The notes under the pieces: generated by a model
Seen by the model: only the letters and a program-made list of their open reading frames with translations
The model's database searches: none
Told to the model about the DNA's origin: nothing
Assembly (NCBI RefSeq): GCF_000302595.1
Contig: NZ_JH947126.1
Location: 401,223-465,222 of the forward strand
Source: Pedobacter arcticus A12
Lineage (GTDB): Bacteria > Bacteroidota > Bacteroidia > Sphingobacteriales > Sphingobacteriaceae
Reading direction: 5' to 3'
DNA length: 64,000 nt
Part shown: piece by piece, positions 1 through 64,000 of the stretch
Position numbering within the stretch: the stretch's first letter is position 1
Layout: every line of letters starts with the position of its first letter
Translations under genes and position numbers: made by a program

Positions 1-111
1 ATGGGTAATTACACCGTACTGATCTGCCTTGCCTTTTCTTGCAATTTCATCAGCCAAATAAAGATTGTCGTAGCTGTAAATCTTTTCGTATAAATTGTTT
101 ATCCTTTTCAT
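1..111 (-). CDS. DGR reverse transcriptase, N-terminal 37 codons (cut by window edge)
   Basis: An ATG at 111 on the minus strand opens a frame that stays open to base 1. The peptide begins MKRINNLYEKIYSY and includes ARKGKADQYGVI. This matches the conserved start of reverse transcriptases of diversity-generating retroelements, where a short helix with N-L-Y/W-x-K-I and a following A-R-K-G-K segment precede the palm. The gene lies 114 bp downstream of the template repeat on the same strand, the normal TR-RT arrangement. The catalytic domain (YxDD and the DGR-type SQ motif) is outside the window, so activity cannot be judged. No avd-type accessory gene is visible between the targets and the RT. 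Confidence 0.85.
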   Translation of the reverse strand, partial: MKRINNLYEKIYSYDNLYLADEIARKGKADQYGVITH

Positions 112-225
112 TTGCCTCTGTATATTGGCTCTTTTTCAACTTTTATAAGCTTACCAAAGCGCCCTCAACTTGTTGTTGTTTTTTGCCATGTGGGCATGGT
201 CTGTACCGCTTGTTTCTTTGTACAA

Positions 226-299
226 TGGTGGGAGCTGACATTCGTATTCGAGTTATCGTAGTCGTAGTCGTTGTACGAGAAACTGACACCTGAACCAAC
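226..299 (-). repeat. DGR template repeat (TR)
   Basis: This 74-bp segment aligns without gaps to 415-488 (offset 189) and 810-883 (offset 584). Read on the minus strand it contains 20 adenines, concentrated in TAC, AAC, GAC, GAT and AAT codons when set in the frame of the target genes. It differs from each copy at 14 positions: all 14 are template adenines in the 415-488 copy, and 13 of 14 in the 810-883 copy. It lies in a non-coding stretch between the second target gene (ends 333) and the RT start (111), as expected for a template copied through RNA and mutagenic cDNA. Confidence 0.92.
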
Positions 300-332
300 T
301 ACAGCTAAAGCGGTACACCACCGGTTAATTAA

Positions 333-728
333 TTACTCAATCACCATTAAATCGCGGTAAATTGATAAATGGGTTTTGCCCACGTACTTTGCAATTTCGC
401 TAGTAGGAAACACGAGGCGGGAGCCGACACCCGTAACCGAGCGATCGAAGTCGTAGACGTCGTACGAGAAACCGACACCCGAACCAACCTGCTCTGCTTT
501 GTCCTTTTCGTACGTTTCCATATCAAACCAAGGGAAGTATTTACGCTGATCGTAATCGTTCCAATCAATTTTTTTACCTTCCCATGAAGCTTGGCTGATG
601 ACAAAAAGTTTATAGCCCGCTATAATTGCTTTTCCGTGTGCTTCGGGCAATCCCGTTACTACCGGTAAAATTGCTGGGTCAATACCCACCGACTTTGCAG
701 CCGATTCAAAAGTTTCTAAATGCTTCAT
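333..728 (-). CDS. DGR target protein B (131 aa, variable C-terminal region)
   Basis: A small protein in two parts. The first ~70 residues are helical with no known fold. They lead to KYFPWF and then the GSGVGFS-x12-GVGSRLVF block that carries the variable repeat (VR-B, 415-488). The tail SEIAKYVGKTHLSIYRDL is shared in pattern with the upstream paralogue at 731-1189, which starts 2 bp beyond this gene. Short Bacteroidota phage proteins with a PWF...VGSRL(C/V)F...YAGKQF layout are common. The layout and the terminal RLVF resemble C-type-lectin-like DGR ligand-binding domains, but that fold is inferred. The varied residues are Y-D-V-Y-D-F-D-R-S-V-T between the two glycine-rich flanks. The protein is far shorter than a tail fibre. 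Confidence 0.85.
   Translation of the reverse strand: MKHLETFESAAKSVGIDPAILPVVTGLPEAHGKAIIAGYKLFVISQASWEGKKIDWNDYDQRKYFPWFDMETYEKDKAEQVGSGVGFSYDVYDFDRSVTGVGSRLVFPTSEIAKYVGKTHLSIYRDLMVIE
370..382. other. small hairpin downstream of VR-B
   Basis: TGGG-TTTTG-CCCA lies 33 bp past the 3' end (minus sense) of the variable repeat. In phage DGRs a hairpin or cruciform just downstream of the VR can assist target recognition. The stem here is only 4 bp and the element is inside coding sequence, so this is a weak suggestion. Confidence 0.25.
415..488 (-). repeat. DGR variable repeat VR-B
   Basis: Ungapped 74-bp match to the template at 226-299 with 14 substitutions, every one opposite a template adenine (changes to G, T or C). 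Codon examples, template to VR: AAC to GAC, GAC to GTC, TAC to TTC, AAC to CGC, AAT to GTT. The low-coordinate, GC-rich end (GTCGGCTCCCGCCT in minus sense) is identical in VR-A and is the likely initiation-of-mutagenic-homing region. The repeat encodes the variable loop of the 131-aa protein. Confidence 0.92.
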
Positions 729-730
729 TT

Positions 731-1189
731 TTAAAGAGTGAATAAGTCGTTATATAATTGAATGAACTGTTTGCCTGCATAAACAGCTAGCTCGCTACTT
801 TTGAACACGAGGCGGGAGCCGACACCCGAACTCGAGTAACCGTAGTAGTAGTCGTGGCACGAGAAACCGACACCCGAACCAACCGTTTTAAACCATGGAT
901 AATACTTGGCTTCGTTTGAGTTTCTCCAGTCGGGTTGCCAGCCTTGATTTAGGGCTTTGGCAACAATTCCTAATTTTGCATGTGCTACGCTTGCAATCAT
1001 ATCGGTATCCTGTCCGTTGTATGAAAGCAGGGTTTTCAAGTTATCAGATGCACCCACTATCTTAAGCGCATCGTCAAAAGTCTTTACCCTGTCCGTAATT
1101 TTTTCGGAAGCTTTTTTAATAGCCTCTACTTGCTCGGTAGTGAGTTGTATCTCTACCTCTTGGTTGTTGATGTTGATCGTTGTTTTCAT
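731..1189 (-). CDS. DGR target protein A (152 aa, variable C-terminal region)
   Basis: Paralogue of the 131-aa protein just downstream. Residues 1-75 form a charged helical N-terminal part. Then come QPDWRNSNEAKYYPWF and the GSGVGFS...GVGSRLVF block with the variable repeat (VR-A, 810-883), followed by SSELAVYAGKQFIQLYNDLF. Between the glycine-rich flanks the residues are C-H-D-Y-Y-Y-G-Y-S-S-S, quite different from the paralogue, although the surrounding nucleotides are almost identical. That contrast is what DGR diversification leaves. There is no signal peptide or membrane segment. Function is presumably ligand or receptor binding, but nothing in the sequence says which. The N-terminal halves of the two proteins are only distantly alike, so the duplication is not recent. 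Confidence 0.85.
   Translation of the reverse strand: MKTTININNQEVEIQLTTEQVEAIKKASEKITDRVKTFDDALKIVGASDNLKTLLSYNGQDTDMIASVAHAKLGIVAKALNQGWQPDWRNSNEAKYYPWFKTVGSGVGFSCHDYYYGYSSSGVGSRLVFKSSELAVYAGKQFIQLYNDLFTL
767..786. other. small hairpin downstream of VR-A
   Basis: CTGTTT-GCCTGCAT-AAACAG forms a 6-bp stem with an 8-nt loop, 23 bp beyond the 3' end (minus sense) of VR-A. It sits at the position equivalent to the hairpin after VR-B. It could be a target-site cruciform of the kind seen in phage DGRs. It is short and within codons, so it may be chance. Confidence 0.3.
810..883 (-). repeat. DGR variable repeat VR-A
   Basis: Ungapped 74-bp match to the template at 226-299 with 14 substitutions: 13 at template adenines and one G-to-T (a GAC codon of the template is TAC here). 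Seven of the adenine changes are identical to those in VR-B and lie in the glycine-rich flanks. The remaining six are private. The repeat encodes the variable loop of the 152-aa protein. Confidence 0.92.
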
Positions 1190-1239
1190 ATTATTTTATG
1201 TTTGTTTTATTAAAGCCCCCAGTTTAAGGCGGCGGTTGG

Positions 1240-1503
1240 TTAAAAAAGTTTAATTGTAATTCCAGTACCTGACCGCTTTAAGCTGATTTGACATTGTGTC
1301 TCGCAGTGCAAATCCGCTAATGAAACTATTTGATCATGGTTAATTTCATTTGTATTGAAAGCAATTTGCTCCACATCTCCAGAGTCTTTTACCGCTCCCT
1401 TAATGTTCTGACTTGGAAAGTTGTTCAGCAAGGAGCGCATTACTTTAACTTTGTTTGCTTGAGTGATCATTGTATTGAATTTAATTTGTGGCAACATTAC
1501 CAT
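1240..1503 (-). CDS. hypothetical phage protein (about 87 aa)
   Basis: The open frame reaches 1515, but the first codons would fall inside the structured element at 1506-1547. The ATG at 1503 (MVMLPQIKFN) is therefore the better start. The protein has no recognised motif. It is soluble, with a mixed composition and two cysteines in LHCETQC. It sits between a small membrane protein upstream and the first DGR target downstream in the early operon. Its 5' end directly abuts the three-way-junction element, which could control its translation. Confidence 0.5.
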   Translation of the reverse strand: MVMLPQIKFNTMITQANKVKVMRSLLNNFPSQNIKGAVKDSGDVEQIAFNTNEINHDQIVSLADLHCETQCQISLKRSGTGITIKLF

Positions 1504-1505
1504 CG

Positions 1506-1547
1506 AACCCGCCACGGTCTCGAACCGTGGCGACTACCAGTCGGGTT
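1506..1547 (-). other. compact three-way-junction structure (two hairpins closed by a stem)
   Basis: All 42 bases fit one fold. An outer stem AACCC/GGGTT encloses hairpin GCCACGG-(7 nt)-CCGTGGC and hairpin GACT-(3 nt)-AGTC, with no unpaired base at the junction. It fills the gap between the stop of the 39-aa gene (1550) and the start of the 87-aa gene (1503). The 7-nt loop (TTCGAGA in minus sense) recalls a tRNA loop, but no acceptor or T-arm completes a tRNA. A transcript structure affecting translation of the next gene, or a processing or protein-binding site, is possible. Confidence 0.6.
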
Positions 1548-1549
1548 AA

Positions 1550-1669
1550 CTATTTAAAAAGATGAGTTATAGCAATGTGAATAACTGCCAGCGCCCAAAC
1601 TATTACAACCAAGTACATGAGCCAGTTCAGGTACTTATTAGCTTTATAATATTTGGTGGTGTGTGCCAT
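1550..1669 (-). CDS. small single-span membrane protein (39 aa)
   Basis: The ATG at 1669 starts MAHTTKYYKANKYLNWLM, followed by a hydrophobic stretch (YLVVIVWALAVIHIAI) and a short polar tail ending in HLFK. One transmembrane helix is evident. The gene begins 1 bp after the DUF3164 gene ends and lies on the same strand, which supports it as a real phage gene. Function is unknown; small membrane proteins of this kind in phage early operons may act at the host membrane, but nothing here shows that. Confidence 0.55.
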   Translation of the reverse strand: MAHTTKYYKANKYLNWLMYLVVIVWALAVIHIAITHLFK

Positions 1670-1670
1670 G

Positions 1671-2324
1671 TTAGTTTGCGGTTATGCTGAATGTTAATTT
1701 TACTTCCTTGCCATTTTCGCCCGTAATACGTTGCCAGCCTCTTATGTACATGCTGGTACGGGTTTTAAATTGGGCATCAATAATGATGTCCACGCCCTCG
1801 GTAAACAGCGGGTTGTTTACCTTTTCTTTTTTAGAGTTCAGCTCGGCAACACGGGTTGGGTTTAGGTTACCTTTTTTGTCGGGCTTCATAAATGTGTTAA
1901 GCAGGTCGGCAAGTACGCCACGGTTGTCATCATCGGATGATAGGTTGGCAATCACTTCTTTAATTTTGGCAACTCCTGCGCCCTCTGTGCCGTCAAATCC
2001 TATGGTTTCATTGTAGCCCATGGTAATACTTGAATTTCCGTCTCTTGCGCTAAACGTGTGGCTGGCTTGCCCTTCCTTAATTCCGTACAGCTCATTTTTA
2101 AGGCTGATGATAGATTCAAAATCTTTGAAAACACTATCCACAACTTTGTTTTGCATTGCGCCAAAATCAACCAGCTCGGGTGTTTTGTTGGTTACCATCG
2201 TATCAATCATTTCTCTTAAAGCCACTTTGTCGGCTTCACGCTTTGCCTTTTCGGCTTTTTCTTCATTAGCCAGCTCGTTTTTTAGCTCGGCTTTTTGCTC
2301 GGGTGTTAAATCTGTGATTTTCAT
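1671..2324 (-). CDS. DUF3164-family phage protein (217 aa)
   Basis: Starts MKITDLTPEQKAELKNELAN with an extended charged helix, then a middle part with FEGI-like ISLKNELYGIKEG and a C-terminal sheet region ending WQRITGENGKEVKLTFSI. The layout and length fit DUF3164, a family found in the early region of Mu-like phages whose biochemical role is not established. The ATG overlaps the stop of the 54-aa gene upstream (TAATG), so the two are translationally coupled. Family assignment is by eye; the phage context supports it. Confidence 0.7.
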   Translation of the reverse strand: MKITDLTPEQKAELKNELANEEKAEKAKREADKVALREMIDTMVTNKTPELVDFGAMQNKVVDSVFKDFESIISLKNELYGIKEGQASHTFSARDGNSSITMGYNETIGFDGTEGAGVAKIKEVIANLSSDDDNRGVLADLLNTFMKPDKKGNLNPTRVAELNSKKEKVNNPLFTEGVDIIIDAQFKTRTSMYIRGWQRITGENGKEVKLTFSITAN

Positions 2325-2488
2325 TATCTATCGGGTTTTGTTAAATTTTGCTTATCTGTTGTTTGAAGGCTTTCACGGTATAGGTCCGCCAATTTTCTGC
2401 GGAGTTCAATCCGTCCATCAAGTTGGTGGTTCGGTATTCTCGCCAGCCGGTCTTTTATATCGGCAATCTCTTGCTCTATATCTCGCAT
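2324..2488 (-). CDS. small helical phage protein (54 aa)
   Basis: Starts MRDIEQEIADIKDRL and continues with a charged, probably coiled-coil helix (ELRRKLADLYRESLQ). It overlaps the end of the DnaA-like gene by 13 bp, and its stop shares a base with the ATG of the DUF3164 gene. Such tight coupling on both sides is good evidence for a real gene. No family is recognised. Confidence 0.65.
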   Translation of the reverse strand: MRDIEQEIADIKDRLARIPNHQLDGRIELRRKLADLYRESLQTTDKQNLTKPDR

Positions 2489-2823
2489 AGCCTTACATCT
2501 ATCTCATTAACCAATTTTATTTTTTGTGCGCCTGTTTTCTGCCTTTTAACCACTTCAAACATATCTAGGTAGTAATAAACCGTAGTCCGCTCACGGTTGA
2601 GCACATCGGCAATTTCTGCGTCTTTTAGGGTGGTATTGTTTCTGATCAGTTGTGTGGCAACTATTCTTGCCTCTACTAAATCCTGCGTACGTTTACTGCC
2701 TTTTATATCGGCTGTGCTTATGCCCAGTTTTTGGCAAACCATTAAAAGCAGTTGCTCTGGAGTATTTGCTATGCGGGGCTTTATTGCGTTCATCACAGCG
2801 GTTATTTCATTCTGTAAATTCAT
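2476..2823 (-). CDS. DnaA domain IV-like DNA-binding protein (115 aa)
   Basis: The segment from LLLMVCQKLGISTADIKGSK through VEARIVATQLIRNNTTLKDAEIADVLNRERTTVYYYLD follows the pattern of the C-terminal DNA-binding domain of DnaA: helix, K-G-x-x-R basic loop, R-Q-x-A-type helix, then I-x-x-x-L-N-R-x-x-T-T-V helix-turn-helix. No AAA+ domain is present, so it is a stand-alone DnaA-box-type binder rather than an initiator. It could recruit host replication, compete with host DnaA, or simply be a regulator. It sits 3 bp from the 148-aa gene upstream and overlaps the 54-aa gene downstream. Confidence 0.65.
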   Translation of the reverse strand: MNLQNEITAVMNAIKPRIANTPEQLLLMVCQKLGISTADIKGSKRTQDLVEARIVATQLIRNNTTLKDAEIADVLNRERTTVYYYLDMFEVVKRQKTGAQKIKLVNEIDVRLCEI

Positions 2824-2826
2824 ATC

Positions 2827-3273
2827 CTAAAAAACTAAGTCCATTATGTACTCATGCGCAGTTAAAAACTCATGATCCTGGCAAAGCCTATCTGCGGAGT
2901 GTAGGAAAATATATTCTTGATAGTTGTAATCGTCAGTCTCTTTGCGCTCCTCCAAAAAATCAATTGCGCCATTTACATTAATGCACAACCCACCGTCCTG
3001 TACTCCCACAATACTCAAAAACTCCTCACGGTTACGGCGCTCCCACTCGTTATTGAAAAACCCACGGAAAACAGAAGAGTAAGCCAAGCGTTGCTCTATC
3101 AAGGGGCAACCAATATGTAGCTTGTTTAAAACCTTTAAATAAACTTCAAACTGGTGGTCAGCGTAACGCTCCTCACTCCAGTTTAAAATCTCACACACCC
3201 GCTCTTTCTGCGTTTGGTGCGTAGCCCTTACCTTGGCTATGTGGGTTTGCTTTTTGGTGGTGGTTGTTTTCAT
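2827..3273 (-). CDS. hypothetical phage protein (148 aa)
   Basis: The basic N-terminus (MKTTTTKKQTHIAKVRATHQ) precedes a mostly helical acidic body with several aromatic residues. No domain is recognised, and no membrane segment or signal peptide is present. It lies between the P-loop ATPase gene (8 bp upstream) and the DnaA-like gene (3 bp downstream), so it belongs to the transposition/replication block of the early operon. Confidence 0.6.
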   Translation of the reverse strand: MKTTTTKKQTHIAKVRATHQTQKERVCEILNWSEERYADHQFEVYLKVLNKLHIGCPLIEQRLAYSSVFRGFFNNEWERRNREEFLSIVGVQDGGLCINVNGAIDFLEERKETDDYNYQEYIFLHSADRLCQDHEFLTAHEYIMDLVF

Positions 3274-3281
3274 TTGCTTTG

Positions 3282-3926
3282 TTAAATTTTACCGTGGTAA
3301 TCGTCTGCACCTTTTTGCCAGATGACGAATTGCCCGCCGTTTTCTCCTATGTATCTGCCCTTGCTGTAGGCAACAAATCCCTCTATAAATATTTTTAAAT
3401 CCGCATCGTACATTACGTCAATGGCCGCCTGTCCTTTTGGGTTATTGCCTTTCATCTGCGAAAACACAATGATCAACTTTCCCTTTTTCCGCAACCGTTC
3501 TTTAAAATCGTAGAACTTATTAAAGTTCATTCGGGTGTATTGGTAGCTGTTGATGATGACAACCCCAGGGCTTTTCGGCTTAGCCAATCGCTCTTCCAGT
3601 TGCTTCATGGTTTCTTTAGTCCATATCAACTTGCCCTTGGTGTTGCTATTATTGATGCCGTGACGGTTTAGCGCCTCTTGGATGGTCATACTGTCGCCCT
3701 CTTCCATATCGTTCACCACAATTCGTCTATCCAGTTTTGAAAGCTCTTTAACCAACTGCATCATAAATGCTCCCTTACCGTTGGTACTGTGGGCATAAAT
3801 AAACCACAACCCAGATGCTTCCGGTTTAGCAAATGCCGCCTGCCATTTTTCGCCCCATTCAATAACCTCATAGCTTTTATTTAAAATATCATCGGGAGTC
3901 CAAGCCCGCTTTATCCTTTCCGCCAT
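3282..3926 (-). CDS. P-loop ATPase of the transposition operon (214 aa)
   Basis: YAHSTNGKGAFMMQLVKEL resembles a RecA/AAA-type Walker A loop (NGKG in place of GKT/S), and SPGVVIINSYQYTR looks like a degenerate Walker B strand. A sensor-like strand KLIIVFSQMKGN follows, with SQ in the expected place. The protein is about the size of a single RecA-like core. Its ATG overlaps the stop of the MuB-like gene by one base, so the two ATPases are probably made together. It may be a second accessory ATPase for target selection or replisome loading. The loss of a canonical GKS/T lysine-serine pair means hydrolysis is uncertain. Confidence 0.6.
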   Translation of the reverse strand: MAERIKRAWTPDDILNKSYEVIEWGEKWQAAFAKPEASGLWFIYAHSTNGKGAFMMQLVKELSKLDRRIVVNDMEEGDSMTIQEALNRHGINNSNTKGKLIWTKETMKQLEERLAKPKSPGVVIINSYQYTRMNFNKFYDFKERLRKKGKLIIVFSQMKGNNPKGQAAIDVMYDADLKIFIEGFVAYSKGRYIGENGGQFVIWQKGADDYHGKI

Positions 3927-4825
3927 TAAGCAACCTTTTCCAAAAGCAATAAAATATCTGCTCTCCTAAGCCCTGCCAATCCTAAACCGCTCGCTAAACA
4001 GCTTTTTACTATTTTAGGAATCAGCTTTTTGTCTTCTACATTATGCTCCAAAACATCCGTTATTAATTTTCTGTAGAACATTTGCTTCTCTTGTGGGTCT
4101 ACCGGTGTAATACTCATATAGTTCCCGCCAAAACGGCTTAGTATCTCCCGATAACCCACTTTTTTTCTTTCGATACCTTTAGTAATGATTTCTTCTAATC
4201 CGTCTGCACCGATTAGATACCATCCACAAACCCACTCCGTTGCATTCCATAATGCTTTTAAGAATTTAAAAGACTTATAATCCAAATCACCCGCCTCGTC
4301 AATAATTACAATCGGTTTTATCAAAACATTGGCTAGGTAGTATTTAATGCGTTGCTTAACATCGTTGATACGTCCGTTGTTGTCAACGCCAAGTTTTGAC
4401 GCTAATTCCCTAACAAACAAATGCTCAGTTGGGCACTGGCTAGCATCAATCAAAAAGCAGTTTTCTATAGTCTTAGAGAGGTGTTTTGCGCTGGCTGATT
4501 TACCTATCTCGCAGTCGTCAACAAAAATCATTGCCTTTGAGTTCTCCTTACAAAAAAGAACATCGCTCTTAATTGAATCGTAAACCTCTGTTTTTGCGAA
4601 ATTCCATGCCTTTACATTATTATTAACGCCCAACCGCATTCCCATATCAATCCAGTGAGGTTCTTTGATAAGTTGCCCTGGTGCTTCTCCGCCTTTTAAT
4701 CTGCTCCAAATAGATGGGTTCATGCCATAGCTGACAGCAAAAGACTTATCATTTCCACCGTGTTTTTTGCGTTGCTCTTTTAAGGCGACTAATACTTTTT
4801 GTTTAAAATCTTCTGTTAAATTCAT
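3926..4825 (-). CDS. MuB-like transposition ATPase (299 aa)
   Basis: An N-terminal helix-turn-helix-like segment (residues 15-60) is followed by an AAA+ core: Walker A region VDDCEIGKSAS near residue 105, Walker B PIVIIDEAGDL near 170, and a sensor strand WYLIGADGL near 205. This is the layout of MuB, which binds target DNA and delivers it to the transposase. It overlaps the transposase gene by 4 bp (ATGA), the normal A-B coupling. The Walker A glycine pattern is relaxed, as in other MuB/IstB relatives. Confidence 0.85.
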   Translation of the reverse strand: MNLTEDFKQKVLVALKEQRKKHGGNDKSFAVSYGMNPSIWSRLKGGEAPGQLIKEPHWIDMGMRLGVNNNVKAWNFAKTEVYDSIKSDVLFCKENSKAMIFVDDCEIGKSASAKHLSKTIENCFLIDASQCPTEHLFVRELASKLGVDNNGRINDVKQRIKYYLANVLIKPIVIIDEAGDLDYKSFKFLKALWNATEWVCGWYLIGADGLEEIITKGIERKKVGYREILSRFGGNYMSITPVDPQEKQMFYRKLITDVLEHNVEDKKLIPKIVKSCLASGLGLAGLRRADILLLLEKVA

Positions 4826-6957
4826 CTGAAACGTGATTTAGTTGATGTGTCGAAACTTGTATTTGGTTTTAAAGGAGTTTCAAACTCGCTTTCAATTGGC
4901 GCCAACATTTCTGCGGGCTTATCCGCTGGGCGGTATTGCTCCACGTTTTTAAACTGTAGCCTGTTTTTTCGGGCTGGCTTAACTTCCTCATCAATAATTG
5001 TAATGCTGTTGATCTCTTTGGCGTTGCGGTTAATGTAGCCCTGTACTGTTGCCTCGTATGCGCTCATTATCGAGCGATAATCTTTATCACTATCCTTACT
5101 TTCTAACTTACCCCTGCTATATTCTAAATCACCCAGTAACTCGCAAATCTGTGTGCCCTGTAAATCATAAACCAAGGCTTTTAAAACATCGCCTTCATTA
5201 TCATCAAGCCAGTAAAGCTGTACCGTTTGCCCCTCAATTTTTTGCAGAATTTGGATAAGGATTTCTCCAAGAGCAACCTCCCCGTTAAAGCCGACTACTC
5301 TGTGCAGTCCCTGTAGAATGATACGCCCAGCTTTCATACTGCTTTTTTGAGAGAAACCGATATGCGGAAGAATGCCCGCCCAATTAATTGGCGTTAACTC
5401 TGGGTGCTGTTTTTCTAAGAACACATCCTCACGGGTCATGCCCGGGTGTAGTGTTTGGTTGCTGTGTAATTGCGAGTTCCAAAGTTGGATGGTGTCAATA
5501 GAACTCTTAACTATATCAACCTTCGGCATAAACTCCACCTTTTCAACTGCCCTTTGGTTATTTTCGCCTACGCTAAACGGGCGGCCAATCCAAGCGTGGT
5601 GTTTTTTATCAAATTCTTTTCCGTAACGTATCTGTCTCCAGTACTGCTCTATTGCTTTACCTCTTGCATTGTTTGCCTCAATCCTAACCTCGGTAAACAT
5701 TGAGCCTGGTGCTAGCAAATCATCTTTATAGGTACTGTTTAAAGAACTTTCACACTCTAATTCATACGGAAGACTTAAGCCCCAGCCCGCATAATTGCGA
5801 ACCATTTGGCGGTAAAACTCTTCTATAATTCCCTCTTTAGTTTCGCCATATACATAGGTTGTAATTACTTCACTACCTAAATCAGCACCGCAGTAAAACC
5901 ATAATCTTTTACCCTTAGCATATTCAAAAGGTGGCTTTCTATCATCAATGGATATCATAGTCCCTGCAAAATCAGGTTGTTTTAATTTATGGAATGGTAT
6001 GTAAAGCCCTTTAAAACGTTGCCTATCTCCACTACGTAAAGAGTGGCTAACAACTTTTAATTCCCATGCGCTTTGGTAAGCGTAAACAGTACTTTCGCTT
6101 GCGGGCTTGTAACACTCTAAAGTGTTGTCGTAAATCTCGCCAGCGTACTTAAAATTTGGGCTATCTTCATTTTTAGAATCTTTTCTAATGCCGATGCTAA
6201 TTTGACCGGCTAAAAACTGGTCGTATCTTTCGCTTACCTCGTTGTAGCTTGGCTTGTACGGAAGCTGTCCGGCGTAAATATCCTGCCATAAGCGTATCAT
6301 TTCTGGCGTTACTAATTGCGCATTGCTGTTGTTGTTACGTCCGTCAATAATGCTTTCGTAATTGTGGTCAATCCATCGGTTATAACGCTCTCGCAACATC
6401 TTTTCAGATTTTGGTAGCGAGTGGCTACAGCTGTGCTTAGCTTTCAGATAATCGTTAAAGGAAATACAGTCGCCCACTAAACTTGCCCAAATACCGGTGG
6501 CTCTGCCTCCACGGCTTTTTTTAGCCATTTCTCTAACAGTTTTAAGGCTTGCCAGTGCGCCCATCACGCTGGCGTTAATGGTGTAACGCTTCCGCTGTGC
6601 AGGCGTTAAAAATTCGCCATTGCTTTCAAACTGATATTTATCGTAAAATATACGGGCATCGGCATCCATCTTAAAAAAGTTTGCCATCGGGTGGGTTTCC
6701 TGCTTTGGCAACGAAAAGCGTTTAACAGCCATATCGTACCAATCGGATGGCATAGCGTCGATATCGATTAACACCTCGTTTCCGGGACCTCTGCCTTCTT
6801 TCAATCTAAAGCCAGGAACACGCAACGCCCTTTTTTCGTAAGCTGAATAGCTCAACACAGCCAAACTATCATCAGTACACTTATCAATATCAGATAAGAG
6901 GTAGCTCAGTTTGATGCCTATTTTGTCGTTGTAAAGTTCGTAAGCTGATGTGTTCAT
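4822..6957 (-). CDS. MuA-like DDE transposase (711 aa)
   Basis: Length fits MuA-class transposases. After a DNA-binding N-terminal half, an integrase-like core begins near residue 330. SIDDR (337-340) gives the first catalytic Asp, and NARGKAIEQYW (430-440) gives the catalytic Glu at 437. The stretch ELECESSLN (399-407), where the second Asp of the triad is usually found, has Glu instead. D359 in GADLGSE is an alternative, so the middle acid is unclear. The C-terminal part is basic and would contact the MuB-like partner. The gene opens the early operon after the Ner-like regulator region. Confidence 0.9.
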   Translation of the reverse strand: MNTSAYELYNDKIGIKLSYLLSDIDKCTDDSLAVLSYSAYEKRALRVPGFRLKEGRGPGNEVLIDIDAMPSDWYDMAVKRFSLPKQETHPMANFFKMDADARIFYDKYQFESNGEFLTPAQRKRYTINASVMGALASLKTVREMAKKSRGGRATGIWASLVGDCISFNDYLKAKHSCSHSLPKSEKMLRERYNRWIDHNYESIIDGRNNNSNAQLVTPEMIRLWQDIYAGQLPYKPSYNEVSERYDQFLAGQISIGIRKDSKNEDSPNFKYAGEIYDNTLECYKPASESTVYAYQSAWELKVVSHSLRSGDRQRFKGLYIPFHKLKQPDFAGTMISIDDRKPPFEYAKGKRLWFYCGADLGSEVITTYVYGETKEGIIEEFYRQMVRNYAGWGLSLPYELECESSLNSTYKDDLLAPGSMFTEVRIEANNARGKAIEQYWRQIRYGKEFDKKHHAWIGRPFSVGENNQRAVEKVEFMPKVDIVKSSIDTIQLWNSQLHSNQTLHPGMTREDVFLEKQHPELTPINWAGILPHIGFSQKSSMKAGRIILQGLHRVVGFNGEVALGEILIQILQKIEGQTVQLYWLDDNEGDVLKALVYDLQGTQICELLGDLEYSRGKLESKDSDKDYRSIMSAYEATVQGYINRNAKEINSITIIDEEVKPARKNRLQFKNVEQYRPADKPAEMLAPIESEFETPLKPNTSFDTSTKSRFR

Positions 6958-7053
6958 GTTTTAGCTTTGTTATGTTCCCGCCCTGTAGCGATGACAGGGT
7001 AACGCTTTCGGGAATTTTGCTACTTTTATAATCTCACTTAAAATTGTAGCATT

Positions 7054-7209
7054 ATGAATGATGAAAAAGTTAAAGAGCTTGAGGCTGTGCTTGTGCATTT
7101 GGCAAAGCGTGTTGAAAAACTAGAGGGTAAAACCCGTTCAGCGCCTTCAAGCTCGTACCTTAAAGAACTTTTTGCTGAGGCAAAAAAGATTCTCCAAAAC
7201 TGGCATTAG
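7054..7209 (+). CDS. small coiled-coil ORF between early genes (51 aa)
   Basis: MNDEKVKELEAVLVHLAKRV begins a strongly heptad-like helix, and the ORF ends AEAKKILQNWH just before the convergent 105-aa gene. It lies on the plus strand in the 250-bp gap between the transposase gene and the 105-aa gene. AT-rich upstream DNA could hold a promoter. The residue pattern is that of a real small protein, but the opposite orientation within an early operon is unusual. Function is unknown. Confidence 0.45.
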   Translation: MNDEKVKELEAVLVHLAKRVEKLEGKTRSAPSSSYLKELFAEAKKILQNWH

Positions 7210-7527
7210 TTAAATGCCTACTACATCGTAGTATTCTAATTCGGGGTAATGGTACACCTTTCGGTATATTGTTATCCCGAATAGTTTAACCGTTTTCACG
7301 GTTTTTTCTACTCTCATTTTCTCGGTTTCGCCACCGGCTGGGGTCAATTCGTGTTTGATTTCTGTTTTTATCATGATTATTGAATTAAATAAGTTTCTTA
7401 AAATGATGTATTGCTGATAAGTAGCAGGTAAAAAAGGAAGCCCGTAAACTTCTTTAAAGTACTTTCTGTCAATGAAAAAATGCTTTGACAAGCTTTTGTG
7501 CGCCTTGTATTCTTGCTCGGTTATCAT
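7210..7527 (-). CDS. hypothetical phage early protein (105 aa)
   Basis: Starts MITEQEYKAHKSLSKHFF and ends YPELEYYDVVGI. A short polar linker (ELTPAGGETEKMRVEK) separates two small parts, with a basic segment VKTVKLFGITIYRKVYHY in the second. No family is recognised. It lies 8 bp downstream of the Ner-like gene, so it is likely the second gene of the early transcript. Confidence 0.5.
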   Translation of the reverse strand: MITEQEYKAHKSLSKHFFIDRKYFKEVYGLPFLPATYQQYIILRNLFNSIIMIKTEIKHELTPAGGETEKMRVEKTVKTVKLFGITIYRKVYHYPELEYYDVVGI

Positions 7528-7535
7528 GTATGATA

Positions 7536-7739
7536 TTACTTATCTAGTCCTAACTCTATTCTCAATTTTGGCACAATGTTGTCGCCTTTGTAGTGTCCGT
7601 TGATTACCTGACTGGTAACCCTTAAACTTACACCAACACGCTTAGCAAGAAATTTTACTTTCAACCCGCTTTTATCAACCTCCTCTTTCAAGTAGAGGTT
7701 TTCAGGGTATTTCACATTATATTCTTTCGTCTGCTCCAT
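7536..7739 (-). CDS. Ner/Cro-like helix-turn-helix regulator (67 aa)
   Basis: KVKFLAKRVGVSLRVTSQVINGHY is a clear helix-turn-helix, and the protein is little more than that domain. The position is that of Mu Ner: first early gene, divergent from the repressor, with the shared operator (7752-7822) directly upstream. It probably limits early and repressor transcription after induction. Confidence 0.7.
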   Translation of the reverse strand: MEQTKEYNVKYPENLYLKEEVDKSGLKVKFLAKRVGVSLRVTSQVINGHYKGDNIVPKLRIELGLDK

Positions 7740-7751
7740 TGTTTTTAATTT

Positions 7752-7822
7752 CGTTACTGGTAACGATACAATTATCGAAACTTATTTCGACTTATACAAG
7801 TATAAAACGAAATAAGTTTCGA
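7752..7822. promoter_or_regulatory. divergent operator with nested palindromes
   Basis: The 98-bp gap between the divergent regulators holds a perfect 15-bp inverted repeat: arms TCGAAACTTATTTCG at 7775-7789 and its complement at 7808-7822, with an 18-bp spacer. Inside the spacer is a second palindrome, TTATAC-AA-GTATAA (7792-7805). A separate near-palindrome CGTTAC-TG-GTAACG lies at 7752-7765, next to the Ner-like gene. Two distinct operator types fit two competing regulators in a lysogeny switch. Confidence 0.7.
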
Positions 7823-7837
7823 TTTATTTAAAATAAT

Positions 7838-8257
7838 ATGAGTATCAATAAGAAAATCAACGAGATAGCTTTAAAGTATTTTGACGGAAATAATGTGAAA
7901 TTTGCGGATTTTATGCAGACAAGCGAGGCTAATATCAGAAATTACCGCAAAAAGGTTGTGCCAAAACTTGATTTTATCATCATGTTACGAAAGAAGCTCG
8001 AAATAAGTTACGAGTATGTTTTGGGAGATGTCGAAACTAACTCCGAAGCATTCGCAGAGCCAAAAAGTATTTACCATACTAAAAAAGACATTGAGATAAA
8101 TGAGCTAAAAGAAAAAATAAACGTATTGCAAAGTAAAATCATAGACCTACAAGACCGCTTAATCTCTCCTAAGGATAAAAGCCCCACCAGCCCGCCGGAC
8201 AATACCCATGTTTCTTCTCGGACCGTACCGAGAGAACTAAGTACAAAAAGCACCTAA
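7838..8257 (+). CDS. phage repressor-like protein (139 aa)
   Basis: The N-terminal 60 residues form an XRE-like helix-turn-helix (VKFADFMQTSEANIRNYRKK, then MLRKKLEISYEYVLG). A coiled coil follows (EINELKEKINVLQSKIIDL), which would give dimers, and then a proline/serine-rich tail. There is no LexA-type protease domain, so induction is not through RecA-driven self-cleavage of a CI-like domain. The position and divergent orientation match the Mu c repressor. Confidence 0.75.
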   Translation: MSINKKINEIALKYFDGNNVKFADFMQTSEANIRNYRKKVVPKLDFIIMLRKKLEISYEYVLGDVETNSEAFAEPKSIYHTKKDIEINELKEKINVLQSKIIDLQDRLISPKDKSPTSPPDNTHVSSRTVPRELSTKST

Positions 8258-8439
8258 TAACCACGTTTCACAACTCATTAATTCAAAAAAGCCTCAAAAA
8301 CGTCCACTAAATAGCCTTAAAGATTGCTTTTGCTCAATTACCTATGGTTTTATAGGGGGTTCTATCGTGTATTTTATAGCAAAAAGTAGTATTTTTTTAT
8401 ACTTATAGGGGTTTTGTAGCGTCCTTTTTTAACATAAAA

Positions 8440-8475
8440 TGTCCGTCTATTTGTCCGTCTATTTGTCCGCCTAAA
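8440..8475. repeat. three 12-bp tandem repeats near the prophage end
   Basis: TGTCCGTCTATT occurs twice in tandem (8440-8451, 8452-8463), followed by a diverged third copy starting TGTCCGCCTAAA. They lie in the gene-free stretch between the repressor and the end-binding motifs. They may bind a phage or host DNA-bending protein; no function is shown. Confidence 0.6.
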
Positions 8476-8604
8476 TAAAATTTACCCAAATTTTCCCCGT
8501 ATATAAAATTTAATATTTGTCGTCGTAAACTCCCAAATTATCAAGATATTTAAGGCATAATTATCCGCTTTAATTCCCTTTTAAAGGCTATTTAATGGGT
8601 AAAG

Positions 8605-8790
8605 TGGTAGTTTGGTGTATGGTTCGGCTAGTTGTGCCGGTTATAATGGTAGGTAAATGGTAGCAAATGGTATTTTTAGAAGTTTGGTATCAAATATGCC
8701 AGCGTAATAAAACGCACAAAAAAGCCCTTAACGTTGTGTTAAAGGCTTAATTTTGCCACTTTTTAATTTTTCCGCTTATGGTAGTTTGGT
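8605..8790. repeat. probable transposase end-binding sites
   Basis: TGGTAGTTTGGT occurs at 8605-8616 and 8779-8790. Three AATGGTA copies lie between them at 8645, 8656 and 8666, and AGTTTGGTA at 8681-8689. Spaced repeated sites at a genome end are typical of MuA-class transposases. The outermost copy suggests a prophage terminus shortly after 8790. Confidence 0.55.
8722..8748 (+). terminator. hairpin with flanking A/T runs
   Basis: AAGCC-C-TTAAC pairs with GTTAA-A-GGCTT across a short loop (one mismatch) and is followed by AATTTT. It lies downstream of the repressor gene and could end its transcript. A and T runs on both sides would let it work in both directions. Confidence 0.45.
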
Positions 8791-8914
8791 TTTGTGCCCT
8801 ATATAAATGAGTACGCACCGGGAATATATTTATTAAAATATATCGATGATAAATACAACAAAACATTGCGATTGGTAAAACCTTAATCATAATCGACACA
8901 CATCATTAACTGCT

Positions 8915-8953
8915 AAAAATCCAGATGTTAATCCCAAGCATCTGGATTTTTTT
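8915..8953. terminator. Rho-independent terminator in host flank
   Basis: AAATCCAGATG pairs with CATCTGGATTT around an 11-nt loop and is followed by a T run. It lies beyond the phage end motifs and ahead of the rsmH-like gene, so it probably ends a host gene that the prophage has separated from this position. Confidence 0.65.
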
Positions 8954-9130
8954 AACTGTTTGTAGTTCAAAAAAATCTTCTCCCACGCTCAAGTTTAACA
9001 AGTATCTCCTTGCCATAGGATAAAGGTAAAACTGGCTAATGGTACCACAGAGGTACTGAGAACAAAACCTTTTGATAAAAAGAGTTACCTTCAAGTACAG
9101 GTCAACCTAATTTATTCCCCTACAATTCCA

Positions 9131-9138
9131 TACTTTTG
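9131..9138 (+). promoter_or_regulatory. -7 box TACTTTTG close to the rsmH-like start
   Basis: Matches the Bacteroidota -7 consensus TAnnTTTG and ends only 5 bp before the ATG at 9144. Transcription would then start at or very near the start codon, giving a leaderless or almost leaderless mRNA. Confidence 0.5.
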
Positions 9139-9143
9139 CCTCC

Positions 9144-10193
9144 ATGGAAGACCAAACACCAAAAAGCACCCGTCGCGTTCGTTATAAAGGCACTCACCCT
9201 AAATCTTTCAAAGAAAAATATAAGGAACTGAACCCCGAAAACTTCTCGGAAGATGTAGAGAAAGTGATGCAACAAGGACGTACACCAGCAGGAATGCATC
9301 GTTCCATCTGTGTACACGAGATTTTGGAATTTTTAAATATCCAACCCGGACAAATTGGAATGGACGCTACTTTGGGCTATGGCGGACATAGTTTGGAAAT
9401 ACTGAAATGTTTGGCGCCGAATGGGCATTTATATGCTACAGATGTTGACCCCTTTGAATTGCCAAAAACAAGAGATCGTTTGGCTGCTTTAGGTTATGGC
9501 TCTGAGATTTTGACCGTTAAGAAAATGAATTTTTCCAATATCGACTTAATCGCAGAAGAAGCTGGTCCCTTAAATTTTGTACTCGCAGATTTAGGAGTTT
9601 CATCTATGCAAATAGATAACCCGGACAGAGGTTTTTCTTTTAAAATTGATGGTCCCTTAGATTTACGGCTTAACCCGAATAGCGGAATTTCCGCCGCTAC
9701 TTTATTAAAAAAAATATCGCATGAAAAACTAGAAGACCTGTTTATTGATAATTCCGACGAACCTTACGCCGAAGAAGTAGCAACATCAATTATACAGGCA
9801 ATTAAAAGAGGCGAACAAATTACAACCACCACGCATTTAAAAGAGGTTATTAAGGAAAGTTTGACTTTCCTTCCGCCTACTAATAGAGCGGAAGAAGTTA
9901 AAAAAACTTGTCAACGCTGTTTTCAGGCTTTAAGAATTGAGGTAAATAATGAATTTGGCGTATTAGAAAAATTCTTAGAAAAGCTTCCGGACGCTTTGGC
10001 GCCAGGGGGTAGAGTTGCCATACTTTCTTTTCATTCTGGCGAAGACCGCAGGGTGAAAAAAATATTTAAAGCTTTTTATAGAGGTGGTATCTACAGTGAA
10101 GTTGCGCCAGACCCTATCAAAGCATCGGCTGAAGAAATCAACAGTAACCCAAGGGCAAGATCTGCAAAATTAAGATGGGCAATTAAAGCTTGA
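9144..10193 (+). CDS. RsmH/MraW-like rRNA methyltransferase (349 aa)
   Basis: Shows the RsmH pattern: SAM-binding motif DATLGYGGHS (74-83), ADLGVSSMQIDNPDRGFSF (148-166), DGPLDLRLNP, and the C-terminal SFHSGEDRRVKKIF. RsmH makes N4-methylcytidine at 16S rRNA position 1402. This copy carries about 50 extra basic residues at the N-terminus. It is not followed by ftsL/ftsI as mraW in the dcw cluster would be. It may be a second RsmH-family enzyme or the organism's only copy moved away from dcw; the window cannot decide. The changed motif residues (LGYGGH for FGxGGH, FHSGED for FHSLED) favour a diverged paralogue. Confidence 0.8.
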   Translation: MEDQTPKSTRRVRYKGTHPKSFKEKYKELNPENFSEDVEKVMQQGRTPAGMHRSICVHEILEFLNIQPGQIGMDATLGYGGHSLEILKCLAPNGHLYATDVDPFELPKTRDRLAALGYGSEILTVKKMNFSNIDLIAEEAGPLNFVLADLGVSSMQIDNPDRGFSFKIDGPLDLRLNPNSGISAATLLKKISHEKLEDLFIDNSDEPYAEEVATSIIQAIKRGEQITTTTHLKEVIKESLTFLPPTNRAEEVKKTCQRCFQALRIEVNNEFGVLEKFLEKLPDALAPGGRVAILSFHSGEDRRVKKIFKAFYRGGIYSEVAPDPIKASAEEINSNPRARSAKLRWAIKA

Positions 10194-10495
10194 TTTGGTT
10201 TTAAGCGCCGATTTCGAGTTGGAGTAAAACACAAAGCCATGTTTTAAAATCTAATAAGTTTTGTGAAATGAAACGCTTGTTATGTGATTTTTAGCGTTAC
10301 TAGTTGACAGCATACACAAATTTTAAACGCTCTGAAATTCACTGATCAGCCAACGTCGAAAAGCTGTGGTTATCAAATAAAAACATATTCCTTTTTAAAT
10401 ATTTTAATATCCAAAAATTACGTTTTATTTCATTCATAAATAACACCAAAAAAGGTTTAAATTTATGTTAATCATTTGAATCTAATTTTAAGATC
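10194..10495. other. gene-free interval
   Basis: An AT-rich 302-bp spacer between the rsmH-like gene and the secreted lysine-rich protein. No convincing ORF, repeat or hairpin terminator is visible. The A/T-rich part after 10380 probably holds the promoter of the next gene. Confidence 0.5.
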
Positions 10496-10834
10496 ATGAA
10501 AAAACTATTTATGTTCGCCATTGGCGTTGCATTTGGCTTGAGCTCCACATTTGCACAAACAACTCCTGTAAAAACAAGCACAAAAAAAGCAGAAAAAAAG
10601 GTAATCACTGAGTCGAAGGCGATGGCTGTAAAGAAAGATGAAAGCAAAACGGTTGTAGCTAAAACTGCTACCGCTCCAAAAACGGTAACGACAAAAAATA
10701 CGGTAACAACCACATCAAACGTTCCTCTTAAAAAAGACGGAACGCCAGACAAACGTTACAAAGCAAAAACTAATGCAGCTGGTCCGCTTAAAAAAGACGG
10801 CACACCAGACAAACGCTTTAAAAGCAATAAGTAA
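10496..10834 (+). CDS. secreted lysine-rich protein with LKKDGTPDKR repeats (112 aa)
   Basis: A signal peptide (MKKLFMFAIGVAFGLSSTFA, cut before QTT) is followed by a low-complexity Lys/Thr/Ala/Val stretch. Two copies of PLKKDGTPDKR(Y/F)K lie at residues about 81-93 and 98-110. The repeat is seen in other small Bacteroidota exported proteins of unknown role. The high positive charge suggests binding to DNA, polysaccharide or the cell surface, but this is a guess. A strong terminator follows directly. Confidence 0.75.
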   Translation: MKKLFMFAIGVAFGLSSTFAQTTPVKTSTKKAEKKVITESKAMAVKKDESKTVVAKTATAPKTVTTKNTVTTTSNVPLKKDGTPDKRYKAKTNAAGPLKKDGTPDKRFKSNK

Positions 10835-10856
10835 AATTTATTATTAAAATTATTTA

Positions 10857-10891
10857 GGTTCAATGTATCAATAATACATTGAACCTTTTTT
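10857..10891 (+). terminator. Rho-independent terminator
   Basis: A perfect 12-bp stem (GGTTCAATGTAT with its complement) and a 5-nt loop are followed by six T. It ends the transcript of the lysine-rich secreted protein. Confidence 0.85.
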
Positions 10892-10961
10892 ATTTAAAAA
10901 CGAGGCCTTTACAATTAAGCCGAATTTGAACGAAGCTTGTAAAACCGCAAGAATCAAGACA

Positions 10962-11906
10962 TTAACTATGATCCTTCAACTCGCCCAAATGCGCCACATC
11001 TTTTAAATCAAAAGGAGTTTCTTGATAAACAAAATAATTCAACCAGTTATTGAAAAGTAGGTTTGCATGCCCGGTCCAACAAACCAATGGTCCTTCTTTT
11101 GGATTATCGTTTTTGTAGTAATTGAATGGAACAGGAACAGAAAGACCTTTATCAATATCTCTCTGATATTCGTTATGAAGCATTAATGGAGCATATTCCG
11201 AATGCCCAGTTAAGTAAAACTCCCTCCCTCCCCTAGACGATGCTATTGCAATCCCCGCGTCGTCAGACTCTGCCAAAACAGAAACAGCTTCCTTGCTTTC
11301 TATATCATTTTTCAGGATGGTTGTATGCCTGCTGTGGGGAATAAAAAACTCATCGTCGAAACCGCGGAATAAGGGATGTTTATTAGCCGTTGCGGTATGT
11401 TTAAAAACGCCAAACAACTTTTCTTGTAAAGGTGTTTTTTGAACTCCATAAAAATGATAAAGCGCTGCTTGTGATGCCCAACAAATATATAATGTTGACG
11501 TAACATGTGTTTTGGCCCAATCGAAAATACTGGTTACCTCATCCCAGTAACTTACCTTTTCAAAATCCAACATCTCCACAGGTGCTCCTGTAATAATCAT
11601 TCCGTCGTAATAATTATCCTTCACCTTGCTAAAACCTTTATAAAACTGTTGTAGATGCTTTTCGGATGTATTTTTGGATGTATGAGAATCTAGCCGTAAA
11701 AACTCTACCTCTACCTGCAAGGGATTGTTAGACAATAACCTTACAAAATCGGTTTCTGTGGTAATTTTAATAGGCATTAAGTTAAGAATTAGCACTCGCA
11801 TTGGGCGGATATCTTGAATATCTGCCCTCAAGTCACTCATTACAAATATGTTCTCTTTTTTTAAAAGCTCTATTGCTGGAAGATTATCTGGTATTTTAAC
11901 TGGCAT
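10962..11906 (-). CDS. metA: homoserine O-acyltransferase, MetA family (314 aa)
   Basis: First committed step of methionine synthesis: acylation of L-homoserine. The family signature is complete: TGAPVEMLDFE, catalytic Cys142 in YICWASQAALYHFYG, and the histidine of GHSEY. Residue 111 is Glu (GAPVE). In the MetA family Glu here goes with acetyl-CoA use and Gly with succinyl-CoA use, so this enzyme is predicted to be an acetyltransferase despite the usual 'succinyltransferase' label. It is a single gene with its own promoter box. No SAM riboswitch is visible in the leader. Confidence 0.92.
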   Translation of the reverse strand: MPVKIPDNLPAIELLKKENIFVMSDLRADIQDIRPMRVLILNLMPIKITTETDFVRLLSNNPLQVEVEFLRLDSHTSKNTSEKHLQQFYKGFSKVKDNYYDGMIITGAPVEMLDFEKVSYWDEVTSIFDWAKTHVTSTLYICWASQAALYHFYGVQKTPLQEKLFGVFKHTATANKHPLFRGFDDEFFIPHSRHTTILKNDIESKEAVSVLAESDDAGIAIASSRGGREFYLTGHSEYAPLMLHNEYQRDIDKGLSVPVPFNYYKNDNPKEGPLVCWTGHANLLFNNWLNYFVYQETPFDLKDVAHLGELKDHS

Positions 11907-11938
11907 ATTAATACGCTGTATATTCGTTTTTTAATGCG

Positions 11939-11946
11939 CAAAAATA
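11939..11946 (-). promoter_or_regulatory. -7 box TATTTTTG for metA
   Basis: TAnnTTTG match on the minus strand, 32 bp before the metA start codon at 11906. The short leader it implies has no obvious riboswitch fold. Confidence 0.45.
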
Positions 11947-12039
11947 TAAAGAATTAATCGAACAGTAAACCTAAAACATTCTCATGACGGTTACATGTTG
12001 ATTATGTTTCGTTTTTATTTTAAAAAAAAGATGCAAAAC

Positions 12040-12071
12040 AAAAAAAGACAGTGCTTATTGGCGCTGTCTTT
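12040..12071 (-). terminator. terminator of the M20 dipeptidase gene
   Basis: AAAGACAG-TGC pairs with GCG-CTGTCTTT (one G-T pair) around TTATTG. In minus sense it is followed by a T run. It lies 31 bp after the dipeptidase stop. Confidence 0.8.
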
Positions 12072-12101
12072 AAAATTAAAATATGCTAAAAAATATGGTT
12101 A

Positions 12102-13472
12102 TTACTTACTCAACTCCGTAAAGTGCTTATAAAACAAGGGAATAGTTTCTATTCCTTTATAGTAATTGAAAACATCATATTTTTCGTTTGGAGAGTGCAG
12201 GTTATCGCTATCTAAACCAAAACCCATTAATACTGTTTTAATGCCTAATTCTTGCTCAAATAATGCAACAATAGGAATACTTCCTCCGCCTCTGGTTGGT
12301 ACTGGCTCTTTCCCGAAAGCATCTTCGATTGCTTTATAAGCCGCCTTAAAAGCTATAGAATCTACAGGAGTTACATAAGGCGTACCACCATGATGTGCTA
12401 TCACACTTACCTTTACAGATTTTGGAGCAATACTTTCAAAATGTGATTTAAAAAGGTCTGATATTTTTTTCCAATCCTGACCGGGAACTAAACGCATGGA
12501 GATTTTAGCGTTGGCCTTAGCAGGTAAAACTGTTTTTGCACCTGGCCCCGTATAACCGCCCCAAATACCATTAACCTCCAAAGTTGGTCTAATTCCTGTG
12601 CGTTCTATTGTAGAATAACCATCCTCACCCCAAACAGCATCAACTCCTAAATCTTTTTTGTATTCTTCCAAATCGAATGGAGCATCATTTAATGCTTTTC
12701 TTTCTTCCTCGGAAAGTACAATTACATTATCATAAAAACCCGGAATGGTAATATGGTTATTTTCATCATGCAGAGATGCAATCATCTGACACAAAATTGT
12801 TGCGGGGTTTGCAACTGCACCACCATAAACACCAGAGTGCAAATCTCTATTTGGTCCTTGAACTTCAACTTCCATGTAGGATAATCCGCGTAAACCGGTT
12901 TCCAAGGATGGATTTTCCATGCTCAACATGGAAGTGTCTGAAATCAAAACAACATCAGCTTTTAAACGCTCGGTGTTTTGGGCTACAAATTTCCCCAAAT
13001 TATCAGAACCCACTTCTTCTTCGCCCTCAATCATAAACTTGATATTGCAAGGCAATGTTTCAGTTTGCATCATCAGCTCGAAAGCTTTTACATGCATATA
13101 AAACTGGCCTTTATCATCACAAGCTCCACGAGCGTAAATTTTTCCGTCTCGTAAGGTTGGTTCAAAAGGTGGCGTATGCCAAAGTTCCAACGGTTCCGGT
13201 GGTTGTACATCGTAATGTCCGTACACCAGAACCGTTGGCAAATTCGGATTTATTATTTTTTCACCGTAAACAATCGGATAGCCTTCTGTTGTACAAACCT
13301 CAACTTGGTCTGCACCTGCTTCCTTAAGTTTCTCGGCAACAAAATCTGCAGTCTTAAGCACATCACCTTTATATTTAGGATCTGCACTCACAGACTGGAA
13401 TCTCAATAACTCAAACAATTCGTCAAGAAAACGTTGACGGTTTTGCTCAATATAATTTTTTACTACTTGCAT
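12102..13472 (-). CDS. M20-family dipeptidase (456 aa)
   Basis: A carnosinase-type di-zinc metallopeptidase that hydrolyses dipeptides, probably in the cytosol since no signal peptide is present. Metal ligands and catalytic residues are visible: VYGHYDVQPP (His and Asp), ARGACDDKGQ (bridging Asp), EGEEEVGS (general-base and ligand Glu), and a late histidine in NLHSPNE. The lid/dimerisation domain lies between about residues 200 and 370. The length is normal for the family. It is a single gene with its own terminator. Confidence 0.88.
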   Translation of the reverse strand: MQVVKNYIEQNRQRFLDELFELLRFQSVSADPKYKGDVLKTADFVAEKLKEAGADQVEVCTTEGYPIVYGEKIINPNLPTVLVYGHYDVQPPEPLELWHTPPFEPTLRDGKIYARGACDDKGQFYMHVKAFELMMQTETLPCNIKFMIEGEEEVGSDNLGKFVAQNTERLKADVVLISDTSMLSMENPSLETGLRGLSYMEVEVQGPNRDLHSGVYGGAVANPATILCQMIASLHDENNHITIPGFYDNVIVLSEEERKALNDAPFDLEEYKKDLGVDAVWGEDGYSTIERTGIRPTLEVNGIWGGYTGPGAKTVLPAKANAKISMRLVPGQDWKKISDLFKSHFESIAPKSVKVSVIAHHGGTPYVTPVDSIAFKAAYKAIEDAFGKEPVPTRGGGSIPIVALFEQELGIKTVLMGFGLDSDNLHSPNEKYDVFNYYKGIETIPLFYKHFTELSK

Positions 13473-13544
13473 AAAATACGTGTTTATGCAAATATATGAT
13501 TTTATACTTTAGCTAATTTATAACTAAAGTATAGAGGAGGTGGT

Positions 13545-13694
13545 TTAGTCCCAAGTACTTGTATCGTTTCTGTTAAGGTTAGTACTTGACCCATTTACTT
13601 TTAAAGTTTTTACTGGTGCTGTTTCTGCATCTTTTTTGCAAGATGTTACGCCTATTGCGCTAACAATTAATAATGCTACTAATATCTTTTTCAT
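13545..13694 (-). CDS. small lipoprotein (49 aa)
   Basis: The ATG at 13694 gives MKKILVALLIVSAIGVTSC, a lipoprotein signal peptide with lipobox VTSC. About 30 polar residues follow, ending NDTSTWD. It is too short for a catalytic domain. It lies between the dipeptidase and a divergent TPR protein. The clear signal peptide makes it credible. Confidence 0.6.
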   Translation of the reverse strand: MKKILVALLIVSAIGVTSCKKDAETAPVKTLKVNGSSTNLNRNDTSTWD

Positions 13695-13897
13695 GTTTTT
13701 GAAACTTTTAATGGTGAATACAGTACAAATGTTAAGGTAAATTTATTTTAAACGAAATATTCATATACAAAAAAACAATATCCCGTTTCAATTAAAAAAT
13801 TATTACGTTTCAATTAAATTCTGTATGTATTTTATAGAATTGGTTATAAATTAAAATTTTATAAATACCTTTAAATCTCAATTGAATTAACTTATTC

Positions 13898-15331
13898 ATG
13901 CGCTACAAAATACTCCTAGTCATCATGTTATGTTGTTGCTGCGCAAAAGGATTTCAGCAACAGGCTATAAAACACGACGAACAAACGGCTAAAGCATTAA
14001 ATAAAAAAGCCTATGATATTCGCTTAACGGACCCTAAAAAGACGGTAGCTATCGGAAAACAGGCACATGAAATAGCCACTGAGCTGAATCTTACTAAAGA
14101 AATTGCCGAAGCTAACCGGGTGATTGGAATAGGGTTTTATTATTTGACGGAAAAAGACTCCGCATTAAACCGTTATCTTCTTGCTATGAAACAGTTTCAG
14201 TATATCCATGACGAACTGGGCGAAGCAAAAGTATTGAACAATATCGGTAACTTATGGACAGAAATAGATTACGATGTAACGTTAGGTTATTATCAGAAGG
14301 CTTTAAAAATTGCTAAAAAATATAATAAAAAAGATTTGATTGCCGGTAGCTACATGAACATAGGAAATACTTATTACCGCAAAAAGCAGTATAATACCGC
14401 TTTAAAATATTTTGAATTAAGTAATCGCGTATTTACTGAAATCGATAATCCAGTCGGTACTACCCTAAGCTTACAGAACATGGGCGTGATCCACTACCAT
14501 CTAAATAATTTAGAGCAATCCGAGAAATTATTACTTGATGCCCATGAAAAAGCAAAAAAACATGAATTAAACAATACTATAGCTGGAATGAATATGACGT
14601 TGGCTTCAATATATATGAAGAAAAATAATTTCAAAAAGGCGGAAGAATACATCAAAGAAGGGATTGCGCTCTCAAAATTAACCAGTGACCAAAAAAAAAC
14701 ATACGATTTAACTTTTATCAGCTATAAATTAGAGGAGAAACGGAAAAACTACAAAAAGGCGCTCTATTATTTAAGAGAAATAAACATACTTGATAGCATA
14801 AACTACACAAAAACGATTACTTCCAACATCAACCTCATCCAAGAAACCATAAAGCAACAGCAAACCCAAAAAGAAAATGAGCTCACGATCCAAGCCCAGC
14901 GAAATGCAAAGAACCTATCCTTGGCGATTGGCAGTGTTGCTATACTTTGTTTCTTTGTTATCTTTTTATTGGTAAAAACCAATAGAAAATCAAAAACATC
15001 CAATGAAAAGCTTACCATACTTAATGAAGAAGTAATTAGGCAAAAAAATAACGTCGATAGAATTAACCATCAGTTGGAAGAGCTTATCGCAGAAAGAACA
15101 AAAGATCTCATCATCAAAAATCAAAAATTATCCGAATATTCCTCTCACCTCTCCCACCAAATCAGGGGTCCAGTTGCAACTCTAAAAGGATTAATGATGT
15201 TGGTGGAAGATAAACTTGTGGAAAGTGCAGAAGTTGCGCCACAAATAAAAAAATGCGTAGATGATATAGATGAACAAATTATGGGAATAAACGAGGCCTT
15301 ACATGATTCGAGCAGAAAAGGCTTAAGCTAA
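13898..15331 (+). CDS. TPR sensor protein with a histidine-kinase DHp-like domain but no ATPase domain (477 aa)
   Basis: A signal peptide (1-18) precedes about five TPR-like repeats (30-300), a transmembrane helix (340-360) and a coiled coil. The H-box-like segment LSHQIRGPVATL with His420 follows, then one further helix. The chain stops at 477, so the HATPase_c catalytic domain expected about 60 residues later is absent. A stop codon and strong terminator follow at once, so this is not a window-edge effect. It could be a phosphotransfer or dimerisation partner for other kinases, or a degenerate receptor. Bacteroidota have many TPR-linked kinases with this front half. Confidence 0.75.
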   Translation: MRYKILLVIMLCCCCAKGFQQQAIKHDEQTAKALNKKAYDIRLTDPKKTVAIGKQAHEIATELNLTKEIAEANRVIGIGFYYLTEKDSALNRYLLAMKQFQYIHDELGEAKVLNNIGNLWTEIDYDVTLGYYQKALKIAKKYNKKDLIAGSYMNIGNTYYRKKQYNTALKYFELSNRVFTEIDNPVGTTLSLQNMGVIHYHLNNLEQSEKLLLDAHEKAKKHELNNTIAGMNMTLASIYMKKNNFKKAEEYIKEGIALSKLTSDQKKTYDLTFISYKLEEKRKNYKKALYYLREINILDSINYTKTITSNINLIQETIKQQQTQKENELTIQAQRNAKNLSLAIGSVAILCFFVIFLLVKTNRKSKTSNEKLTILNEEVIRQKNNVDRINHQLEELIAERTKDLIIKNQKLSEYSSHLSHQIRGPVATLKGLMMLVEDKLVESAEVAPQIKKCVDDIDEQIMGINEALHDSSRKGLS

Positions 15332-15351
15332 CCTAGGTTTGTTAAGAACTT

Positions 15352-15390
15352 AAAATGAGGCGGAACTAAAATCTCCGCCTCATTTTTTTT
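15352..15390 (+). terminator. Rho-independent terminator
   Basis: The 13-bp stem AAAATGAGGCGGA with its complement, plus an eight-base T run. It ends the TPR sensor gene and overlaps the promoter of the helicase gene that follows. Confidence 0.88.
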
Positions 15391-15397
15391 ACTTTTG
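15390..15397 (+). promoter_or_regulatory. -7 box TACTTTTG of the helicase gene
   Basis: TAnnTTTG match right after the terminator. It makes the upstream in-frame TTG at 15395 impossible as a start, because that codon is part of the promoter. Confidence 0.55.
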
Positions 15398-15421
15398 CTT
15401 TTTCTTAAAACAGGATACAAT

Positions 15422-17716
15422 TTGGATTATTTAGCAGGATTAAACCCAACTCAAAGACAAGCTGTAGAGCAAACCGAAGGACCAGTAATGATTGTTGCAG
15501 GCGCCGGATCAGGAAAAACCCGGGTAATTACTTACCGCGTTGCGCACCTTATTCAAAAAAAGGTTGACCCATTCCATATTTTAGTTCTAACCTTTACCAA
15601 TAAAGCCGCAAAAGAAATGCGTAACCGTATCACTACGGTAATTGGTGCCGAAGCTAAAAACATTTGGATGGGTACTTTTCACTCTGTTTTTGCTAAAATA
15701 CTCCGGGTGGAAGCGCACCACATTGGCTACCCAAACCATTTTACCATTTACGATACAGACGACAGTAAAAGCCTAGTAAAAACTATTTTAAAGGAAATGA
15801 GTTTAGATGACAAGCTTTATCATCCAAACTATGTTTACGGTCGTATCTCAATGGCTAAAAATAACCTGATTTCTGTAGCCGAATATCAAAAAAATGAGCA
15901 AATCCAAGCAGATGATTTTACATCTGGACGAGCTTTTCTGGGAAAGATCTACGAAACCTACGTTAACCGTTGCTTTAAAGCTGGTGCTATGGATTTCGAC
16001 GACTTACTTTTTAAAACAAACGTTTTACTGAGAGAACATCCTTCGGTATTAAATAAATACCAGCAGAAATTCAAATACCTGATGGTGGATGAGTATCAGG
16101 ATACTAACTTTTCCCAATATCTGATTGTAAAAAAATTGGCCGCAGTTAGAGAGAATTTGTGTGTGGTTGGTGATGATGCGCAAAGTATCTACGCCTTTAG
16201 GGGTGCAAACATCCAAAATATCCTCAACTTTCAAAAAGATTATCCCGATGTTAAGGTTTTCAAATTAGAGCAGAATTACCGCTCCACGCAAAATATCGTA
16301 AACATTGCAAATAGCATTATAGCCAATAACAAAAATCAGTTAGAGAAAAATGTATTCTCTGATAACGAGACTGGCGATAAAATAAAAATCAGTCGCTCTT
16401 TTTCCGATAATGAAGAAGGTAAGCAGGTAGCAGAATCCATCGCTCAGGAACGGGCAGACAAATCCTTAAACTGGGTAGATTTTGCCATTCTTTACCGTAC
16501 CAATGCACAATCGCGTTCCATGGAAGAAGCGTTGCGGAAGTTAGGCGTTCCTTACAAAATCTACGGAGGAACCTCTTTTTACCAACGCAAGGAAATCAAA
16601 GATCTAATTGCCTACTTTAGGCTTACTTTTAATCCAGCTGATGAAGAAGCTTTTAAGAGGGTAATCAATTATCCAGTTCGTGGCATTGGAAAAACCACCC
16701 TAGATAAAATCATTTTAGCAGCCGGCACCGAAAACAAAACCTTATTCGAGATCATCTGTGATGCACCACAATATTTAGAGAACAGAGCAGCGGTAGCAGT
16801 TGGTAATTTCGCAACTGCAATTCAAAGCTTTGCGGTAACTGCAAAAACCAATACTGCATACGACACGGCCTTGCACATTGCGCAACAATCTGGCTTATTG
16901 AAAGATTTATATGATGATAAATCTGTAGAAGGTGTTAGTAGATACGAGAATATTCAGGAATTGTTAAACGGAATTAAGGAGTTTTCGGAACGTGAGGATA
17001 TTGAAGATCGTGGTTTAGATGTTTTTATGCAGGATGTTGCTTTGCTCACCAATGACGATAAAGACAAGGGTAACGACAACGATACGGTCTCTCTGATGAC
17101 CATTCACTCGTCCAAAGGATTAGAGTTTCCACAGGTTTATATTGTGGGATTAGAAGAAAATCTATTCCCTTCGCAAATGGCTTTAAATTCTAGAGCCGAT
17201 TTGGAAGAGGAACGCAGGTTATTTTACGTAGCAGTAACTCGAGCCGAGAAAAAACTACACGTCAGTTATGCCACATCAAGATTTAAATTTGGGACTTTAA
17301 TCAATTGTGAACCCTCTCGCTTTTTAGACGAGATTGACACCCGATACTTAGAAATTGACACTCCAAAAAGAGCATCTTCTTCAAATAAAGACGGTTTCGA
17401 CGATGAACGCTCGCAATGGCAAAGCAAATCAAGTTTCACACAAGCGCAAGGCGATGTTTACTCGAAACCAAAACCTGCAGCCAAGCCTTTAAAAACAACA
17501 TCATTATTGGCTAAAGCGCATGTTCCAAGTGAGGGCTTTGCTCCTAGCGACACGTCTAATTTACAGGTTGGTCACGAGGTTGAACACGAAAGATTTGGCT
17601 ATGGAAAAGTTTTAACTTTAGAAGGAAGCAAGCAAGACATCAAAGCAACCATCTTTTTTAAAGAGATTGGACAGAAGCAATTGTTACTAAAATTCGCTAA
17701 GTTGAGGATTATTTAG
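15422..17716 (+). CDS. UvrD/PcrA-type ATP-dependent DNA helicase (about 764 aa)
   Basis: Superfamily 1A 3'-5' helicase. Motifs in order: LNPTQRQAVEQ (Q motif), VAGAGSGKTRVITYRVAHL (I), VLTFTNKAAKEMRNR (Ia), VDEYQDTN (II), VGDDAQSIYAFRGA (III), LEQNYRS (IV), TIHSSKGLEFPQVYIVGLEENLFP (V) and EEERRLFYVAVTRA (VI). The C-terminal tail has a KOW-like element (VGHEVEHERFGYGKV) as in PcrA, which contacts RNA polymerase. It acts in repair and in clearing replication forks. No ATG is available. TTG at 15422 (MDYLAGLNPTQ) has an AGGA about 8 bp upstream and is the likely start. Confidence 0.92.
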   Translation: MDYLAGLNPTQRQAVEQTEGPVMIVAGAGSGKTRVITYRVAHLIQKKVDPFHILVLTFTNKAAKEMRNRITTVIGAEAKNIWMGTFHSVFAKILRVEAHHIGYPNHFTIYDTDDSKSLVKTILKEMSLDDKLYHPNYVYGRISMAKNNLISVAEYQKNEQIQADDFTSGRAFLGKIYETYVNRCFKAGAMDFDDLLFKTNVLLREHPSVLNKYQQKFKYLMVDEYQDTNFSQYLIVKKLAAVRENLCVVGDDAQSIYAFRGANIQNILNFQKDYPDVKVFKLEQNYRSTQNIVNIANSIIANNKNQLEKNVFSDNETGDKIKISRSFSDNEEGKQVAESIAQERADKSLNWVDFAILYRTNAQSRSMEEALRKLGVPYKIYGGTSFYQRKEIKDLIAYFRLTFNPADEEAFKRVINYPVRGIGKTTLDKIILAAGTENKTLFEIICDAPQYLENRAAVAVGNFATAIQSFAVTAKTNTAYDTALHIAQQSGLLKDLYDDKSVEGVSRYENIQELLNGIKEFSEREDIEDRGLDVFMQDVALLTNDDKDKGNDNDTVSLMTIHSSKGLEFPQVYIVGLEENLFPSQMALNSRADLEEERRLFYVAVTRAEKKLHVSYATSRFKFGTLINCEPSRFLDEIDTRYLEIDTPKRASSSNKDGFDDERSQWQSKSSFTQAQGDVYSKPKPAAKPLKTTSLLAKAHVPSEGFAPSDTSNLQVGHEVEHERFGYGKVLTLEGSKQDIKATIFFKEIGQKQLLLKFAKLRII

Positions 17717-17720
17717 ATTT

Positions 17721-17757
17721 GAGTAGTGAGTAGTGAGTAGTGAGTAGTGAGTAGTGA
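17721..17757. repeat. 7-bp microsatellite (GAGTAGT, five copies)
   Basis: Five perfect GAGTAGT units directly follow the helicase stop (17716). The copy number is likely to vary between strains by slippage. It is outside coding sequence. Confidence 0.9.
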
Positions 17758-17909
17758 AATATAAGAAGCTAGACTTGACGATTTTTCTATTATAAAAACT
17801 TCTCATTGCTGATTTTCAAAGCAAATCTACTCATGAACAGACTACCCTCAATACAAAGTCTAATGACTCAATGAACTAATAAACTAAATGAGCTCAATTA
17901 ACTAAAATT

Positions 17910-18563
17910 ATGAAATTTTTAAAATACATCACCATTTTATCAATAAGCACTCTACTCTTTTCATGTAGCCAAAACGGGAAAAGATTACCTTTTTTAGGAG
18001 AGATGCAAACGATTGACAGAATGGAGGGCGGAAAACTAGTGATAGACACTTTTTACCAAACCATTCCCAACTTTAGTTTCGTAAATCAGGACAGTGTGGT
18101 CATTAATAACGATTCTTTAAAAAACAGCATCTATATTGCCGATTTCTTTTTCACCAGCTGCCCTTCAATCTGCCCAATCATGAGCAAAAACATGCTCTCT
18201 GTTTACAAAAAATACAAGAGAAATAATGAAGTTCGTTTTTTATCACACACGATTGACCCTAAACATGATACCATCCCTGTTTTAAAGAAATATGCAAATA
18301 AACTTGGCGTTGAAGGCACACAGTGGAGTTTTTTGTTAGGTAATCGGGATACTGTTTATAATATCGCCAGACATGGCTATATGAATTATGCCCAGGAAAA
18401 CGCCGACATCCCGGGCGGAGTGGAACACTCGGGTTATTTTATTTTGGTAGATAAAGACCGAAGGATTAGAGGTGCTTATGATGGTACTGACAAACAACAG
18501 GTAGAAAATTTAACCAACGATATTGACATTTTGCTCAATGAGTATAAATCGGTAAAAAAATGA
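17910..18563 (+). CDS. SCO1/SenC-family copper chaperone lipoprotein (217 aa)
   Basis: Delivers copper to the CuA site of cytochrome oxidase or acts as its thiol reductant, anchored in the envelope. A lipoprotein signal with lipobox LFSC (Cys19) leads into a thioredoxin-like fold. The copper site is CPSIC (Cys84, Cys88) with His173 in GGVEHSGYF. It overlaps the cytochrome c gene downstream by 4 bp (ATGA), so the two are co-translated, fitting a role in aerobic respiration. Confidence 0.9.
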   Translation: MKFLKYITILSISTLLFSCSQNGKRLPFLGEMQTIDRMEGGKLVIDTFYQTIPNFSFVNQDSVVINNDSLKNSIYIADFFFTSCPSICPIMSKNMLSVYKKYKRNNEVRFLSHTIDPKHDTIPVLKKYANKLGVEGTQWSFLLGNRDTVYNIARHGYMNYAQENADIPGGVEHSGYFILVDKDRRIRGAYDGTDKQQVENLTNDIDILLNEYKSVKK

Positions 18564-18982
18564 GAAGACTGTTGCTTCCATTCTTTTTTTGTGGATTAGT
18601 GATCATCATTTTCTTGAACGCATGTAACGAGGAAACCATCAAGTACCAAAGTTACTATTCTAGCGGATCGGCACTTTACAAGACCCATTGCAGTAATTGC
18701 CATATGGATGATGGAGAAGGATTAGAAGCACTTATTCCACCTTTAACAGACACTACATTTTTAAAAAACAATCGCGAAAAGCTAGCCTGCTTTATAGTTT
18801 ACGGGCTCAAAGACACCATTGTAATCAATGGGAAAACTTATGATGGCGTTATGCCTGCCGAAACCCATTTAGCACCTATAGAAATCGCTAAGTTACTGAC
18901 CTACATCACCAATACTTTCGGCAACAACCAAGGAATTTATGAATTATCAGAAGTAGAAAAAAATTTAAGGAAGTGTGATTAA
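18560..18982 (+). CDS. mono-haem cytochrome c lipoprotein (140 aa)
   Basis: A hydrophobic N-terminus ends in a lipobox-like FLNAC (Cys22). The haem-binding motif CSNCH lies at 44-48, and a methionine in GVMPAETHL is the probable distal ligand. This is a small class I cytochrome c fold, membrane-anchored and facing the periplasm. Translation is coupled to the SCO gene, so the pair may serve oxidase assembly or electron delivery. Confidence 0.88.
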   Translation: MRRLLLPFFFCGLVIIIFLNACNEETIKYQSYYSSGSALYKTHCSNCHMDDGEGLEALIPPLTDTTFLKNNREKLACFIVYGLKDTIVINGKTYDGVMPAETHLAPIEIAKLLTYITNTFGNNQGIYELSEVEKNLRKCD

Positions 18983-19068
18983 GTAACTTGACTTTTAAAG
19001 AGCATACAGGGCCAAACATTTTTTAGCTTTTGGCTTACTGCAGTTCGCTTTTTGCCTGCATAAATCCT

Positions 19069-19076
19069 TATCTTTG
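19069..19076 (+). promoter_or_regulatory. -7 box TATCTTTG of rnpB
   Basis: TAnnTTTG match just before the 5' strand of the RNase P RNA P1 helix. The position fits a transcription start at about 19080. Confidence 0.6.
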
Positions 19077-19467
19077 TAACGCAAATGGCTCTATCGCGGC
19101 CTCGAATTAATTTTGGGGCGGAGGAAAGTCCGGGCAACACAGAGTATCCTGCTTCCTAACGGGAAGGCGTTTTGTAATAGAGCGACAGAAAGTGCTACAG
19201 AAAATAAACCGCTATGCCTCGGCATAGTAAGGGTGAAAACGTGAGGTAAGAGCTCACGACTTTGTATGGCGACATGCATCGTGGTAAACCTCAGGAGTTG
19301 AAAGGTCAAATAAATCCTGAACGCCGGAGCGACTCGTTCCGCTGTGTTCAATCACTATCAGGAAGGGTAGATCGTTAGACTGTAATAGCGATATTATGGC
19401 AAGATAAATGATAGAGACATCCTGAATTGTTTTGGGATGACAGAACCCGGCTTACAAATTTGCATTA
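19077..19467 (+). ncRNA. rnpB: RNase P RNA, class A
   Basis: Catalytic RNA that trims the 5' end of tRNA precursors. Conserved core blocks are present in order: GAGGAAAGTCCGGGC near 19119, AGGGTGAAA with a GTGAGGTAAGAGCTCAC region near 19230, GTAAACC, and AGATAAATGATAGAGAC followed by ACAGAACCCGGCTTA near 19440. The ends TAACGCAAAT and ATTTGCATTA pair as helix P1 with one mismatch, which sets the limits. A terminator follows. Confidence 0.93.
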
Positions 19468-19481
19468 TTACAAGCATTTTG

Positions 19482-19513
19482 AAGTCCTGCAACAATTTGC
19501 AGGACTTTTTTTG
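19482..19513 (+). terminator. rnpB terminator
   Basis: The 10-bp stem AAGTCCTGCA with its complement, a 6-nt loop and a T run, 15 bp after the end of P1. Confidence 0.85.
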
Positions 19514-19573
19514 TTTCCTAAACCCATAAATTGTCCAAAATTATATACACTTTTAACAAACAAATAATTTACT

Positions 19574-20977
19574 ATGGCTAAAGTTTTAATCATTGACGAC
19601 GAAAGAGCAATCAGAAATACACTAAGGGAAATTTTAGAATACGAAGACTATAAAGTTGACGATATAGACAACGGTGCTGATGGTTTAGAGATGATTAAAA
19701 ACATCGGTTACGATTTGGTTTTATGTGATATAAAAATGAATCGTATGGACGGAATGGAAGTATTGACGAGTGCTCAGCTCTCGCATCCTGATCTTCCGTT
19801 TATTATGATATCCGGTCACGGAACGGTAGAAACAGCAGTTGAAGCTTCCAAAAAAGGTGCTTTCGATTTTATCTCTAAACCACCAGATTTAAATAGGCTT
19901 TTAATTACTGTACGTAACGCTCTTGACCGAGGGACTTTAGTCACTGAAACCAAAGTACTTAAGCAAAAAGTTGCCAAATCAAAAACCCGTGAAATATTGG
20001 GTGAATCTCCGGCTATTGCAAAAGTTAAGGAAACTATCGAAAGAGTTGCCCCTACAGATGCTAGAGTATTGGTAACTGGCGCAAACGGAAGCGGTAAAGA
20101 ATTGGTTGCCCGTTGGTTACACGAGAAATCAAGCAGAGCAAGCGCTCCTTTAATTGAGGTAAATTGTGCTGCAATTCCATCGGAGCTGATAGAATCTGAA
20201 CTGTTTGGGCATGAGAAAGGCTCTTTTACATCGGCAATTAAGCAACGTATCGGAAAGTTTGAACAAGCTAACGGTGGTACTATTTTCTTAGATGAGATTG
20301 GCGACATGAGTCCGTCGGCGCAAGCCAAAGTGCTAAGAGCTTTACAGGAAAATAAAATTACACGCGTAGGTGGCGAAAAAGAGATAGACGTAAACGTTCG
20401 AGTAATTGCCGCAACAAATAAAGATCTGTTGAAAGAAATTGAAGCTGGCAATTTTAGGATGGATTTATACCACCGCTTAAATGTAATTCATATCCACGTT
20501 GCACCTTTGGCAGAGCGAACCTCAGATATTCCACTTTTATCTCAAAGTTTCTGTGAAGAAATTTGCAACGAGTACAATATGCCGGTTAAAAAAATAAGTC
20601 CCGAAGCTTTTAGCGCATTAAAATCTTTGCCTTGGACCGGTAATATTCGGGAGCTAAGAAACGTAATTGAACGTTTGATCATTTTGAGCGACAAAACAAT
20701 TACCGAAGAAAATGTAAGAACTTTTGCTAACCCAACCGGAAGTATTTATAACCCAGAAAACGCCTTTGAAACTAAGAGTTCAGCTCCGACTAAAGGATTT
20801 GATTATGAGGGTTTCTCTAATTTCCAAGACTTTAAAGACCATGCAGAAATGGAATTTATCAAGTTTAAACTGGAAAAAAACAATTGGAACGTATCAAAAA
20901 CCGCAGAAGATATAGAAATACAAAGAAGTCATTTATACAGCAAGATTGATAAATTCGGTTTGAAAAGAGCAGAATAA
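19574..20977 (+). CDS. NtrC-family sigma-54-dependent response regulator (467 aa)
   Basis: The receiver domain (1-120) has acidic pocket DDE near residue 8 and phospho-acceptor Asp52 in LVLCDIKMN. The AAA+ domain has Walker A GANGSGKE (169-176), Walker B TIFLDE (236-241) and an arginine-finger region RELRNVIERL. A Fis-type helix-turn-helix ends the protein (NNWNVSKTAEDIEIQRSHLYSKI). The sigma-54 contact loop, normally GAFTGA, reads GSFTSA (216-221). Such variants can weaken or change sigma-54 coupling. No partner kinase is adjacent. A terminator follows. Confidence 0.88.
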   Translation: MAKVLIIDDERAIRNTLREILEYEDYKVDDIDNGADGLEMIKNIGYDLVLCDIKMNRMDGMEVLTSAQLSHPDLPFIMISGHGTVETAVEASKKGAFDFISKPPDLNRLLITVRNALDRGTLVTETKVLKQKVAKSKTREILGESPAIAKVKETIERVAPTDARVLVTGANGSGKELVARWLHEKSSRASAPLIEVNCAAIPSELIESELFGHEKGSFTSAIKQRIGKFEQANGGTIFLDEIGDMSPSAQAKVLRALQENKITRVGGEKEIDVNVRVIAATNKDLLKEIEAGNFRMDLYHRLNVIHIHVAPLAERTSDIPLLSQSFCEEICNEYNMPVKKISPEAFSALKSLPWTGNIRELRNVIERLIILSDKTITEENVRTFANPTGSIYNPENAFETKSSAPTKGFDYEGFSNFQDFKDHAEMEFIKFKLEKNNWNVSKTAEDIEIQRSHLYSKIDKFGLKRAE

Positions 20978-21293
20978 ATTGTTCGTTTATATATTTGTAA
21001 GCCCTTCATCCGTAAATGGATGGAGGGCTTTTGTTTTAATTTATACTCACCACCACGTCATACCGAAAGGAGTCGAAGAATAGGACGAAAAAGATATAGC
21101 GTGTTAAAACGTCCAAATTATCAACAATCCTTCTCAGATTCTAAGTAATTTCCAGATTAAAAGAATAAGTACCTAATATGTATTATCAATTGATTTTAAA
21201 TCGAAATATAAATTATATTTGAGAACAATAAAACACACCTCAATATAGTTTGATATAAAATTACAGTAGAAAATTTTGAGCAGAAGAAATAAG
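20978..21293. other. intergenic interval with terminator, otherwise empty
   Basis: Contains the terminator described at 20999 and a short relic of a dispersed repeat (near 21058, CGTCATACCGAAAGGAGTCGA). No gene is visible. The AT-rich part after 21180 is likely the promoter of the membrane-protein gene. Confidence 0.5.
20999..21034 (+). terminator. Rho-independent terminator
   Basis: AAGCCCT-CATCC pairs with GGATG-AGGGCTT around a small loop and is followed by TTTTG. It ends the response-regulator transcript. Confidence 0.8.
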
Positions 21294-21875
21294 ATGGTAG
21301 CGCTTAACCGCTATTATAAAATAACCAAGTTTTACGATTTTTTAAAAAGCACCGCTATAAAAGGAGGTGCTACTATAGCTGTTTTTGTAGTGCTTTTTAT
21401 TATTGTTGATTATTTCTTTTTGGATACAAAAGCAATATTTGCTTCGTTGGTAAACAATTACTCACGAGAAACTATTTTAATTATATTTTATATTTCTGAG
21501 ACTATTCTAGGTCTTTTACCACCCGAAATTTTTATAGCGTGGAGCTCTAAAATGAGTCATCCGTGGCTTTACCTTACGGGTTTAGCTACACTTTCGTATT
21601 TAGGCGGCATAACAGCTTATTACTTAGGGAAAGTAACCTTTTTGATACCTGCAGTCCAAAACTATATTGAAAATAAAATTGCAGTACATATTAAAAACTT
21701 ACGTAAATGGGGAAGTATTTTTGTGGTGGTTGGCGCAATGTTGCCTTTGCCTCACTCTATTGTGAGTTTTGCCTGCGGTTTAATCAAATACAATTTTAAA
21801 CACTATTTACTTTGGGCGCTTTTTAGATTCTTACGCTTTTATATTTACGCACTTGTGATTTTTAGTGTAATCTAA
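21294..21875 (+). CDS. VTT/DedA-type (YqaA-like) membrane protein (193 aa)
   Basis: Four to five transmembrane segments. The re-entrant-loop pattern of the SNARE-associated/VTT superfamily is present: ETILGLLPPEIFIAWSSKM and VVVGAMLPLPHSIVSFACGL. Family members include lipid scramblase-like and undecaprenyl-phosphate flippase proteins, so a role in envelope lipid handling is plausible. The frame opens with a TTG at 21276, but ATG at 21294, preceded by GAAGAAATAAG, is the more likely start. It is convergent with the citrate synthase gene across a shared terminator. Confidence 0.8.
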   Translation: MVALNRYYKITKFYDFLKSTAIKGGATIAVFVVLFIIVDYFFLDTKAIFASLVNNYSRETILIIFYISETILGLLPPEIFIAWSSKMSHPWLYLTGLATLSYLGGITAYYLGKVTFLIPAVQNYIENKIAVHIKNLRKWGSIFVVVGAMLPLPHSIVSFACGLIKYNFKHYLLWALFRFLRFYIYALVIFSVI

Positions 21876-21910
21876 ATTTTTCCGTATAGCCTTTTTAAAA
21901 CAGACACATA

Positions 21911-21946
21911 AAAAAATCCCTTTTCTTTTTTAGAAAAGGGATTTTT
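21911..21946. terminator. bidirectional terminator between convergent genes
   Basis: AAAAATCCCTTTTC and its complement form a 14-bp stem with A and T runs on both sides. It serves the VTT gene (+) and the citrate synthase gene (-). Confidence 0.85.
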
Positions 21947-21965
21947 ACTTTATAAGTAAAAGCTT

Positions 21966-23252
21966 TTATCGCTTACTAATATCAACGTATTCTCTGTCGT
22001 TTTCGCCAACGTAAATCTGGCGTGGACGACCAATCGGATCACCGTTCTCTCTCATCTCTTTCCATTGTGCAATCCATCCTGGTAAACGGCCTAAAGCAAA
22101 TAACACCGTAAACATTTCTGTAGGGAAACCTAATGCTCTGTAAATAATTCCTGAATAAAAATCTACGTTAGGGTATAATTTTCTTTCTACAAAATAAGGA
22201 TCGCTTAAAGCTACTTCTTCTAATTTTTTAGCTATATCTAAAACAGGGTCATTTATTCCTAATTTTTCTAAAATATCGTCACAAGCCTTTTTAATGATTT
22301 TTGCTCTCGGATCAAAGTTCTTATAAACTCGGTGTCCAAACCCCATCAGCCTGAATGTGTCATTTTTATCTTTTGCTTTGTTAACCCACTTGTCAACATC
22401 GCCACCATCATTCTTTATCTTTTCAAGCATTTCAATTACCGCTTGGTTAGCACCGCCGTGTAGCGGTCCCCAAAGCGCCGAACAACCTGCAGATATAGAA
22501 GCATATAAATTACAATCAGAAGAACCAACTATTCTTACCGTAGATGCTGAACAGTTTTGTTCATGATCGGCATGTAAAATCAAAAGCTTGTTCATGGCGT
22601 CTACAACCACATCATCTATCACTACCTCTTCCGTCCGCTGACCGAAAGTCATATTCAGAAAGTTGGTTACATAATCCAATTTATTTTTGGGATAAATAAC
22701 CGGATGGCCTAAAGATTTTTTGTAAATCCAAGAAACTATTGTTGCCATTTTAGCCAACAATTTGATAATTGTTAGGTCAAACTCTTCTTTTGTTGCTTGT
22801 GGATCTAAAGATTCTGGATAAAAAGCAGATAATGAACATACTAGGGATGATAGTTGCCCCATCGGGTGAGATTTTGACGGAAATCCGTCAAAAAACTTTT
22901 TCATATCCTCATGAACCAATGTATGTCGGCTAATCTGATGTTGAAAATCTTGTATCTGCGTTTGGTTTGGTAAAGAACCATAAATAAGCAAATAAGCAAC
23001 TTCTAAAAAAGTTGATTTTTCTGCTAACTGTTCAATTCCGTAGCCTCTATATTTTAAAATACCTTTTTCTCCATCCAAAAACGTAATTGCACTTTTAGTA
23101 GCGCCTGTGTTTTTAAAGCCACTATCTAATGTCACATAACCTGTTTGATCTCTAAGTTTAGCTATATCTATAGCTTTTTCGTTTTCAGTACCTTCAACAA
23201 TTGGTAAATTGTAAGTAATTCCGTCTAGTATAAGTTGGGCAGTTTCTGACAT
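21966..23252 (-). CDS. gltA: citrate synthase, type II (428 aa)
   Basis: Condenses oxaloacetate with acetyl-CoA to start the TCA cycle. The length fits the hexameric type II enzyme. The active-site histidines lie in ILHADHEQNCS and WGPLHGGANQAVIEML, with MGFGHRVYKNFDPRA, and the catalytic Asp lies in NVDFYSGIIYRALG. The start MSETAQLILDG is preceded by a promoter box. It is a single gene. Confidence 0.95.
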   Translation of the reverse strand: MSETAQLILDGITYNLPIVEGTENEKAIDIAKLRDQTGYVTLDSGFKNTGATKSAITFLDGEKGILKYRGYGIEQLAEKSTFLEVAYLLIYGSLPNQTQIQDFQHQISRHTLVHEDMKKFFDGFPSKSHPMGQLSSLVCSLSAFYPESLDPQATKEEFDLTIIKLLAKMATIVSWIYKKSLGHPVIYPKNKLDYVTNFLNMTFGQRTEEVVIDDVVVDAMNKLLILHADHEQNCSASTVRIVGSSDCNLYASISAGCSALWGPLHGGANQAVIEMLEKIKNDGGDVDKWVNKAKDKNDTFRLMGFGHRVYKNFDPRAKIIKKACDDILEKLGINDPVLDIAKKLEEVALSDPYFVERKLYPNVDFYSGIIYRALGFPTEMFTVLFALGRLPGWIAQWKEMRENGDPIGRPRQIYVGENDREYVDISKR

Positions 23253-23596
23253 AAAGTAATATTTCGCTTTGCTACAAATTTAAATAATTATGTGAATAAG
23301 CAACCATCAATAACCAAATAAATAACCCCTATTTTATGTTTAAAATGGTTTTTTTAACACTATTTCAACAAAAATCGCTAATAAAAGTTTTTAAATTGAG
23401 TATATAAACAAGAATACCGGTTATTTGATTGTTATTTTGGTAATTAATATAAGGTTAAAATTAATAATAAAAAATTCGAATGTAAACACTTGGCAGAAAT
23501 AAACATAATTATAGTCACTTTATAAAAAGTGCGCTTTATTTAGCAAAAAAGTGATAACAATAGCGCCAAAACAGCAAAATAAGTAAAAGGTTCCAA
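23253..23596. other. promoter region of gltA; otherwise gene-free
   Basis: The 344-bp AT-rich gap holds the CAAATTTA element (minus-sense TAAATTTG, 23275-23282), a -7 box 22 bp before the gltA start. No ORF, RNA gene or clear hairpin is visible in the rest. Confidence 0.5.
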
Positions 23597-24484
23597 CTAA
23601 ATTGACCGATGATGTAACCGATATTTTAATGGCGTTATGCCCATGGTTTTACTAAACAATCTTGAAAAATAGTGAACATCAAAAATCCCTAATTTGTAAG
23701 ATATTTCTTTTACCAAAGTGTTGCTATACTTCAAATATTCACAGGCCTTTTGAATTTTAATATCATTATAATAATTCATCGGCGAAACTCCAGTGATCCG
23801 TTTAAAAACGGAAGAAAAATGAGACACAGAAAGGTTTACATTAGCTGCAAGCTGATTTAGATTGAGGTTGTTTTCGATATTCTCTTTCATAAACTGCATA
23901 CTGCTATTGATGATAAGCTGAAACTTATCCGTTTTGATACTAATATCTGCTGTAATCAACACAAAAGATGATATCAAATTTAGCAAACACATATTGATTA
24001 AAATGAGGTTCTCTTTCCCGTAGCCTTGCTCCAAAAATTTATAAATTTTATTAAAAAGCTTAACACGTTCATCATTATAAGGCAGATACCCTTTGTATGA
24101 CTTGGCTGATTTAACGAACAAATCTGCTATTTCTTGAATAGCTTCGCCCTTAAAAAAAAACCAATAGATTGTCCAAGGCTTAATTTTATCTGAGTAATAC
24201 GAAAACGGAGTGTTTGACGGAATCAGAAAGAAATCGCCAGGTGAGATATGAAATATTTTATGATCGATAATTGCTACACCATAACCTTTTACGCAGTAAA
24301 TGAGTACGTATTCCGCTCTACCGTCATTTTCTTCGATAAATTGATATTTCGCATCCGGAAAAAAGCCGACCTTGGTAAAATAGCCATTTTTAAACGAGGG
24401 GTGTTTAGCGCAATAGCCACCTATCGCTTCTTTTGAAAGCTCAATGATACGTTGCCCTGCAAAACCTTGTTTTTTTTTTGCCAT
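23597..24484 (-). CDS. AraC-family transcriptional regulator (295 aa)
   Basis: The N-terminal cupin-like sensor half (to about 170) contains the typical VLIYCVKGYGVAIIDHKIF and ISPGDFFLIPSNTPFSYYSD strands. The C-terminal 100 residues carry two helix-turn-helices (LNQLAANVNLSVSHFSSVFKRITG and VKEISYKLGIFDVHYFSRLFSKTMG). It is divergent from galK with a 170-bp shared region, so it probably activates galK in response to a sugar such as galactose or arabinose; the ligand is not visible from sequence. Confidence 0.88.
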   Translation of the reverse strand: MAKKKQGFAGQRIIELSKEAIGGYCAKHPSFKNGYFTKVGFFPDAKYQFIEENDGRAEYVLIYCVKGYGVAIIDHKIFHISPGDFFLIPSNTPFSYYSDKIKPWTIYWFFFKGEAIQEIADLFVKSAKSYKGYLPYNDERVKLFNKIYKFLEQGYGKENLILINMCLLNLISSFVLITADISIKTDKFQLIINSSMQFMKENIENNLNLNQLAANVNLSVSHFSSVFKRITGVSPMNYYNDIKIQKACEYLKYSNTLVKEISYKLGIFDVHYFSRLFSKTMGITPLKYRLHHRSI

Positions 24485-24654
24485 TGTAATTTGCTATTGA
24501 CTGCTAAAAGCAGAAATTAAACGTAATAAAATAATCCAACATTATCATAAAATAATCTAGTTTATTATTTTACACATATGATACCTTGCTGGCATTGAAT
24601 TTCGAATAAATTTATAATCAACCATTTAACCTTCATAAAACGTAAAACTATACA

Positions 24655-25812
24655 ATGAACGATCCGCAAACTCTTGTGAAAAGCATTTTTCTTAAAACCT
24701 TTAATGAAGAGCCGTTGGTGGTTTGTTCTCCGGGTAGGGTAAACTTAATTGGCGAACACACCGATTATAACATGGGCTTTGTATTGCCTGCTGCGATAAA
24801 TAAGGCTGCTTATATTGCGATTTCCAAACGCGATGATGACACTATTTTTGTGGTTGCAGCAGATTTAGATGAATCTTACACCACAGAGGTTTCAAAACTT
24901 AACTATTCAGACAAGGGCTGGCCAAATTATGTAATTTGTATTGTTGAGCAGTTACAAAAAATCAATAAACATGTGAGCGGCTTTAATGCTGTTATTTCTG
25001 GAGATGTGCCTTTGGGTGCTGGAATGTCTTCATCTGCAGCGCTAGAATGTGCAACCATTTTCGGGCTGAACGAAATTTTCGGGTTATCGCTAGAAAAGAT
25101 GCAAATGGTAAAATTGGCGCAAAAGGCCGAAAACGAGTTTGTGGGTGTGAATTGTGGAATTATGGACCAGTTTGCCAGTGTTTTTGGCAAAAAAGGCCAC
25201 GTGGTTAAATTAGACTGCCGTTCATTAGAATACGAATACGTTCCGTTTGAGTTAGAAGGAATTAAAATTGTATTGTTTGATTCCATGGTAAAACACTCGC
25301 TAGCATCATCAGAATATAACGTTAGAACCAGCCAGTGCAGCGAAGGAGTTTCCATTATCCAAAAGAAATATCCAGCAGTAAAAACACTACGTGATGCTAC
25401 AATAGAGATGGTTGAAGAATGTTTAGCCAACGAAAGCAATGATATTTACGACAGATGTAAATACGTTGTGGAAGAAAATAACCGTTTACTAGCTGCTTGC
25501 CAAGATTTACAGCAAAATAAGATTGCTGATTTTGGACAAAAAATGTACGAAACCCATGCCGGACTAAGTGAACTTTATGAAGTGAGTTGCCCTGAGCTTG
25601 ATTTTATAGTGTCATGTACCAAAAAAGAAGATGGTATTTTAGGTGCAAGAATGATGGGTGGTGGTTTTGGAGGCTGTGTAATTTCTTTAGTAAAAGAAGA
25701 CCAACTTGAAGGAATTGTACAACGAATCAAAGAAGCTTATTTTAATAAAATGAACATTGGAATGAATGTTTATATCACTCAAATAGAAGATGGAACGCAC
25801 ATTATAAAGTAG
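24655..25812 (+). CDS. galK: galactokinase (385 aa)
   Basis: Phosphorylates galactose to galactose-1-phosphate (Leloir pathway). GHMP-kinase signatures are complete: sugar-binding SPGRVNLIGEHTDYN near residue 26, ATP-binding GDVPLGAGMSSSAALE near 120, and MGGGFGGCVISLV near 340. D/E in NCGIMDQFASVFG provides the catalytic base region. The start MNDPQTLVKSIF agrees with family length. No galT or galE follows, so the rest of the pathway is elsewhere. Confidence 0.95.
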   Translation: MNDPQTLVKSIFLKTFNEEPLVVCSPGRVNLIGEHTDYNMGFVLPAAINKAAYIAISKRDDDTIFVVAADLDESYTTEVSKLNYSDKGWPNYVICIVEQLQKINKHVSGFNAVISGDVPLGAGMSSSAALECATIFGLNEIFGLSLEKMQMVKLAQKAENEFVGVNCGIMDQFASVFGKKGHVVKLDCRSLEYEYVPFELEGIKIVLFDSMVKHSLASSEYNVRTSQCSEGVSIIQKKYPAVKTLRDATIEMVEECLANESNDIYDRCKYVVEENNRLLAACQDLQQNKIADFGQKMYETHAGLSELYEVSCPELDFIVSCTKKEDGILGARMMGGGFGGCVISLVKEDQLEGIVQRIKEAYFNKMNIGMNVYITQIEDGTHIIK

Positions 25813-26200
25813 AATAAGTTTTTATTTTGAAGAGCATCTACCCACATAAAAGATTAAACATACTAGCTGGCAACTTACGAGCTGATGGAACGGTAAATCT
25901 AAGATATACTGCTCTTATGCGTTCACTAATGATTTTTCATCTTTGTTAAAAAACATACCTGAGGGTGACCTAAATACAAAAGGACTGCTACAAGCTAAAA
26001 GTAAAAAAGGCACACTAAGACAAAGCAGAGTCCCTAAAAAAAGAGACTCTGCTTGGACAAAGATAACACTGATCTATCTGATATTCTTCTTTGCTTCGGA
26101 ATTGCTGAAATTACAAACACAGCTTCCCGCAGGGTGCTTAGCTCCTATGCCTTTTACAATTCTTTTTAACTGTAAATATGAGTAGGGTCTATCGCTATTA
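25813..26200. other. gene-poor interval with a 10-bp hairpin
   Basis: Holds an inverted repeat, AAGCAGAGTC (26023-26032) with its complement (26045-26054), without a clear T run on either side. A possible 80-aa frame runs through it (25943-26185), but it has low-complexity composition and no family, so it is not called a gene. GAGGGTGACC near 25961 looks like a scrap of the dispersed repeat seen near 53860. Confidence 0.45.
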
Positions 26201-26899
26201 TTATTTAAAAAACTCTTCAACAAAAACTATCGGCGGTTCGGACAGTTGTTCTATTTTATCCAAATTTGTAGGAGACTTGATAACCCCATACACTTTAAAA
26301 CCTTTGTAACCAGCTCCGTAAGTATAAACTGTATCTGCCACAAAGTAGTCATATGAAGCAAGATATTGTGATGCTTTTTCCTTAAAAGCCACTGTTACCG
26401 CTTCTAAAGATCTAACTGCAGCTCCCTTAGCAGTGATGGCATAGATTGCCGAATCCAGCTTGTGTACATTAAACTGAATATTGAAATACTTAACCTCTTT
26501 TTTTTTCTTAAAGCTATCAACAGCAAAGCTCTTGTTAAAAAGCTTACTTAAACCTTTACATATTTCTTTTTGCTCATTAATACCTAAGTTAAAGTAAGAA
26601 ATATCTTTATCTACTCGGTTTTTCAAACTATCGGTCGCAGTAAATAATTCAAATCGAAAACTTTGCAATTCATCATAATTTTCTCTTGCTTGGGTATAAT
26701 ATTTAAGAACATAATCTGCGTTCTTATTGTTGTTGCCATAGTTGACAAAGGCTGTATAGCCGTTTAATTCCAATACCTTTTTTATCATCAGGTCATAATC
26801 GCCTGCCGAGTTGTTGTAAAACTCAATTCTAACGGTTTCTTGAGCGTTAGACAACAAAGAAAATAAAACGAAGAAACAAACGACGACTAGTTTTTTCAT
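26201..26899 (-). CDS. secreted protein of unknown function (232 aa)
   Basis: A signal peptide (MKKLVVVCFFVLFSLLSNA) is cut before QETVRIEF. The mature part is mixed alpha/beta with many tyrosines and lysines. No domain, lipobox or transmembrane segment is recognised. It is probably periplasmic or outer-membrane associated. It is divergent from the AraC-type gene at 27080, with 180 bp between them. Confidence 0.7.
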   Translation of the reverse strand: MKKLVVVCFFVLFSLLSNAQETVRIEFYNNSAGDYDLMIKKVLELNGYTAFVNYGNNNKNADYVLKYYTQARENYDELQSFRFELFTATDSLKNRVDKDISYFNLGINEQKEICKGLSKLFNKSFAVDSFKKKKEVKYFNIQFNVHKLDSAIYAITAKGAAVRSLEAVTVAFKEKASQYLASYDYFVADTVYTYGAGYKGFKVYGVIKSPTNLDKIEQLSEPPIVFVEEFFK

Positions 26900-27079
26900 T
26901 ATCTATGCATAAAATAAGTAACAAAAATAGATCTTATTTTTGTAATTGAATCAATCGACTTGGATTAGAATTCAGCAATTATTGCAAGCCAAAGCTTAAC
27001 TCTGAAAATTTATTCAAATCAAAAATCGCCAAATTTAAATCCATTTTTTATCTATAAATTCGGCTTTATTTGAATTTGT

Positions 27080-28117
27080 ATGACAGAAATATTTGTAAAA
27101 TCTTTGCCTTTAAAGGATGTAATTGCGAACCTTGCAGAGGCGTTTGATACGGTTTATTTTAACCGTTGTCATGAATATCAAATTAATATTCCAGAACAAT
27201 TTGGATCTGGATTTATCAGAGGAATAAATTTCGATAACGGCTTTGGACTGTTGGAGTATCGTTGTTTCTTTAAAAGCTCGCTAAAAATCCATTTTTCGGT
27301 CAATCAAACGCATCCTTTAAAGTTTATTTACTGTTCTGAAGGGGCAATCAAACACCAGTTCGAAGAAAAGAATACGCTACAAACCATAGACCAGTTCCAA
27401 ACGGCAATTGTTGCAAGCACAGCCAAAAACGGGCATATTTTGATTTTCCCCAGAAACACAAACATTCATTTAAACAGCTTGGAGATTAGCAGGAAAGAGT
27501 TTAAAAAGAAAATCGACTGTGATTTAAACCATGTTGATGTAAATCTTAGAAAGCTATTTAGAGATTTAAATGCTCGTAATCTTTTTTATTATCACGGCAA
27601 TTACAGCATGGCCATGTCTGATTGTATTGACCATATCAAAACTACCAGACTTGATGGTTTTACACGAAGATTGTTTTTGGAAGGCAAATCAAACGAGATT
27701 TTAAGCATCCAAATACAAGACTACCAAGACGATAGGAAAAAAGAGCCTAAACGACAGATTCTAAGAAAATCTGAATTGGGTAATATCCAAAAGGCAGCCA
27801 GCTTACTTAAACAAAACCTAAGTTCACCGTTAACCATTGCAGAACTTGCAAAAGAAATAGGTACAAATCCTAGTAAATTACAAGAGGGTTTTAGGTACAC
27901 TTTCGGCCTAACGGTTAACAACTATCTAAACAAACTGCGGTTAGAGTATGCCCGCGACCAATTGATGATTGGCGAACTTAACATTAGCGAAATCTCCAAC
28001 AATATTGGCATTGCCAACAAAAGTTATTTCTCCAGACTGTTCAAAGCTAAATATCAGGTAAACCCAAAAGAGTTTTCGGGAAAAATCATCAAAAACTCAA
28101 AAAAAGAACAAGCTTAA
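27080..28117 (+). CDS. AraC-family transcriptional regulator (345 aa)
   Basis: The last 100 residues have the two AraC helix-turn-helices (LTIAELAKEIGTNPSKLQEGFRYTFG and ISEISNNIGIANKSYFSRLFKAKY). The first 220 residues are a divergent sensor part with no clear cupin motif. The start MTEIFVKSLPLKD fits. Similar Bacteroidota regulators often act on iron-uptake or efflux genes, but no target is adjacent, so the signal is unknown. Confidence 0.85.
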   Translation: MTEIFVKSLPLKDVIANLAEAFDTVYFNRCHEYQINIPEQFGSGFIRGINFDNGFGLLEYRCFFKSSLKIHFSVNQTHPLKFIYCSEGAIKHQFEEKNTLQTIDQFQTAIVASTAKNGHILIFPRNTNIHLNSLEISRKEFKKKIDCDLNHVDVNLRKLFRDLNARNLFYYHGNYSMAMSDCIDHIKTTRLDGFTRRLFLEGKSNEILSIQIQDYQDDRKKEPKRQILRKSELGNIQKAASLLKQNLSSPLTIAELAKEIGTNPSKLQEGFRYTFGLTVNNYLNKLRLEYARDQLMIGELNISEISNNIGIANKSYFSRLFKAKYQVNPKEFSGKIIKNSKKEQA

Positions 28118-28205
28118 TGTACTTATAGCATTTAAAAATAGTCTAAAAAAGCATTTATAAATCCTCATAATCCGGGGCATTTAATTTAGATGAAAATTAT
28201 TTTTA

Positions 28206-28376
28206 ATGCGTTTCATTTACCTTGTTGCATCCTTAACTGTTGTTTCTTTTTTATTAGCCTACGTGAGTAGCAATACAACATTGGCTAAAATTGCCCTTAT
28301 TTGTTTTTGGTTGATGTTCGGCTTACTAGCTGTATTGCTGATCAGAAAAATGATTTCAAAAAAAACCATCGTGTAA
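28206..28376 (+). CDS. small two-span membrane protein (56 aa)
   Basis: MRFIYLVASLTVVSFLLAYV and IALICFWLMFGLLAVLLI are two hydrophobic helices joined by a short polar loop, with a basic end KMISKKTIV. It lies between the AraC-type gene and the ABC-F gene on the same strand. The helical-hairpin pattern makes it credible. Function is unknown. Confidence 0.5.
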   Translation: MRFIYLVASLTVVSFLLAYVSSNTTLAKIALICFWLMFGLLAVLLIRKMISKKTIV

Positions 28377-28458
28377 TATCCCCTAGCCTTATTTTTTGGT
28401 ACAATTGTCAGCAAATTATCAATTACATTTTTAATGTTTTGCGCTTTAAAATTTGTAA

Positions 28459-30117
<1,659 letters not shown>

Positions 30118-30162
30118 ATAAGCTAAAGGCAGAAAGCCGAAAACGAACATATATTTACTTCA

Positions 30163-30197
30163 AAACAAAAAAGCAAACTGAAAAGTTTGCTTTTTTG
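30163..30197. terminator. bidirectional terminator between convergent genes
   Basis: A long stem built on AAAAAAGCAAAC and its complement around TGAAAA, with A and T runs on both sides. It serves the ABC-F gene (+) and efp (-). Confidence 0.85.
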
Positions 30198-30284
30198 TTT
30201 TGTTGAATTATTTTAGATCTTTTTCATTCAAAAATTGAACGAATATAAACTTTGCAAATCAGCGTTCCGCTTTAAGCCTTCAGC

Positions 30285-30845
30285 TTACTTCACACGCTCA
30301 ATGTAAGCACCAGTTGCTGTATCAACACGTACTTTATCTCCTTGGTTTACAAACATTGGCACTTTAATTTCGATACCCGTTTCAACCGTTGCGTTTTTTA
30401 AAGCATTTGTAGATGTATCTCCTTTAACTGCAGGTTCTGTGTAAACAATCTCTAACTCCACATTATTAGGTGCTTTCGCTATAATTGGCTCTTCGCTCTC
30501 CATAGAAATTAGCACATTCATTCCTTCTTTTAAAAAACGGGCAGAATCTCCGAACAACGTTTTAGGAACATTAAATTGTTCAAAGCTTACATTATCCATC
30601 ACCACATAATAGTCACCGTCTTCATAAAGATATTGGTAATCGTTAGTTTCTACTCTACATATGTCTACTTCTTCATCTGTACGCATACGTAGCTCAATAA
30701 TTTTCCCAGTTTTAATGCTACGCATCTTACCAGTATAAAAAGCACCACCTTTTCCAGGTGTACGATGTATCAGCTCATCAATTGTAACCAACTCGCCGTT
30801 GAAGCGAATTACGTTTCCTGTTTTTAAATCTCCAGCTTTAGCCAT
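30285..30845 (-). CDS. efp: translation elongation factor P (186 aa)
   Basis: Rescues ribosomes stalled at polyproline. Three-domain beta structure with the standard length. The tip loop reads TPGKGGAFY with Lys32, the residue modified in lysine-type EF-P. No modification gene is adjacent. The end VDTATGAYIERVK fits the family. A promoter box (minus-sense TATTTTTG) lies at 30866-30873. Confidence 0.95.
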   Translation of the reverse strand: MAKAGDLKTGNVIRFNGELVTIDELIHRTPGKGGAFYTGKMRSIKTGKIIELRMRTDEEVDICRVETNDYQYLYEDGDYYVVMDNVSFEQFNVPKTLFGDSARFLKEGMNVLISMESEEPIIAKAPNNVELEIVYTEPAVKGDTSTNALKNATVETGIEIKVPMFVNQGDKVRVDTATGAYIERVK

Positions 30846-30865
30846 AATGTTATTTCTTTGGATTG

Positions 30866-30873
30866 CAAAAATA
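30866..30873 (-). promoter_or_regulatory. -7 box TATTTTTG of efp
   Basis: TAnnTTTG match on the minus strand, 20 bp before the efp start codon. Confidence 0.5.
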
Positions 30874-31061
30874 GATAATATCAGTTATAGTACAAACGTA
30901 AAAGACTTAAGTTATAATCCGTAATTTCAGATAGAATTTTATTTATTACCGAAAACAAACATCAAAATAGCAACATTAATATTTCTATTTCCAATAAAAG
31001 TTTTAAATACTATATTTGGAAACTTAAAAATCTACCGTAAAACAACAATTATTTAAAAGAA

Positions 31062-32507
31062 ATGCTTTTTAACTCTTTCCAGTTTCTAATCTTTTTTATA
31101 ATTGTCACCAGCCTTTACTTTACATTACCCTATAACAAACGTTGGTTTTTACTGCTGGCAGCTAGTTGCTATTTTTACATGGCATTTGTGCCGATATACA
31201 TCCTCATACTAGGATTTACTATTGTTATTGACTATTACGCAGGGATATTTATAGAAAACGCTCAAGGTAAAAAAAGAAAATGGTGGCTCATTATCAGCTT
31301 AATTGCCAATATTGGCGTATTATGCATTTTTAAATATTATAATTTTTTAAATGATAACCTTGCATTTTTAATGCATGGCTTTGGTTTAAAAGATCCTATC
31401 CCATATCTAAACATTTTACTGCCTGTGGGCTTGTCTTTCCACACTTTTCAGGCCATGAGTTACACTATTGAAGTTTACCGCGGCCATCAAAAAGCAGAAC
31501 GGCATTTCGGTATATATGCCTTGTACGTGATGTTTTACCCACAATTGGTTGCAGGGCCAATTGAAAGACCTCAAAACTTATTACATCAGTTTAGACAAAA
31601 GTACGATTTTGATTATGACCGTATCACCAGTGGCCTACGCTTAATGCTTTGGGGCTTATTTAAAAAAGTAGTTATCGCAGATCGTTTATCTATTATTGTA
31701 GATACGGTTTATAACAATCCGGAAGCACACCTTACCTCTAGTTTAATTATCGCTACCGTATTTTTTGCTTTCCAGATCTTTTGTGATTTTTCGGGCTATT
31801 CAGATATGGCAATTGGTGCAGCAAGGGTAATGGGCTTTACTTTGATGAAAAATTTTAATGGTCCCTACCAATCAAAAAGTGTTAATGAGTTTTGGACGCG
31901 TTGGCATATTTCCCTCTCTACTTGGTTTAAAGACTATTTATACATTCCGTTGGGCGGGAACCGAGTGGTTATACCAAGATGGTATCTAAACATATTTATC
32001 GTGTTTTTAGTGAGCGGTTTATGGCATGGCGCAAATTGGACATTTGTAATTTGGGGTGCCTTACATGGCTTCTATATCATCTTTGGCAGCGTAACAGAGA
32101 AATTCCGAAACCAGGTAAGCAAAAGACTTTTTTTAGATAAAATCCCATTACTAGCATCACTTACAACCTTTATTTTAGTGGGTATTGCCTGGATTTTTTT
32201 TAGAGCCGACAATTTGCACATCGCTATGTATATTTTAACAAATATATTCAATGGCCTGCCTCAAATGTGTAGCGACTTCATGCATGGAAATCTTGTTTTT
32301 GAATACTTAGGAACCAATAAAGCTTGGCCTATATTTTTAATCATCTTTTTAGAAACGGTACATTACCTACAAGACAAATACAATATCACCACTAAGTTTC
32401 TAAAATCGCATATGGTTTTACGATGGTTCGTTTATTTTATACTGGTGATGGTTATATTGTTAACAGGAGTTTTTGACGATAAACAATTCATTTACTTCCA
32501 ATTTTAA
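31062..32507 (+). CDS. MBOAT-family O-acyltransferase, AlgI-like (481 aa)
   Basis: A polytopic membrane protein (about 10 to 12 spans) that passes acyl, usually acetyl, groups across the inner membrane. The MBOAT signature is present: NEFWTRWHISLSTWFKDYLY and the invariant histidine in SGLWHGANWTFVIWGALHG. The N-terminus MLFNSFQFLIFF is typical of AlgI/DltB-type proteins. It is 4 bp from an SGNH-fold partner, the usual pair for O-acetylating an exopolysaccharide or cell-wall polymer. No glycan-synthesis genes are nearby, so the substrate is unknown. Confidence 0.92.
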   Translation: MLFNSFQFLIFFIIVTSLYFTLPYNKRWFLLLAASCYFYMAFVPIYILILGFTIVIDYYAGIFIENAQGKKRKWWLIISLIANIGVLCIFKYYNFLNDNLAFLMHGFGLKDPIPYLNILLPVGLSFHTFQAMSYTIEVYRGHQKAERHFGIYALYVMFYPQLVAGPIERPQNLLHQFRQKYDFDYDRITSGLRLMLWGLFKKVVIADRLSIIVDTVYNNPEAHLTSSLIIATVFFAFQIFCDFSGYSDMAIGAARVMGFTLMKNFNGPYQSKSVNEFWTRWHISLSTWFKDYLYIPLGGNRVVIPRWYLNIFIVFLVSGLWHGANWTFVIWGALHGFYIIFGSVTEKFRNQVSKRLFLDKIPLLASLTTFILVGIAWIFFRADNLHIAMYILTNIFNGLPQMCSDFMHGNLVFEYLGTNKAWPIFLIIFLETVHYLQDKYNITTKFLKSHMVLRWFVYFILVMVILLTGVFDDKQFIYFQF

Positions 32508-32511
32508 GTTT

Positions 32512-33450
32512 ATGCAAAAGTTTTTTATAAAATCTGCTATATTTCTTTTGCTTATTGCTGTTGTGGTATTCTATTTCGCATTTAACTTTAAGCGCAAGTA
32601 CGATCTAAAAACAGATTACCTAGCTACGCTGATTGATAAAGAAGCTCGATTGAATAGCTTGGATAGTAATCGTATGATTATTGTAGGAGGTTCAAACCTT
32701 GCTTTTGGCATAAACTCCAAACTAATAGAAGAAAAACTCCCTGTAAAAGTTGCAAACTTAGGTTTACACGCAGGTTTGAGTTTAACTTTTATGCTGAACC
32801 AAGCTGCGCATCTGATGAAGAAAGGCGATGTTATCGTGTTGATTCCTGAGTATCCACTATATCTTGACGATTTTAATCCGGATATTGACCTTATCCAGTT
32901 TATGCAAGAAATAGACCCAAATACTAAAGTGTACTATCATTTTACACCCAAAGAAACTTTAGAGGGTGTTTATGAAAAGTTTAAAAAATACTTTACACCT
33001 GATGATTTTAGAGTTGACCCAGTTTTCAATAGGCAACGATTTAATATTTACGGAGATAATCTGGGACATTTAAACAAAACCCCGCCTCCAACTTTGATTG
33101 ATCGTAAACCAATTAAGCCGATAGAGCTTAGCCATTCGTTACGATTGCTAAAGGACTTTGCTGAAAAGTGTAAAAAAAGTAAAGTAAGCGTTCTCATCAG
33201 TTACCCACCCTACCCTAAATCTGAGTACGTGGGTAAAAACAAAGAAAGAATTGAAGCACTAGATGTAAAATTACGAAATAACTTACCCGAGATTGAGTTT
33301 TTAGACAAGCCTAAAGCTTATATTTTTAATGATCCTTTATTTTACGACACTGTTTATCACCTTAATAAAAACGGTCGTGAAATTAGAACTAAAAAATTGA
33401 TCGAAGATTTAAGAACCCACATTTACCATAACAGCACACTGCTTCATTAA
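32512..33450 (+). CDS. SGNH-hydrolase-like acyltransfer partner of MBOAT (312 aa)
   Basis: An N-terminal anchor (FFIKSAIFLLLIAVVVFYFA) is followed by an SGNH-like domain: IIVGGSNLAFGINS (block I with Ser), VANLGLHAGLS (block II), and DTVYHLNKNG near the end with the catalytic Asp/His pair. A longer frame begins at 32473 inside the MBOAT gene, but the ATG at 32512, 4 bp after the MBOAT stop, is the natural start. It probably transfers the acyl group delivered by the MBOAT protein to the glycan in the periplasm. Confidence 0.82.
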   Translation: MQKFFIKSAIFLLLIAVVVFYFAFNFKRKYDLKTDYLATLIDKEARLNSLDSNRMIIVGGSNLAFGINSKLIEEKLPVKVANLGLHAGLSLTFMLNQAAHLMKKGDVIVLIPEYPLYLDDFNPDIDLIQFMQEIDPNTKVYYHFTPKETLEGVYEKFKKYFTPDDFRVDPVFNRQRFNIYGDNLGHLNKTPPPTLIDRKPIKPIELSHSLRLLKDFAEKCKKSKVSVLISYPPYPKSEYVGKNKERIEALDVKLRNNLPEIEFLDKPKAYIFNDPLFYDTVYHLNKNGREIRTKKLIEDLRTHIYHNSTLLH

Positions 33451-33771
33451 TCTCTATATTAATAATATCTGGATTTTAAAATACCCAATTCTTAGTGTTT
33501 TTGATAAGTTAAGGTTATGATGTTTATGCAACATTTAAACTAAAAACTGTAACAGGTATTTGCCAAAACAGACGTTAACAGCAAAGGTGCAAAAATGAAA
33601 ATTGACGGTCCGTGGGCTGGATTTAAAGCGGGATTATGATTGGGTTTAGATTTAAAAAAAACAATTTAAGAAAAGAAAAATGGTCGTCTTTTCTTTTTGG
33701 CTTTCAATCCATATTACTTTAACCTAAAACAGGAGTTAAAAGCCCTAATTTTCAATCCCTATTCTAAACTA
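33451..33771. other. gene-free leader upstream of the LuxR-type gene
   Basis: AT-rich. Contains short runs such as AAAGAAAAATGGTCG...TCTTTTCTTT (near 33673-33695) that could pair weakly. No ORF or RNA gene is seen. The strong inverted repeats begin at 33772. Confidence 0.4.
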
Positions 33772-33824
33772 TTTTACATATCTACCCAAAAATGGGTAGA
33801 TATGTAAAACAAATTACCCATTTT
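33772..33824 (+). promoter_or_regulatory. leader with two mutually exclusive hairpins before the LuxR-type gene
   Basis: A perfect 16-bp inverted repeat (arms 33772-33787 and 33794-33809, 6-nt spacer) contains TACCC/GGGTA. A third segment TACCCATTTT (33815-33824) can pair with AAAATGGGTA (33789-33798), which would break the first hairpin. The gene starts at 33844. This could be an attenuator-like RNA switch, or a repeated TACCCA/TGGGTA operator bound by the encoded regulator. Confidence 0.6.
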
Positions 33825-33843
33825 AGAGGCAAATGCCTTTCAC

Positions 33844-34515
33844 ATGGATCTAAACGAAAAAGCAAAAGCTCAACTGTTAATAATTGAGAAGTTTTCGGAA
33901 CTGTCGCCGTGTATTACTATGGTGCATAAAATAGAAGACGCTTCTATTTTATGGATGTGCAAACGAGGGCTAAAAGAGTTGGATATAGATTTAAACACGC
34001 TAACAAGTTTAGGGAAAGACGATTACTATGGCAGGTATTTTAATCCAGAAGATGCTGAAGACTATATTCCTAAAATACTTGGCTTGCTAGAAAGGAATAA
34101 TGATGATGAATGTGTGTCTTATTTTCAGCAAGTTAAAATAAATGGACAAGAGGAATGGACTTGGCACATGAGCAGCACCCGCATATTTATGCGTGATCAT
34201 CTTAAAAACCCCGTTCTAATAATTACCCAATCAATTCCAATTGATACCATGCACACCATGTCTTTAAAAGCGGAAAAGATCTTAGAAGAGAACAATTTTT
34301 TAAAAGCAAATATCAATACTTTTTCAAAACTCACTTCACGCGAACTTGAAATATTGAAATACCTAGCAAAAGGAGAAAGCGCTACAGATTGTGGAGAAAA
34401 ATTATTTATCTCTTCGCAAACTGTGGAAACGCATCGAAAAAATATCAGAAAAAAACTAGGGACAAACTCTTTCTTTGAATTGACCAAATACGCAAGAGCT
34501 TTTGACTTGATCTAA
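33844..34515 (+). CDS. PAS-like LuxR-family transcriptional regulator (223 aa)
   Basis: The N-terminal 130 residues look like a PAS fold (WMCKRGLKELDIDLNTLTSLGKDDYY and the WTWHMSSTRIFM strand). A C-terminal LuxR helix-turn-helix follows: KLTSRELEILKYLAKGESATDCGEKLFISSQTVETHRKNIRKKL. There is no receiver domain. It is likely a one-component sensor. The TACCCA/TGGGTA inverted repeats just upstream suggest autoregulation. Confidence 0.82.
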   Translation: MDLNEKAKAQLLIIEKFSELSPCITMVHKIEDASILWMCKRGLKELDIDLNTLTSLGKDDYYGRYFNPEDAEDYIPKILGLLERNNDDECVSYFQQVKINGQEEWTWHMSSTRIFMRDHLKNPVLIITQSIPIDTMHTMSLKAEKILEENNFLKANINTFSKLTSRELEILKYLAKGESATDCGEKLFISSQTVETHRKNIRKKLGTNSFFELTKYARAFDLI

Positions 34516-34557
34516 CCGTATTTATTAAATTAAAAGTCGCAAAAATGATTGGATTAT

Positions 34558-35634
34558 TTAAAATGGGAAAATCAATAATGCATGCTGGCTCACCGTATTC
34601 ATATCCCGCCATACCCTATTGATTTCGGTATATCTTTTGGCTGCTTCTAATCCTGCAAATGGATGAAGTTTTGAACTACTTTCTCTACAGGTTACAGCTA
34701 AGCTCCTACTAATCTCACTTATTGATTTTAAGGTATCTTCAGTAATCTTATGCTTGGCTACCAACTGTTCCCAAGATTTTTCAATGATGTTATAAAACTC
34801 CATTTTTAGGTTCAAAATATCTTGAAGCGCATTAGCCCGTAATTCTTTGTAATAGTTTAAATGTAGCGCATCATATTTACGTTTTTCATTTCTTATCCAA
34901 AAACAATCATCAACCAGGTCAATAAAATGCAAGGTAATACCCAGCACATTCGTTGCTAATGTAGCTTCTGCCAACTGTAAAAACGGGTACTTAAACACCG
35001 GATCTGGCAAAGTGGTTTGCTCTGGCAAAATCTCAAAACTCCTATTTAATGGTACTTTTTTCGCTTTCACTTCAAAAGCGTGGCTAGCGGTAGCTACCAT
35101 TCCCATATAACTCCAACCATCTAAAATCTCAACCTCATTCCTTTTCAACAGAAACGCTTTAATTAAAGGGTTTCCACTTTTACTGTAAACAGGCTGCCCA
35201 TTCTCCAAAATTTGGCAATTGGCTGTTAAATGGGTGGCATGGAGTGCACCGCTGGCGTAGGTCCAGTTTCCGTTTATCAAGTATCCCTCACCTATCTTAT
35301 CTGCTGTACCGCCAACAAAACCGCTACCGGCAAAGCAAACTTTTGGATCTTTGAATACCTCTGTTGCTAAATCGGGATCTAAAAAGCCAACAAACCAGGC
35401 TGCGCCGGCGCAAAGTGTTACCGTCCATCCTAAACTACCATCTTTTTTAGCCAGTTTTTCTTCCACTGCTAAAGCTTGAGGCATAGTTAAGCCTAAGCCG
35501 TTCAAATATTTTGGAACAAATAACTTAAACCATTTTTCTTCATAAATAACAGCTAACAATTCGGCAGGTAGTTGCGCTATTTCTTCTGCTTTTTGAGCCA
35601 ATTGGCTAGTTATCTTTTCTAAGGAGCTTTCCAT
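34558..35634 (-). CDS. acyl-CoA dehydrogenase-like flavoprotein (358 aa)
   Basis: Acyl-CoA dehydrogenase fold with an N-terminal helical domain, a central beta part (SGALHATHLTANCQI, GWSYMGMVATASHAFEVKAKKVP) and a C-terminal helical domain. It resembles the hydroxylase/DszC-like side of the family more than beta-oxidation enzymes, since the usual catalytic Glu context is not evident. It starts 12 bp after pnuT, so both are probably read from the TPP-riboswitch transcript. A role in thiamine salvage or breakdown would fit the context but is only inferred. Confidence 0.75.
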   Translation of the reverse strand: MESSLEKITSQLAQKAEEIAQLPAELLAVIYEEKWFKLFVPKYLNGLGLTMPQALAVEEKLAKKDGSLGWTVTLCAGAAWFVGFLDPDLATEVFKDPKVCFAGSGFVGGTADKIGEGYLINGNWTYASGALHATHLTANCQILENGQPVYSKSGNPLIKAFLLKRNEVEILDGWSYMGMVATASHAFEVKAKKVPLNRSFEILPEQTTLPDPVFKYPFLQLAEATLATNVLGITLHFIDLVDDCFWIRNEKRKYDALHLNYYKELRANALQDILNLKMEFYNIIEKSWEQLVAKHKITEDTLKSISEISRSLAVTCRESSSKLHPFAGLEAAKRYTEINRVWRDMNTVSQHALLIFPF

Positions 35635-35646
35635 TCTATTTACAGA

Positions 35647-36276
35647 TTACAACGTTTGAGTGCCTAAATGTGTTTTCTGTTTCAATATTTTTTTCCAATC
35701 CAAGTAACCAAAAATTGCAACTACAAATAAAAATATGGTGAGCAGTGCAAACATCACCAAGTTTTTATGGAACAGTAAAGGTATGGCTACCAAATTTGAA
35801 ATGTTTAACCAAATCCAATTTTCGAGCTTCCGTTTAGCTAAAAGCCACATACCCGCCCAAGCGGTTGACGAAACAAAAGAATCCATTATCGGTACGTCAG
35901 AATCGGTGAAGTTTTTTAAGATGATGTACAGAAATCCCCATCCTAAAAAAGCGATGCTCAACGTAATAACAACCTCTTTTTTAGAGCTCTTAGTGATTGA
36001 ACTGGCAGCAGATTTACTTCGTGAGTTCCAAACTGCCCAACCATAAATACTCATCACCAAATAATACATACTTAGCGCAGTTTCTGCGTAAAGCTTAGCT
36101 TCTATCAATAAAAATGCAGAAGTTACAATAGAAATAATTCCGGCCGGATAAAGCAAAATTTTGTTCTTACGGGCCAACAAAACCTCGGTTACACCAAAAA
36201 GCACCGCCACCCACTCCAGCCATCCGGTGGCTAAGATCTGACTCACTAATAAATTAAACCATTCTGAAATGTTCAT
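35647..36276 (-). CDS. PnuC-family transporter, probably thiamine (PnuT-type) (209 aa)
   Basis: About seven membrane helices and the PnuC pattern (WLEWVAVLFGVTEVLLARKN, NSRSKS loop, WAGMWLLAKRKLENWIWLNI). PnuC proteins take up nicotinamide riboside, but relatives placed behind a TPP riboswitch (PnuT) carry thiamine. A TPP aptamer lies directly upstream at 36330-36487, so thiamine is the likely substrate. Confidence 0.87.
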   Translation of the reverse strand: MNISEWFNLLVSQILATGWLEWVAVLFGVTEVLLARKNKILLYPAGIISIVTSAFLLIEAKLYAETALSMYYLVMSIYGWAVWNSRSKSAASSITKSSKKEVVITLSIAFLGWGFLYIILKNFTDSDVPIMDSFVSSTAWAGMWLLAKRKLENWIWLNISNLVAIPLLFHKNLVMFALLTIFLFVVAIFGYLDWKKILKQKTHLGTQTL

Positions 36277-36329
36277 TTGAAAAAATATTAAAATATTAAT
36301 CCAAACAAGGGAGAAAAAATTCTCTTTTA

Positions 36330-36487
36330 CCTATTTCCCTACGCCGGCATTATCCGGATCAGGTGCTTTCTAAAGTTAAAAGTGGAAAGCTAAAAGTTAA
36401 AAACTAAATGCTTTAACTTTATACTTTTGACTTTATACTTCAAAAATGGGTATGTTCTCAGCCCGAAAATTTAGGGCACCCCTATTT
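36330..36487 (-). promoter_or_regulatory. TPP riboswitch (THI element)
   Basis: In minus sense the conserved blocks are present: AGGGGTGCCC, GGCTGAGAACATACCC, then ACCTGATCCGGATAATGCCGGCGTAGGGA. Between them is an enlarged AT-rich P3 arm made of AAAGTTAAAA-like repeats. It lies about 54 bp before the pnuT-type start. TPP binding would shut off the pnuT-acyl-CoA-dehydrogenase operon. A small GAGAA/TTCTC hairpin next to the start may be the expression platform. Confidence 0.93.
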
Positions 36488-36563
36488 GATGCGTCAAAGA
36501 TAATAGAATTTAAGATATTAGGGTACAAAAACATAAACGTATCTTAAAACAACCATTCAGAAT

Positions 36564-37517
36564 GTGCAAATTAAAAAGATAGCACATTCTTTGTTAAAAC
36601 GTTATCGAATGCAATTATTGAAAAATAAAAATCTAAAAAGAACCTTTTCTGTATTACGGCAAGCTACGGTAAACCTGGTGAATAATGACCCCTTGCGGAT
36701 TGCTGCGTCCACAGCTTTTTTTGGGACGTTTGCAATCCCAGCTATTTTAGTGGTAATACTGCAGATTTTCGGAACGTTTTTAAACCGCCGGAAGTTCGGT
36801 GGCAACATCATTGATAAACTAACCACCATTATTGGAAACAATAGTGCCGAGGAAATCCGTCATATACTGTTGAATTTAATGCATTTAGGCAACAATTGGT
36901 TCTTCGCTATTTTGATGTTTGTATTTCTGCTTTTTGTTTCAACCACACTTTTTATCATCATCAGAAACTCCATTAATCAACTTTGGTGTATTCGCCTGAA
37001 CGAGAATTCGGGGTTTTATTTCAATTTAAAACAACGGTTGAAATCTTTGGGAATTATTACTATGGGAGGCATTTTGTTGTTTATTGCATTTGCTTTTGAA
37101 GGGGTTCGTTTGTTTTTAGAGAACAAACTACACAGCACAATCCCAATATTAAATGGTTTTATCAATGAGGTGGTGTTTTTTATGACCACAACGTTATGGT
37201 TCTGCATTGCCTTTAGGTTTACCGGAAACGGGCGACCTGTTTGGAAAGCCGTGATTCTGAGTTCTGTTTTTACTGGCGTTTTGTTAACGGTTGGTAAACT
37301 GGTTATGCGCACCCTGTTACTCAATTCCAACATCAGCGAAATTTACGGTACATCAGGTGCGATTTTATTGGTGATGCTGTTCATTTTCTATTCTTCATTT
37401 ATCTTCTATTATGGTGTCTCTTTAGTTGATGCCATCAGCAATAAGCTAAAAAAACCAATTGAGGCAAGTAGTCACGCCCATAAATTTAGAACAGAAGCTA
37501 TTGATCTGGAAGAATAG
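36564..37517 (+). CDS. YihY/BrkB-family membrane protein (317 aa)
   Basis: Six predicted membrane helices in the YihY layout, with ASTAFFGTFAIPAILVVILQ near the start and SNISEIYGTSGAILLVMLFIFYSSFIFYYGV near the end. Once misnamed ribonuclease BN; the function is not established, possibly envelope transport. The start is GTG at 36564; an internal ATG at 36609 is the alternative. It is divergent from the TPP-regulated operon. Confidence 0.85.
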   Translation: MQIKKIAHSLLKRYRMQLLKNKNLKRTFSVLRQATVNLVNNDPLRIAASTAFFGTFAIPAILVVILQIFGTFLNRRKFGGNIIDKLTTIIGNNSAEEIRHILLNLMHLGNNWFFAILMFVFLLFVSTTLFIIIRNSINQLWCIRLNENSGFYFNLKQRLKSLGIITMGGILLFIAFAFEGVRLFLENKLHSTIPILNGFINEVVFFMTTTLWFCIAFRFTGNGRPVWKAVILSSVFTGVLLTVGKLVMRTLLLNSNISEIYGTSGAILLVMLFIFYSSFIFYYGVSLVDAISNKLKKPIEASSHAHKFRTEAIDLEE

Positions 37518-37572
37518 TTTTTTTAATCACCTAAAACACAAAACGTAATCCCTAATAATTACAATAGCTTGC

Positions 37573-37580
37573 TATATTTG
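37573..37580 (+). promoter_or_regulatory. -7 box TATATTTG close to the methyltransferase start
   Basis: TAnnTTTG match ending 5 bp before the ATG at 37586, implying a leaderless or nearly leaderless transcript. Confidence 0.5.
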
Positions 37581-37585
37581 CGCAC

Positions 37586-38116
37586 ATGAGAAAACTAAAG
37601 CTTGATGAGCTTAATAGACCAACAATCGAAGAATTTCAGACTCAAGAAAAGCTACCGGTAGTTGTAGTTTTAGATAACGTAAGAAGTTTACACAACGTAG
37701 GTTCTGCATTTAGAACGGCCGACGGTTTTGCAGTTGAAGCCATTTATTTATGCGGAATAACGGCACAACCGCCACACCGGGAAATTGAAAAAACCGCTTT
37801 GGGGGCAACACAATCCATTGCATGGGAATATTTTGAGAATAGCTTAGCTGCGGTAGAAAAACTAAAAGCAAACAACTATCAGATTGTAGCGATTGAGCAA
37901 GCTGAAAACAGCGTGAGTTTATTAGATTTTAATCCTGAGAAAGAAAAAAAATACGCTTTCTTTTTTGGAAACGAGGTTAACGGCGTAAGCGAAGAGGTGA
38001 TGCAAAATATTGATACTTGCTTAGAAATACCTCAGTTTGGCACTAAGCATTCCTTTAATATTGTGATCAGCACAGGCATTGTGCTTTGGGATTTCTTCAG
38101 CAAATTCACTAAGTAA
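37586..38116 (+). CDS. SpoU/TrmH-family RNA 2'-O-methyltransferase (176 aa)
   Basis: A small SPOUT enzyme that 2'-O-methylates tRNA or rRNA. The three motifs are clear: NVRSLHNVGSAFRTADGF (motif 1, Asn and Arg), YAFFFGNEVNGVSEE (motif 2) and IPQFGTKHSFNIVISTGI (motif 3). There is no N-terminal RNA-binding extension, so the exact substrate is open. Confidence 0.88.
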   Translation: MRKLKLDELNRPTIEEFQTQEKLPVVVVLDNVRSLHNVGSAFRTADGFAVEAIYLCGITAQPPHREIEKTALGATQSIAWEYFENSLAAVEKLKANNYQIVAIEQAENSVSLLDFNPEKEKKYAFFFGNEVNGVSEEVMQNIDTCLEIPQFGTKHSFNIVISTGIVLWDFFSKFTK

Positions 38117-38160
38117 CATTTTCATCAATTTCACCTATTCAGCTTTCCGCAATACAAGTG

Positions 38161-38197
38161 TCCCCCCGCCAGCCGGCGGACGGGGGTTGGGGTGGTT
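38161..38197. repeat. GC-rich palindromic repeat
   Basis: CCCCCCGCC-AGCC-GGCGG-AC-GGGGG forms a stable hairpin in otherwise AT-rich DNA. It looks like a dispersed intergenic palindrome of the kind common in Bacteroidota. Only one copy lies in this window. Confidence 0.55.
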
Positions 38198-38286
38198 AAC
38201 ACTCAAAGCAGGTAAAGAAAAAAATTAAATGACCTGCACTTATCTCAGGTTTTTTATATTTGTTTATAATCAATACATAAAAAATA

Positions 38287-39408
38287 ATGGCTAAGAAAAA
38301 AGAAGATACAAAAGACCATAAACACGTTTCAGTTGTTAATAAAAAGTCCTTATCGTTTTTAGAGAAATATATCAATAACCCATCTCCAACTGGTTTTGAG
38401 TGGGAAGGTCAAAAACTTTGGTTAGAATATATTAAGCCTTATGTTGACGAAACTTTTGTAGACAATTACGGAACTGCAGTTGGTGTAATCAACCCAAAGG
38501 CAAAATACAAAGTAGTTATTGAGGCGCATGCTGATGAAATATCGTGGTTCGTAAATTACATTACCAGCGATGGTTTAATTTATGTGATTAGAAACGGCGG
38601 TTCTGACCATCAGATTGCACCATCAAAACGCGTAATTATCCATACAGATAATGGTCCTGTTACCGCTGTTTTCGGATGGCCAGCAATACATACCCGCCAC
38701 GGTGGTGAGAAAGAAGAAACGCCACAATTAAAAAATATATTTCTGGATTGCGGTTGCACCAGCAAAGAAGAAGTGGAAAAACTGGGCGTTCATGTAGGTT
38801 GCGTAATTACTTACGAAGACCAATTTATGATTTTAAACGACAGGTACTACGTTGGTAGAGCCTTAGACAACCGAGCAGGTGGTTTTATGATTGCCGAAGT
38901 TGCCCGTTTACTTAAAGAAAATAAGCAGAAACTAGATTTTGGACTATACATTGTTAACGCTGTACAAGAAGAAATTGGTTTGCGTGGTGCCGAAATGATT
39001 GCACACCGTATCAAACCTGATGTAGCGATTATTACCGACGTAACCCACGACACCACCACTCCGATGATCAATAAAATCACCCAAGGTGACTTGGCCTGTG
39101 GTAAAGGTCCGGTAGTTTCTTATGCCCCAGCGGTTCAGGTTAATTTGAACAAGTTATTGGTAGCAACTGCCGAAAAGAACAACATCCCGTTTCAAAGACA
39201 AGCTTCCTCACGCTCAACCGGAACCGATACTGATGCTTTTGCTTACTCAAATGAAGGTGTGGTATCCGCACTAATTTCTTTACCCTTACGTTATATGCAC
39301 ACCACGGTAGAAATGATCCATAAAGAAGATGTTGACAATGTGATCAGCTTAATTTATCATTCTTTGTTGGCTATAAAAAAAGATCAGGACTTTAAATACA
39401 TCAAATAA
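38287..39408 (+). CDS. M42-family aminopeptidase (373 aa)
   Basis: A di-metal aminopeptidase, usually a dodecamer. Metal and catalytic residues are visible: EAHADEISWFV (His, Asp), GRALDNRAGG (bridging Asp), VQEEIGLRGAE (catalytic Glu pair), DVTHDT (Asp) and MHTTVEMI (His). The Lys-rich start MAKKKEDTKDHKHVS is not a signal peptide. The S9 peptidase gene follows after 5 bp, so the two are probably co-transcribed. Confidence 0.9.
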   Translation: MAKKKEDTKDHKHVSVVNKKSLSFLEKYINNPSPTGFEWEGQKLWLEYIKPYVDETFVDNYGTAVGVINPKAKYKVVIEAHADEISWFVNYITSDGLIYVIRNGGSDHQIAPSKRVIIHTDNGPVTAVFGWPAIHTRHGGEKEETPQLKNIFLDCGCTSKEEVEKLGVHVGCVITYEDQFMILNDRYYVGRALDNRAGGFMIAEVARLLKENKQKLDFGLYIVNAVQEEIGLRGAEMIAHRIKPDVAIITDVTHDTTTPMINKITQGDLACGKGPVVSYAPAVQVNLNKLLVATAEKNNIPFQRQASSRSTGTDTDAFAYSNEGVVSALISLPLRYMHTTVEMIHKEDVDNVISLIYHSLLAIKKDQDFKYIK

Positions 39409-39413
39409 AACCA

Positions 39414-41858
39414 ATGGGGTTTAACCTTAAAAAACTTGGGTACTATACCCTTTTTGCACTTTTAATAGCACATTCAAATTGGTCTTTAGCACAGGAGGGT
39501 TCTGGTTATCAGAAACCTCCGAAAGACCTCGTTGATATTGTTGAAGCATCTAACTCAAAAGCTGTAATCGTTAGTGGGAGCGGAAATTTCATGCTTATTT
39601 TAGAAAGTGAAGGTTACCCATCGATAACGGAAATATCAAAACCCCTTGTAAAGCTGGCTGGTTTACGGGTCGACCCTGAAAATCGCAGCAATGCCAAATC
39701 AAGTTATTACACCAACCTAACCGTAAAAAATCTTAGAACTAGCGACGAATTTGAACTTTCGGGTATTCCAAAGAATTCCAAAATAAAGGATTTCAGCTTT
39801 TCGCCTGATGAAAAAATGGTAGCATTTAGTGTTACTACAGAGTACCAGATACAGCTATGGATTGGTGATTTAGCATCTAAAACCGCGAGAAGATTAGCAG
39901 ATGTGACACTGAATGACATTTACGGCACACTGTATAAATGGGCACCAGACGGAAATGCCATTTTGGCGAACTGTATAGCAGATCAAAAACCTTTACAAAA
40001 CTTAAGCGCTGTTGAAAACGGACCAAATATTAGCCAATCGACTGGAGAAGCAGCGCCAAACCGTACTTACCAAGATTTATTAAAAAACGCGAACGACGAA
40101 CTAGCTTTCGAATACTACCTCACCTCGCAACTAAAACTGGTTTATCTTAACGGGCAAAACATTAATTTCAGCCGACCAGAAATCTACAAAAACTTTGATT
40201 TTTCGCCCGATGGCGATTTGGTCATGCTTTCGATAATTCAAAAGCCCTACTCCTATTTAGTACCTATTTCTTATTTTGCTTACAAAGTAGAGCTTAGAGA
40301 TAAATATGGAAAATTAACACGTGAACTGGCTAAAGTTCCGTTAGCTGATAATTTACCACAAGGCTTTGATGCCGTGGTTAAAGGGCCGAGAGCTTTTGCT
40401 TGGCGAGCTGATAAACCACAAACTGTTTTTTGGGCAGAAGCGCAAGACGGTGGCGATCCAAACAACAGAACAACAATTAGAGATATACTTTATACGCAAG
40501 AAGCGGGAAGCAACAACAGGAGAAAATTGGCCGACTGTTACCTGCGTTTTGATTCTATAGATTGGGGCGACGATCAAATAGCCTTGATTACCGAACGTTG
40601 GTGGAAAACCCGCGGAGAAAGACGCGTTTTTATAAAACCTGGAAATGCTAACTACCGTGTAAACCTTTGGGATAGGTATTCTGAAGACGCTTACTCGGAT
40701 CCGGGAGAGTTTGTAAAAACAAGAAACCAGTATAACCGCAACGTTTTATTGCTGGAATACAATGTAATTAGACGAGCTGCCGACCCAAATAATGTAAATA
40801 TATTTTCAATTTCTCAAGGCGCATCTCCACAGGGCGACAGGCCTTTTCTATTGCAGTTTAACGTAAAAACAAAAGTTACCGATACGCTTTTCCGTTCGAG
40901 AGCACCTTTTTACGAACTCCCAATCTTTTATGATAATAAAGACAATTTAGTGATCAGCAGAGAATCGGCAATAGAACCAAGAAATTATTTCAACCTAGAT
41001 TTTAGAAAAGGAAAAACGCAGCAGCTAACTTTTTTCAAAAATCCATACCCTCAACTTTTCGGCATCATCAAGCAAAAGCTTACCTACACCAGATCCGATA
41101 AATTAAGTTTGAGCGCCATGCTGTACCTTCCGCAAGGTTACACACCTGCACAAGGAAGGTTGCCTGTTTTAATGTGGGCTTATCCTCGCGAATTTAAAAC
41201 GGCTAACGCAGCAGGACAGGTAAAAGGCTCTCCTTATCGTTTTAATACCATTTCTTGGGCTTCCCCTTTGTATTGGGTAACGCAAGGTTACGCCGTTATG
41301 GATAACGTAGATATGCCAATTGTGGGCGAAAGTAACGATCAACCAAACGATACTTTTATTGAACAACTTACTGAAAATGCGGAAGCCGCAGTGAACAAAA
41401 TTGTTGCTATGGGTATCGGCGATCCAAAAAGAATAGCCGTTGGTGGTCACTCGTACGGTGCTTTTATGACGGCAAACCTATTAGCGCATACCAAGCTTTT
41501 TGCTGCAGGCATTGCAAGAAGTGGTGCTTACAACAGAAGCCTTACTCCTTTCGGTTTTCAAGCCGAGGAAAGAAGCTACTGGCAAGCACCAAATGTTTAC
41601 AATAAAATGTCGCCTTTTGCTTACGCTGATAAAGTTAAAACTCCATTATTATTGATCCATGGCGAAGCAGATGATAATTCGGGAACTTTCCCTATGCAAA
41701 GTGAGCGGTTCTACAGTGCGTTAAAAGGATTTGGCGCCACCTCAAGATTAGTGCTGTTACCTTCCGAAGCGCACTCTTACCGAGCTAAAGAATCTATATT
41801 ACACATGCTTTGGGAGATGAATACTTGGTTAGACACTTATGTTAAAAACAAAAAGTAA
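39414..41858 (+). CDS. secreted S9-family prolyl-oligopeptidase-like peptidase (814 aa)
   Basis: A signal peptide (to about residue 26, ending SLA-QEG) precedes a beta-propeller-like region (80-500) and an alpha/beta-hydrolase domain. The nucleophile lies in VGGHSYGAFMTANLL, the Asp in HGEADDNSGTFPMQSE and the His in SEAHSYRAKE. It resembles glutamyl endopeptidase-type S9 proteins. It is likely periplasmic and paired with the upstream M42 aminopeptidase for peptide use. Confidence 0.9.
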   Translation: MGFNLKKLGYYTLFALLIAHSNWSLAQEGSGYQKPPKDLVDIVEASNSKAVIVSGSGNFMLILESEGYPSITEISKPLVKLAGLRVDPENRSNAKSSYYTNLTVKNLRTSDEFELSGIPKNSKIKDFSFSPDEKMVAFSVTTEYQIQLWIGDLASKTARRLADVTLNDIYGTLYKWAPDGNAILANCIADQKPLQNLSAVENGPNISQSTGEAAPNRTYQDLLKNANDELAFEYYLTSQLKLVYLNGQNINFSRPEIYKNFDFSPDGDLVMLSIIQKPYSYLVPISYFAYKVELRDKYGKLTRELAKVPLADNLPQGFDAVVKGPRAFAWRADKPQTVFWAEAQDGGDPNNRTTIRDILYTQEAGSNNRRKLADCYLRFDSIDWGDDQIALITERWWKTRGERRVFIKPGNANYRVNLWDRYSEDAYSDPGEFVKTRNQYNRNVLLLEYNVIRRAADPNNVNIFSISQGASPQGDRPFLLQFNVKTKVTDTLFRSRAPFYELPIFYDNKDNLVISRESAIEPRNYFNLDFRKGKTQQLTFFKNPYPQLFGIIKQKLTYTRSDKLSLSAMLYLPQGYTPAQGRLPVLMWAYPREFKTANAAGQVKGSPYRFNTISWASPLYWVTQGYAVMDNVDMPIVGESNDQPNDTFIEQLTENAEAAVNKIVAMGIGDPKRIAVGGHSYGAFMTANLLAHTKLFAAGIARSGAYNRSLTPFGFQAEERSYWQAPNVYNKMSPFAYADKVKTPLLLIHGEADDNSGTFPMQSERFYSALKGFGATSRLVLLPSEAHSYRAKESILHMLWEMNTWLDTYVKNKK

Positions 41859-41877
41859 ATTTTATTAGCTTAGCGTT

Positions 41878-43431
41878 ATGGCACACGATCCTAATTTATT
41901 TGCAGACAAGATTATCAAATCATATACAACATCCGGAGCTTCCATTTATTTAGGTGCTGGAATTTTAGATGGAGAAATTATTGCGGAAGCAGAAGTTAAC
42001 CTCCCGTTGAAGATGATGAACCGCCACGGTTTAATTGCTGGCGCAACAGGTACCGGTAAAACAAGAACCCTACAACTTATTGCCGAACAGCTCTCAGAAG
42101 CTGGCGTTCCAGTATTTATGTTGGATGTAAAAGGCGACTTATCTGGTTTAAATCAAGCTGGGCAAACCAACGCAAAACTCGAAGAACGTGGAGAAGCATT
42201 AAAAAAACCTTTCTCGCCAAACGGTTTTCCGGTTGAGCTATATTCCTTGAGCGGAAAGCTGGGCGCAACCATGCGAGCCACCGTTACAGAATTTGGTCCG
42301 GTTTTGTTAGGTAAGATCTTAGATCTTAACGACACCCAAACTGGTGTTTTAGCGGCGATCTTTAAATATGCCGATGATAACAAAATGGCCATCATTGATC
42401 TTAATGATTTAAAAAAATTATTAAGTTATTTATCTGAAGGCGACGGCGCTGCTGAAATTAAAAGTGACTACGGCAAAATATCATCATCTACCGCCGGAAC
42501 AGTATTACGCAAAATTGTGGCAGTTGAACAACAAGGTTTAGGTGCTGTTTTTGGCGAACGCTCATTTGATACCGAAGATCTATTTCAAAAAATTGACGGC
42601 AAAGGCGTAATAAGCCTGTTGAATATTGCAGATGTGCAGGATCAACCAGCCTTATATTCTACCTTTTTATTAAGTCTGCTGGCAGAACTTTTTTACAGTT
42701 TACCAGAAGCCGGCGATTTAGACAAACCAAAACTGGTTTTCTTCTTTGATGAAGCCCACCTCCTATTCAATAATGCATCAAAAGCTTTTTTAGAGCAAAT
42801 TGAACAGGTAATCAGACTCATCAGATCAAAAGGTGTAGGTGTTTTCTTTTGTACCCAAGCCGCAACGGATATCCCCGAAAGTGTTTTAGGACAGCTAGGA
42901 AACAGAGTACAGCATGCTTTAAGAGCTTTTACACCAAACGACGTTGATGCACTCAGAAAAACAGTAAAAACATATCCCAAATCTAGCTTTTACCAAATTG
43001 ATGAAATAATAACAGGCTTAGGCACAGGCCAAGCATTAATCACGGTACTTAACGAAAAAGGAATTCCAACTGAGGTAGTAGCCACACATCTTACACCGCC
43101 GAGAGCAGTAATGGGACCTATGGCTAACATAGATTGCGAAAAATTGATGCAGTCTTCTGACTTGTACAAAAAGTACCAGGAAACCTTAGATCCTGAAAGT
43201 GCTTTTGAGATTCTGAATGCAAGGGTACAGCAAAAAATGGAGGAAAAACAAGCAGAAATAGCTGTTGCGCCAAAAACAACATCGCAACGAGCAGAAAAAA
43301 GCATGGTTGAACAGGCATTAAATGCACCAATAACCCGCCAAATAGGTCGTGAAATTGTAAGAGGAATCTTTGGCATGATTACCGGCAAAAAACCGCGAAC
43401 CAGCAGAAGTGGTGGCTTGTTTGGATTTTAA
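41878..43431 (+). CDS. HerA-like/DUF853 (YjgR-type) ATPase (517 aa)
   Basis: Walker A GATGTGKTRTLQLIAEQL lies near residue 57. MLDVKGDLSG follows. The Walker B LVFFFDEAHLLF lies near 284, and STAGTVLRKIVAVEQQG in between. This matches the DUF853/YjgR group of HerA-FtsK ATPases, whose cellular role is not established. The C-terminus has a basic tail (KKPRTSRSGGLFGF). It starts 19 bp after the S9 peptidase gene. Confidence 0.85.
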   Translation: MAHDPNLFADKIIKSYTTSGASIYLGAGILDGEIIAEAEVNLPLKMMNRHGLIAGATGTGKTRTLQLIAEQLSEAGVPVFMLDVKGDLSGLNQAGQTNAKLEERGEALKKPFSPNGFPVELYSLSGKLGATMRATVTEFGPVLLGKILDLNDTQTGVLAAIFKYADDNKMAIIDLNDLKKLLSYLSEGDGAAEIKSDYGKISSSTAGTVLRKIVAVEQQGLGAVFGERSFDTEDLFQKIDGKGVISLLNIADVQDQPALYSTFLLSLLAELFYSLPEAGDLDKPKLVFFFDEAHLLFNNASKAFLEQIEQVIRLIRSKGVGVFFCTQAATDIPESVLGQLGNRVQHALRAFTPNDVDALRKTVKTYPKSSFYQIDEIITGLGTGQALITVLNEKGIPTEVVATHLTPPRAVMGPMANIDCEKLMQSSDLYKKYQETLDPESAFEILNARVQQKMEEKQAEIAVAPKTTSQRAEKSMVEQALNAPITRQIGREIVRGIFGMITGKKPRTSRSGGLFGF

Positions 43432-43437
43432 AGCCAG

Positions 43438-43520
43438 TCGTCTAACAACCAAACCACCTAACAAACGAACCACCTAACAACCGAACTAACAAACGAATCA
43501 ACTAAAAAATTAACAAACTA
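43438..43520. repeat. short degenerate repeats (AACCACCTAACAA type)
   Basis: ACCACCTAACAA and ACAAACGAA-type units recur several times between the HerA-like and nucleotidyltransferase genes, probably an expanded simple sequence. It lies where the promoter of the next gene should be. Confidence 0.5.
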
Positions 43521-43533
43521 AATAACTTATAAC

Positions 43534-44433
43534 ATGAAAAAACCTACTTTACTAATTCTTGCTGCAGGAATGGCAAGCAGATATGGAAGTATGAAACAGA
43601 TTGACGGTTTTGGACCTAACGGCGAAACCATCATTGACTACTCAATTTACGACGCTATAAATGCTGGATTTGGAAAAATCACTTTCATCATTAAAGAAGA
43701 GTTTTTAGAAAACTTCAAAGCGATTTTCGATGCTAAATTGGCTGGCAAAGTTGAAACAGATTATGTTTTCCAAACTTTTGACCTTAAAAAGTATGGTATA
43801 GACAAAGAAATTGAAAGAGCTAAACCTTGGGGAACGGGTCACGCTATTTTAGAAGCTCAAAATCAGATTCACGAGCCTTTCTGCGTAATTAATGCCGATG
43901 ATTACTACGGTTACGAAGCTTTTAAAAGCATGGTTGATTTTTTAACCACCGAAGCTTCCGAAAATAAATATAGTATTGTAGGTTATAAAATTGGTAATAC
44001 TTTATCAGCGAACGGTTCTGTATCTCGTGGTGTTTGTAAAACAGATGCTAGCGGAAACATGACAGAAATTACAGAACGTACTAAAGTGTACCCAAAAGAT
44101 GGTGGTATTGTTTTCGAAGAGAATGGCACAGAAACTCCTTTAGATGCTTCAACTCCGGTTTCTATGAATTTTTGGGGCTTTACACCAGAAGTGTTTAAAA
44201 CCACAGAAAAACTTTTTGTTGATTTTGTAGCCAATAATGAGAATGATCCAAAGTCGGAATTTTTTATTCCTTTAATTGCCGATTACCTGATCAAAAACAA
44301 TATTGCAAGCTTTAAAGTAATCCCAACGGATGCAAAGTGGTTTGGTGTTACTTACAAAGAGGACAAAGAAATTGTACAGGAAAACATCAACAAATTGGTT
44401 CAAGAAGGGGTTTACCCTGCAAAACTTTGGTAA
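43534..44433 (+). CDS. sugar-nucleotidyltransferase-like protein (299 aa)
   Basis: The nucleotide-binding start LLILAAGMASRYGSMKQIDGF matches the GxGTR..K pattern of NDP-sugar pyrophosphorylases in relaxed form. VINADDYYGYEAF supplies the metal-binding Asp. Proteins of this group activate sugar phosphates, but no dedicated pathway gene is nearby. There is no left-handed helix or acyltransferase domain. A terminator follows. Confidence 0.82.
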   Translation: MKKPTLLILAAGMASRYGSMKQIDGFGPNGETIIDYSIYDAINAGFGKITFIIKEEFLENFKAIFDAKLAGKVETDYVFQTFDLKKYGIDKEIERAKPWGTGHAILEAQNQIHEPFCVINADDYYGYEAFKSMVDFLTTEASENKYSIVGYKIGNTLSANGSVSRGVCKTDASGNMTEITERTKVYPKDGGIVFEENGTETPLDASTPVSMNFWGFTPEVFKTTEKLFVDFVANNENDPKSEFFIPLIADYLIKNNIASFKVIPTDAKWFGVTYKEDKEIVQENINKLVQEGVYPAKLW

Positions 44434-44460
44434 TTTGTATTGTATTTAATACTATCAGAA

Positions 44461-44491
44461 AAGACCTAGCCTAATCGCTAGGTCTTTTTTT
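44461..44491 (+). terminator. Rho-independent terminator
   Basis: The 10-bp stem AAGACCTAGC with its complement, loop CTAATC, then seven T. Confidence 0.88.
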
Positions 44492-44598
44492 GTTCCATTA
44501 AACACTGATTTACAAGTATTTGAAAATAATTATTTCTATAATTAAGGTTTGGCGCAATTATGACTGTATGGGTATTAAAATAAAACAAAATAATTATT

Positions 44599-45933
44599 AT
44601 GAAAACAATATTAAAACAAGGTATAATGTTGCTAGGAGCAGTTGCTATGACAACATATGCTAGCGCACAAGACAATACTGCCACACCAGAACCATTCGCA
44701 AAAGGCGCTTACAGAACATGGTCATTCGGCGTAATTGGTGGCGTAATGACTCCATCTGTATTTATCGGTGGAAAAAACGATTTCTCTAATTCTGAACTTG
44801 GAGCAGGTTACGGTGGATACTTAAAAAAACAACTTACGCACAACTTCGGTATCCAGGGAGATTTCTTTAGGGGTACGCTTAAGGCTGATAATTCAACAGG
44901 TACTGCACCAGTTGGCTCTCCTTACAAAAGCTTTGAGACCGAAATAAAATGGGGCGGTACCTTAAGTGCGGTATACAACATCGCTAACTTCAATATCTTA
45001 AGCCGTCAAAGTTATGTAACTCCTTACATTTCTGCAGGTGCAGGCTTAATGGGTTACCGACCAACAACTACAGATTTAGCAAACGCTGAATCAACGTTGA
45101 ATGGCGGAGAGAACATCCACGAATTGGTAGTTCCCGTTGGTGTGGGTTTGAAATTTATGGTTGCTAGAGGTGTAAATATTGACCTTGGTTACAAAATGAA
45201 TTTTGTAGATACTGATAATTTAGATGGCTACAGAAGAGGAGAATCAGCCGATAAGTTTTCTTACGGATACGCAGGTTTAGAGTTTGCTTTAGGAAACAAA
45301 GCAAAACCACAATTAGCGTTCGCGAATCCTGCAGCAATATTAGAAAAAAACTACATTGCTAAATATGACGCTTTAAAAGCTGAACTCGATGCTAACAAGA
45401 ACGATCCTGCAATGGCCGACAAAGTAAACAAACTTTCTAGTGATGCAGACGGCGACGGTGTTTCTGATTTTTATGATAAATGCCCAAATACGCCAGCAGG
45501 TGTTGCAGTTGATGGTGCAGGTTGTCCGCTTCCAGTAAGTAAAACAATTGTACAAAAACCTGTTACCTACATTATCTCTGAAGAAGATAAAAAAGTAGTT
45601 GCAGATGCAATTAAAAACTTAGAATTCGATCTTGCAAAAGCGACAATCAGATCTACATCTTTTGCTACGTTAGACAAAGTTGCTGACTTAATTTCATCTA
45701 AAAACTTAAGCTTAAAATTAGCTGGTCATACAGATAGTCAAGGAAGTGATGCTTACAACATGAAGCTTTCTAAAGAAAGAGCAGAATCTGTTAAAGCTTA
45801 TTTGGTAAGTAAAGGTGTAAACGCTTCTAGAATTGAAGCTACTGGTTACGGCGAAAGCCAGCCAATTGACACTAATGCTACCGCAAAAGGTCGTCAAAAC
45901 AACAGAAGAGTTGAATTTACCTTATTTAACTAA
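44599..45933 (+). CDS. OmpA-family outer-membrane protein (444 aa)
   Basis: A signal peptide (to about residue 25, TYASA-QDN) precedes an eight-strand-type beta-barrel (30-235), a calcium-binding thrombospondin-3-like spacer (DADGDGVSDFYDKCPNTPAG) and a C-terminal OmpA peptidoglycan-binding domain (LAGHTDSQGSDAYNMKLSKERAES, RQNNRRVEF). It links the outer membrane to the cell wall. Its last 98 coding bases and downstream DNA are tandemly duplicated (46181 onward). Confidence 0.92.
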   Translation: MKTILKQGIMLLGAVAMTTYASAQDNTATPEPFAKGAYRTWSFGVIGGVMTPSVFIGGKNDFSNSELGAGYGGYLKKQLTHNFGIQGDFFRGTLKADNSTGTAPVGSPYKSFETEIKWGGTLSAVYNIANFNILSRQSYVTPYISAGAGLMGYRPTTTDLANAESTLNGGENIHELVVPVGVGLKFMVARGVNIDLGYKMNFVDTDNLDGYRRGESADKFSYGYAGLEFALGNKAKPQLAFANPAAILEKNYIAKYDALKAELDANKNDPAMADKVNKLSSDADGDGVSDFYDKCPNTPAGVAVDGAGCPLPVSKTIVQKPVTYIISEEDKKVVADAIKNLEFDLAKATIRSTSFATLDKVADLISSKNLSLKLAGHTDSQGSDAYNMKLSKERAESVKAYLVSKGVNASRIEATGYGESQPIDTNATAKGRQNNRRVEFTLFN

Positions 45934-45953
45934 GGTTAGTTTTAACTCTTATA

Positions 45954-45989
45954 AAAAGCTACTTCAGTTTTCTGAAGTAGCTTTTTTGT
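45954..45989 (+). terminator. terminator of the OmpA-family gene
   Basis: The 14-bp stem AAAAGCTACTTCAG with its complement, a 4-T loop and a T run. A copy of the same terminator lies in the duplicated block (about 46299-46333). Confidence 0.88.
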
Positions 45990-46074
45990 TTTAAGGGAAT
46001 TTCGTCTTATCATTCAGCGCTATTTTTAAGATAGCTTTTTTTATCCCCACGCCGTCATTTCGAGGAACAAGAAA

Positions 46075-46174
46075 CGCCGCTAGTGCGAGCTTGCAGCTCG
46101 TTCTTTTTTTACTTCTTATACCAAGTCTATCTCTAAAACATTGAAGGAACGAGCTGCAAGCTCGCACCAGCGAG
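46075..46174. repeat. REP doublet (inverted GCGAGCTTGCAGCTCGTTC units)
   Basis: The unit GTGCGAGCTTGCAGCTCGTTC-like is followed by about 45 AT-rich bases and its inverted partner ending CTCGCACCAGCG. The arrangement is that of REP doublets (REPINs) moved by RAYT transposases. Sister copies lie at 46431-46528, 46947-47046 and in the 53.6-54.2 kb cluster. Confidence 0.8.
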
Positions 46175-46180
46175 AGTTTA

Positions 46181-46278
46181 AGCTACGGGTTACGGCGAAA
46201 GCCAGCCAATTGACACTAATAGCTACCGCAAAAGGTCGTCAAAACAACAGAAGAGTTGAATTTACCTTATTTAACTAA
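46181..46278 (+). pseudogene. duplicated 3' fragment of the OmpA-family gene
   Basis: Near-identical copy of 45837-45933 (the last 31 codons and stop) with a T-to-G change and one inserted A near 46221 that shifts the frame. There is no start, so it is not expressed as protein. It is the first part of a longer tandem duplicate that includes the terminator and the REP doublet. Confidence 0.88.
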
Positions 46279-46430
46279 GGTTAGTTTTAACTCTTATAAA
46301 AAGCTACTTCAGTTTTCTGAAGTAGCTTTTTTGTTTTAAGGGAGTTTCGTCTTATCATTCAGCGCTATTTTTAAGATAGCTTTTTTTATCCCCACGCCGT
46401 CATTTCGAGGAACAAGAAACTTTAGTACAC

Positions 46431-46528
46431 GCCGCTAGTGCGAGCTTGCAGCTCGTTCTTTTTTTAATTCTTATACCAAGTCTATCTCTAAAACATTGAA
46501 GGAACGAGCTGCGAGCTCGCACCAGCGA
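46431..46528. repeat. REP doublet
   Basis: Second copy of the 46075 element, carried in the duplication, with slight divergence (GCGAGCTC for GCAAGCTC in the second arm). Confidence 0.8.
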
Positions 46529-46535
46529 GAGGAAA

Positions 46536-46769
46536 ACATTAACCTGCTCCGTTAGGAGCTACCGCTTTGTAACCTCTGCTGCTATATAGGTATTGTGCTT
46601 CGTAGAAGCTACCCTTTTGCAGTTTTTTACCGACAAAGTGCTTTGGATAGTTCCCCCATTAGCGCAAGTCTTAGCGGGCTGGTTTGTGCCAAAGCCTGAC
46701 TTGTGCTTTTTCAACCCCAACACTATTTGCCTTCACTCGGAAGAATGAGCTAAATTCCAGGTATATATT
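46536..46769. other. gene-free interval with repeat scraps
   Basis: Holds GCTCCGTTAGGAGCTACC (near 46549), a form of another dispersed Bacteroidota palindrome, and AGCGCAAGTCTTAGCGGGCT near 46660. No ORF of substance is seen. It probably represents decayed mobile-element DNA around the RAYT remnant. Confidence 0.45.
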
Positions 46770-46946
46770 TTATTGTAATACATCTATTTCTATTAACCCT
46801 TTACCTTCCTGATAATCTTTCGCACTGCTATATAAATAATCCTCTGCTTTTTCAACTATACCAGCATCTACCGGGTTATTGTGCAGATAATCCAGTCTTT
46901 GTTCAAACATTTCAGTATGTGTGTCTAATTCTATAAGGTGGTTATC
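46770..46946 (-). pseudogene. C-terminal remnant of a RAYT/Y1 REP-associated transposase
   Basis: The minus strand encodes DNHLIELDTHTEMFEQRLDY, then LHNNPVDAGIVEKAEDYLY, SSAKDYQEGKG and LIEIDVLQ before a stop. The H-N-N-P-V-x-A-G-x-V and Y-x-x-S-S-A-x-(D/N)-Y patterns are diagnostic of the Bacteroidota Y1/RAYT transposases. The catalytic part (HUH and tyrosine) is gone: the frame is cut at 46946, exactly where the REP element begins. It is an inactive relic. Confidence 0.85.
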
Positions 46947-47046
46947 GCCGCTAGTGCGAGCTTGAAGCTCGTTCTTTTTTTACTTCTTTATACCAAGTCT
47001 ATCTCTAAAACATTGAAGGAACGAGCTGCAAGCTCGCACCAGCGAG
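46947..47046. repeat. REP doublet at the RAYT remnant
   Basis: Same family as 46075-46174, abutting the truncated transposase. The first arm has GCTTGAAGCTC instead of GCTTGCAGCTC. Confidence 0.8.
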
Positions 47047-47304
47047 GGCTTTTCTTTATTCTAAATCTTTTTTTACGCATTAATCGCTTTGGTTAATAGG
47101 TATCGTCCTAAAATAAGTTAACAGTTTAGTCGATTAACTCTGTTATACGTTTACATTATTAAAGCATAAATCACCGACTTCTCTTTTTCCAACGTTCATA
47201 AGACTTGCGCTAGATGAGGCTCCATTACAAAACCTCTGTTGCACTAAAAAACCCAATCAGTTATATAAGAAACTGATTGGGTTTGATAAAAGGAATGAGC
47301 TATT
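47047..47304. other. intergenic, mostly featureless
   Basis: AT-rich. The only clear element is the terminator at 47249-47284. Confidence 0.45.
47249..47284 (-). terminator. terminator of the 621-aa OmpA-family gene
   Basis: The 14-bp stem AAACCCAATCAGTT with its complement and a 7- to 8-nt loop. In minus sense it is followed by TTTTTT. Confidence 0.85.
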
Positions 47305-49170
47305 TTATTTAGGGCAAATTACCTTAAATTCTGTTCTTCTGTTTAATTGATGCTGTGCTTCTTCACAGTCCACACCATCAGCACATTCATTTAATAGTTT
47401 GCTTTCTCCATAACCTTTACCAGCTATTCTGCTTTTTTCTATACCTTGAGAAATGATATAAGCTACTGAAGCATTTGCTCTTTTTTGTGATAAAGTTAGG
47501 TTGTATTTCGCACTTCCTCTACTATCTGTATGCGAACCTAATTCTACTTTAACCAATGAATTGTCTTGCATAAAGCGCACTAACTTGTTCAATTCTTTTT
47601 TAGCATCTTCCCTAATCACGAACTTATCCAAATCGAACAAAATGTTTTTAAGGTTAATGGCTTTGCCACAATCCGTTTCTTCAGCACAAATTTCAAGTTT
47701 CACAAAAAGTGATTTATCTCTGTTATAATTTGATGCCGTAATCTCTTCAATTTGAGAGAAGTAGTTGTCTTTTTTGCTGTACAATTTATAAACTCCAGCT
47801 TCTGGCATTTGAAACTTAAAATTACCTTCACTATCTGATAAGGTAGATTTTCTAAAGGCTTTATCGTTGTTTTCTAAAATCACGTTGGTTCCAGTTAAGA
47901 AAGTACTGGTGTTGCACATAAACACTTTCCCGGTAACTATAAAGTTCCTGTCGGTATATAAAATTTCTTTTCTTAATGTTTCTCCGTTTTTAAAATCGCC
48001 TGTTTTTGCCGAGGCACTGTCTAGCGCAACTGTATTTAAAATACCAGCGATCGAATAATCATCTGCAAGGATATCTTTAAAGGAAACAGCTCCAAAAGCA
48101 TCCGTTTTACCGGTTTTTAAAACTTCGCCCTTGCTATTTTTTAAAGCTACATCCGTATTTGGTAAAACCTCTTTGGTGTATTTATCTTTGGCTGTTATTT
48201 GCAGATTGTATCTTTGTACAATTGGGGTAGTGACTACCGTTTTAGTTTCTACAATTGGTTTTTGTTTTTTAGGCATTATCCGATAAGTTAAGCCAGCAAA
48301 TACACCTACAGATGATAATTTTATTTTTTCTCTTTGGTTGGTGCCCTGCCCATCATAAACTCTACTGATTGATTCGGTTTTGAAATTTGAAAAGATTGGG
48401 TTTCCCTCGTTGATATCTGGGTTTTGGATAGTTCCCATTGCTCCATAGTATAACCCGCCATTCGTATTATTTGCGAGGTAGCCGTTATCAATTAGCAATT
48501 GGTTTTTTTGAGATTCATTCACTCCAAAATGATTCATGTAATAAGCGCCAACATTAATCCCTAAGCTGTTGGTAAAGAAATAATTAAATCTAGCTTGTGC
48601 TTTGCCGGTCAATGCTTTTTCATTATCGAAACCCGAATGATAGGTTAAAGGTACATTTTGAGGGGTCAAGGTTGAATTTTTGCCTTCTACCAAAATCTCG
48701 CCTCCATTAATAAGCGCCATACCTCCCAAAAGGGCGAGTTCTGCGGTAAGCTTATTATTTTTACTCTGGAGCTTAAATGATGGACCAACTCCAGCAAACA
48801 TTCTGGTTAGTGTGGTTCTTTGGGTAACTACATCTAACGGATAATTTGTAAGACCATTAGGTCCGGTTGTATAATAACTCGTAGAATCACCAATATTCGT
48901 AACGGGTTTATTTTGGATATAATCAAAATCTGCTTGTATACCAATCCATTTCCAATAATGATTGACAGATATACCGCCCATTAAACCACCTTTGTAATCT
49001 ATGTATTGAAAATCTTCTTGAAAAAGAGGGAAGTCATAACCGCCCCTTGCAGAGATTTGCCAGTACGATTTTTGATCTGCTACTGTGTTCACCACTTTAC
49101 TTTGCGCATTGGCTTGATAGTTAAAAGCAATAGCCACTAATAATGAGAATATATTTTTTAAGGCTTTCAT
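47305..49170 (-). CDS. OmpA-family protein with carboxypeptidase-regulatory-like repeats (621 aa)
   Basis: A signal peptide (to NAQ, residue 23) leads into a beta-barrel-like region (30-300). Two Ig-like/CarboxypepD-regulatory segments follow (LQITAKDKYTKEVLPNTDVA; TGKVFMCNTSTFLTGTNVIL), then a C-terminal OmpA domain (ILFDLDKFVIREDAKKEL, VELGSHTDSRGSAKYNLTLSQKRA, LNRRTEFKVI). It is larger than the OmpA-like protein at 44599. It anchors to peptidoglycan and may bind partners through the central modules. Confidence 0.88.
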   Translation of the reverse strand: MKALKNIFSLLVAIAFNYQANAQSKVVNTVADQKSYWQISARGGYDFPLFQEDFQYIDYKGGLMGGISVNHYWKWIGIQADFDYIQNKPVTNIGDSTSYYTTGPNGLTNYPLDVVTQRTTLTRMFAGVGPSFKLQSKNNKLTAELALLGGMALINGGEILVEGKNSTLTPQNVPLTYHSGFDNEKALTGKAQARFNYFFTNSLGINVGAYYMNHFGVNESQKNQLLIDNGYLANNTNGGLYYGAMGTIQNPDINEGNPIFSNFKTESISRVYDGQGTNQREKIKLSSVGVFAGLTYRIMPKKQKPIVETKTVVTTPIVQRYNLQITAKDKYTKEVLPNTDVALKNSKGEVLKTGKTDAFGAVSFKDILADDYSIAGILNTVALDSASAKTGDFKNGETLRKEILYTDRNFIVTGKVFMCNTSTFLTGTNVILENNDKAFRKSTLSDSEGNFKFQMPEAGVYKLYSKKDNYFSQIEEITASNYNRDKSLFVKLEICAEETDCGKAINLKNILFDLDKFVIREDAKKELNKLVRFMQDNSLVKVELGSHTDSRGSAKYNLTLSQKRANASVAYIISQGIEKSRIAGKGYGESKLLNECADGVDCEEAQHQLNRRTEFKVICPK

Positions 49171-49420
49171 AAGATTTAATTTTAATGTTGATATTAAGTT
49201 CTTTGCTATATATCAACTGATCTTATAAATTGTTACCCCATCAAAGCGCTTGTTTCTTGGTAACCTTGCTTCAAAGCATAAATCTTAGGTTCGCCAAATG
49301 GGTATTGTAGTACCTCAGCTACGCTATTGAATCTGGAGAGATGCTTCGCTGAACTCTCTAACACAGCTGGTTAGTAGTTTCTCCATAATGCCACAGAACC
49401 CGCTTTTTTTCCAAACGCCT
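49171..49420. other. gene-free interval at the end of the cassette-like array
   Basis: No ORF. It may contain the decayed distal half of the last attC-like site, since a GTTAGCG core at 49421 has no clear partner to its left. Confidence 0.4.
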
Positions 49421-49442
49421 GTTAGCGGTTCGTTGTTTTTCT

Positions 49443-49811
49443 TCATTCAATTTCATTTAGATAATGTCCAACCTCTATCATTACGTTGTCATAGGTGAAG
49501 TAGAACCCAAAACTATCTCTTATTTTTCTTGGCTCTTGTCCAACTGCAACGCCACCGCTTTTAAGTTTTTCATACGTTTCAGTCACAGAGTTTGTGTCGT
49601 CTAGCATAAAACCTATATGAAAAGCGTCAGGGTAATTCACTTGTCCGTCTTTATTTTTCATTATAACAAGTGTAAAGTCGTCTGCACCTTTTAAAACTGC
49701 AACAATATTGTCTCCCTTTATGTCGGTACATTTGAAATTGAAATATGTTTCAAAAATAATTATTGCGTCTGCAACATTTGAAACAACTAAATTGATGTGA
49801 TTGAGCTTCAT
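49443..49811 (-). CDS. VOC-superfamily (glyoxalase/bleomycin-resistance-like) protein (122 aa)
   Basis: Two beta-alpha-beta-beta-beta modules. Likely metal ligands are His5 (KLNHINL), His in DAFHIGFML and Glu in VMIEVGHYL. The substrate is unknown; relatives include fosfomycin and bleomycin resistance proteins and glyoxalases. It is the last unit of the cassette-like array. Its stop is 15 bp before the GTTAGCG core at 49421. Confidence 0.82.
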   Translation of the reverse strand: MKLNHINLVVSNVADAIIIFETYFNFKCTDIKGDNIVAVLKGADDFTLVIMKNKDGQVNYPDAFHIGFMLDDTNSVTETYEKLKSGGVAVGQEPRKIRDSFGFYFTYDNVMIEVGHYLNEIE

Positions 49812-49880
49812 TGTCTATTTTCCGATATTATTATTTCTTTTCGTCTATTTGACATTCTAGTGCTTGTCTGTTACAATGAC

Positions 49881-50015
49881 CGCTAACGATTGGCGGGTTT
49901 GCGAAGTTGCGGGAGATTACCCCGAGAACAACTTTCTGCCCGCACCAATTTAAATAAAAAAAGTTGAAGAAAGTATCAGCACTTCGTCCGCGATTTTGCA
50001 AACCTGTGGTTAGCG
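49881..50015 (-). repeat. attC-like imperfect palindrome
   Basis: Ends CGCTAAC (49881-49887) and GTTAGCG (50009-50015). Inner arms GGCGGGTTTGCGAAGTTGCGG and GCGATTTTGCAAACC pair imperfectly. About 135 bp long. The upstream gene's stop codon (50010-50012) lies inside the core, as is common for cassettes. Confidence 0.5.
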
Positions 50016-50603
50016 GTTGGCTTTTTTTAGCTTTTCAATAATAGGATTCATTAGTCTTAACAAATCGTCGTTCGGTATCATATTATATAATGTAATGTCG
50101 CCAATAAAACCTTGATTTTCGTTTGTCAGTTTTGTTATCCCAATGAGGATTCCATTCTTTTTCGTTGGGTGTATATGTTTATTGCAAATCAAACTTACAA
50201 CTTGTGAATCATCCTCAAATGCGATATTATTCAGTCCATCCAGTACGGTCTTTGCCAAGTTGTCAACGTCAACCGATTTAAATCTTTTTTCTGTTACAGA
50301 AATACTAATTATAACTTCAACATGCGAAGGCTTTTTAAAAATTTGTCCTTCGGGAAAGTGTTCTTTAGCTATTTTGCTTAGCAAAGTGTGAAAATCTTTA
50401 ATTGTATTATTATTGGGTTTTCTTGAATAGATATTATTTAATATTTGTTCTGTCCCATCTTTGTTAACTTGCCATGCATTTAATGGTTTATACGCATCTT
50501 GTTTTGTTGGTACAGGAGGTAGGTCATAAATCCTAATTAAAACGTCAACTTTAGGATTTTTTTCTAGTCTGTAGGAGGGTTTATTAATTTGTTCATTATT
50601 CAT
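50010..50603 (-). CDS. RusA-family Holliday-junction resolvase-like protein (197 aa)
   Basis: The RusA acidic motif is evident: SVDVDNLAKTVLDGLNNIAF followed by EDDSQVVSLICNKH, giving the D-x-D-N-x-x-K and DD residues of the metal site. RusA cuts four-way junctions and is usually phage-borne. This copy is longer than phage RusA (about 120 aa), with extra N- and C-terminal parts. It is the middle unit of the cassette-like array. Confidence 0.75.
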   Translation of the reverse strand: MNNEQINKPSYRLEKNPKVDVLIRIYDLPPVPTKQDAYKPLNAWQVNKDGTEQILNNIYSRKPNNNTIKDFHTLLSKIAKEHFPEGQIFKKPSHVEVIISISVTEKRFKSVDVDNLAKTVLDGLNNIAFEDDSQVVSLICNKHIHPTKKNGILIGITKLTNENQGFIGDITLYNMIPNDDLLRLMNPIIEKLKKANR

Positions 50604-50649
50604 AAAATTAACGATTGAAAATGTATAGATATTCTGGGTTTAAGCTTAT

Positions 50650-50793
50650 TGCCAACGGTTGGCGCATTTGTGCAGGAACGGCATTGCTTGCAGAACCTAT
50701 GTCGTACCTCATAAAACTAAATAATTAACAAAAAACCTAAGTTGAACCACCGTCGGCCATTTTTGAGTAGGAATTTGCTGTTTGCGGTTAGGC
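50650..50793 (-). repeat. attC-like imperfect palindrome
   Basis: Bounded by TGCCAAC-GGTTGGC at the left and GTTAGGC (50787-50793) at the right. GTTAGGC/GCCTAAC is a perfect integron core sequence. The preceding gene's stop lies 2 bp before it. Internal pairing is weak. Confidence 0.45.
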
Positions 50794-50795
50794 AT

Positions 50796-51863
50796 TTATT
50801 TTCGAATCATAATAGTGAAAAAACTTTTATTCAATTCTCCATCTAAATCTAAATCGCATATAATTACGCCAGATAATTTGTTGTTTTTTTCTCGTATATA
50901 CAGTTCAGATGTGATAGACTTTTCTCTTAGGTCTCCTTTTTTTCTTAAAACTGGTTTCTGGATATATCTTTTCTCAGAGAAATTAAGCTCGCTTAAGACA
51001 TTTTTAATAGATTCTCTAAATTCAATTGGGCATTCTATTTCCACAGATACACAATTACTTTCGATACCGTCTTCCAAGATGAACCTCTTTTTGAGAAATT
51101 TTTCTCCAACATCAATAATATTATTAGAAATGAATTCAATTTTGCAATTCGAACATTGACCAGACGCCACAAGAAGGTTTTGGTCTAAATACAGGTTTTC
51201 ATTATCAAGAATCAGTTTTAAGATTTCTAGATTAGGTATTCCTATCATCAAATTGTATTTTCTAATATTTTCTATCAGATTGCCATTAAAACTATTTAAA
51301 CCATCTTTTAGACTGCTTTTTAATTCTTTAGCTTTTAAGGGCTCATTGTTTATTAAATATGCTAAATATAGAATGCTGGCTGAAAAAGATAATTTGGAGT
51401 TTTTTTCATAATTGAATTTAAAAGCTTCGAGTGCCAATTTTTTTTCATTAATAGCTAAATAATTCCAGCCTAAAAGTTCTGTTGTAAATATTGCCTTATT
51501 ATATTTTTTAATTACCTCTTTACAAATTTTTATAGACTCAACATAGTTCTTGTTATCATTTAGCTCTATCGCCTTGTTAAAATCTTCAGATAAGTATTCA
51601 GATTTATTTGTAGAACTGTAACTTTCAGAATAATAGACATCAGGTTCTATATAACCTGCTTCTCCAGTCCAGGGATTGATGTTGGGCTTTGTAGAGTAAT
51701 TATCTCTATTAGTTTGGTTATTATTCGTCTTGTAATAACCCCTGACATATATTCCATCTGCTCTAATATGTCCCTTAACATAATGATAATTTGGATTTAC
51801 TTGACCAACACAATCAAAGCATACAATAAGTAAAATAATTAAATATATAATTTTGTCCTTCAT
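50796..51863 (-). CDS. secreted protein with a TPR-like region (355 aa)
   Basis: A signal peptide (MKDKIIYLIILLIVCFDCVG) is followed by a polar segment with VKGHIRADGIYVRGYYK, NPWTGEAGYIEP and many Asn/Ser. A helical TPR-like part follows (KAIELNDNKNYVESIKICKE, FTTELLGWNYLAINEKKLAL), then a C-terminal domain with two cysteines (GQCSNCKIE). The function is unknown. Its AT content and Asn/Lys-rich composition are stronger than those of neighbouring chromosomal genes. It is the first unit of the cassette-like array. Confidence 0.7.
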   Translation of the reverse strand: MKDKIIYLIILLIVCFDCVGQVNPNYHYVKGHIRADGIYVRGYYKTNNNQTNRDNYSTKPNINPWTGEAGYIEPDVYYSESYSSTNKSEYLSEDFNKAIELNDNKNYVESIKICKEVIKKYNKAIFTTELLGWNYLAINEKKLALEAFKFNYEKNSKLSFSASILYLAYLINNEPLKAKELKSSLKDGLNSFNGNLIENIRKYNLMIGIPNLEILKLILDNENLYLDQNLLVASGQCSNCKIEFISNNIIDVGEKFLKKRFILEDGIESNCVSVEIECPIEFRESIKNVLSELNFSEKRYIQKPVLRKKGDLREKSITSELYIREKNNKLSGVIICDLDLDGELNKSFFTIMIRK

Positions 51864-51890
51864 TAGAGTTGTTTTAAGCTTACCGCTAAC

Positions 51891-52186
51891 TTACATATAT
51901 GTGCAGCTCAGTCAGACATATACAACACACCCTTGTTGTATACAACCAATCCACCATCCACCTATATCTTTTTAAATGTATAAAATTTATCGCTCAAATC
52001 ATCTTAAATTTTACGTTTTATAAATTTTTGTTCTTTTAAAGATTCATAGTTACATAAAAACGCCTATTACTTAAACAGGCGCACATTGCCATGTTTTATT
52101 TCTTTAAACGTAAAAAAACTGTAACAAAAATTTTGATAATTCGTAACAAACTGTTTATCTTGTGTTTACCTAATAACCTAAAACCT
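51891..52186. other. promoter region of the 73-aa gene; otherwise gene-free
   Basis: Contains a possible palindrome, GTATACAACAC-type (near 51921-51950), and an AACGCC...GGCGCA hairpin near 52059-52083. No gene is visible. Confidence 0.4.
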
Positions 52187-52408
52187 ATGAGTCGTAAATA
52201 TAAAAGGATAGCAGTATATCCTGCCGATCTTAAACGCTGGTCTGGAAAATCAGATAGTGCCGTTTACAAAGACTATGGCAAGTATCAAGAAACGTTGGGC
52301 TTAAATAAAAACAGTGCTTTAACCATTTATCATTTTAGAGACCTTCTTAAGCTCACCCTAGAGGATATTGTGGATGGATTTTGTTTGGGTGATGATAAAC
52401 AGGATTGA
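52187..52408 (+). CDS. hypothetical protein (73 aa)
   Basis: The frame is open from 52091, but the ATG at 52187 (MSRKYKRIAVYPADLKRWSG) fits better, with a basic N-terminus and a soluble helical body (LTIYHFRDLLKLTLEDIVDGF). No family is recognised. It stands alone. Confidence 0.55.
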   Translation: MSRKYKRIAVYPADLKRWSGKSDSAVYKDYGKYQETLGLNKNSALTIYHFRDLLKLTLEDIVDGFCLGDDKQD

Positions 52409-52882
52409 TCGTATCTCAATTTAAAAGCACCTCTTTTTTCGAAATTTACCAAATACTCTTTTTGGTATTGCATGCCAAAGCTTTTGTAGCTTAAACAAAA
52501 CGGCTTGTTAAGCAAACACGTCCCATTGTATCCTATACATTATTCCATGTTAAAAAAGCAAGTGTTTTTGTTTGCGCTTCAATAAGCTTTGTAAAAAAAA
52601 CATCAAGCTTTGTAGCCTCAACAAAAGGTATTGTAAACAAAACAATACCCTTTGTTTGTTAAACAAAGGGCTGTATATGTTTTTAACGTTCCATTTTAAA
52701 GCATTTAGCTATCAAATCTCCTATAATTTATCGTTTAGGGTGGACTATATCATTTTACAATCAATTTTATTCATTTCAACTCAATTATGGTTAATCTGCT
52801 CCTTGGGTATTGGTTTGGTTTAGCACATACCTAATTTAGGGTTAAGATTTGGGGAATAAACCTCAATGTTATCACCATTTAT
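52409..52882. other. gene-free interval with degenerate CTTTGT/AACAAA repeats
   Basis: Between about 52480 and 52680 the motifs AGCTTTTGTAGC, AAGCTTTGTA, AACAAAA and TTGTTTAAC alternate on both strands, with hairpins such as GTATTGT...ACAATAC (near 52629-52652). An 83-aa frame here is Leu/Cys/Asn-rich and repetitive and is not called a gene. Confidence 0.45.
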
Positions 52883-53503
52883 ATGAAAAATCAGAAATTG
52901 ATTTTAGACTATGGGCGCTTATCTGATGCCAACTTAAACTTAAAGGCCATAAGTATTGTTAATGGACTAACGGGCAATCCGAATTTTCCAACTACCACAC
53001 CATCCCTAGCCAACTTTACCTTATTGCAAGTTGCGTACGCCAGTGCCTTAAATGATTCTTTATCTGGCAATAGACAGTACATAGCTTCAAAAAATAAGAT
53101 TAGAGAAGATTTATTGGCGGGCATGCGTCAATTAGCAATGGATATTGATGCGCAGGGTAATGGCGACAAAGCCATGCTGTTGAGCAGTGGCTTTGATTTG
53201 GCGAGCACAAACGAGGCTTCGTCAAGTATTGGTATTCCTAATGATTTCAAAATTTTGGATGGCCTTAATTCTGGCGAATTAAAATTTAGCTGTAAAAGGG
53301 TGATGAACGCAGTCTCTTACTTGGTAGAATATACAGATGAAGTACCTGCAGAAACAACGCAATGGAAATTTGTGCCTACCAGTACCAGAGAATATACCCT
53401 AAAGGGTTTACGTAGCGGTTTAAGAATTTACGGACGTATGAAAGCGGTAGGTAGAAAAGGGCAAACAGCTAATTCTGATGTTTTATCGCGACTGGTACAA
53501 TAG
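52883..53503 (+). CDS. hypothetical protein with a fibronectin-III-like C-terminal part (206 aa)
   Basis: The first 130 residues are helical and polar (MRQLAMDIDAQGNGDKAMLL). The last 80 contain an FN3-like beta pattern (ELKFSCKRVMNAVSYLVEYT, WKFVPTSTREYTLKGLRSGL, RIYGRMKAVGRKGQ). There is no signal peptide. Such proteins occur singly in many Bacteroidota; no role is known. Confidence 0.65.
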   Translation: MKNQKLILDYGRLSDANLNLKAISIVNGLTGNPNFPTTTPSLANFTLLQVAYASALNDSLSGNRQYIASKNKIREDLLAGMRQLAMDIDAQGNGDKAMLLSSGFDLASTNEASSSIGIPNDFKILDGLNSGELKFSCKRVMNAVSYLVEYTDEVPAETTQWKFVPTSTREYTLKGLRSGLRIYGRMKAVGRKGQTANSDVLSRLVQ

Positions 53504-53621
53504 CGCTTAAATGGGTAAGGCTCTCTTTTATTTATTGCAGGTTTTGTTAAAAATTAATGGTTAAGGATGAGGTCGCTAAACTTCATCCTTTTTTCTTTTC
53601 TTCATCTGGTTTATTGTTCCA

Positions 53622-54235
53622 CCGCTGGTGCGAGCTTGCAGCTCGTACCTTTTCTATATACCTCTTTCATTTCAAACATAATCTATTTCTAAAACTCTAA
53701 CACCGCTGGTGCGAGCTTGCAGCTGGTCCTTTTTTTTTCCATAAAACATCATTGGAACGAGCTACAAGCTCGCACTAGCGTGGTTATCAGAGTCGTTATG
53801 TCCTGCTGGGCGGAGTCGAAGCATAAAGCCCAACGCTCCCCTTCGACTCCGCTCAGGGTGACACCCCCTTGTATTGGTGACAAATTTGAGCCTTAACATC
53901 GTTTCATATTGATTTATATGAAATACTTGCTTCCAAGCTAGCAGGTATTAATCAGTGCTGGTGTGAACTTCTAGCTGGTTCTTTTTTTATTCCGTAAAAC
54001 ATCATTGGAACGAGCTACAAGCTCAAACCAGCGTGGGCTGCAAGCTCGTTCCAGCTTAGTGCTAGTGTGAGCTTGAAGCTGGTTCTTTTTTTTATTACCA
54101 TAAAACATCATTGGAACGAGCTGCAAGCTCGCACCAGCGTGGTTTTAATCAGTGCTAGTGCGAGCTTGCAGCTCGTTCTTTTTTTTATTCCATAAACATC
54201 ATTGGAACGAGCTACAAGCTCGAACCAGCGTGAGG
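53622..54235. repeat. cluster of REP doublets
   Basis: At least four doublets (near 53703-53783, 53954-54038, 54056-54144, 54149-54235) and one single element (53622-53648). They share GCTGGTGCGAGCTTGCAGCTCGTTC-type arms, an AT-rich middle with CATAAAACATCATTGGAACG, and inverted arms ending CACCAGCGTGG. A different repeat pair around GGAGTCGAAG / CTTCGACTCC (53815-53860) is embedded. This is the same family as the elements flanking the RAYT relic, but with a shorter middle. Confidence 0.8.
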
Positions 54236-54271
54236 ACTGTGGCTACCCGTTGCCCGAAATGACGAACGTTA

Positions 54272-56053
54272 CTAAACATGATGATCTTCTTTCCCGCCTT
54301 CCGCATAAATCTTTTCGATTAAATCTGCGTTCTTACTTAAAATAACTTTACGCTTCAAACTTAACTTAGGTGTCATTTCACCTCCATCAATCGTAAACTC
54401 ATTGGGTAAAACTGCAAACTTTTTGATTTTTTCCCAATTTCCGAAATTGGCGTTTAGTTTTTCAATCTCTAACCAAATCTTATCTAAAACCTTCTCATTT
54501 TTGATCAGCTCAGCTGGTTTCGTTTCGCTAACTCCATTTCTAGAAGCCCATTCCAATAGCTTTTCAAAATTAGGTACAATCAGCGCCGAAGGGAATTTTC
54601 TATTTTCGCCAACCACCATTACCTGCTCTATGTATACCGATTCTTTCAGTTTGTTTTCTAACACTTGTGGCGAAACGTATTTTCCACCTGCAGTTTTAAA
54701 CACTTCTTTTTTTCTATCGGTAATTGCTAAGAAACCATCTTTTAAATTTCCAATATCACCAGTATGGAACCAACCGTCTGTAATTGCTTCGTCAGTAGCA
54801 TCTTGCCTTTTATAATAGCCTTTCATTAAATTTGGTCCCTTGGTTAAAATTTCACCATCCTCGGCAATCTTGACTTCTACGTTTTCTAAAACCTTACCAA
54901 CCGTACCAAACCTTGTTTGCCCCGGGAAGGGCCCGTTTACTGCAATTACCGGTGAAGTCTCCGTTAAACCGTAACCTTCTAACACTTTTATTCCAGCGCC
55001 CCAAAAAACCCTTGCTAAACGTTCTTGCAAAGCAGCACCGCCAGAAACAATAGCAATAATCTCTCCGCCCAAAGCCGCTTGCCATTTACTAAAAATAAGT
55101 TTCCTGGCTATTTTTAGTTGTAGCTCATAAAAAAATCCGTTTTTACCGTCTAGTTCATATTTATGTCCTAAAGCCAGAGCCCAGAAGAAAAGGCTCTTTT
55201 TAACACCAGTTAAAGCATGGCCTTTTGCTACAATTTTATCGTAAACTTTTTCTAACAGCCTTGGAACAGTTGTAAAACAATGTGGCTTAACCTCTGCAAG
55301 GTTGTCTACAATGGTTTCCATACTCTCGGCGTAATAAACAGAAATCCCTAAATAACAATACATGTAAACCACCATCCTTTCAAAAATATGCGAAAGTGGC
55401 AAAAAGCTTAGCGCTCTACGTATTTCTTTGGGATACATTGGCGCAGAAAACAACACGTTGCTCATGAGGTTTTCATGCGTTAACATTACACCTTTTGGTG
55501 TTCCTGTTGTGCCAGAGGTATAAATTAAAGTGAGTAAATCATCAGCCTTGATGGCAGCTTTATGCGGTTCTAGGTCGATGGACGAATTTTGCTTTCCAAG
55601 CTCTTGCACTTCTTTCCAATAACTAGTTCCGTCAACCTTGTCAAAAGTATAAATGGTAAGCTCAAGATTTAGTTCTTGTTTAATCTTATCAATCTTTTTA
55701 AAAAGTATTTCATCAGAAACAAAAATCAATTTTACGGCTGCATCTTGTAGAATAAAATTAATATCATTTTCTGCTAATGTGGGATACATTGGCACTTGTG
55801 CTGCACCAATCTGCATAATTCCAAAATCGCAAAAGTTCCACTCGGGGCGATTGGGAGACATGATAGCGACTTTATCATCTTTTTTAATACCTAGCTTCAA
55901 CAAGCCTCTACTTACATCGTTGGCAAAATTGATCAAATCATCAATACTATATTTCTCCCAACTACCTTTAACTTTTGTTGCTAAAATATCCTGACTATTA
56001 TATTTTTCTTTGTTGAGCTTCAACAAGTCAAAAATTCTACTTATAGCTTCCAT
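54272..56053 (-). CDS. AMP-dependent long-chain acyl-CoA synthetase (593 aa)
   Basis: Activates fatty acids to acyl-CoA through acyl-AMP. The phosphate-binding loop LTLIYTSGTTGTPKGVMLTHENL lies near residue 175, LEGYGLTETSPV near 350, GWFHTGDIG near 430, and the TDRKKEVFKTAGGKYVSP hinge near 455. The C-terminal Lys region (GGEMTPKLSLKRK) is complete. The length is normal for the FadD-like/FAA group. It is a single gene flanked by REP elements. Confidence 0.93.
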   Translation of the reverse strand: MEAISRIFDLLKLNKEKYNSQDILATKVKGSWEKYSIDDLINFANDVSRGLLKLGIKKDDKVAIMSPNRPEWNFCDFGIMQIGAAQVPMYPTLAENDINFILQDAAVKLIFVSDEILFKKIDKIKQELNLELTIYTFDKVDGTSYWKEVQELGKQNSSIDLEPHKAAIKADDLLTLIYTSGTTGTPKGVMLTHENLMSNVLFSAPMYPKEIRRALSFLPLSHIFERMVVYMYCYLGISVYYAESMETIVDNLAEVKPHCFTTVPRLLEKVYDKIVAKGHALTGVKKSLFFWALALGHKYELDGKNGFFYELQLKIARKLIFSKWQAALGGEIIAIVSGGAALQERLARVFWGAGIKVLEGYGLTETSPVIAVNGPFPGQTRFGTVGKVLENVEVKIAEDGEILTKGPNLMKGYYKRQDATDEAITDGWFHTGDIGNLKDGFLAITDRKKEVFKTAGGKYVSPQVLENKLKESVYIEQVMVVGENRKFPSALIVPNFEKLLEWASRNGVSETKPAELIKNEKVLDKIWLEIEKLNANFGNWEKIKKFAVLPNEFTIDGGEMTPKLSLKRKVILSKNADLIEKIYAEGGKEDHHV

Positions 56054-56342
56054 AATTACTAAGATTAAAAGATAAATTGGTTTATATAAGGCCTAATAAA
56101 AACATAAAACGCCCTTAATCAAAAATAAAAAATTAAAGCACAAAACCTAAGAAATCTCTCATTTATAGTTTTTAGGTATTGAAATTATTACTAGACTGCC
56201 GTTTGCCATTTTAACAGTCTGGAGATTCAAAAACTAATTAAATAAAAATCAGCACTTTATAAATAAAACAAGCGTTAAAGTAATTCAAATACCGCTTGGC
56301 ATCTCTTTTGTGCCTGAGCGAATTAAATTGATTTAACATAAA
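56054..56342. other. gene-free divergent promoter region
   Basis: AT-rich spacer between the acyl-CoA synthetase (-) and the outer-membrane protein (+). No hairpin terminator or ORF is visible. Confidence 0.45.
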
Positions 56343-56843
56343 ATGAGAAAGAATTTATTAAAACTGGTGGCTGTATTGGCATTTACGTTTGGGTTAACTG
56401 CCAATGTAGCTGCGCAATCCAACTACAACTCTGCAATTGGCTTAAGAGTAGGAGGTTATGAAAACGGAATTTCGTTGAAACATTTCATCAGTTCGGATAC
56501 TGCTTTAGAAGGTATTTTAGGATTTAGGCGAGGTGGATTTGTTTTCACAGGTTTATATGAAAAACAGGCGATTGCGTTTGCAGAGCCATCATTAAATTGG
56601 TTTTATGGTGCTGGTGCACATATTGGTGGAATAAGTGGCGACCGTTACTATGAAGCCTACGGAAAAGACAGGTATTACGGCGATAGCGGTATTTTACTAG
56701 GTGCTGATGGTATTTTGGGATTGGAATGGCAGGTACCAGATATTCCAATAGCTGCTTCTTTAGATTTACACCCAAGGTTAGAACTGGCAAAAGGTCCGTT
56801 TTTAGATATGGAGGTAGCGCTTACCATTAGGTACACTTTTTAA
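56343..56843 (+). CDS. small outer-membrane beta-barrel protein (166 aa)
   Basis: A signal peptide (MRKNLLKLVAVLAFTFGLTANVAA, cut before QSN) is followed by alternating amphipathic strands rich in Gly and aromatic residues, ending VALTIRYTF. The terminal Phe is the outer-membrane insertion signal. Size and pattern fit an 8-strand barrel of unknown function. A terminator follows. Confidence 0.8.
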   Translation: MRKNLLKLVAVLAFTFGLTANVAAQSNYNSAIGLRVGGYENGISLKHFISSDTALEGILGFRRGGFVFTGLYEKQAIAFAEPSLNWFYGAGAHIGGISGDRYYEAYGKDRYYGDSGILLGADGILGLEWQVPDIPIAASLDLHPRLELAKGPFLDMEVALTIRYTF

Positions 56844-56873
56844 TATCAAAAAACAGATTTAAGTTTAAATTTA

Positions 56874-56907
56874 AAAGCCTTAGGAGATTTTAAAATCCTA
56901 AGGCTTT
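56874..56907. terminator. terminator between convergent genes
   Basis: The 12-bp stem AAAGCCTTAGGA with its complement, a 10-nt loop and a T-rich 3' flank. It serves the outer-membrane gene (+), and possibly the M61 peptidase gene (-). Confidence 0.8.
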
Positions 56908-56913
56908 CTTTCT

Positions 56914-58707
56914 TTACAAGCTCAGCCACTTTTCTAAAACAGCTTTCTGCTTTTCTGTAGGGCTTTCTAACTGTTGCATGCGGACCTTTTTAGAAGGACT
57001 AGTTTTTATTTTTACTTTGATGTTCTTCATAATCCCATCGCGGTTGATTAAAAAATCCAACTCATCACCTACCGCTACATTTTCTACATAAGTTAAGGCA
57101 TTGCTTACCCTTTGGCCGTTTATAGAAATAATCTCATCTTTTACATTTAAACCTGCATTCCAAGCAGCAGTATTTCTACTTACGGTAGCAATTTCACTAC
57201 TATTGGTTTTTGATACGCTAATGCCCAAATATGGTTTGGTTTGATCTGTTGCTTGCTCAACCAATTTAAAACCTGCATAATTAAGGTATTTATTAAAGTC
57301 CAAACTTTTTGTACCGTTGATATAATCTGCATAAAACTGATCAAGATTCTGTTTGGTGAATTTTTCCAGAACAGCTTTAAATTCGGCATCGGTATAACCC
57401 CTACCCTTTTTCTTATAATATTCGTTGTAAGCATAACGCATAGCATCATCTAAAGACTGTTTTGCACCCGAAGCCTCTATAATCTGTAAATCCAACAAAC
57501 AGGCTACCAAAGAACCTTTCATATAATAGGAAATGGTGGTATTGTTGCTGTTTTCGTTTGGTCGGTAATACTTTATCCAAGCATCAAAACTGCCTTCGCT
57601 AAGGGTTTGTGATTTGTTTCCTACCTTGTTATCAACGGCATTAAGTTCATCCTCAATCACGCTGAGCCACTGATTTGGCGTATATGCACCAATGCGCTGT
57701 ACTATTATATTATCATAGTAAGCGGTAAAACCTTCGCCAATCCAAAGGTTGGTGGTGTAGTTTTCATTATCGTAATCAAAAGGTCCTAAAGCTACTGGGC
57801 GCAAACGTTTGATATTCCACAAGTGAAAATACTCATGAGCTACCAAACCTAAAAAGCCCTGGTAAGTTTTTGGATTGGTGTATCCATCGCGAGAAGCGCC
57901 TAATACGGTAGAGTTTAAATGCTCTAAACCACCACCGCCCGACAGGTAGTTATGCACAATAAAGACATAATATTTATTTGGATTTTCGCCGAATACAGCA
58001 GTTTCACGTTCTACAATTTTAGCCATATCTATCTTCAGCTTTTCCTTGTCGTAATTACCGCCGCCTACCATAGCAACTTCATGTCGCACACCCGATGCCA
58101 TAAATTCAAAAACATCCTGATTACCAACTTCTATTGGTGAATCAAAAAGCCAATCGAAGTTTTTGGCATAATAGGTAAATTTTTTACCCGCAACTGGTTC
58201 TAAACCTGTGGAAACTTTTTTCCAGTTTTTATGAGGAATAACAGTAACAGTTGATGGCTGATTTAAACTTCCTTCTGGGTACATAAAAACACCCGTGGAA
58301 GATAAAAACGCATGTGATTCGTCTACAAAACTGGTACGCACAGAAACCTCAAAACTGTAAACTCGGTATTTAACTGTAATGGATTTTTTACCTTTGGTAT
58401 TGATTTTCCAGGCGTTTTTCCTTACTTTTTCTGTAGCAAGTCTTTCATTATTCGCACTTGCTGTAAAATCTTCTACATTTTTTGAAAACTCCCTTACCAA
58501 GTACGATCCCGGTGCCCATACTGGCATTTTCAAAATAATGTCGTCTTTTTTAATGTTGTTGATGGTCATTTCAACATCAACATAATGGGCCTGAGGCTCG
58601 GTAAAAGACACTTCGAATGCAATATCACTGTTGTTTTGCGCCTGACTGTTTATGCTCATAAATATTACTGGAATAATAAAAAATAAAGGTGATAATCGTT
58701 TAAACAT
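56914..58707 (-). CDS. M61-family peptidase with PDZ domain (597 aa)
   Basis: A signal peptide (to about residue 23) is followed by a beta-rich N-terminal domain. The zinc-peptidase core has VAHEYFHLWNIKRLRP near residue 290 and WIGEGFTAYYDN about 30 residues later (third ligand Glu). A C-terminal PDZ domain follows (PYLGISVSKTNSSEIATVS, INGQRVSNALTYVE). M61 enzymes are glycyl-type aminopeptidases; this one is exported. Confidence 0.9.
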   Translation of the reverse strand: MFKRLSPLFFIIPVIFMSINSQAQNNSDIAFEVSFTEPQAHYVDVEMTINNIKKDDIILKMPVWAPGSYLVREFSKNVEDFTASANNERLATEKVRKNAWKINTKGKKSITVKYRVYSFEVSVRTSFVDESHAFLSSTGVFMYPEGSLNQPSTVTVIPHKNWKKVSTGLEPVAGKKFTYYAKNFDWLFDSPIEVGNQDVFEFMASGVRHEVAMVGGGNYDKEKLKIDMAKIVERETAVFGENPNKYYVFIVHNYLSGGGGLEHLNSTVLGASRDGYTNPKTYQGFLGLVAHEYFHLWNIKRLRPVALGPFDYDNENYTTNLWIGEGFTAYYDNIIVQRIGAYTPNQWLSVIEDELNAVDNKVGNKSQTLSEGSFDAWIKYYRPNENSNNTTISYYMKGSLVACLLDLQIIEASGAKQSLDDAMRYAYNEYYKKKGRGYTDAEFKAVLEKFTKQNLDQFYADYINGTKSLDFNKYLNYAGFKLVEQATDQTKPYLGISVSKTNSSEIATVSRNTAAWNAGLNVKDEIISINGQRVSNALTYVENVAVGDELDFLINRDGIMKNIKVKIKTSPSKKVRMQQLESPTEKQKAVLEKWLSL

Positions 58708-58774
58708 ACTTCTATAAGCTAGGTTAGTGTTTTTAAAAAATCCAATTTAGTTAAATAATCACAAAAGTGTAATA

Positions 58775-58818
58775 TAGTTGATACTACCAACTAAACATGC
58801 AACAAATAATTATTTTTG
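58775..58818 (+). promoter_or_regulatory. MarR-type operator and -7 box
   Basis: The inverted repeat TAGTTG-ATACTAC-CAACTA (58775-58793) is a likely MarR binding site. TATTTTTG (58811-58818) is a TAnnTTTG -7 box ending 4 bp before the marR-type ATG at 58823. Repressor binding at the palindrome would cover the upstream part of the promoter. The transcript would be nearly leaderless. Confidence 0.6.
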
Positions 58819-58822
58819 AAAG

Positions 58823-59302
58823 ATGCTAACCACTGATAAAACCAATCAGCCTATCATACATCATTTAATGGTGATTACAAAAAAGTACTTAAGTACCTTT
58901 GCGGACTTTACACATCATATTCCTCTAGAGAGGTATCATTACGCTCTTTTGTATATTTACGATCATAAAGAAAGTCTAACCCAGAAAGATTTAGCGGAAT
59001 ACTTCCACGTTGATAAATCTTTTATGGTAACGATGATTGATTACCTATCAAACAATGGTTTTGTTTACAGAGAAACTAGTATGGAGGATAGGAGAAAGCA
59101 TTTAATTAAACTCACAGAAAAGGCGCATCAATATATCCCAATGATTAACCAAGCCATTGAAAAAACAAATAATTTAGCTTTGAACGGCATTAGCGACGCA
59201 AACAAAGCGCTATTTTTCGAGGTTATCCAACAGTTGGAAATTAATTTAAATATTGATAATGTACACCAAATCACTGTCAACTACATCAAATCAAAAATAT
59301 AA
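58823..59302 (+). CDS. MarR-family transcriptional regulator (159 aa)
   Basis: The winged helix is evident (SLTQKDLAEYFHVDKSFMVTMIDYL, then the wing GFVYRETSMEDRRKHLIKLT) between dimerisation helices. It is the first gene of the efflux operon, 3 bp before the adaptor gene, so it is most likely the local repressor, released by a substrate of the pump. Confidence 0.9.
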   Translation: MLTTDKTNQPIIHHLMVITKKYLSTFADFTHHIPLERYHYALLYIYDHKESLTQKDLAEYFHVDKSFMVTMIDYLSNNGFVYRETSMEDRRKHLIKLTEKAHQYIPMINQAIEKTNNLALNGISDANKALFFEVIQQLEINLNIDNVHQITVNYIKSKI

Positions 59303-59305
59303 GCT

Positions 59306-60385
59306 ATGAAGATAAAATACATTCTGTATGCTGCTATCGCAATTTTGCTAGGTTATTTAATCTATAACCGAATCAATAAAAATAACCAAACAAACACAAA
59401 AGGTAAAGGATTTTCTAAAAATGCAAACTCCAATAAAATCGTAGTGAATGGTGTGGTAGCAACTAGTGAAGATTTTTCTGATGAGGTGAGTGTTTCTGGG
59501 AGTATTGAGGCAAATGAGCAAGTTGAGATTCGTAGTGAAATATCTGGATTGATCAAAAGTATCAACTTTAAAGAAGGTACCGCAGTAAGCAAGGGATCAT
59601 TATTGTTAAAAATTGACGATAGCGAATTACAAGCGCAATATGCACAAGCATTAACCAAACAAAAGCTAGCTAGTGAAACTGCAGACCGAGCATCTAAGCT
59701 CTTAAAGTCTGAAGCAATAAGTATCGAAGAGTTTGACAATGCCGAAGCTGAACTAAAATCTTTACAGGCGCAAACACAATTAATTAGAGCACAGTTAGCG
59801 AAAACATCTATTAGAGCGCCCTTCTCTGGAAGAATTGGGTTACGGAACGTTTCCAATGGTGCTTACGTAACACCAAGCCAAGTTATTGCAAACTTAGTAA
59901 GCATAAACCCAGTTAAAATATCGTTTTCTATCCCAGAAAAATATAGTCAGCTAGTTAACGATGGCTCAAAAATACGCTTTACCGTAGCTGGTACTTCAAA
60001 GATTTTTGATGGCGTGATCTACGCAAAAGAACCTGCAATTGATATCACTACCAGAACATTGGTGATAAAAGCTTTGGCAGAAAACAGTAACAATTACCTT
60101 ATCCCAGGAACTTTTGCAAACGTAAAAATTACGCTTAGGTCAATTAAAGATGCATTGTTAATTCCCTCTGTTGCCGTTACACCAGTATTAAACGGTAAGC
60201 AGGTTTTTGTAGTAAAAGACGGAAAAGCAACTTCAGTAAACATCGTATCAGACGTTAGAACTGCTGATAAATTACTAGTTAGCAATGGCTTAAATACTGG
60301 CGACACCGTAATTACGAGCGGTATTATGGCTTTAAAAGCAGGCACTCCGGTTGAGGTTAGGTTAGCTAACGAAACAAAGAAATAG
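59306..60385 (+). CDS. RND efflux periplasmic adaptor (359 aa)
   Basis: An N-terminal membrane anchor (YILYAAIAILLGYLIY) leads to a lipoyl-like half (VSGSIEANEQVEIRSEISGL), a coiled-coil hairpin (ALTKQKLASETADRA to AQTQLIRAQLAKTS), the second lipoyl half (IRAPFSGRIGLRNVSNGAYV), and beta-barrel and membrane-proximal domains. It joins the inner-membrane pump to the outer-membrane channel. It is 1 bp from the pump gene. Confidence 0.92.
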   Translation: MKIKYILYAAIAILLGYLIYNRINKNNQTNTKGKGFSKNANSNKIVVNGVVATSEDFSDEVSVSGSIEANEQVEIRSEISGLIKSINFKEGTAVSKGSLLLKIDDSELQAQYAQALTKQKLASETADRASKLLKSEAISIEEFDNAEAELKSLQAQTQLIRAQLAKTSIRAPFSGRIGLRNVSNGAYVTPSQVIANLVSINPVKISFSIPEKYSQLVNDGSKIRFTVAGTSKIFDGVIYAKEPAIDITTRTLVIKALAENSNNYLIPGTFANVKITLRSIKDALLIPSVAVTPVLNGKQVFVVKDGKATSVNIVSDVRTADKLLVSNGLNTGDTVITSGIMALKAGTPVEVRLANETKK

Positions 60386-60386
60386 C

Positions 60387-63300
60387 ATGAGTATATCCAC
60401 CACCAGTATAAGAAGACCGGTTTTAGCCATTGTTATTAACCTTTTATTGTTGATTTTTGGGATTATCGGTTTCGCTTTTTTAGGCGTAAGGGAATACCCG
60501 TCAATTGACCCACCGGTTGTTTCTGTGCGTACAAATTACCCTGGCGCAAACTCCGATATTATTGAATCGCAGATTACCGAGCCTTTAGAAAAATACATCA
60601 ACCAAATTGACGGTATCAAAAACATATCTTCATCAAGCAACCAAGGTTCGAGCTCCATTACCATTGAGTTTAACTTAAATAAAGACTTAGAAGAAGCAGC
60701 CAACGATGTTAGAGACAAAGTATCGCAAGCATCACGTAGTTTACCTAAAGATATTGATGGCTTGCCCGTAGTATCAAAAGCCGACGCAAACTCTGACGCT
60801 ATCATATCGATGACGATACAGAGTAACAAGCGCAACATTATGGAACTGAGCGATTACGCCGAAAACGTAATTGCGCAACGGTTACAAACAATCCCCGGTG
60901 TTTCTACGGTACAGATTTGGGGACAAAAGAAATATGCCATGCGCATGTGGTTAGATCCCGACAGGCTTGCCTCCTACGCACTTACTCCGCTCGACGTTAG
61001 AAATGCTTTAGATAAGCAGAACGTTGAACTTCCATCCGGAAAAATTACCGGACAGAACACCGAGTTAACCGTAAAAACGGTTGGTAACCTATCAAACCCA
61101 GAACAGTTCAACAATCTAATCATCAAAAATGACGGGCTAAACATCATCAGGCTGAAAGACATTGGTCATGCAGAACTGGGTCCCGAGAATGAAGAAACTG
61201 TACTACGATCTGGCCAAACCCCCATGGTTGCAACAGCTATTGTTCCACAACCAGGCGCAAATTATCTTGATATAGCTACGGAATTTTACAAACGTTATGA
61301 TGAGCTAAAAAAAGAACTACCAGATGATTTTACCCTAAACATTGCGTTAGATAATACCGTGTTTATTAAACGCTCGGTAATTGAGGTTGCAGAAACACTG
61401 GGGATCGCTTTGGTGTTGGTTATTTTGATCATTTACCTGTTTTTTAGAGATTGGAGCATCGCCTTTAGGCCGTTAATTGATATACCGGTTTCTTTAGTCG
61501 CTACGTTTTTTATCATGTACCTTTTCGGGTTTTCGGTAAACGTATTAACCTTGCTTGCGGTAGTGCTGGCCACCGGTCTGGTGGTGGATGATGGTATTGT
61601 GGTTACAGAAAACATCTATAAAAAGGTGGAAGAAGGAATGTCGCCTTTTGAAGCCGCCATTAAAGGTGCAAACGAAATATTTTTTGCGGTAATTTCCATC
61701 TCGGTTACTTTAGCCGCGGTATTTTTACCTGTCATATTTTTAGAAGGATTTGTGGGGCGGCTTTTTAGGGAATTTGGGATTGTAATTGGTGCTGCGGTAC
61801 TTATTTCTGCTTTTGTTTCTTTAACGCTTACACCGATGCTTAACGCATACCTTATTAAAGGAACAGAAAAATCTAAGTTTTACATCAAAACCGAACCGTT
61901 TTTCCAAAAAATGAACAGCAGCTACCATGAAGGATTGGAAAAGTTTTTGAAGAAAAGATGGTTGGCCTTCCCTATTGTAATTGTTTGTATCGGCATTATT
62001 GTATTGTTTTGGAAAATCCTCCCTAAAGAAACATCGCCCTTAGACGATAGAAGTTATATTTCTTTATCCATTAGCGCTCCAGAAGGTTCTTCTTTTGAAT
62101 ACACAGATGATTACATGTTGCAGGTAAACAAGCTGATACAAGATTCAATCCCAGAAGTGGCAGCAGATTTATCCGTTACCTCGCCTGGCTTTTCGGGTTC
62201 TGGCGCAGCAAATACGGGTTTTTTTAGATTACGGTTAGAAGATGCCAGCAAACGTGAAAGATCACAAAGTGATATCGCTACGCAACTCACCAAAGATTTA
62301 AAAAAGCTGAACGGTGCAAAAACCTTTGTCATTCAACAAGCAACTATTGCTGTGGGCCGGTCTAGAGGTTTACCTATACAGTTTGTAATACAGGCGCCCA
62401 ACTTTGAAAAACTTAGAGAGAAACTACCTTTATTTATGGATGAAATTGGCAAGAACCCAGTTTTCACCAATACAGATGTAAACTTAAAGTTTAACAAACC
62501 AGAGCTTTACGTATCAATTGATAGAAATAAAGCACAGGATTTAGGTGTTTCTGTTTTAGATGTTGCACAAACTTTACAGCTTTCTTTAAGCGGGCAAAGG
62601 TTTGCTTATTTTATTATGGATGGCAAACAGTATCAGGTAATTGGTCAGTTCGATAAGAACAAACGAAGCGATCCTTACGATTTAAGTGCTATTTATGTAA
62701 GAAACGCTAGCGGTAAACTCATCCAGTTAGACAACCTGGTAAACGTGGAAGAAAAAAGCAGTCCGCCACAGCTTTTCCGTAATAACAGATTTGTTTCTGC
62801 AACGGTGTCTGGTGCGGTTGTGCCCGGAAAATCTATTGGCGACGGAATAGCAGCCATGCGAGAAGCACAGGACAAAATATTGGATGACAGCTTTTCGACA
62901 GATTTAGCTGGCGAGTCCCGAGATTTTGCCGAAAGTAATTCAAACACCTCTTTTGCTTTCGGACTAGCTTTATTATTGGTTTACCTAATTTTAGCCGCTC
63001 AATTCGAAAGCTTTATAGACCCTGTTATCATCATTTTAACGGTTCCAATGGCTGTTGCCGGTGCATTTTTCTCGCTATGGTTATTGGGTCAATCTTGGAA
63101 TATATTTAGCCAGATCGGAACCATTATGCTCATAGGCTTGGTAACCAAAAACGGTATTTTAATTGTAGAATTTGCTAATCAGCTCAAAGAAAAAGGAATG
63201 CCGGTTGCCCAAGCCATCAGAGAAGCTTCTGTGTCTCGCTTACGTCCTATTTTAATGACCAGTTTAGCAATTGCGCTAGGTGCTTTACCTATTGCAATGG

Positions 63301-63485
63301 CATTTGGAGCAGCTGCAAAAAGCAGAATGAGTATGGGTACCGTGATTATTGGTGGAACTTTATTTTCGTTATTACTTACCTTGTTTGTGATCCCCGCAAT
63401 CTACTCCTACTGGTCTAAAGAATACAAAGAGAGCAGAGCAGAGAAAGCGGAAAGAGAAATTAAACTCGCAGAAAAAAATGCCTAA
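60387..63485 (+). CDS. RND multidrug efflux pump, HAE1 family (1032 aa)
   Basis: Full-length AcrB-type permease with twelve membrane helices and two large periplasmic loops. The proton-relay residues are present: Asp-Asp in LATGLVVDDGIVVTENIY (near 405) and the Lys in GLVTKNGILIVEFANQ (near 920). It begins MSISTTSIRRPVLAIVINLL. It exports hydrophobic compounds; the substrate cannot be told from sequence. Confidence 0.95.
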   Translation: MSISTTSIRRPVLAIVINLLLLIFGIIGFAFLGVREYPSIDPPVVSVRTNYPGANSDIIESQITEPLEKYINQIDGIKNISSSSNQGSSSITIEFNLNKDLEEAANDVRDKVSQASRSLPKDIDGLPVVSKADANSDAIISMTIQSNKRNIMELSDYAENVIAQRLQTIPGVSTVQIWGQKKYAMRMWLDPDRLASYALTPLDVRNALDKQNVELPSGKITGQNTELTVKTVGNLSNPEQFNNLIIKNDGLNIIRLKDIGHAELGPENEETVLRSGQTPMVATAIVPQPGANYLDIATEFYKRYDELKKELPDDFTLNIALDNTVFIKRSVIEVAETLGIALVLVILIIYLFFRDWSIAFRPLIDIPVSLVATFFIMYLFGFSVNVLTLLAVVLATGLVVDDGIVVTENIYKKVEEGMSPFEAAIKGANEIFFAVISISVTLAAVFLPVIFLEGFVGRLFREFGIVIGAAVLISAFVSLTLTPMLNAYLIKGTEKSKFYIKTEPFFQKMNSSYHEGLEKFLKKRWLAFPIVIVCIGIIVLFWKILPKETSPLDDRSYISLSISAPEGSSFEYTDDYMLQVNKLIQDSIPEVAADLSVTSPGFSGSGAANTGFFRLRLEDASKRERSQSDIATQLTKDLKKLNGAKTFVIQQATIAVGRSRGLPIQFVIQAPNFEKLREKLPLFMDEIGKNPVFTNTDVNLKFNKPELYVSIDRNKAQDLGVSVLDVAQTLQLSLSGQRFAYFIMDGKQYQVIGQFDKNKRSDPYDLSAIYVRNASGKLIQLDNLVNVEEKSSPPQLFRNNRFVSATVSGAVVPGKSIGDGIAAMREAQDKILDDSFSTDLAGESRDFAESNSNTSFAFGLALLLVYLILAAQFESFIDPVIIILTVPMAVAGAFFSLWLLGQSWNIFSQIGTIMLIGLVTKNGILIVEFANQLKEKGMPVAQAIREASVSRLRPILMTSLAIALGALPIAMAFGAAAKSRMSMGTVIIGGTLFSLLLTLFVIPAIYSYWSKEYKESRAEKAEREIKLAEKNA

Positions 63486-63486
63486 A

Positions 63487-64000
63487 ATGAAACACACCAC
63501 TTTTTTATATAGCGCTTTATTGTTTTGTTTGCCTTTTGGCGATTTATTTGCCCAAGAAAAACTGAACTTAAAAGATGCCATAACCATAGCGCTTGAAAAC
63601 AACTATAGTATCAAGCTCAGCAATAACGAAAATGCCATTGCTAAAAACGATTTGAATTATGCAAACGCGGGCTTTTTACCGAGTGTTACCGGCAACTTAA
63701 CTGACGTTAACAATATTCAAACTTCTAAAACAGATTTAGCAAACGGGGATGTTCGCGATGTAAATAATGCGAAAACGAGTAACCTAAATTACGGAGTTGG
63801 TTTAAACTGGAAAGTTTTTGACGGGTTTAAAATGTTTGCAGACTACGACAGATTGCAAGAACTTGAAAAACTGGGCGAATTGAATGCACAACTCACCGTA
63901 CAAAACACCATTGCCGCTGTTGTTGAAAGCTACTATAATTTAGCATCGCAAAAAAAGCAGTTGGTAGCTATAGAAACTGCTTTAGAAGTATCAACTATAC
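63487..64000 (+). CDS. TolC-family outer-membrane efflux protein (partial, runs off right edge)
   Basis: The ATG at 63487 gives signal peptide MKHTTFLYSALLFCLPFGDLFA, cut before QEKLNLKDAI. TolC-type helical hairpin sequence follows (ALENNYSIKLSNNENAIAKN, LNWKVFDGFKMFADYDRLQE, AAVVESYYNLASQKKQLVAI). An upstream in-frame ATG at 63478 overlaps the pump stop. It completes the tripartite efflux operon. 171 codons are visible. Confidence 0.9.
   Translation, partial: MKHTTFLYSALLFCLPFGDLFAQEKLNLKDAITIALENNYSIKLSNNENAIAKNDLNYANAGFLPSVTGNLTDVNNIQTSKTDLANGDVRDVNNAKTSNLNYGVGLNWKVFDGFKMFADYDRLQELEKLGELNAQLTVQNTIAAVVESYYNLASQKKQLVAIETALEVSTI

Follow-up and report, generated by a model that had tools for sequence, protein, structure and literature searches.

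The window, by which we mean the whole 64,000-nucleotide stretch of Pedobacter arcticus A12 DNA analyzed here, begins with a compact cassette in which three ungapped 74-bp copies of one sequence lie on the minus strand (226-299, 415-488 and 810-883). The features of the cassette and of the early region upstream of it are the following.

L002:8875-9165: 96-aa gene, overlapping the end of the reverse transcriptase gene
1-111, minus strand: 5' part of the reverse transcriptase (RT) gene; the whole gene (319 aa, L002:9152-10111) extends 849 bases left of the window
226-299, minus strand: template repeat (TR), non-coding, in the intergenic region 112-332 between target gene 2 and the RT gene
227-239, minus strand: candidate IMH* (form that the 3' target-site element takes in the template, with two A), putative role by analogy with BPP-1
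333-728, minus strand: target gene 2, 131 aa, phrog_11581 (function unassigned in PHROG), AlphaFold2 model
415-488, minus strand: variable repeat B, inside the 131-aa target, 14/14 mismatches to the TR at A
416-428, minus strand: candidate IMH of variable repeat B, A-free, putative role
731-1189, minus strand: target gene 1, 152 aa, phrog_11581 (function unassigned in PHROG), AlphaFold2 model
810-883, minus strand: variable repeat A, inside the 152-aa target, 13/14 mismatches to the TR at A
811-823, minus strand: candidate IMH of variable repeat A, A-free, putative role
1240-1515, minus strand: early ORF of 91 aa, immediately upstream of the targets, without a confident family
1671-2324, minus strand: DUF3164 early gene (E 2.1e-10; phrog_846)
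3282-3926, minus strand: ATPase (phrog_6891, E 8.4e-57)
3926-4825, minus strand: MuB-like transposition protein (phrog_296, E 2.9e-30)
4822-6957, minus strand: MuA-like transposase (phrog_310, E 2e-26)

The initial annotation had described three minus-strand copies whose differences fall, with one exception, on template adenines, and the counts bear this out. The TR has 20 adenines and 54 other bases; all 14 sites changed in 415-488 are template A (hypergeometric p 8.5e-11), as are 13 of the 14 changed in 810-883 (p 9.3e-9), where the sole non-A change is G to T. The earlier tally of 27 of 28 changes on adenines is thus correct as a count, but the 28 changes are not mutually independent because 7 of 14 sites carry identical changes in both variable repeats, and the distinct changed sites over both repeats number 18, a union that counts the single non-A site. 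Within the core (template positions 21-61) each repeat carries nine changes, of which nine (415-488) and eight (810-883) are at A. Since 15 of the 20 TR adenines lie in this core, the ceiling of 4^20 variants proposed earlier is too high; the core adenines allow 4^15 (about 1.1e9) DNA variants and 8.3e8 protein variants per target. The ORF coordinates confirm that the template is non-coding, placed between the stop of target gene 2 (333) and the RT start (111), and 114 bp from the latter.

An RT of 350-400 aa had been predicted to the left of base 1, and an intact RT frame with both expected motifs, IGNYLSQ (of the (I/V/L)GxxxSQ type) and YADD, is indeed found there, although at 319 aa it is shorter than predicted. 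It matches RVT_1 (E 1.8e-19) and phrog_1423 (E 1.4e-125), and the nearest annotated RTs, among the 20 best of 167 records, are those of crAss-like and related gut phages (50-59% identical). The SQ motif and YxDD are present in 153/153 full-length RTs from 160 related loci, and in 138 of the 160 a member of the 96-aa family comes after the RT; no Avd-like Pfam match at E <= 0.01 was found among nine ORFs scanned after the RT. Judged by its YxDD/SQ RT, its non-coding template and repeats inside ORFs that differ from the template at A, the element is a diversity-generating retroelement (DGR).

The gene content likewise identifies the host element as a Mu-like prophage with the main structural genes (terminase, portal, head, tape measure, tail fibre and endolysin), and MuA- and MuB-type genes lie among its early genes, in agreement with its first assignment to a Mu-like early region. 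Both targets are co-directional with the transposition and other early genes, and no repeat copy of the window template was found in the prophage tail-fibre ORF. Early gene position alone is no proof of an intracellular role. In the flanks of related loci, 129 of 134 upstream and 105 of 144 downstream ORFs were scanned. The commonest PHROGs among the 129 upstream ORFs are repressor (12), transposase (10) and transposition protein (10), followed by ATPase (9) and phrog_846 (9). The upstream families listed (25 of 81 Pfam and 25 of 100 PHROG) also include, among the 25 PHROG families, primases, helicases and recombination proteins, and none of those 25 has a structural name. C5 methylases account for 5 of the 105 downstream ORFs, among which no defence gene consistently adjoins the cassette.

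The two window targets are separated by 2 bp and are paralogous (40% identical in alignment), and neither has a Pfam family or a PDB sequence relative that we could find. AlphaFold2 models their N-terminal parts as helical; its confidence is low over the repeat segment, with ten-residue means down to 50 (152-aa target) and 54 (131-aa target). In related loci the small targets have median lengths of 134.5 and 154 aa, from counts in which a few wrong-frame rows may persist, and the repeat is followed by 20-28 residues in 142/145 target rows. A hydrophobic 19-mer occurs in just 4 of 271 target rows, two of those wrong-frame, so the targets are soluble-looking proteins. Neighbouring targets are closely spaced (median gap 6.5 bp, 132 pairs), and residue use at AAY repeat codons is non-random (chi2 153, p 2e-28), which suggests selection on the protein. 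The target alignment (A1) holds 119 of 122 candidate targets; the short-frame rows L039 and L053 and the near-copy L071 were omitted, and the L008 target copies were replaced by those of the window.

More than 100 related loci carry this cassette, mostly with two or three small targets; a short template and the RT accompany these, usually together with the 96-aa gene. Their hosts are mostly Bacteroidota, and the same architecture extends from Bacteroidota to Ignavibacteriota. In the viral RT loci (80 of 468 relatives), 130 non-redundant repeats have 1928 mismatches, 1872 of them on template A, and in the genome contigs (80 of 135 relatives) 124 repeat rows from 54 small-target loci have 1779, 1747 of them on template A; these two sets include near-copies and overlap each other. 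Five of the 80 viral loci yielded no repeats, all on contigs with fewer than 350 bases before the RT, three of the remaining 75 were dropped by the motif filter, and 6 of the 80 genome loci gave no repeats. Wrong-frame ORF rows occur for L035, L050, L057, L012, L039 and L053, the fourth repeat row of L115 is a repeat-to-repeat match, and the L162 rows, also wrong-frame, were excluded from the small-target counts. The RT tree came from a quick search; many of its forks are weak, and three of its outgroup branches are long.

Among close relatives, L085 and L087 differ at 13 positions over 5995 aligned bases, all within one repeat and 13/13 at template A; L084 and L085 have 24 repeat differences (22 at A) and one outside over 4079 aligned bases, and 9 of 11 repeat differences between L084 and L087 are at template A. 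All 18-23 repeat differences in the L065/L071/L073 pairs are at A, yet these pairs have 71-347 differences outside. Two LoVEphage genomes (MW660583 and OY731433) show 20 differences in the 585-nt early gene, 20/20 at template A and in the repeat, and across six LoVE-type genomes each early-repeat difference, whichever pair is compared, is at A. Repeats in close relatives have thus been rewritten one target at a time, with the other cassette parts near-identical. The earlier description of a working phage diversifier therefore holds for relatives, and it is in relatives only, not in this prophage, that rewriting is seen. The outcomes named at the outset as evidence against a DGR (no RT, a broken RT, non-A variation in relatives) did not occur, since the RT is intact and the relatives' variation lies almost wholly at template A.

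At the repeat 3' end the template reads GTCAGCTCCCACC and both variable repeats read GTCGGCTCCCGCC. Two of the seven shared changes fall here, and they resemble a constant difference at the target site more than the product of hypermutation. An IMH/IMH*-type difference is present at this end, with a putative role assigned by analogy with BPP-1. The codon at which the template has CAC is Arg in 118/122 repeats, that at which it has AGC is Gly in 95/114 and Cys in 19, and the 5' Gly codon, AGT in the template, is Gly in 95/98. One relative's difference at the 5' Gly is a non-A change. We also considered a 'fail-safe' reading, in which the template purposely lacks the invariant Gly/Arg codons, and rejected it on the static 3' A/G differences of the isolate trio L084/L085/L087; since the equivalent 3' element stayed constant there through recent rewriting, these differences are better read as a fixed IMH difference.

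The TR/VR/RT logic, adenine mutagenesis and a 3' element whose sequence is not the same in template and target are shared with the BPP-1 DGR, as described in PMC3240598, whose target is the Mtd tail fibre and whose repeat has a GC-rich hairpin behind it. In the window family, 20-28 residues follow the repeat and we found no hairpin excess (of 124 regions of 55 nt lying 3' of repeats, 6.5% have a stem of 6 bp or more, against 4.9% of shuffles). Hankyphage, to which the initial annotation had pointed, is likewise a transposable Bacteroidota phage with a DGR, and to that extent the parallel stands; beyond that it is loose, since Hankyphage is described as having a 117-bp template/variable pair, a tail-fibre target and an annotated Avd gene (PMC6199706, PMC12135933). 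In the window, by contrast, the variable repeats (two, each of ~74 bp) belong to small early proteins, and the gene that follows the RT is of another kind, encoding 96 aa. Bacuni and tentaclin phages also use one template for two target genes, but those targets are described as C-lectin adhesin-like or receptor-binding (PMC8143477, PMC10743442), and those of the window are small, early and, as modelled, helical. A 2021 global survey ties DGR variable regions, where annotated, systematically to C-lectin folds, and reports that viral targets of three DGR clades are mostly annotated tail proteins (PMC8144416). C-lectin-type targets are large multi-domain proteins in which the repeat is C-terminal, a layout that the window family lacks.

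The DGRs of crAss-like and related gut phages, which have the nearest annotated RTs, share 3' template sequence and the repeat module with the small-target cassette. Large-target relatives differ in their targets: among 18 such loci, the target measures 430-480 aa in 16, and in 15 the repeat is 104-125 nt long and lies at the C-terminal end of the protein. That repeat is homologous to the small-target repeat module over 31 columns (hhalign probability 93.8%, E 1.7e-7). Profiles of the scaffold without its repeat match early homologues but neither of the two large tail-type proteins that they were compared with. One template serves both a tail gene and a member of the window target family in LoVEphage, BT-TP2 and Versailles, whereas the window has two early targets, no tail target that we found and a wholly early cassette, with a template of 74 nt against 121 nt in LoVEphage. 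The gut-phage homologues with the same scaffold lie among RecT, HU and methyltransferase genes, and those of LoVEphage, BI-TP1 and Versailles are far from tail genes. Second variable repeats near counter-defence genes of inducible gut prophages were already reported in Nature in 2025 (PMC12629997), in a paper that also discusses LoVEphage; the distal target in LoVEphage, BT-TP2 and Versailles belongs to the target family of the window.

We think it somewhat probable that this DGR exists to vary small early proteins with which the phage acts inside the host cell, rather than the receptor-binding tail, and we infer that the targets function as early intracellular binding proteins. Weighing against this reading are the low AlphaFold2 confidence over the hypervariable segment, the lack of a consistently adjacent defence gene among the downstream ORFs scanned and the scarcity of the family in its host class (6 of 149 genomes). 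Upon induction, the early genes would be expressed along with the RT and template RNA; the RT would copy the template with random bases at adenines, and the cDNA would replace the A-site core in one of the targets, from a point upstream of the A-free element (IMH). The template, which lacks an A-free IMH, would therefore be spared overwriting. Each target would most likely be a helical scaffold presenting a hypervariable segment of 25-30 residues rich in Tyr, Gly, Asp and Ser, and this segment would most likely bind a fast-changing host component met just after entry, for example a defence protein, so that progeny phages might bring new binders to the next cell.

The targets could instead be virion-associated or surface-acting receptor binders whose genes are merely placed early, the DGR then serving host range. 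We regard this as unlikely, but a receptor-type role keeps some weight because tail-type targets end in a segment homologous to the hypervariable one; the template shared with a tail gene in LoVEphage, BT-TP2 and Versailles and the annotation of the Versailles homologue as 'tail protein' point the same way. It fits poorly with the failure of repeat-less scaffold profiles to match either of two large tail-type targets, the near absence of hydrophobic segments, the position of the cassette beside repressor, transposase and replication genes, and the distance of the gut-phage homologues from tail genes. Prophage regulatory or immunity proteins, controlling lysis and lysogeny or excluding rival phages and so tracking changing repressors or invaders, would also suit a location among early control and replication genes, and the 131-aa target has an antirepressor-like match (phrog_15204). 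That match is weak (E 0.027), however, and none of 119 targets has a Pfam DNA-binding domain at E <= 0.01; moreover, as in Mu, early genes would normally be silent in the lysogen, which argues against a role at that stage. We consider such a regulatory function improbable.

There is a very small chance that the DGR is selfish or idling and its diversified targets serve no function: the RT is the only cassette part with a known function, and the target family occurs in just 6 of 149 same-class genomes, beside an RT of this type in 3. Against it, residue use at AAY codons is non-random, neighbouring targets are tightly spaced, and one architecture recurs across hosts that range from Bacteroidota to Ignavibacteriota. 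Ordinary paralogous duplication with an adenine bias arising by chance, which the 40% identity of the two targets might suggest, is refuted by the 1872 of 1928 mismatches at template A among viral loci and by the isolate comparisons (L084/L085/L087 and the LoVEphage genomes).

Phage DGRs have so far been described chiefly as changers of host attachment, and early-protein targets depart from that pattern. If the intracellular reading is true, targeted hypermutation also serves post-entry conflict, through a large DGR family directed at small early proteins and showing signs of recent activity, and supplies hypervariable binders whose partners can be sought. More tentatively, and as an idea toward which we do not quite lean, the whole DGR lineage may have moved from varying cell-surface contacts to varying intracellular ones; two to four small binders, mostly adjacent and served by one template, would then resemble combinatorial-receptor chains seeking ligands among host defence or take-over targets, and gut phages with tail and early targets would be intermediates in which a single source of mutagenesis alters both entry and post-entry factors. 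The distal repeats of the LoVEphage type are now linked to a recognisable protein family, and their binding partners are therefore directly testable.

The element in the window is certainly a diversity-generating retroelement (DGR). The window is placed at G000:C2:401223-465222 of a 4.2 Mb genome, and from right to left its minus strand carries genes for a MuA-like transposase, a MuB-like protein and an ATPase, more early ORFs (one coding for a DnaA-C-like HTH protein, another for a DUF3164 protein), an ORF of 91 aa, two targets, the template and the reverse transcriptase (RT).

Features of the locus (window coordinates, except L002, the window's own surroundings)
4822-6957, minus: MuA-like transposase
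3926-4825, minus: MuB-like protein
731-1189 and 333-728, minus: the two target genes, separated by 2 bp
226-299, minus: template, non-coding
start at 111, running on past the window's left edge, minus: RT gene
L002:8875-9165, minus: 96-aa gene left of the window, with a 14-bp overlap with the RT end

The RT is 319 aa long, without a break, and carries IGNYLSQ and YADD. Terminase, portal, head, tape-measure, tail-fibre and endolysin genes are present farther left of it, and by this gene content the prophage looks complete. The 96-aa gene comes after the RT at 138 of 160 loci, some of them large-target DGRs (those with big tail-type target proteins); its product, for which neither a sequence relative in the PDB nor a convincing Pfam match turned up, is likely a DGR accessory protein, not recognisable as Avd. 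Three more RT-like matches, at G000:C3:350811-358683 of the window's genome, are 27-29% identical to this RT, two of them sharing one score, and are probably of another RT class.

The initial annotation had counted three ungapped 74-bp copies with 27 of 28 changes at template adenines, and these counts are exact; 7 of 14 changes are common to repeat A (810-883, in the 152-aa target) and repeat B (415-488, in the 131-aa target). Towards the 3' end the template has GTCAGCTCCCACC where both repeats have GTCGGCTCCCGCC. The equivalent 3' element is constant in three near-identical relatives (L084, L085 and L087) while the repeat core is rewritten, and it appears to behave as expected of an IMH, a 3' target-site element, lying outside the copied tract; PMC3240598 gives BPP-1 as a precedent for such an element. 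The 15 core adenines that remain give each target a range of 4^15 variants as DNA and 8.3e8 as protein, and stop codons are impossible. An ungapped scan of the window and 50 kb to its left, a stretch that includes the prophage's 1568-aa tail-fibre ORF, found no extra repeats of this template, nor did a genome-wide blastn-type search, which overlooked repeat A and is thus not exhaustive.

L084, L085 and L087 are metagenome contigs, in which assembly error is possible, and their differences are concentrated in the repeats: between L085 and L087, 13 of 5995 aligned bases have changed, every one in a single repeat and at a template adenine; L084 differs from L085 at 24 sites within two repeats, 22 of them at A, plus 1 elsewhere, and from L087 at 11 within one repeat, 9 of them at A, plus 1 elsewhere. 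This concentration in one or two repeats suggests that targets in this group are rewritten separately, one by one.

The same cassette is found in many relatives. Among the best 80 of 468 RT relatives in IMG/VR, 75 have an adenine-specific template immediately ahead of the RT, with repeats whose offsets are conserved, the remaining 5 contigs beginning too near the RT to judge; the 72 loci that were parsed hold two targets (61), three (6) or one (5). A second set, the best 80 of 135 relatives on genome contigs, many from named species, gave 54 loci with small targets (short proteins like those in the window), with two repeat rows in 38, three in 13, four in 2 (one of which, L115, really has three) and one in 1. 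Among the named hosts are Flavobacterium, Chryseobacterium, Pedobacter, Sphingobacterium, Niastella, Emticicia, Dyadobacter and two Ignavibacteria MAGs. The median gap between neighbouring targets is 6.5 bp (132 pairs). DGRs with multiple targets have long been known, as PMC3521204, PMC6642488, PMC8143477 and PMC10743442 describe. The target family is uncommon in the window's host class, occurring in 6 of 149 genomes and adjoining this RT in 3 of the 6. A weak member at G081:C28:14877-15263, in a genome without a close DGR RT, is possibly an orphan target. Extra members whose repeats belong to the same template lie 3-8 kb from it in L119, L129 and L130 (Dyadobacter sp. CY261), the last with four targets.

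The two sets overlap and together comprise 228 distinct small-target repeats from 112 loci. In their 1203 AAY codons the first two bases are not independent (chi2 153, p 2e-28), with an excess of Tyr, Thr, Leu and Gly and a deficit of Pro, Val, Cys and TCY-Ser; if adenines mutate independently this bias points to selection on the protein, the statistic taking no account of neighbour effects of mutation or of shared descent.

Position, scaffold and the absence of hydrophobic export-type segments support, without proving, the idea that this DGR is directed at early intracellular proteins. In 33 genome-contig loci, 129 of the 134 upstream ORFs that reach 200 aa were scanned; their commonest PHROG matches are repressors (12), MuA (10), MuB (10), the phrog_6891 ATPase (9) and phrog_846 (9), and primases, helicases and recombination proteins come next; the 25 upstream PHROGs listed of 100 include no structural names. 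Such gene content places the cassette among early genes in Mu-like phages, and beside primase/helicase or integrase genes in others. Of 144 downstream ORFs, 105 were scanned: five are C5 cytosine methylases, and 21 Pfam families are matched in all, terminase domains among them in single ORFs. The 119 aligned targets share the motif IKTFEDAC...NxGWxPDW...KYxPWF..SGxGFS(variable)VGSRLCF and a C-terminal helical tail; at E <= 0.01 three Pfam families are matched weakly, each by 1 of the 119. AlphaFold2 models of the 152-aa and 131-aa targets are confident in the helical N-part and C-terminal helices and of low confidence in the repeat between them. Of 271 target rows, 4 contain a hydrophobic 19-mer, and two of the four are wrong-frame. 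Our guess from context, which agrees with a published suggestion, is that the targets act against host defences.

The main rival explanation is that the targets are virion-associated receptor binders. Large targets are carried by 18 RT relatives (43-65% identity, many from Bacteroidales), mostly with a longer repeat at the target's end, and the RT identity ranges overlap, some small-target RTs also being at 57-65%. Profile comparison limits the likeness of small and large targets to 31 columns, which are the repeat itself (hhalign probability 93.8%, E 1.7e-7), so a single repeat module is carried by two scaffolds of no evident kinship. In an RT tree of 99 rows, built by a quick search, the kind of target switches at least 3 times, and one supported group takes in 10 of the 13 large-target rows along with two small-target rows. 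Second, distal variable repeats close to counter-defence genes are already described for inducible gut prophages (PMC12629997). Searches of the open literature (subscription papers, preprints and supplements aside) yielded neither a description of a DGR dedicated to this early small-target family nor the family link between small targets and those distal repeats.

Some annotated phages appear to use one template for both a tail gene and an early gene. With a relative's target as query, eight records proved to contain homologues (LoVEphage and its kin, BT-TP2 and Versailles), and the window's 152-aa target matched BT-TP2 alone; the N- and C-parts of these homologues match repeat-free small-target profiles at E 5.5e-5 to 6.1e-21 (database size 10,000). 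In all three kinds the RT and template adjoin a tail gene (in BT-TP2 the large ORF gp44 is taken for it), and the template matches both this gene and the early homologue. In LoVEphage the match is 121 nt and the early gene lies ~15 kb away; mismatches are 23 A and 3 non-A in the early repeat and 17 A and 3 non-A in the tail repeat, every non-A mismatch being within six bases of the match ends. The best 50-nt windows in the tail and early genes of BT-TP2 and Versailles have 5-7 A mismatches and 0 non-A. The early genes of LoVEphage MW660583 and OY731433 are 20 changes apart over 585 bases, each change at a template A; among all pairs of six LoVEphage-type genomes repeat differences are exclusively at A, and differences outside the repeat number 0-14. 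The early gene's neighbours in LoVEphage and BI-TP1 are RecT, HU, Holliday resolvase and methyltransferase genes. In the BT-TP2 record (PQ571279.1) the early DGR target is without annotation and spans both ends of the linear record; the Versailles early target (ON453897.1 10181-10762) carries the annotation 'tail protein', a label that may stem from the likeness of its repeat to tail-type ones.
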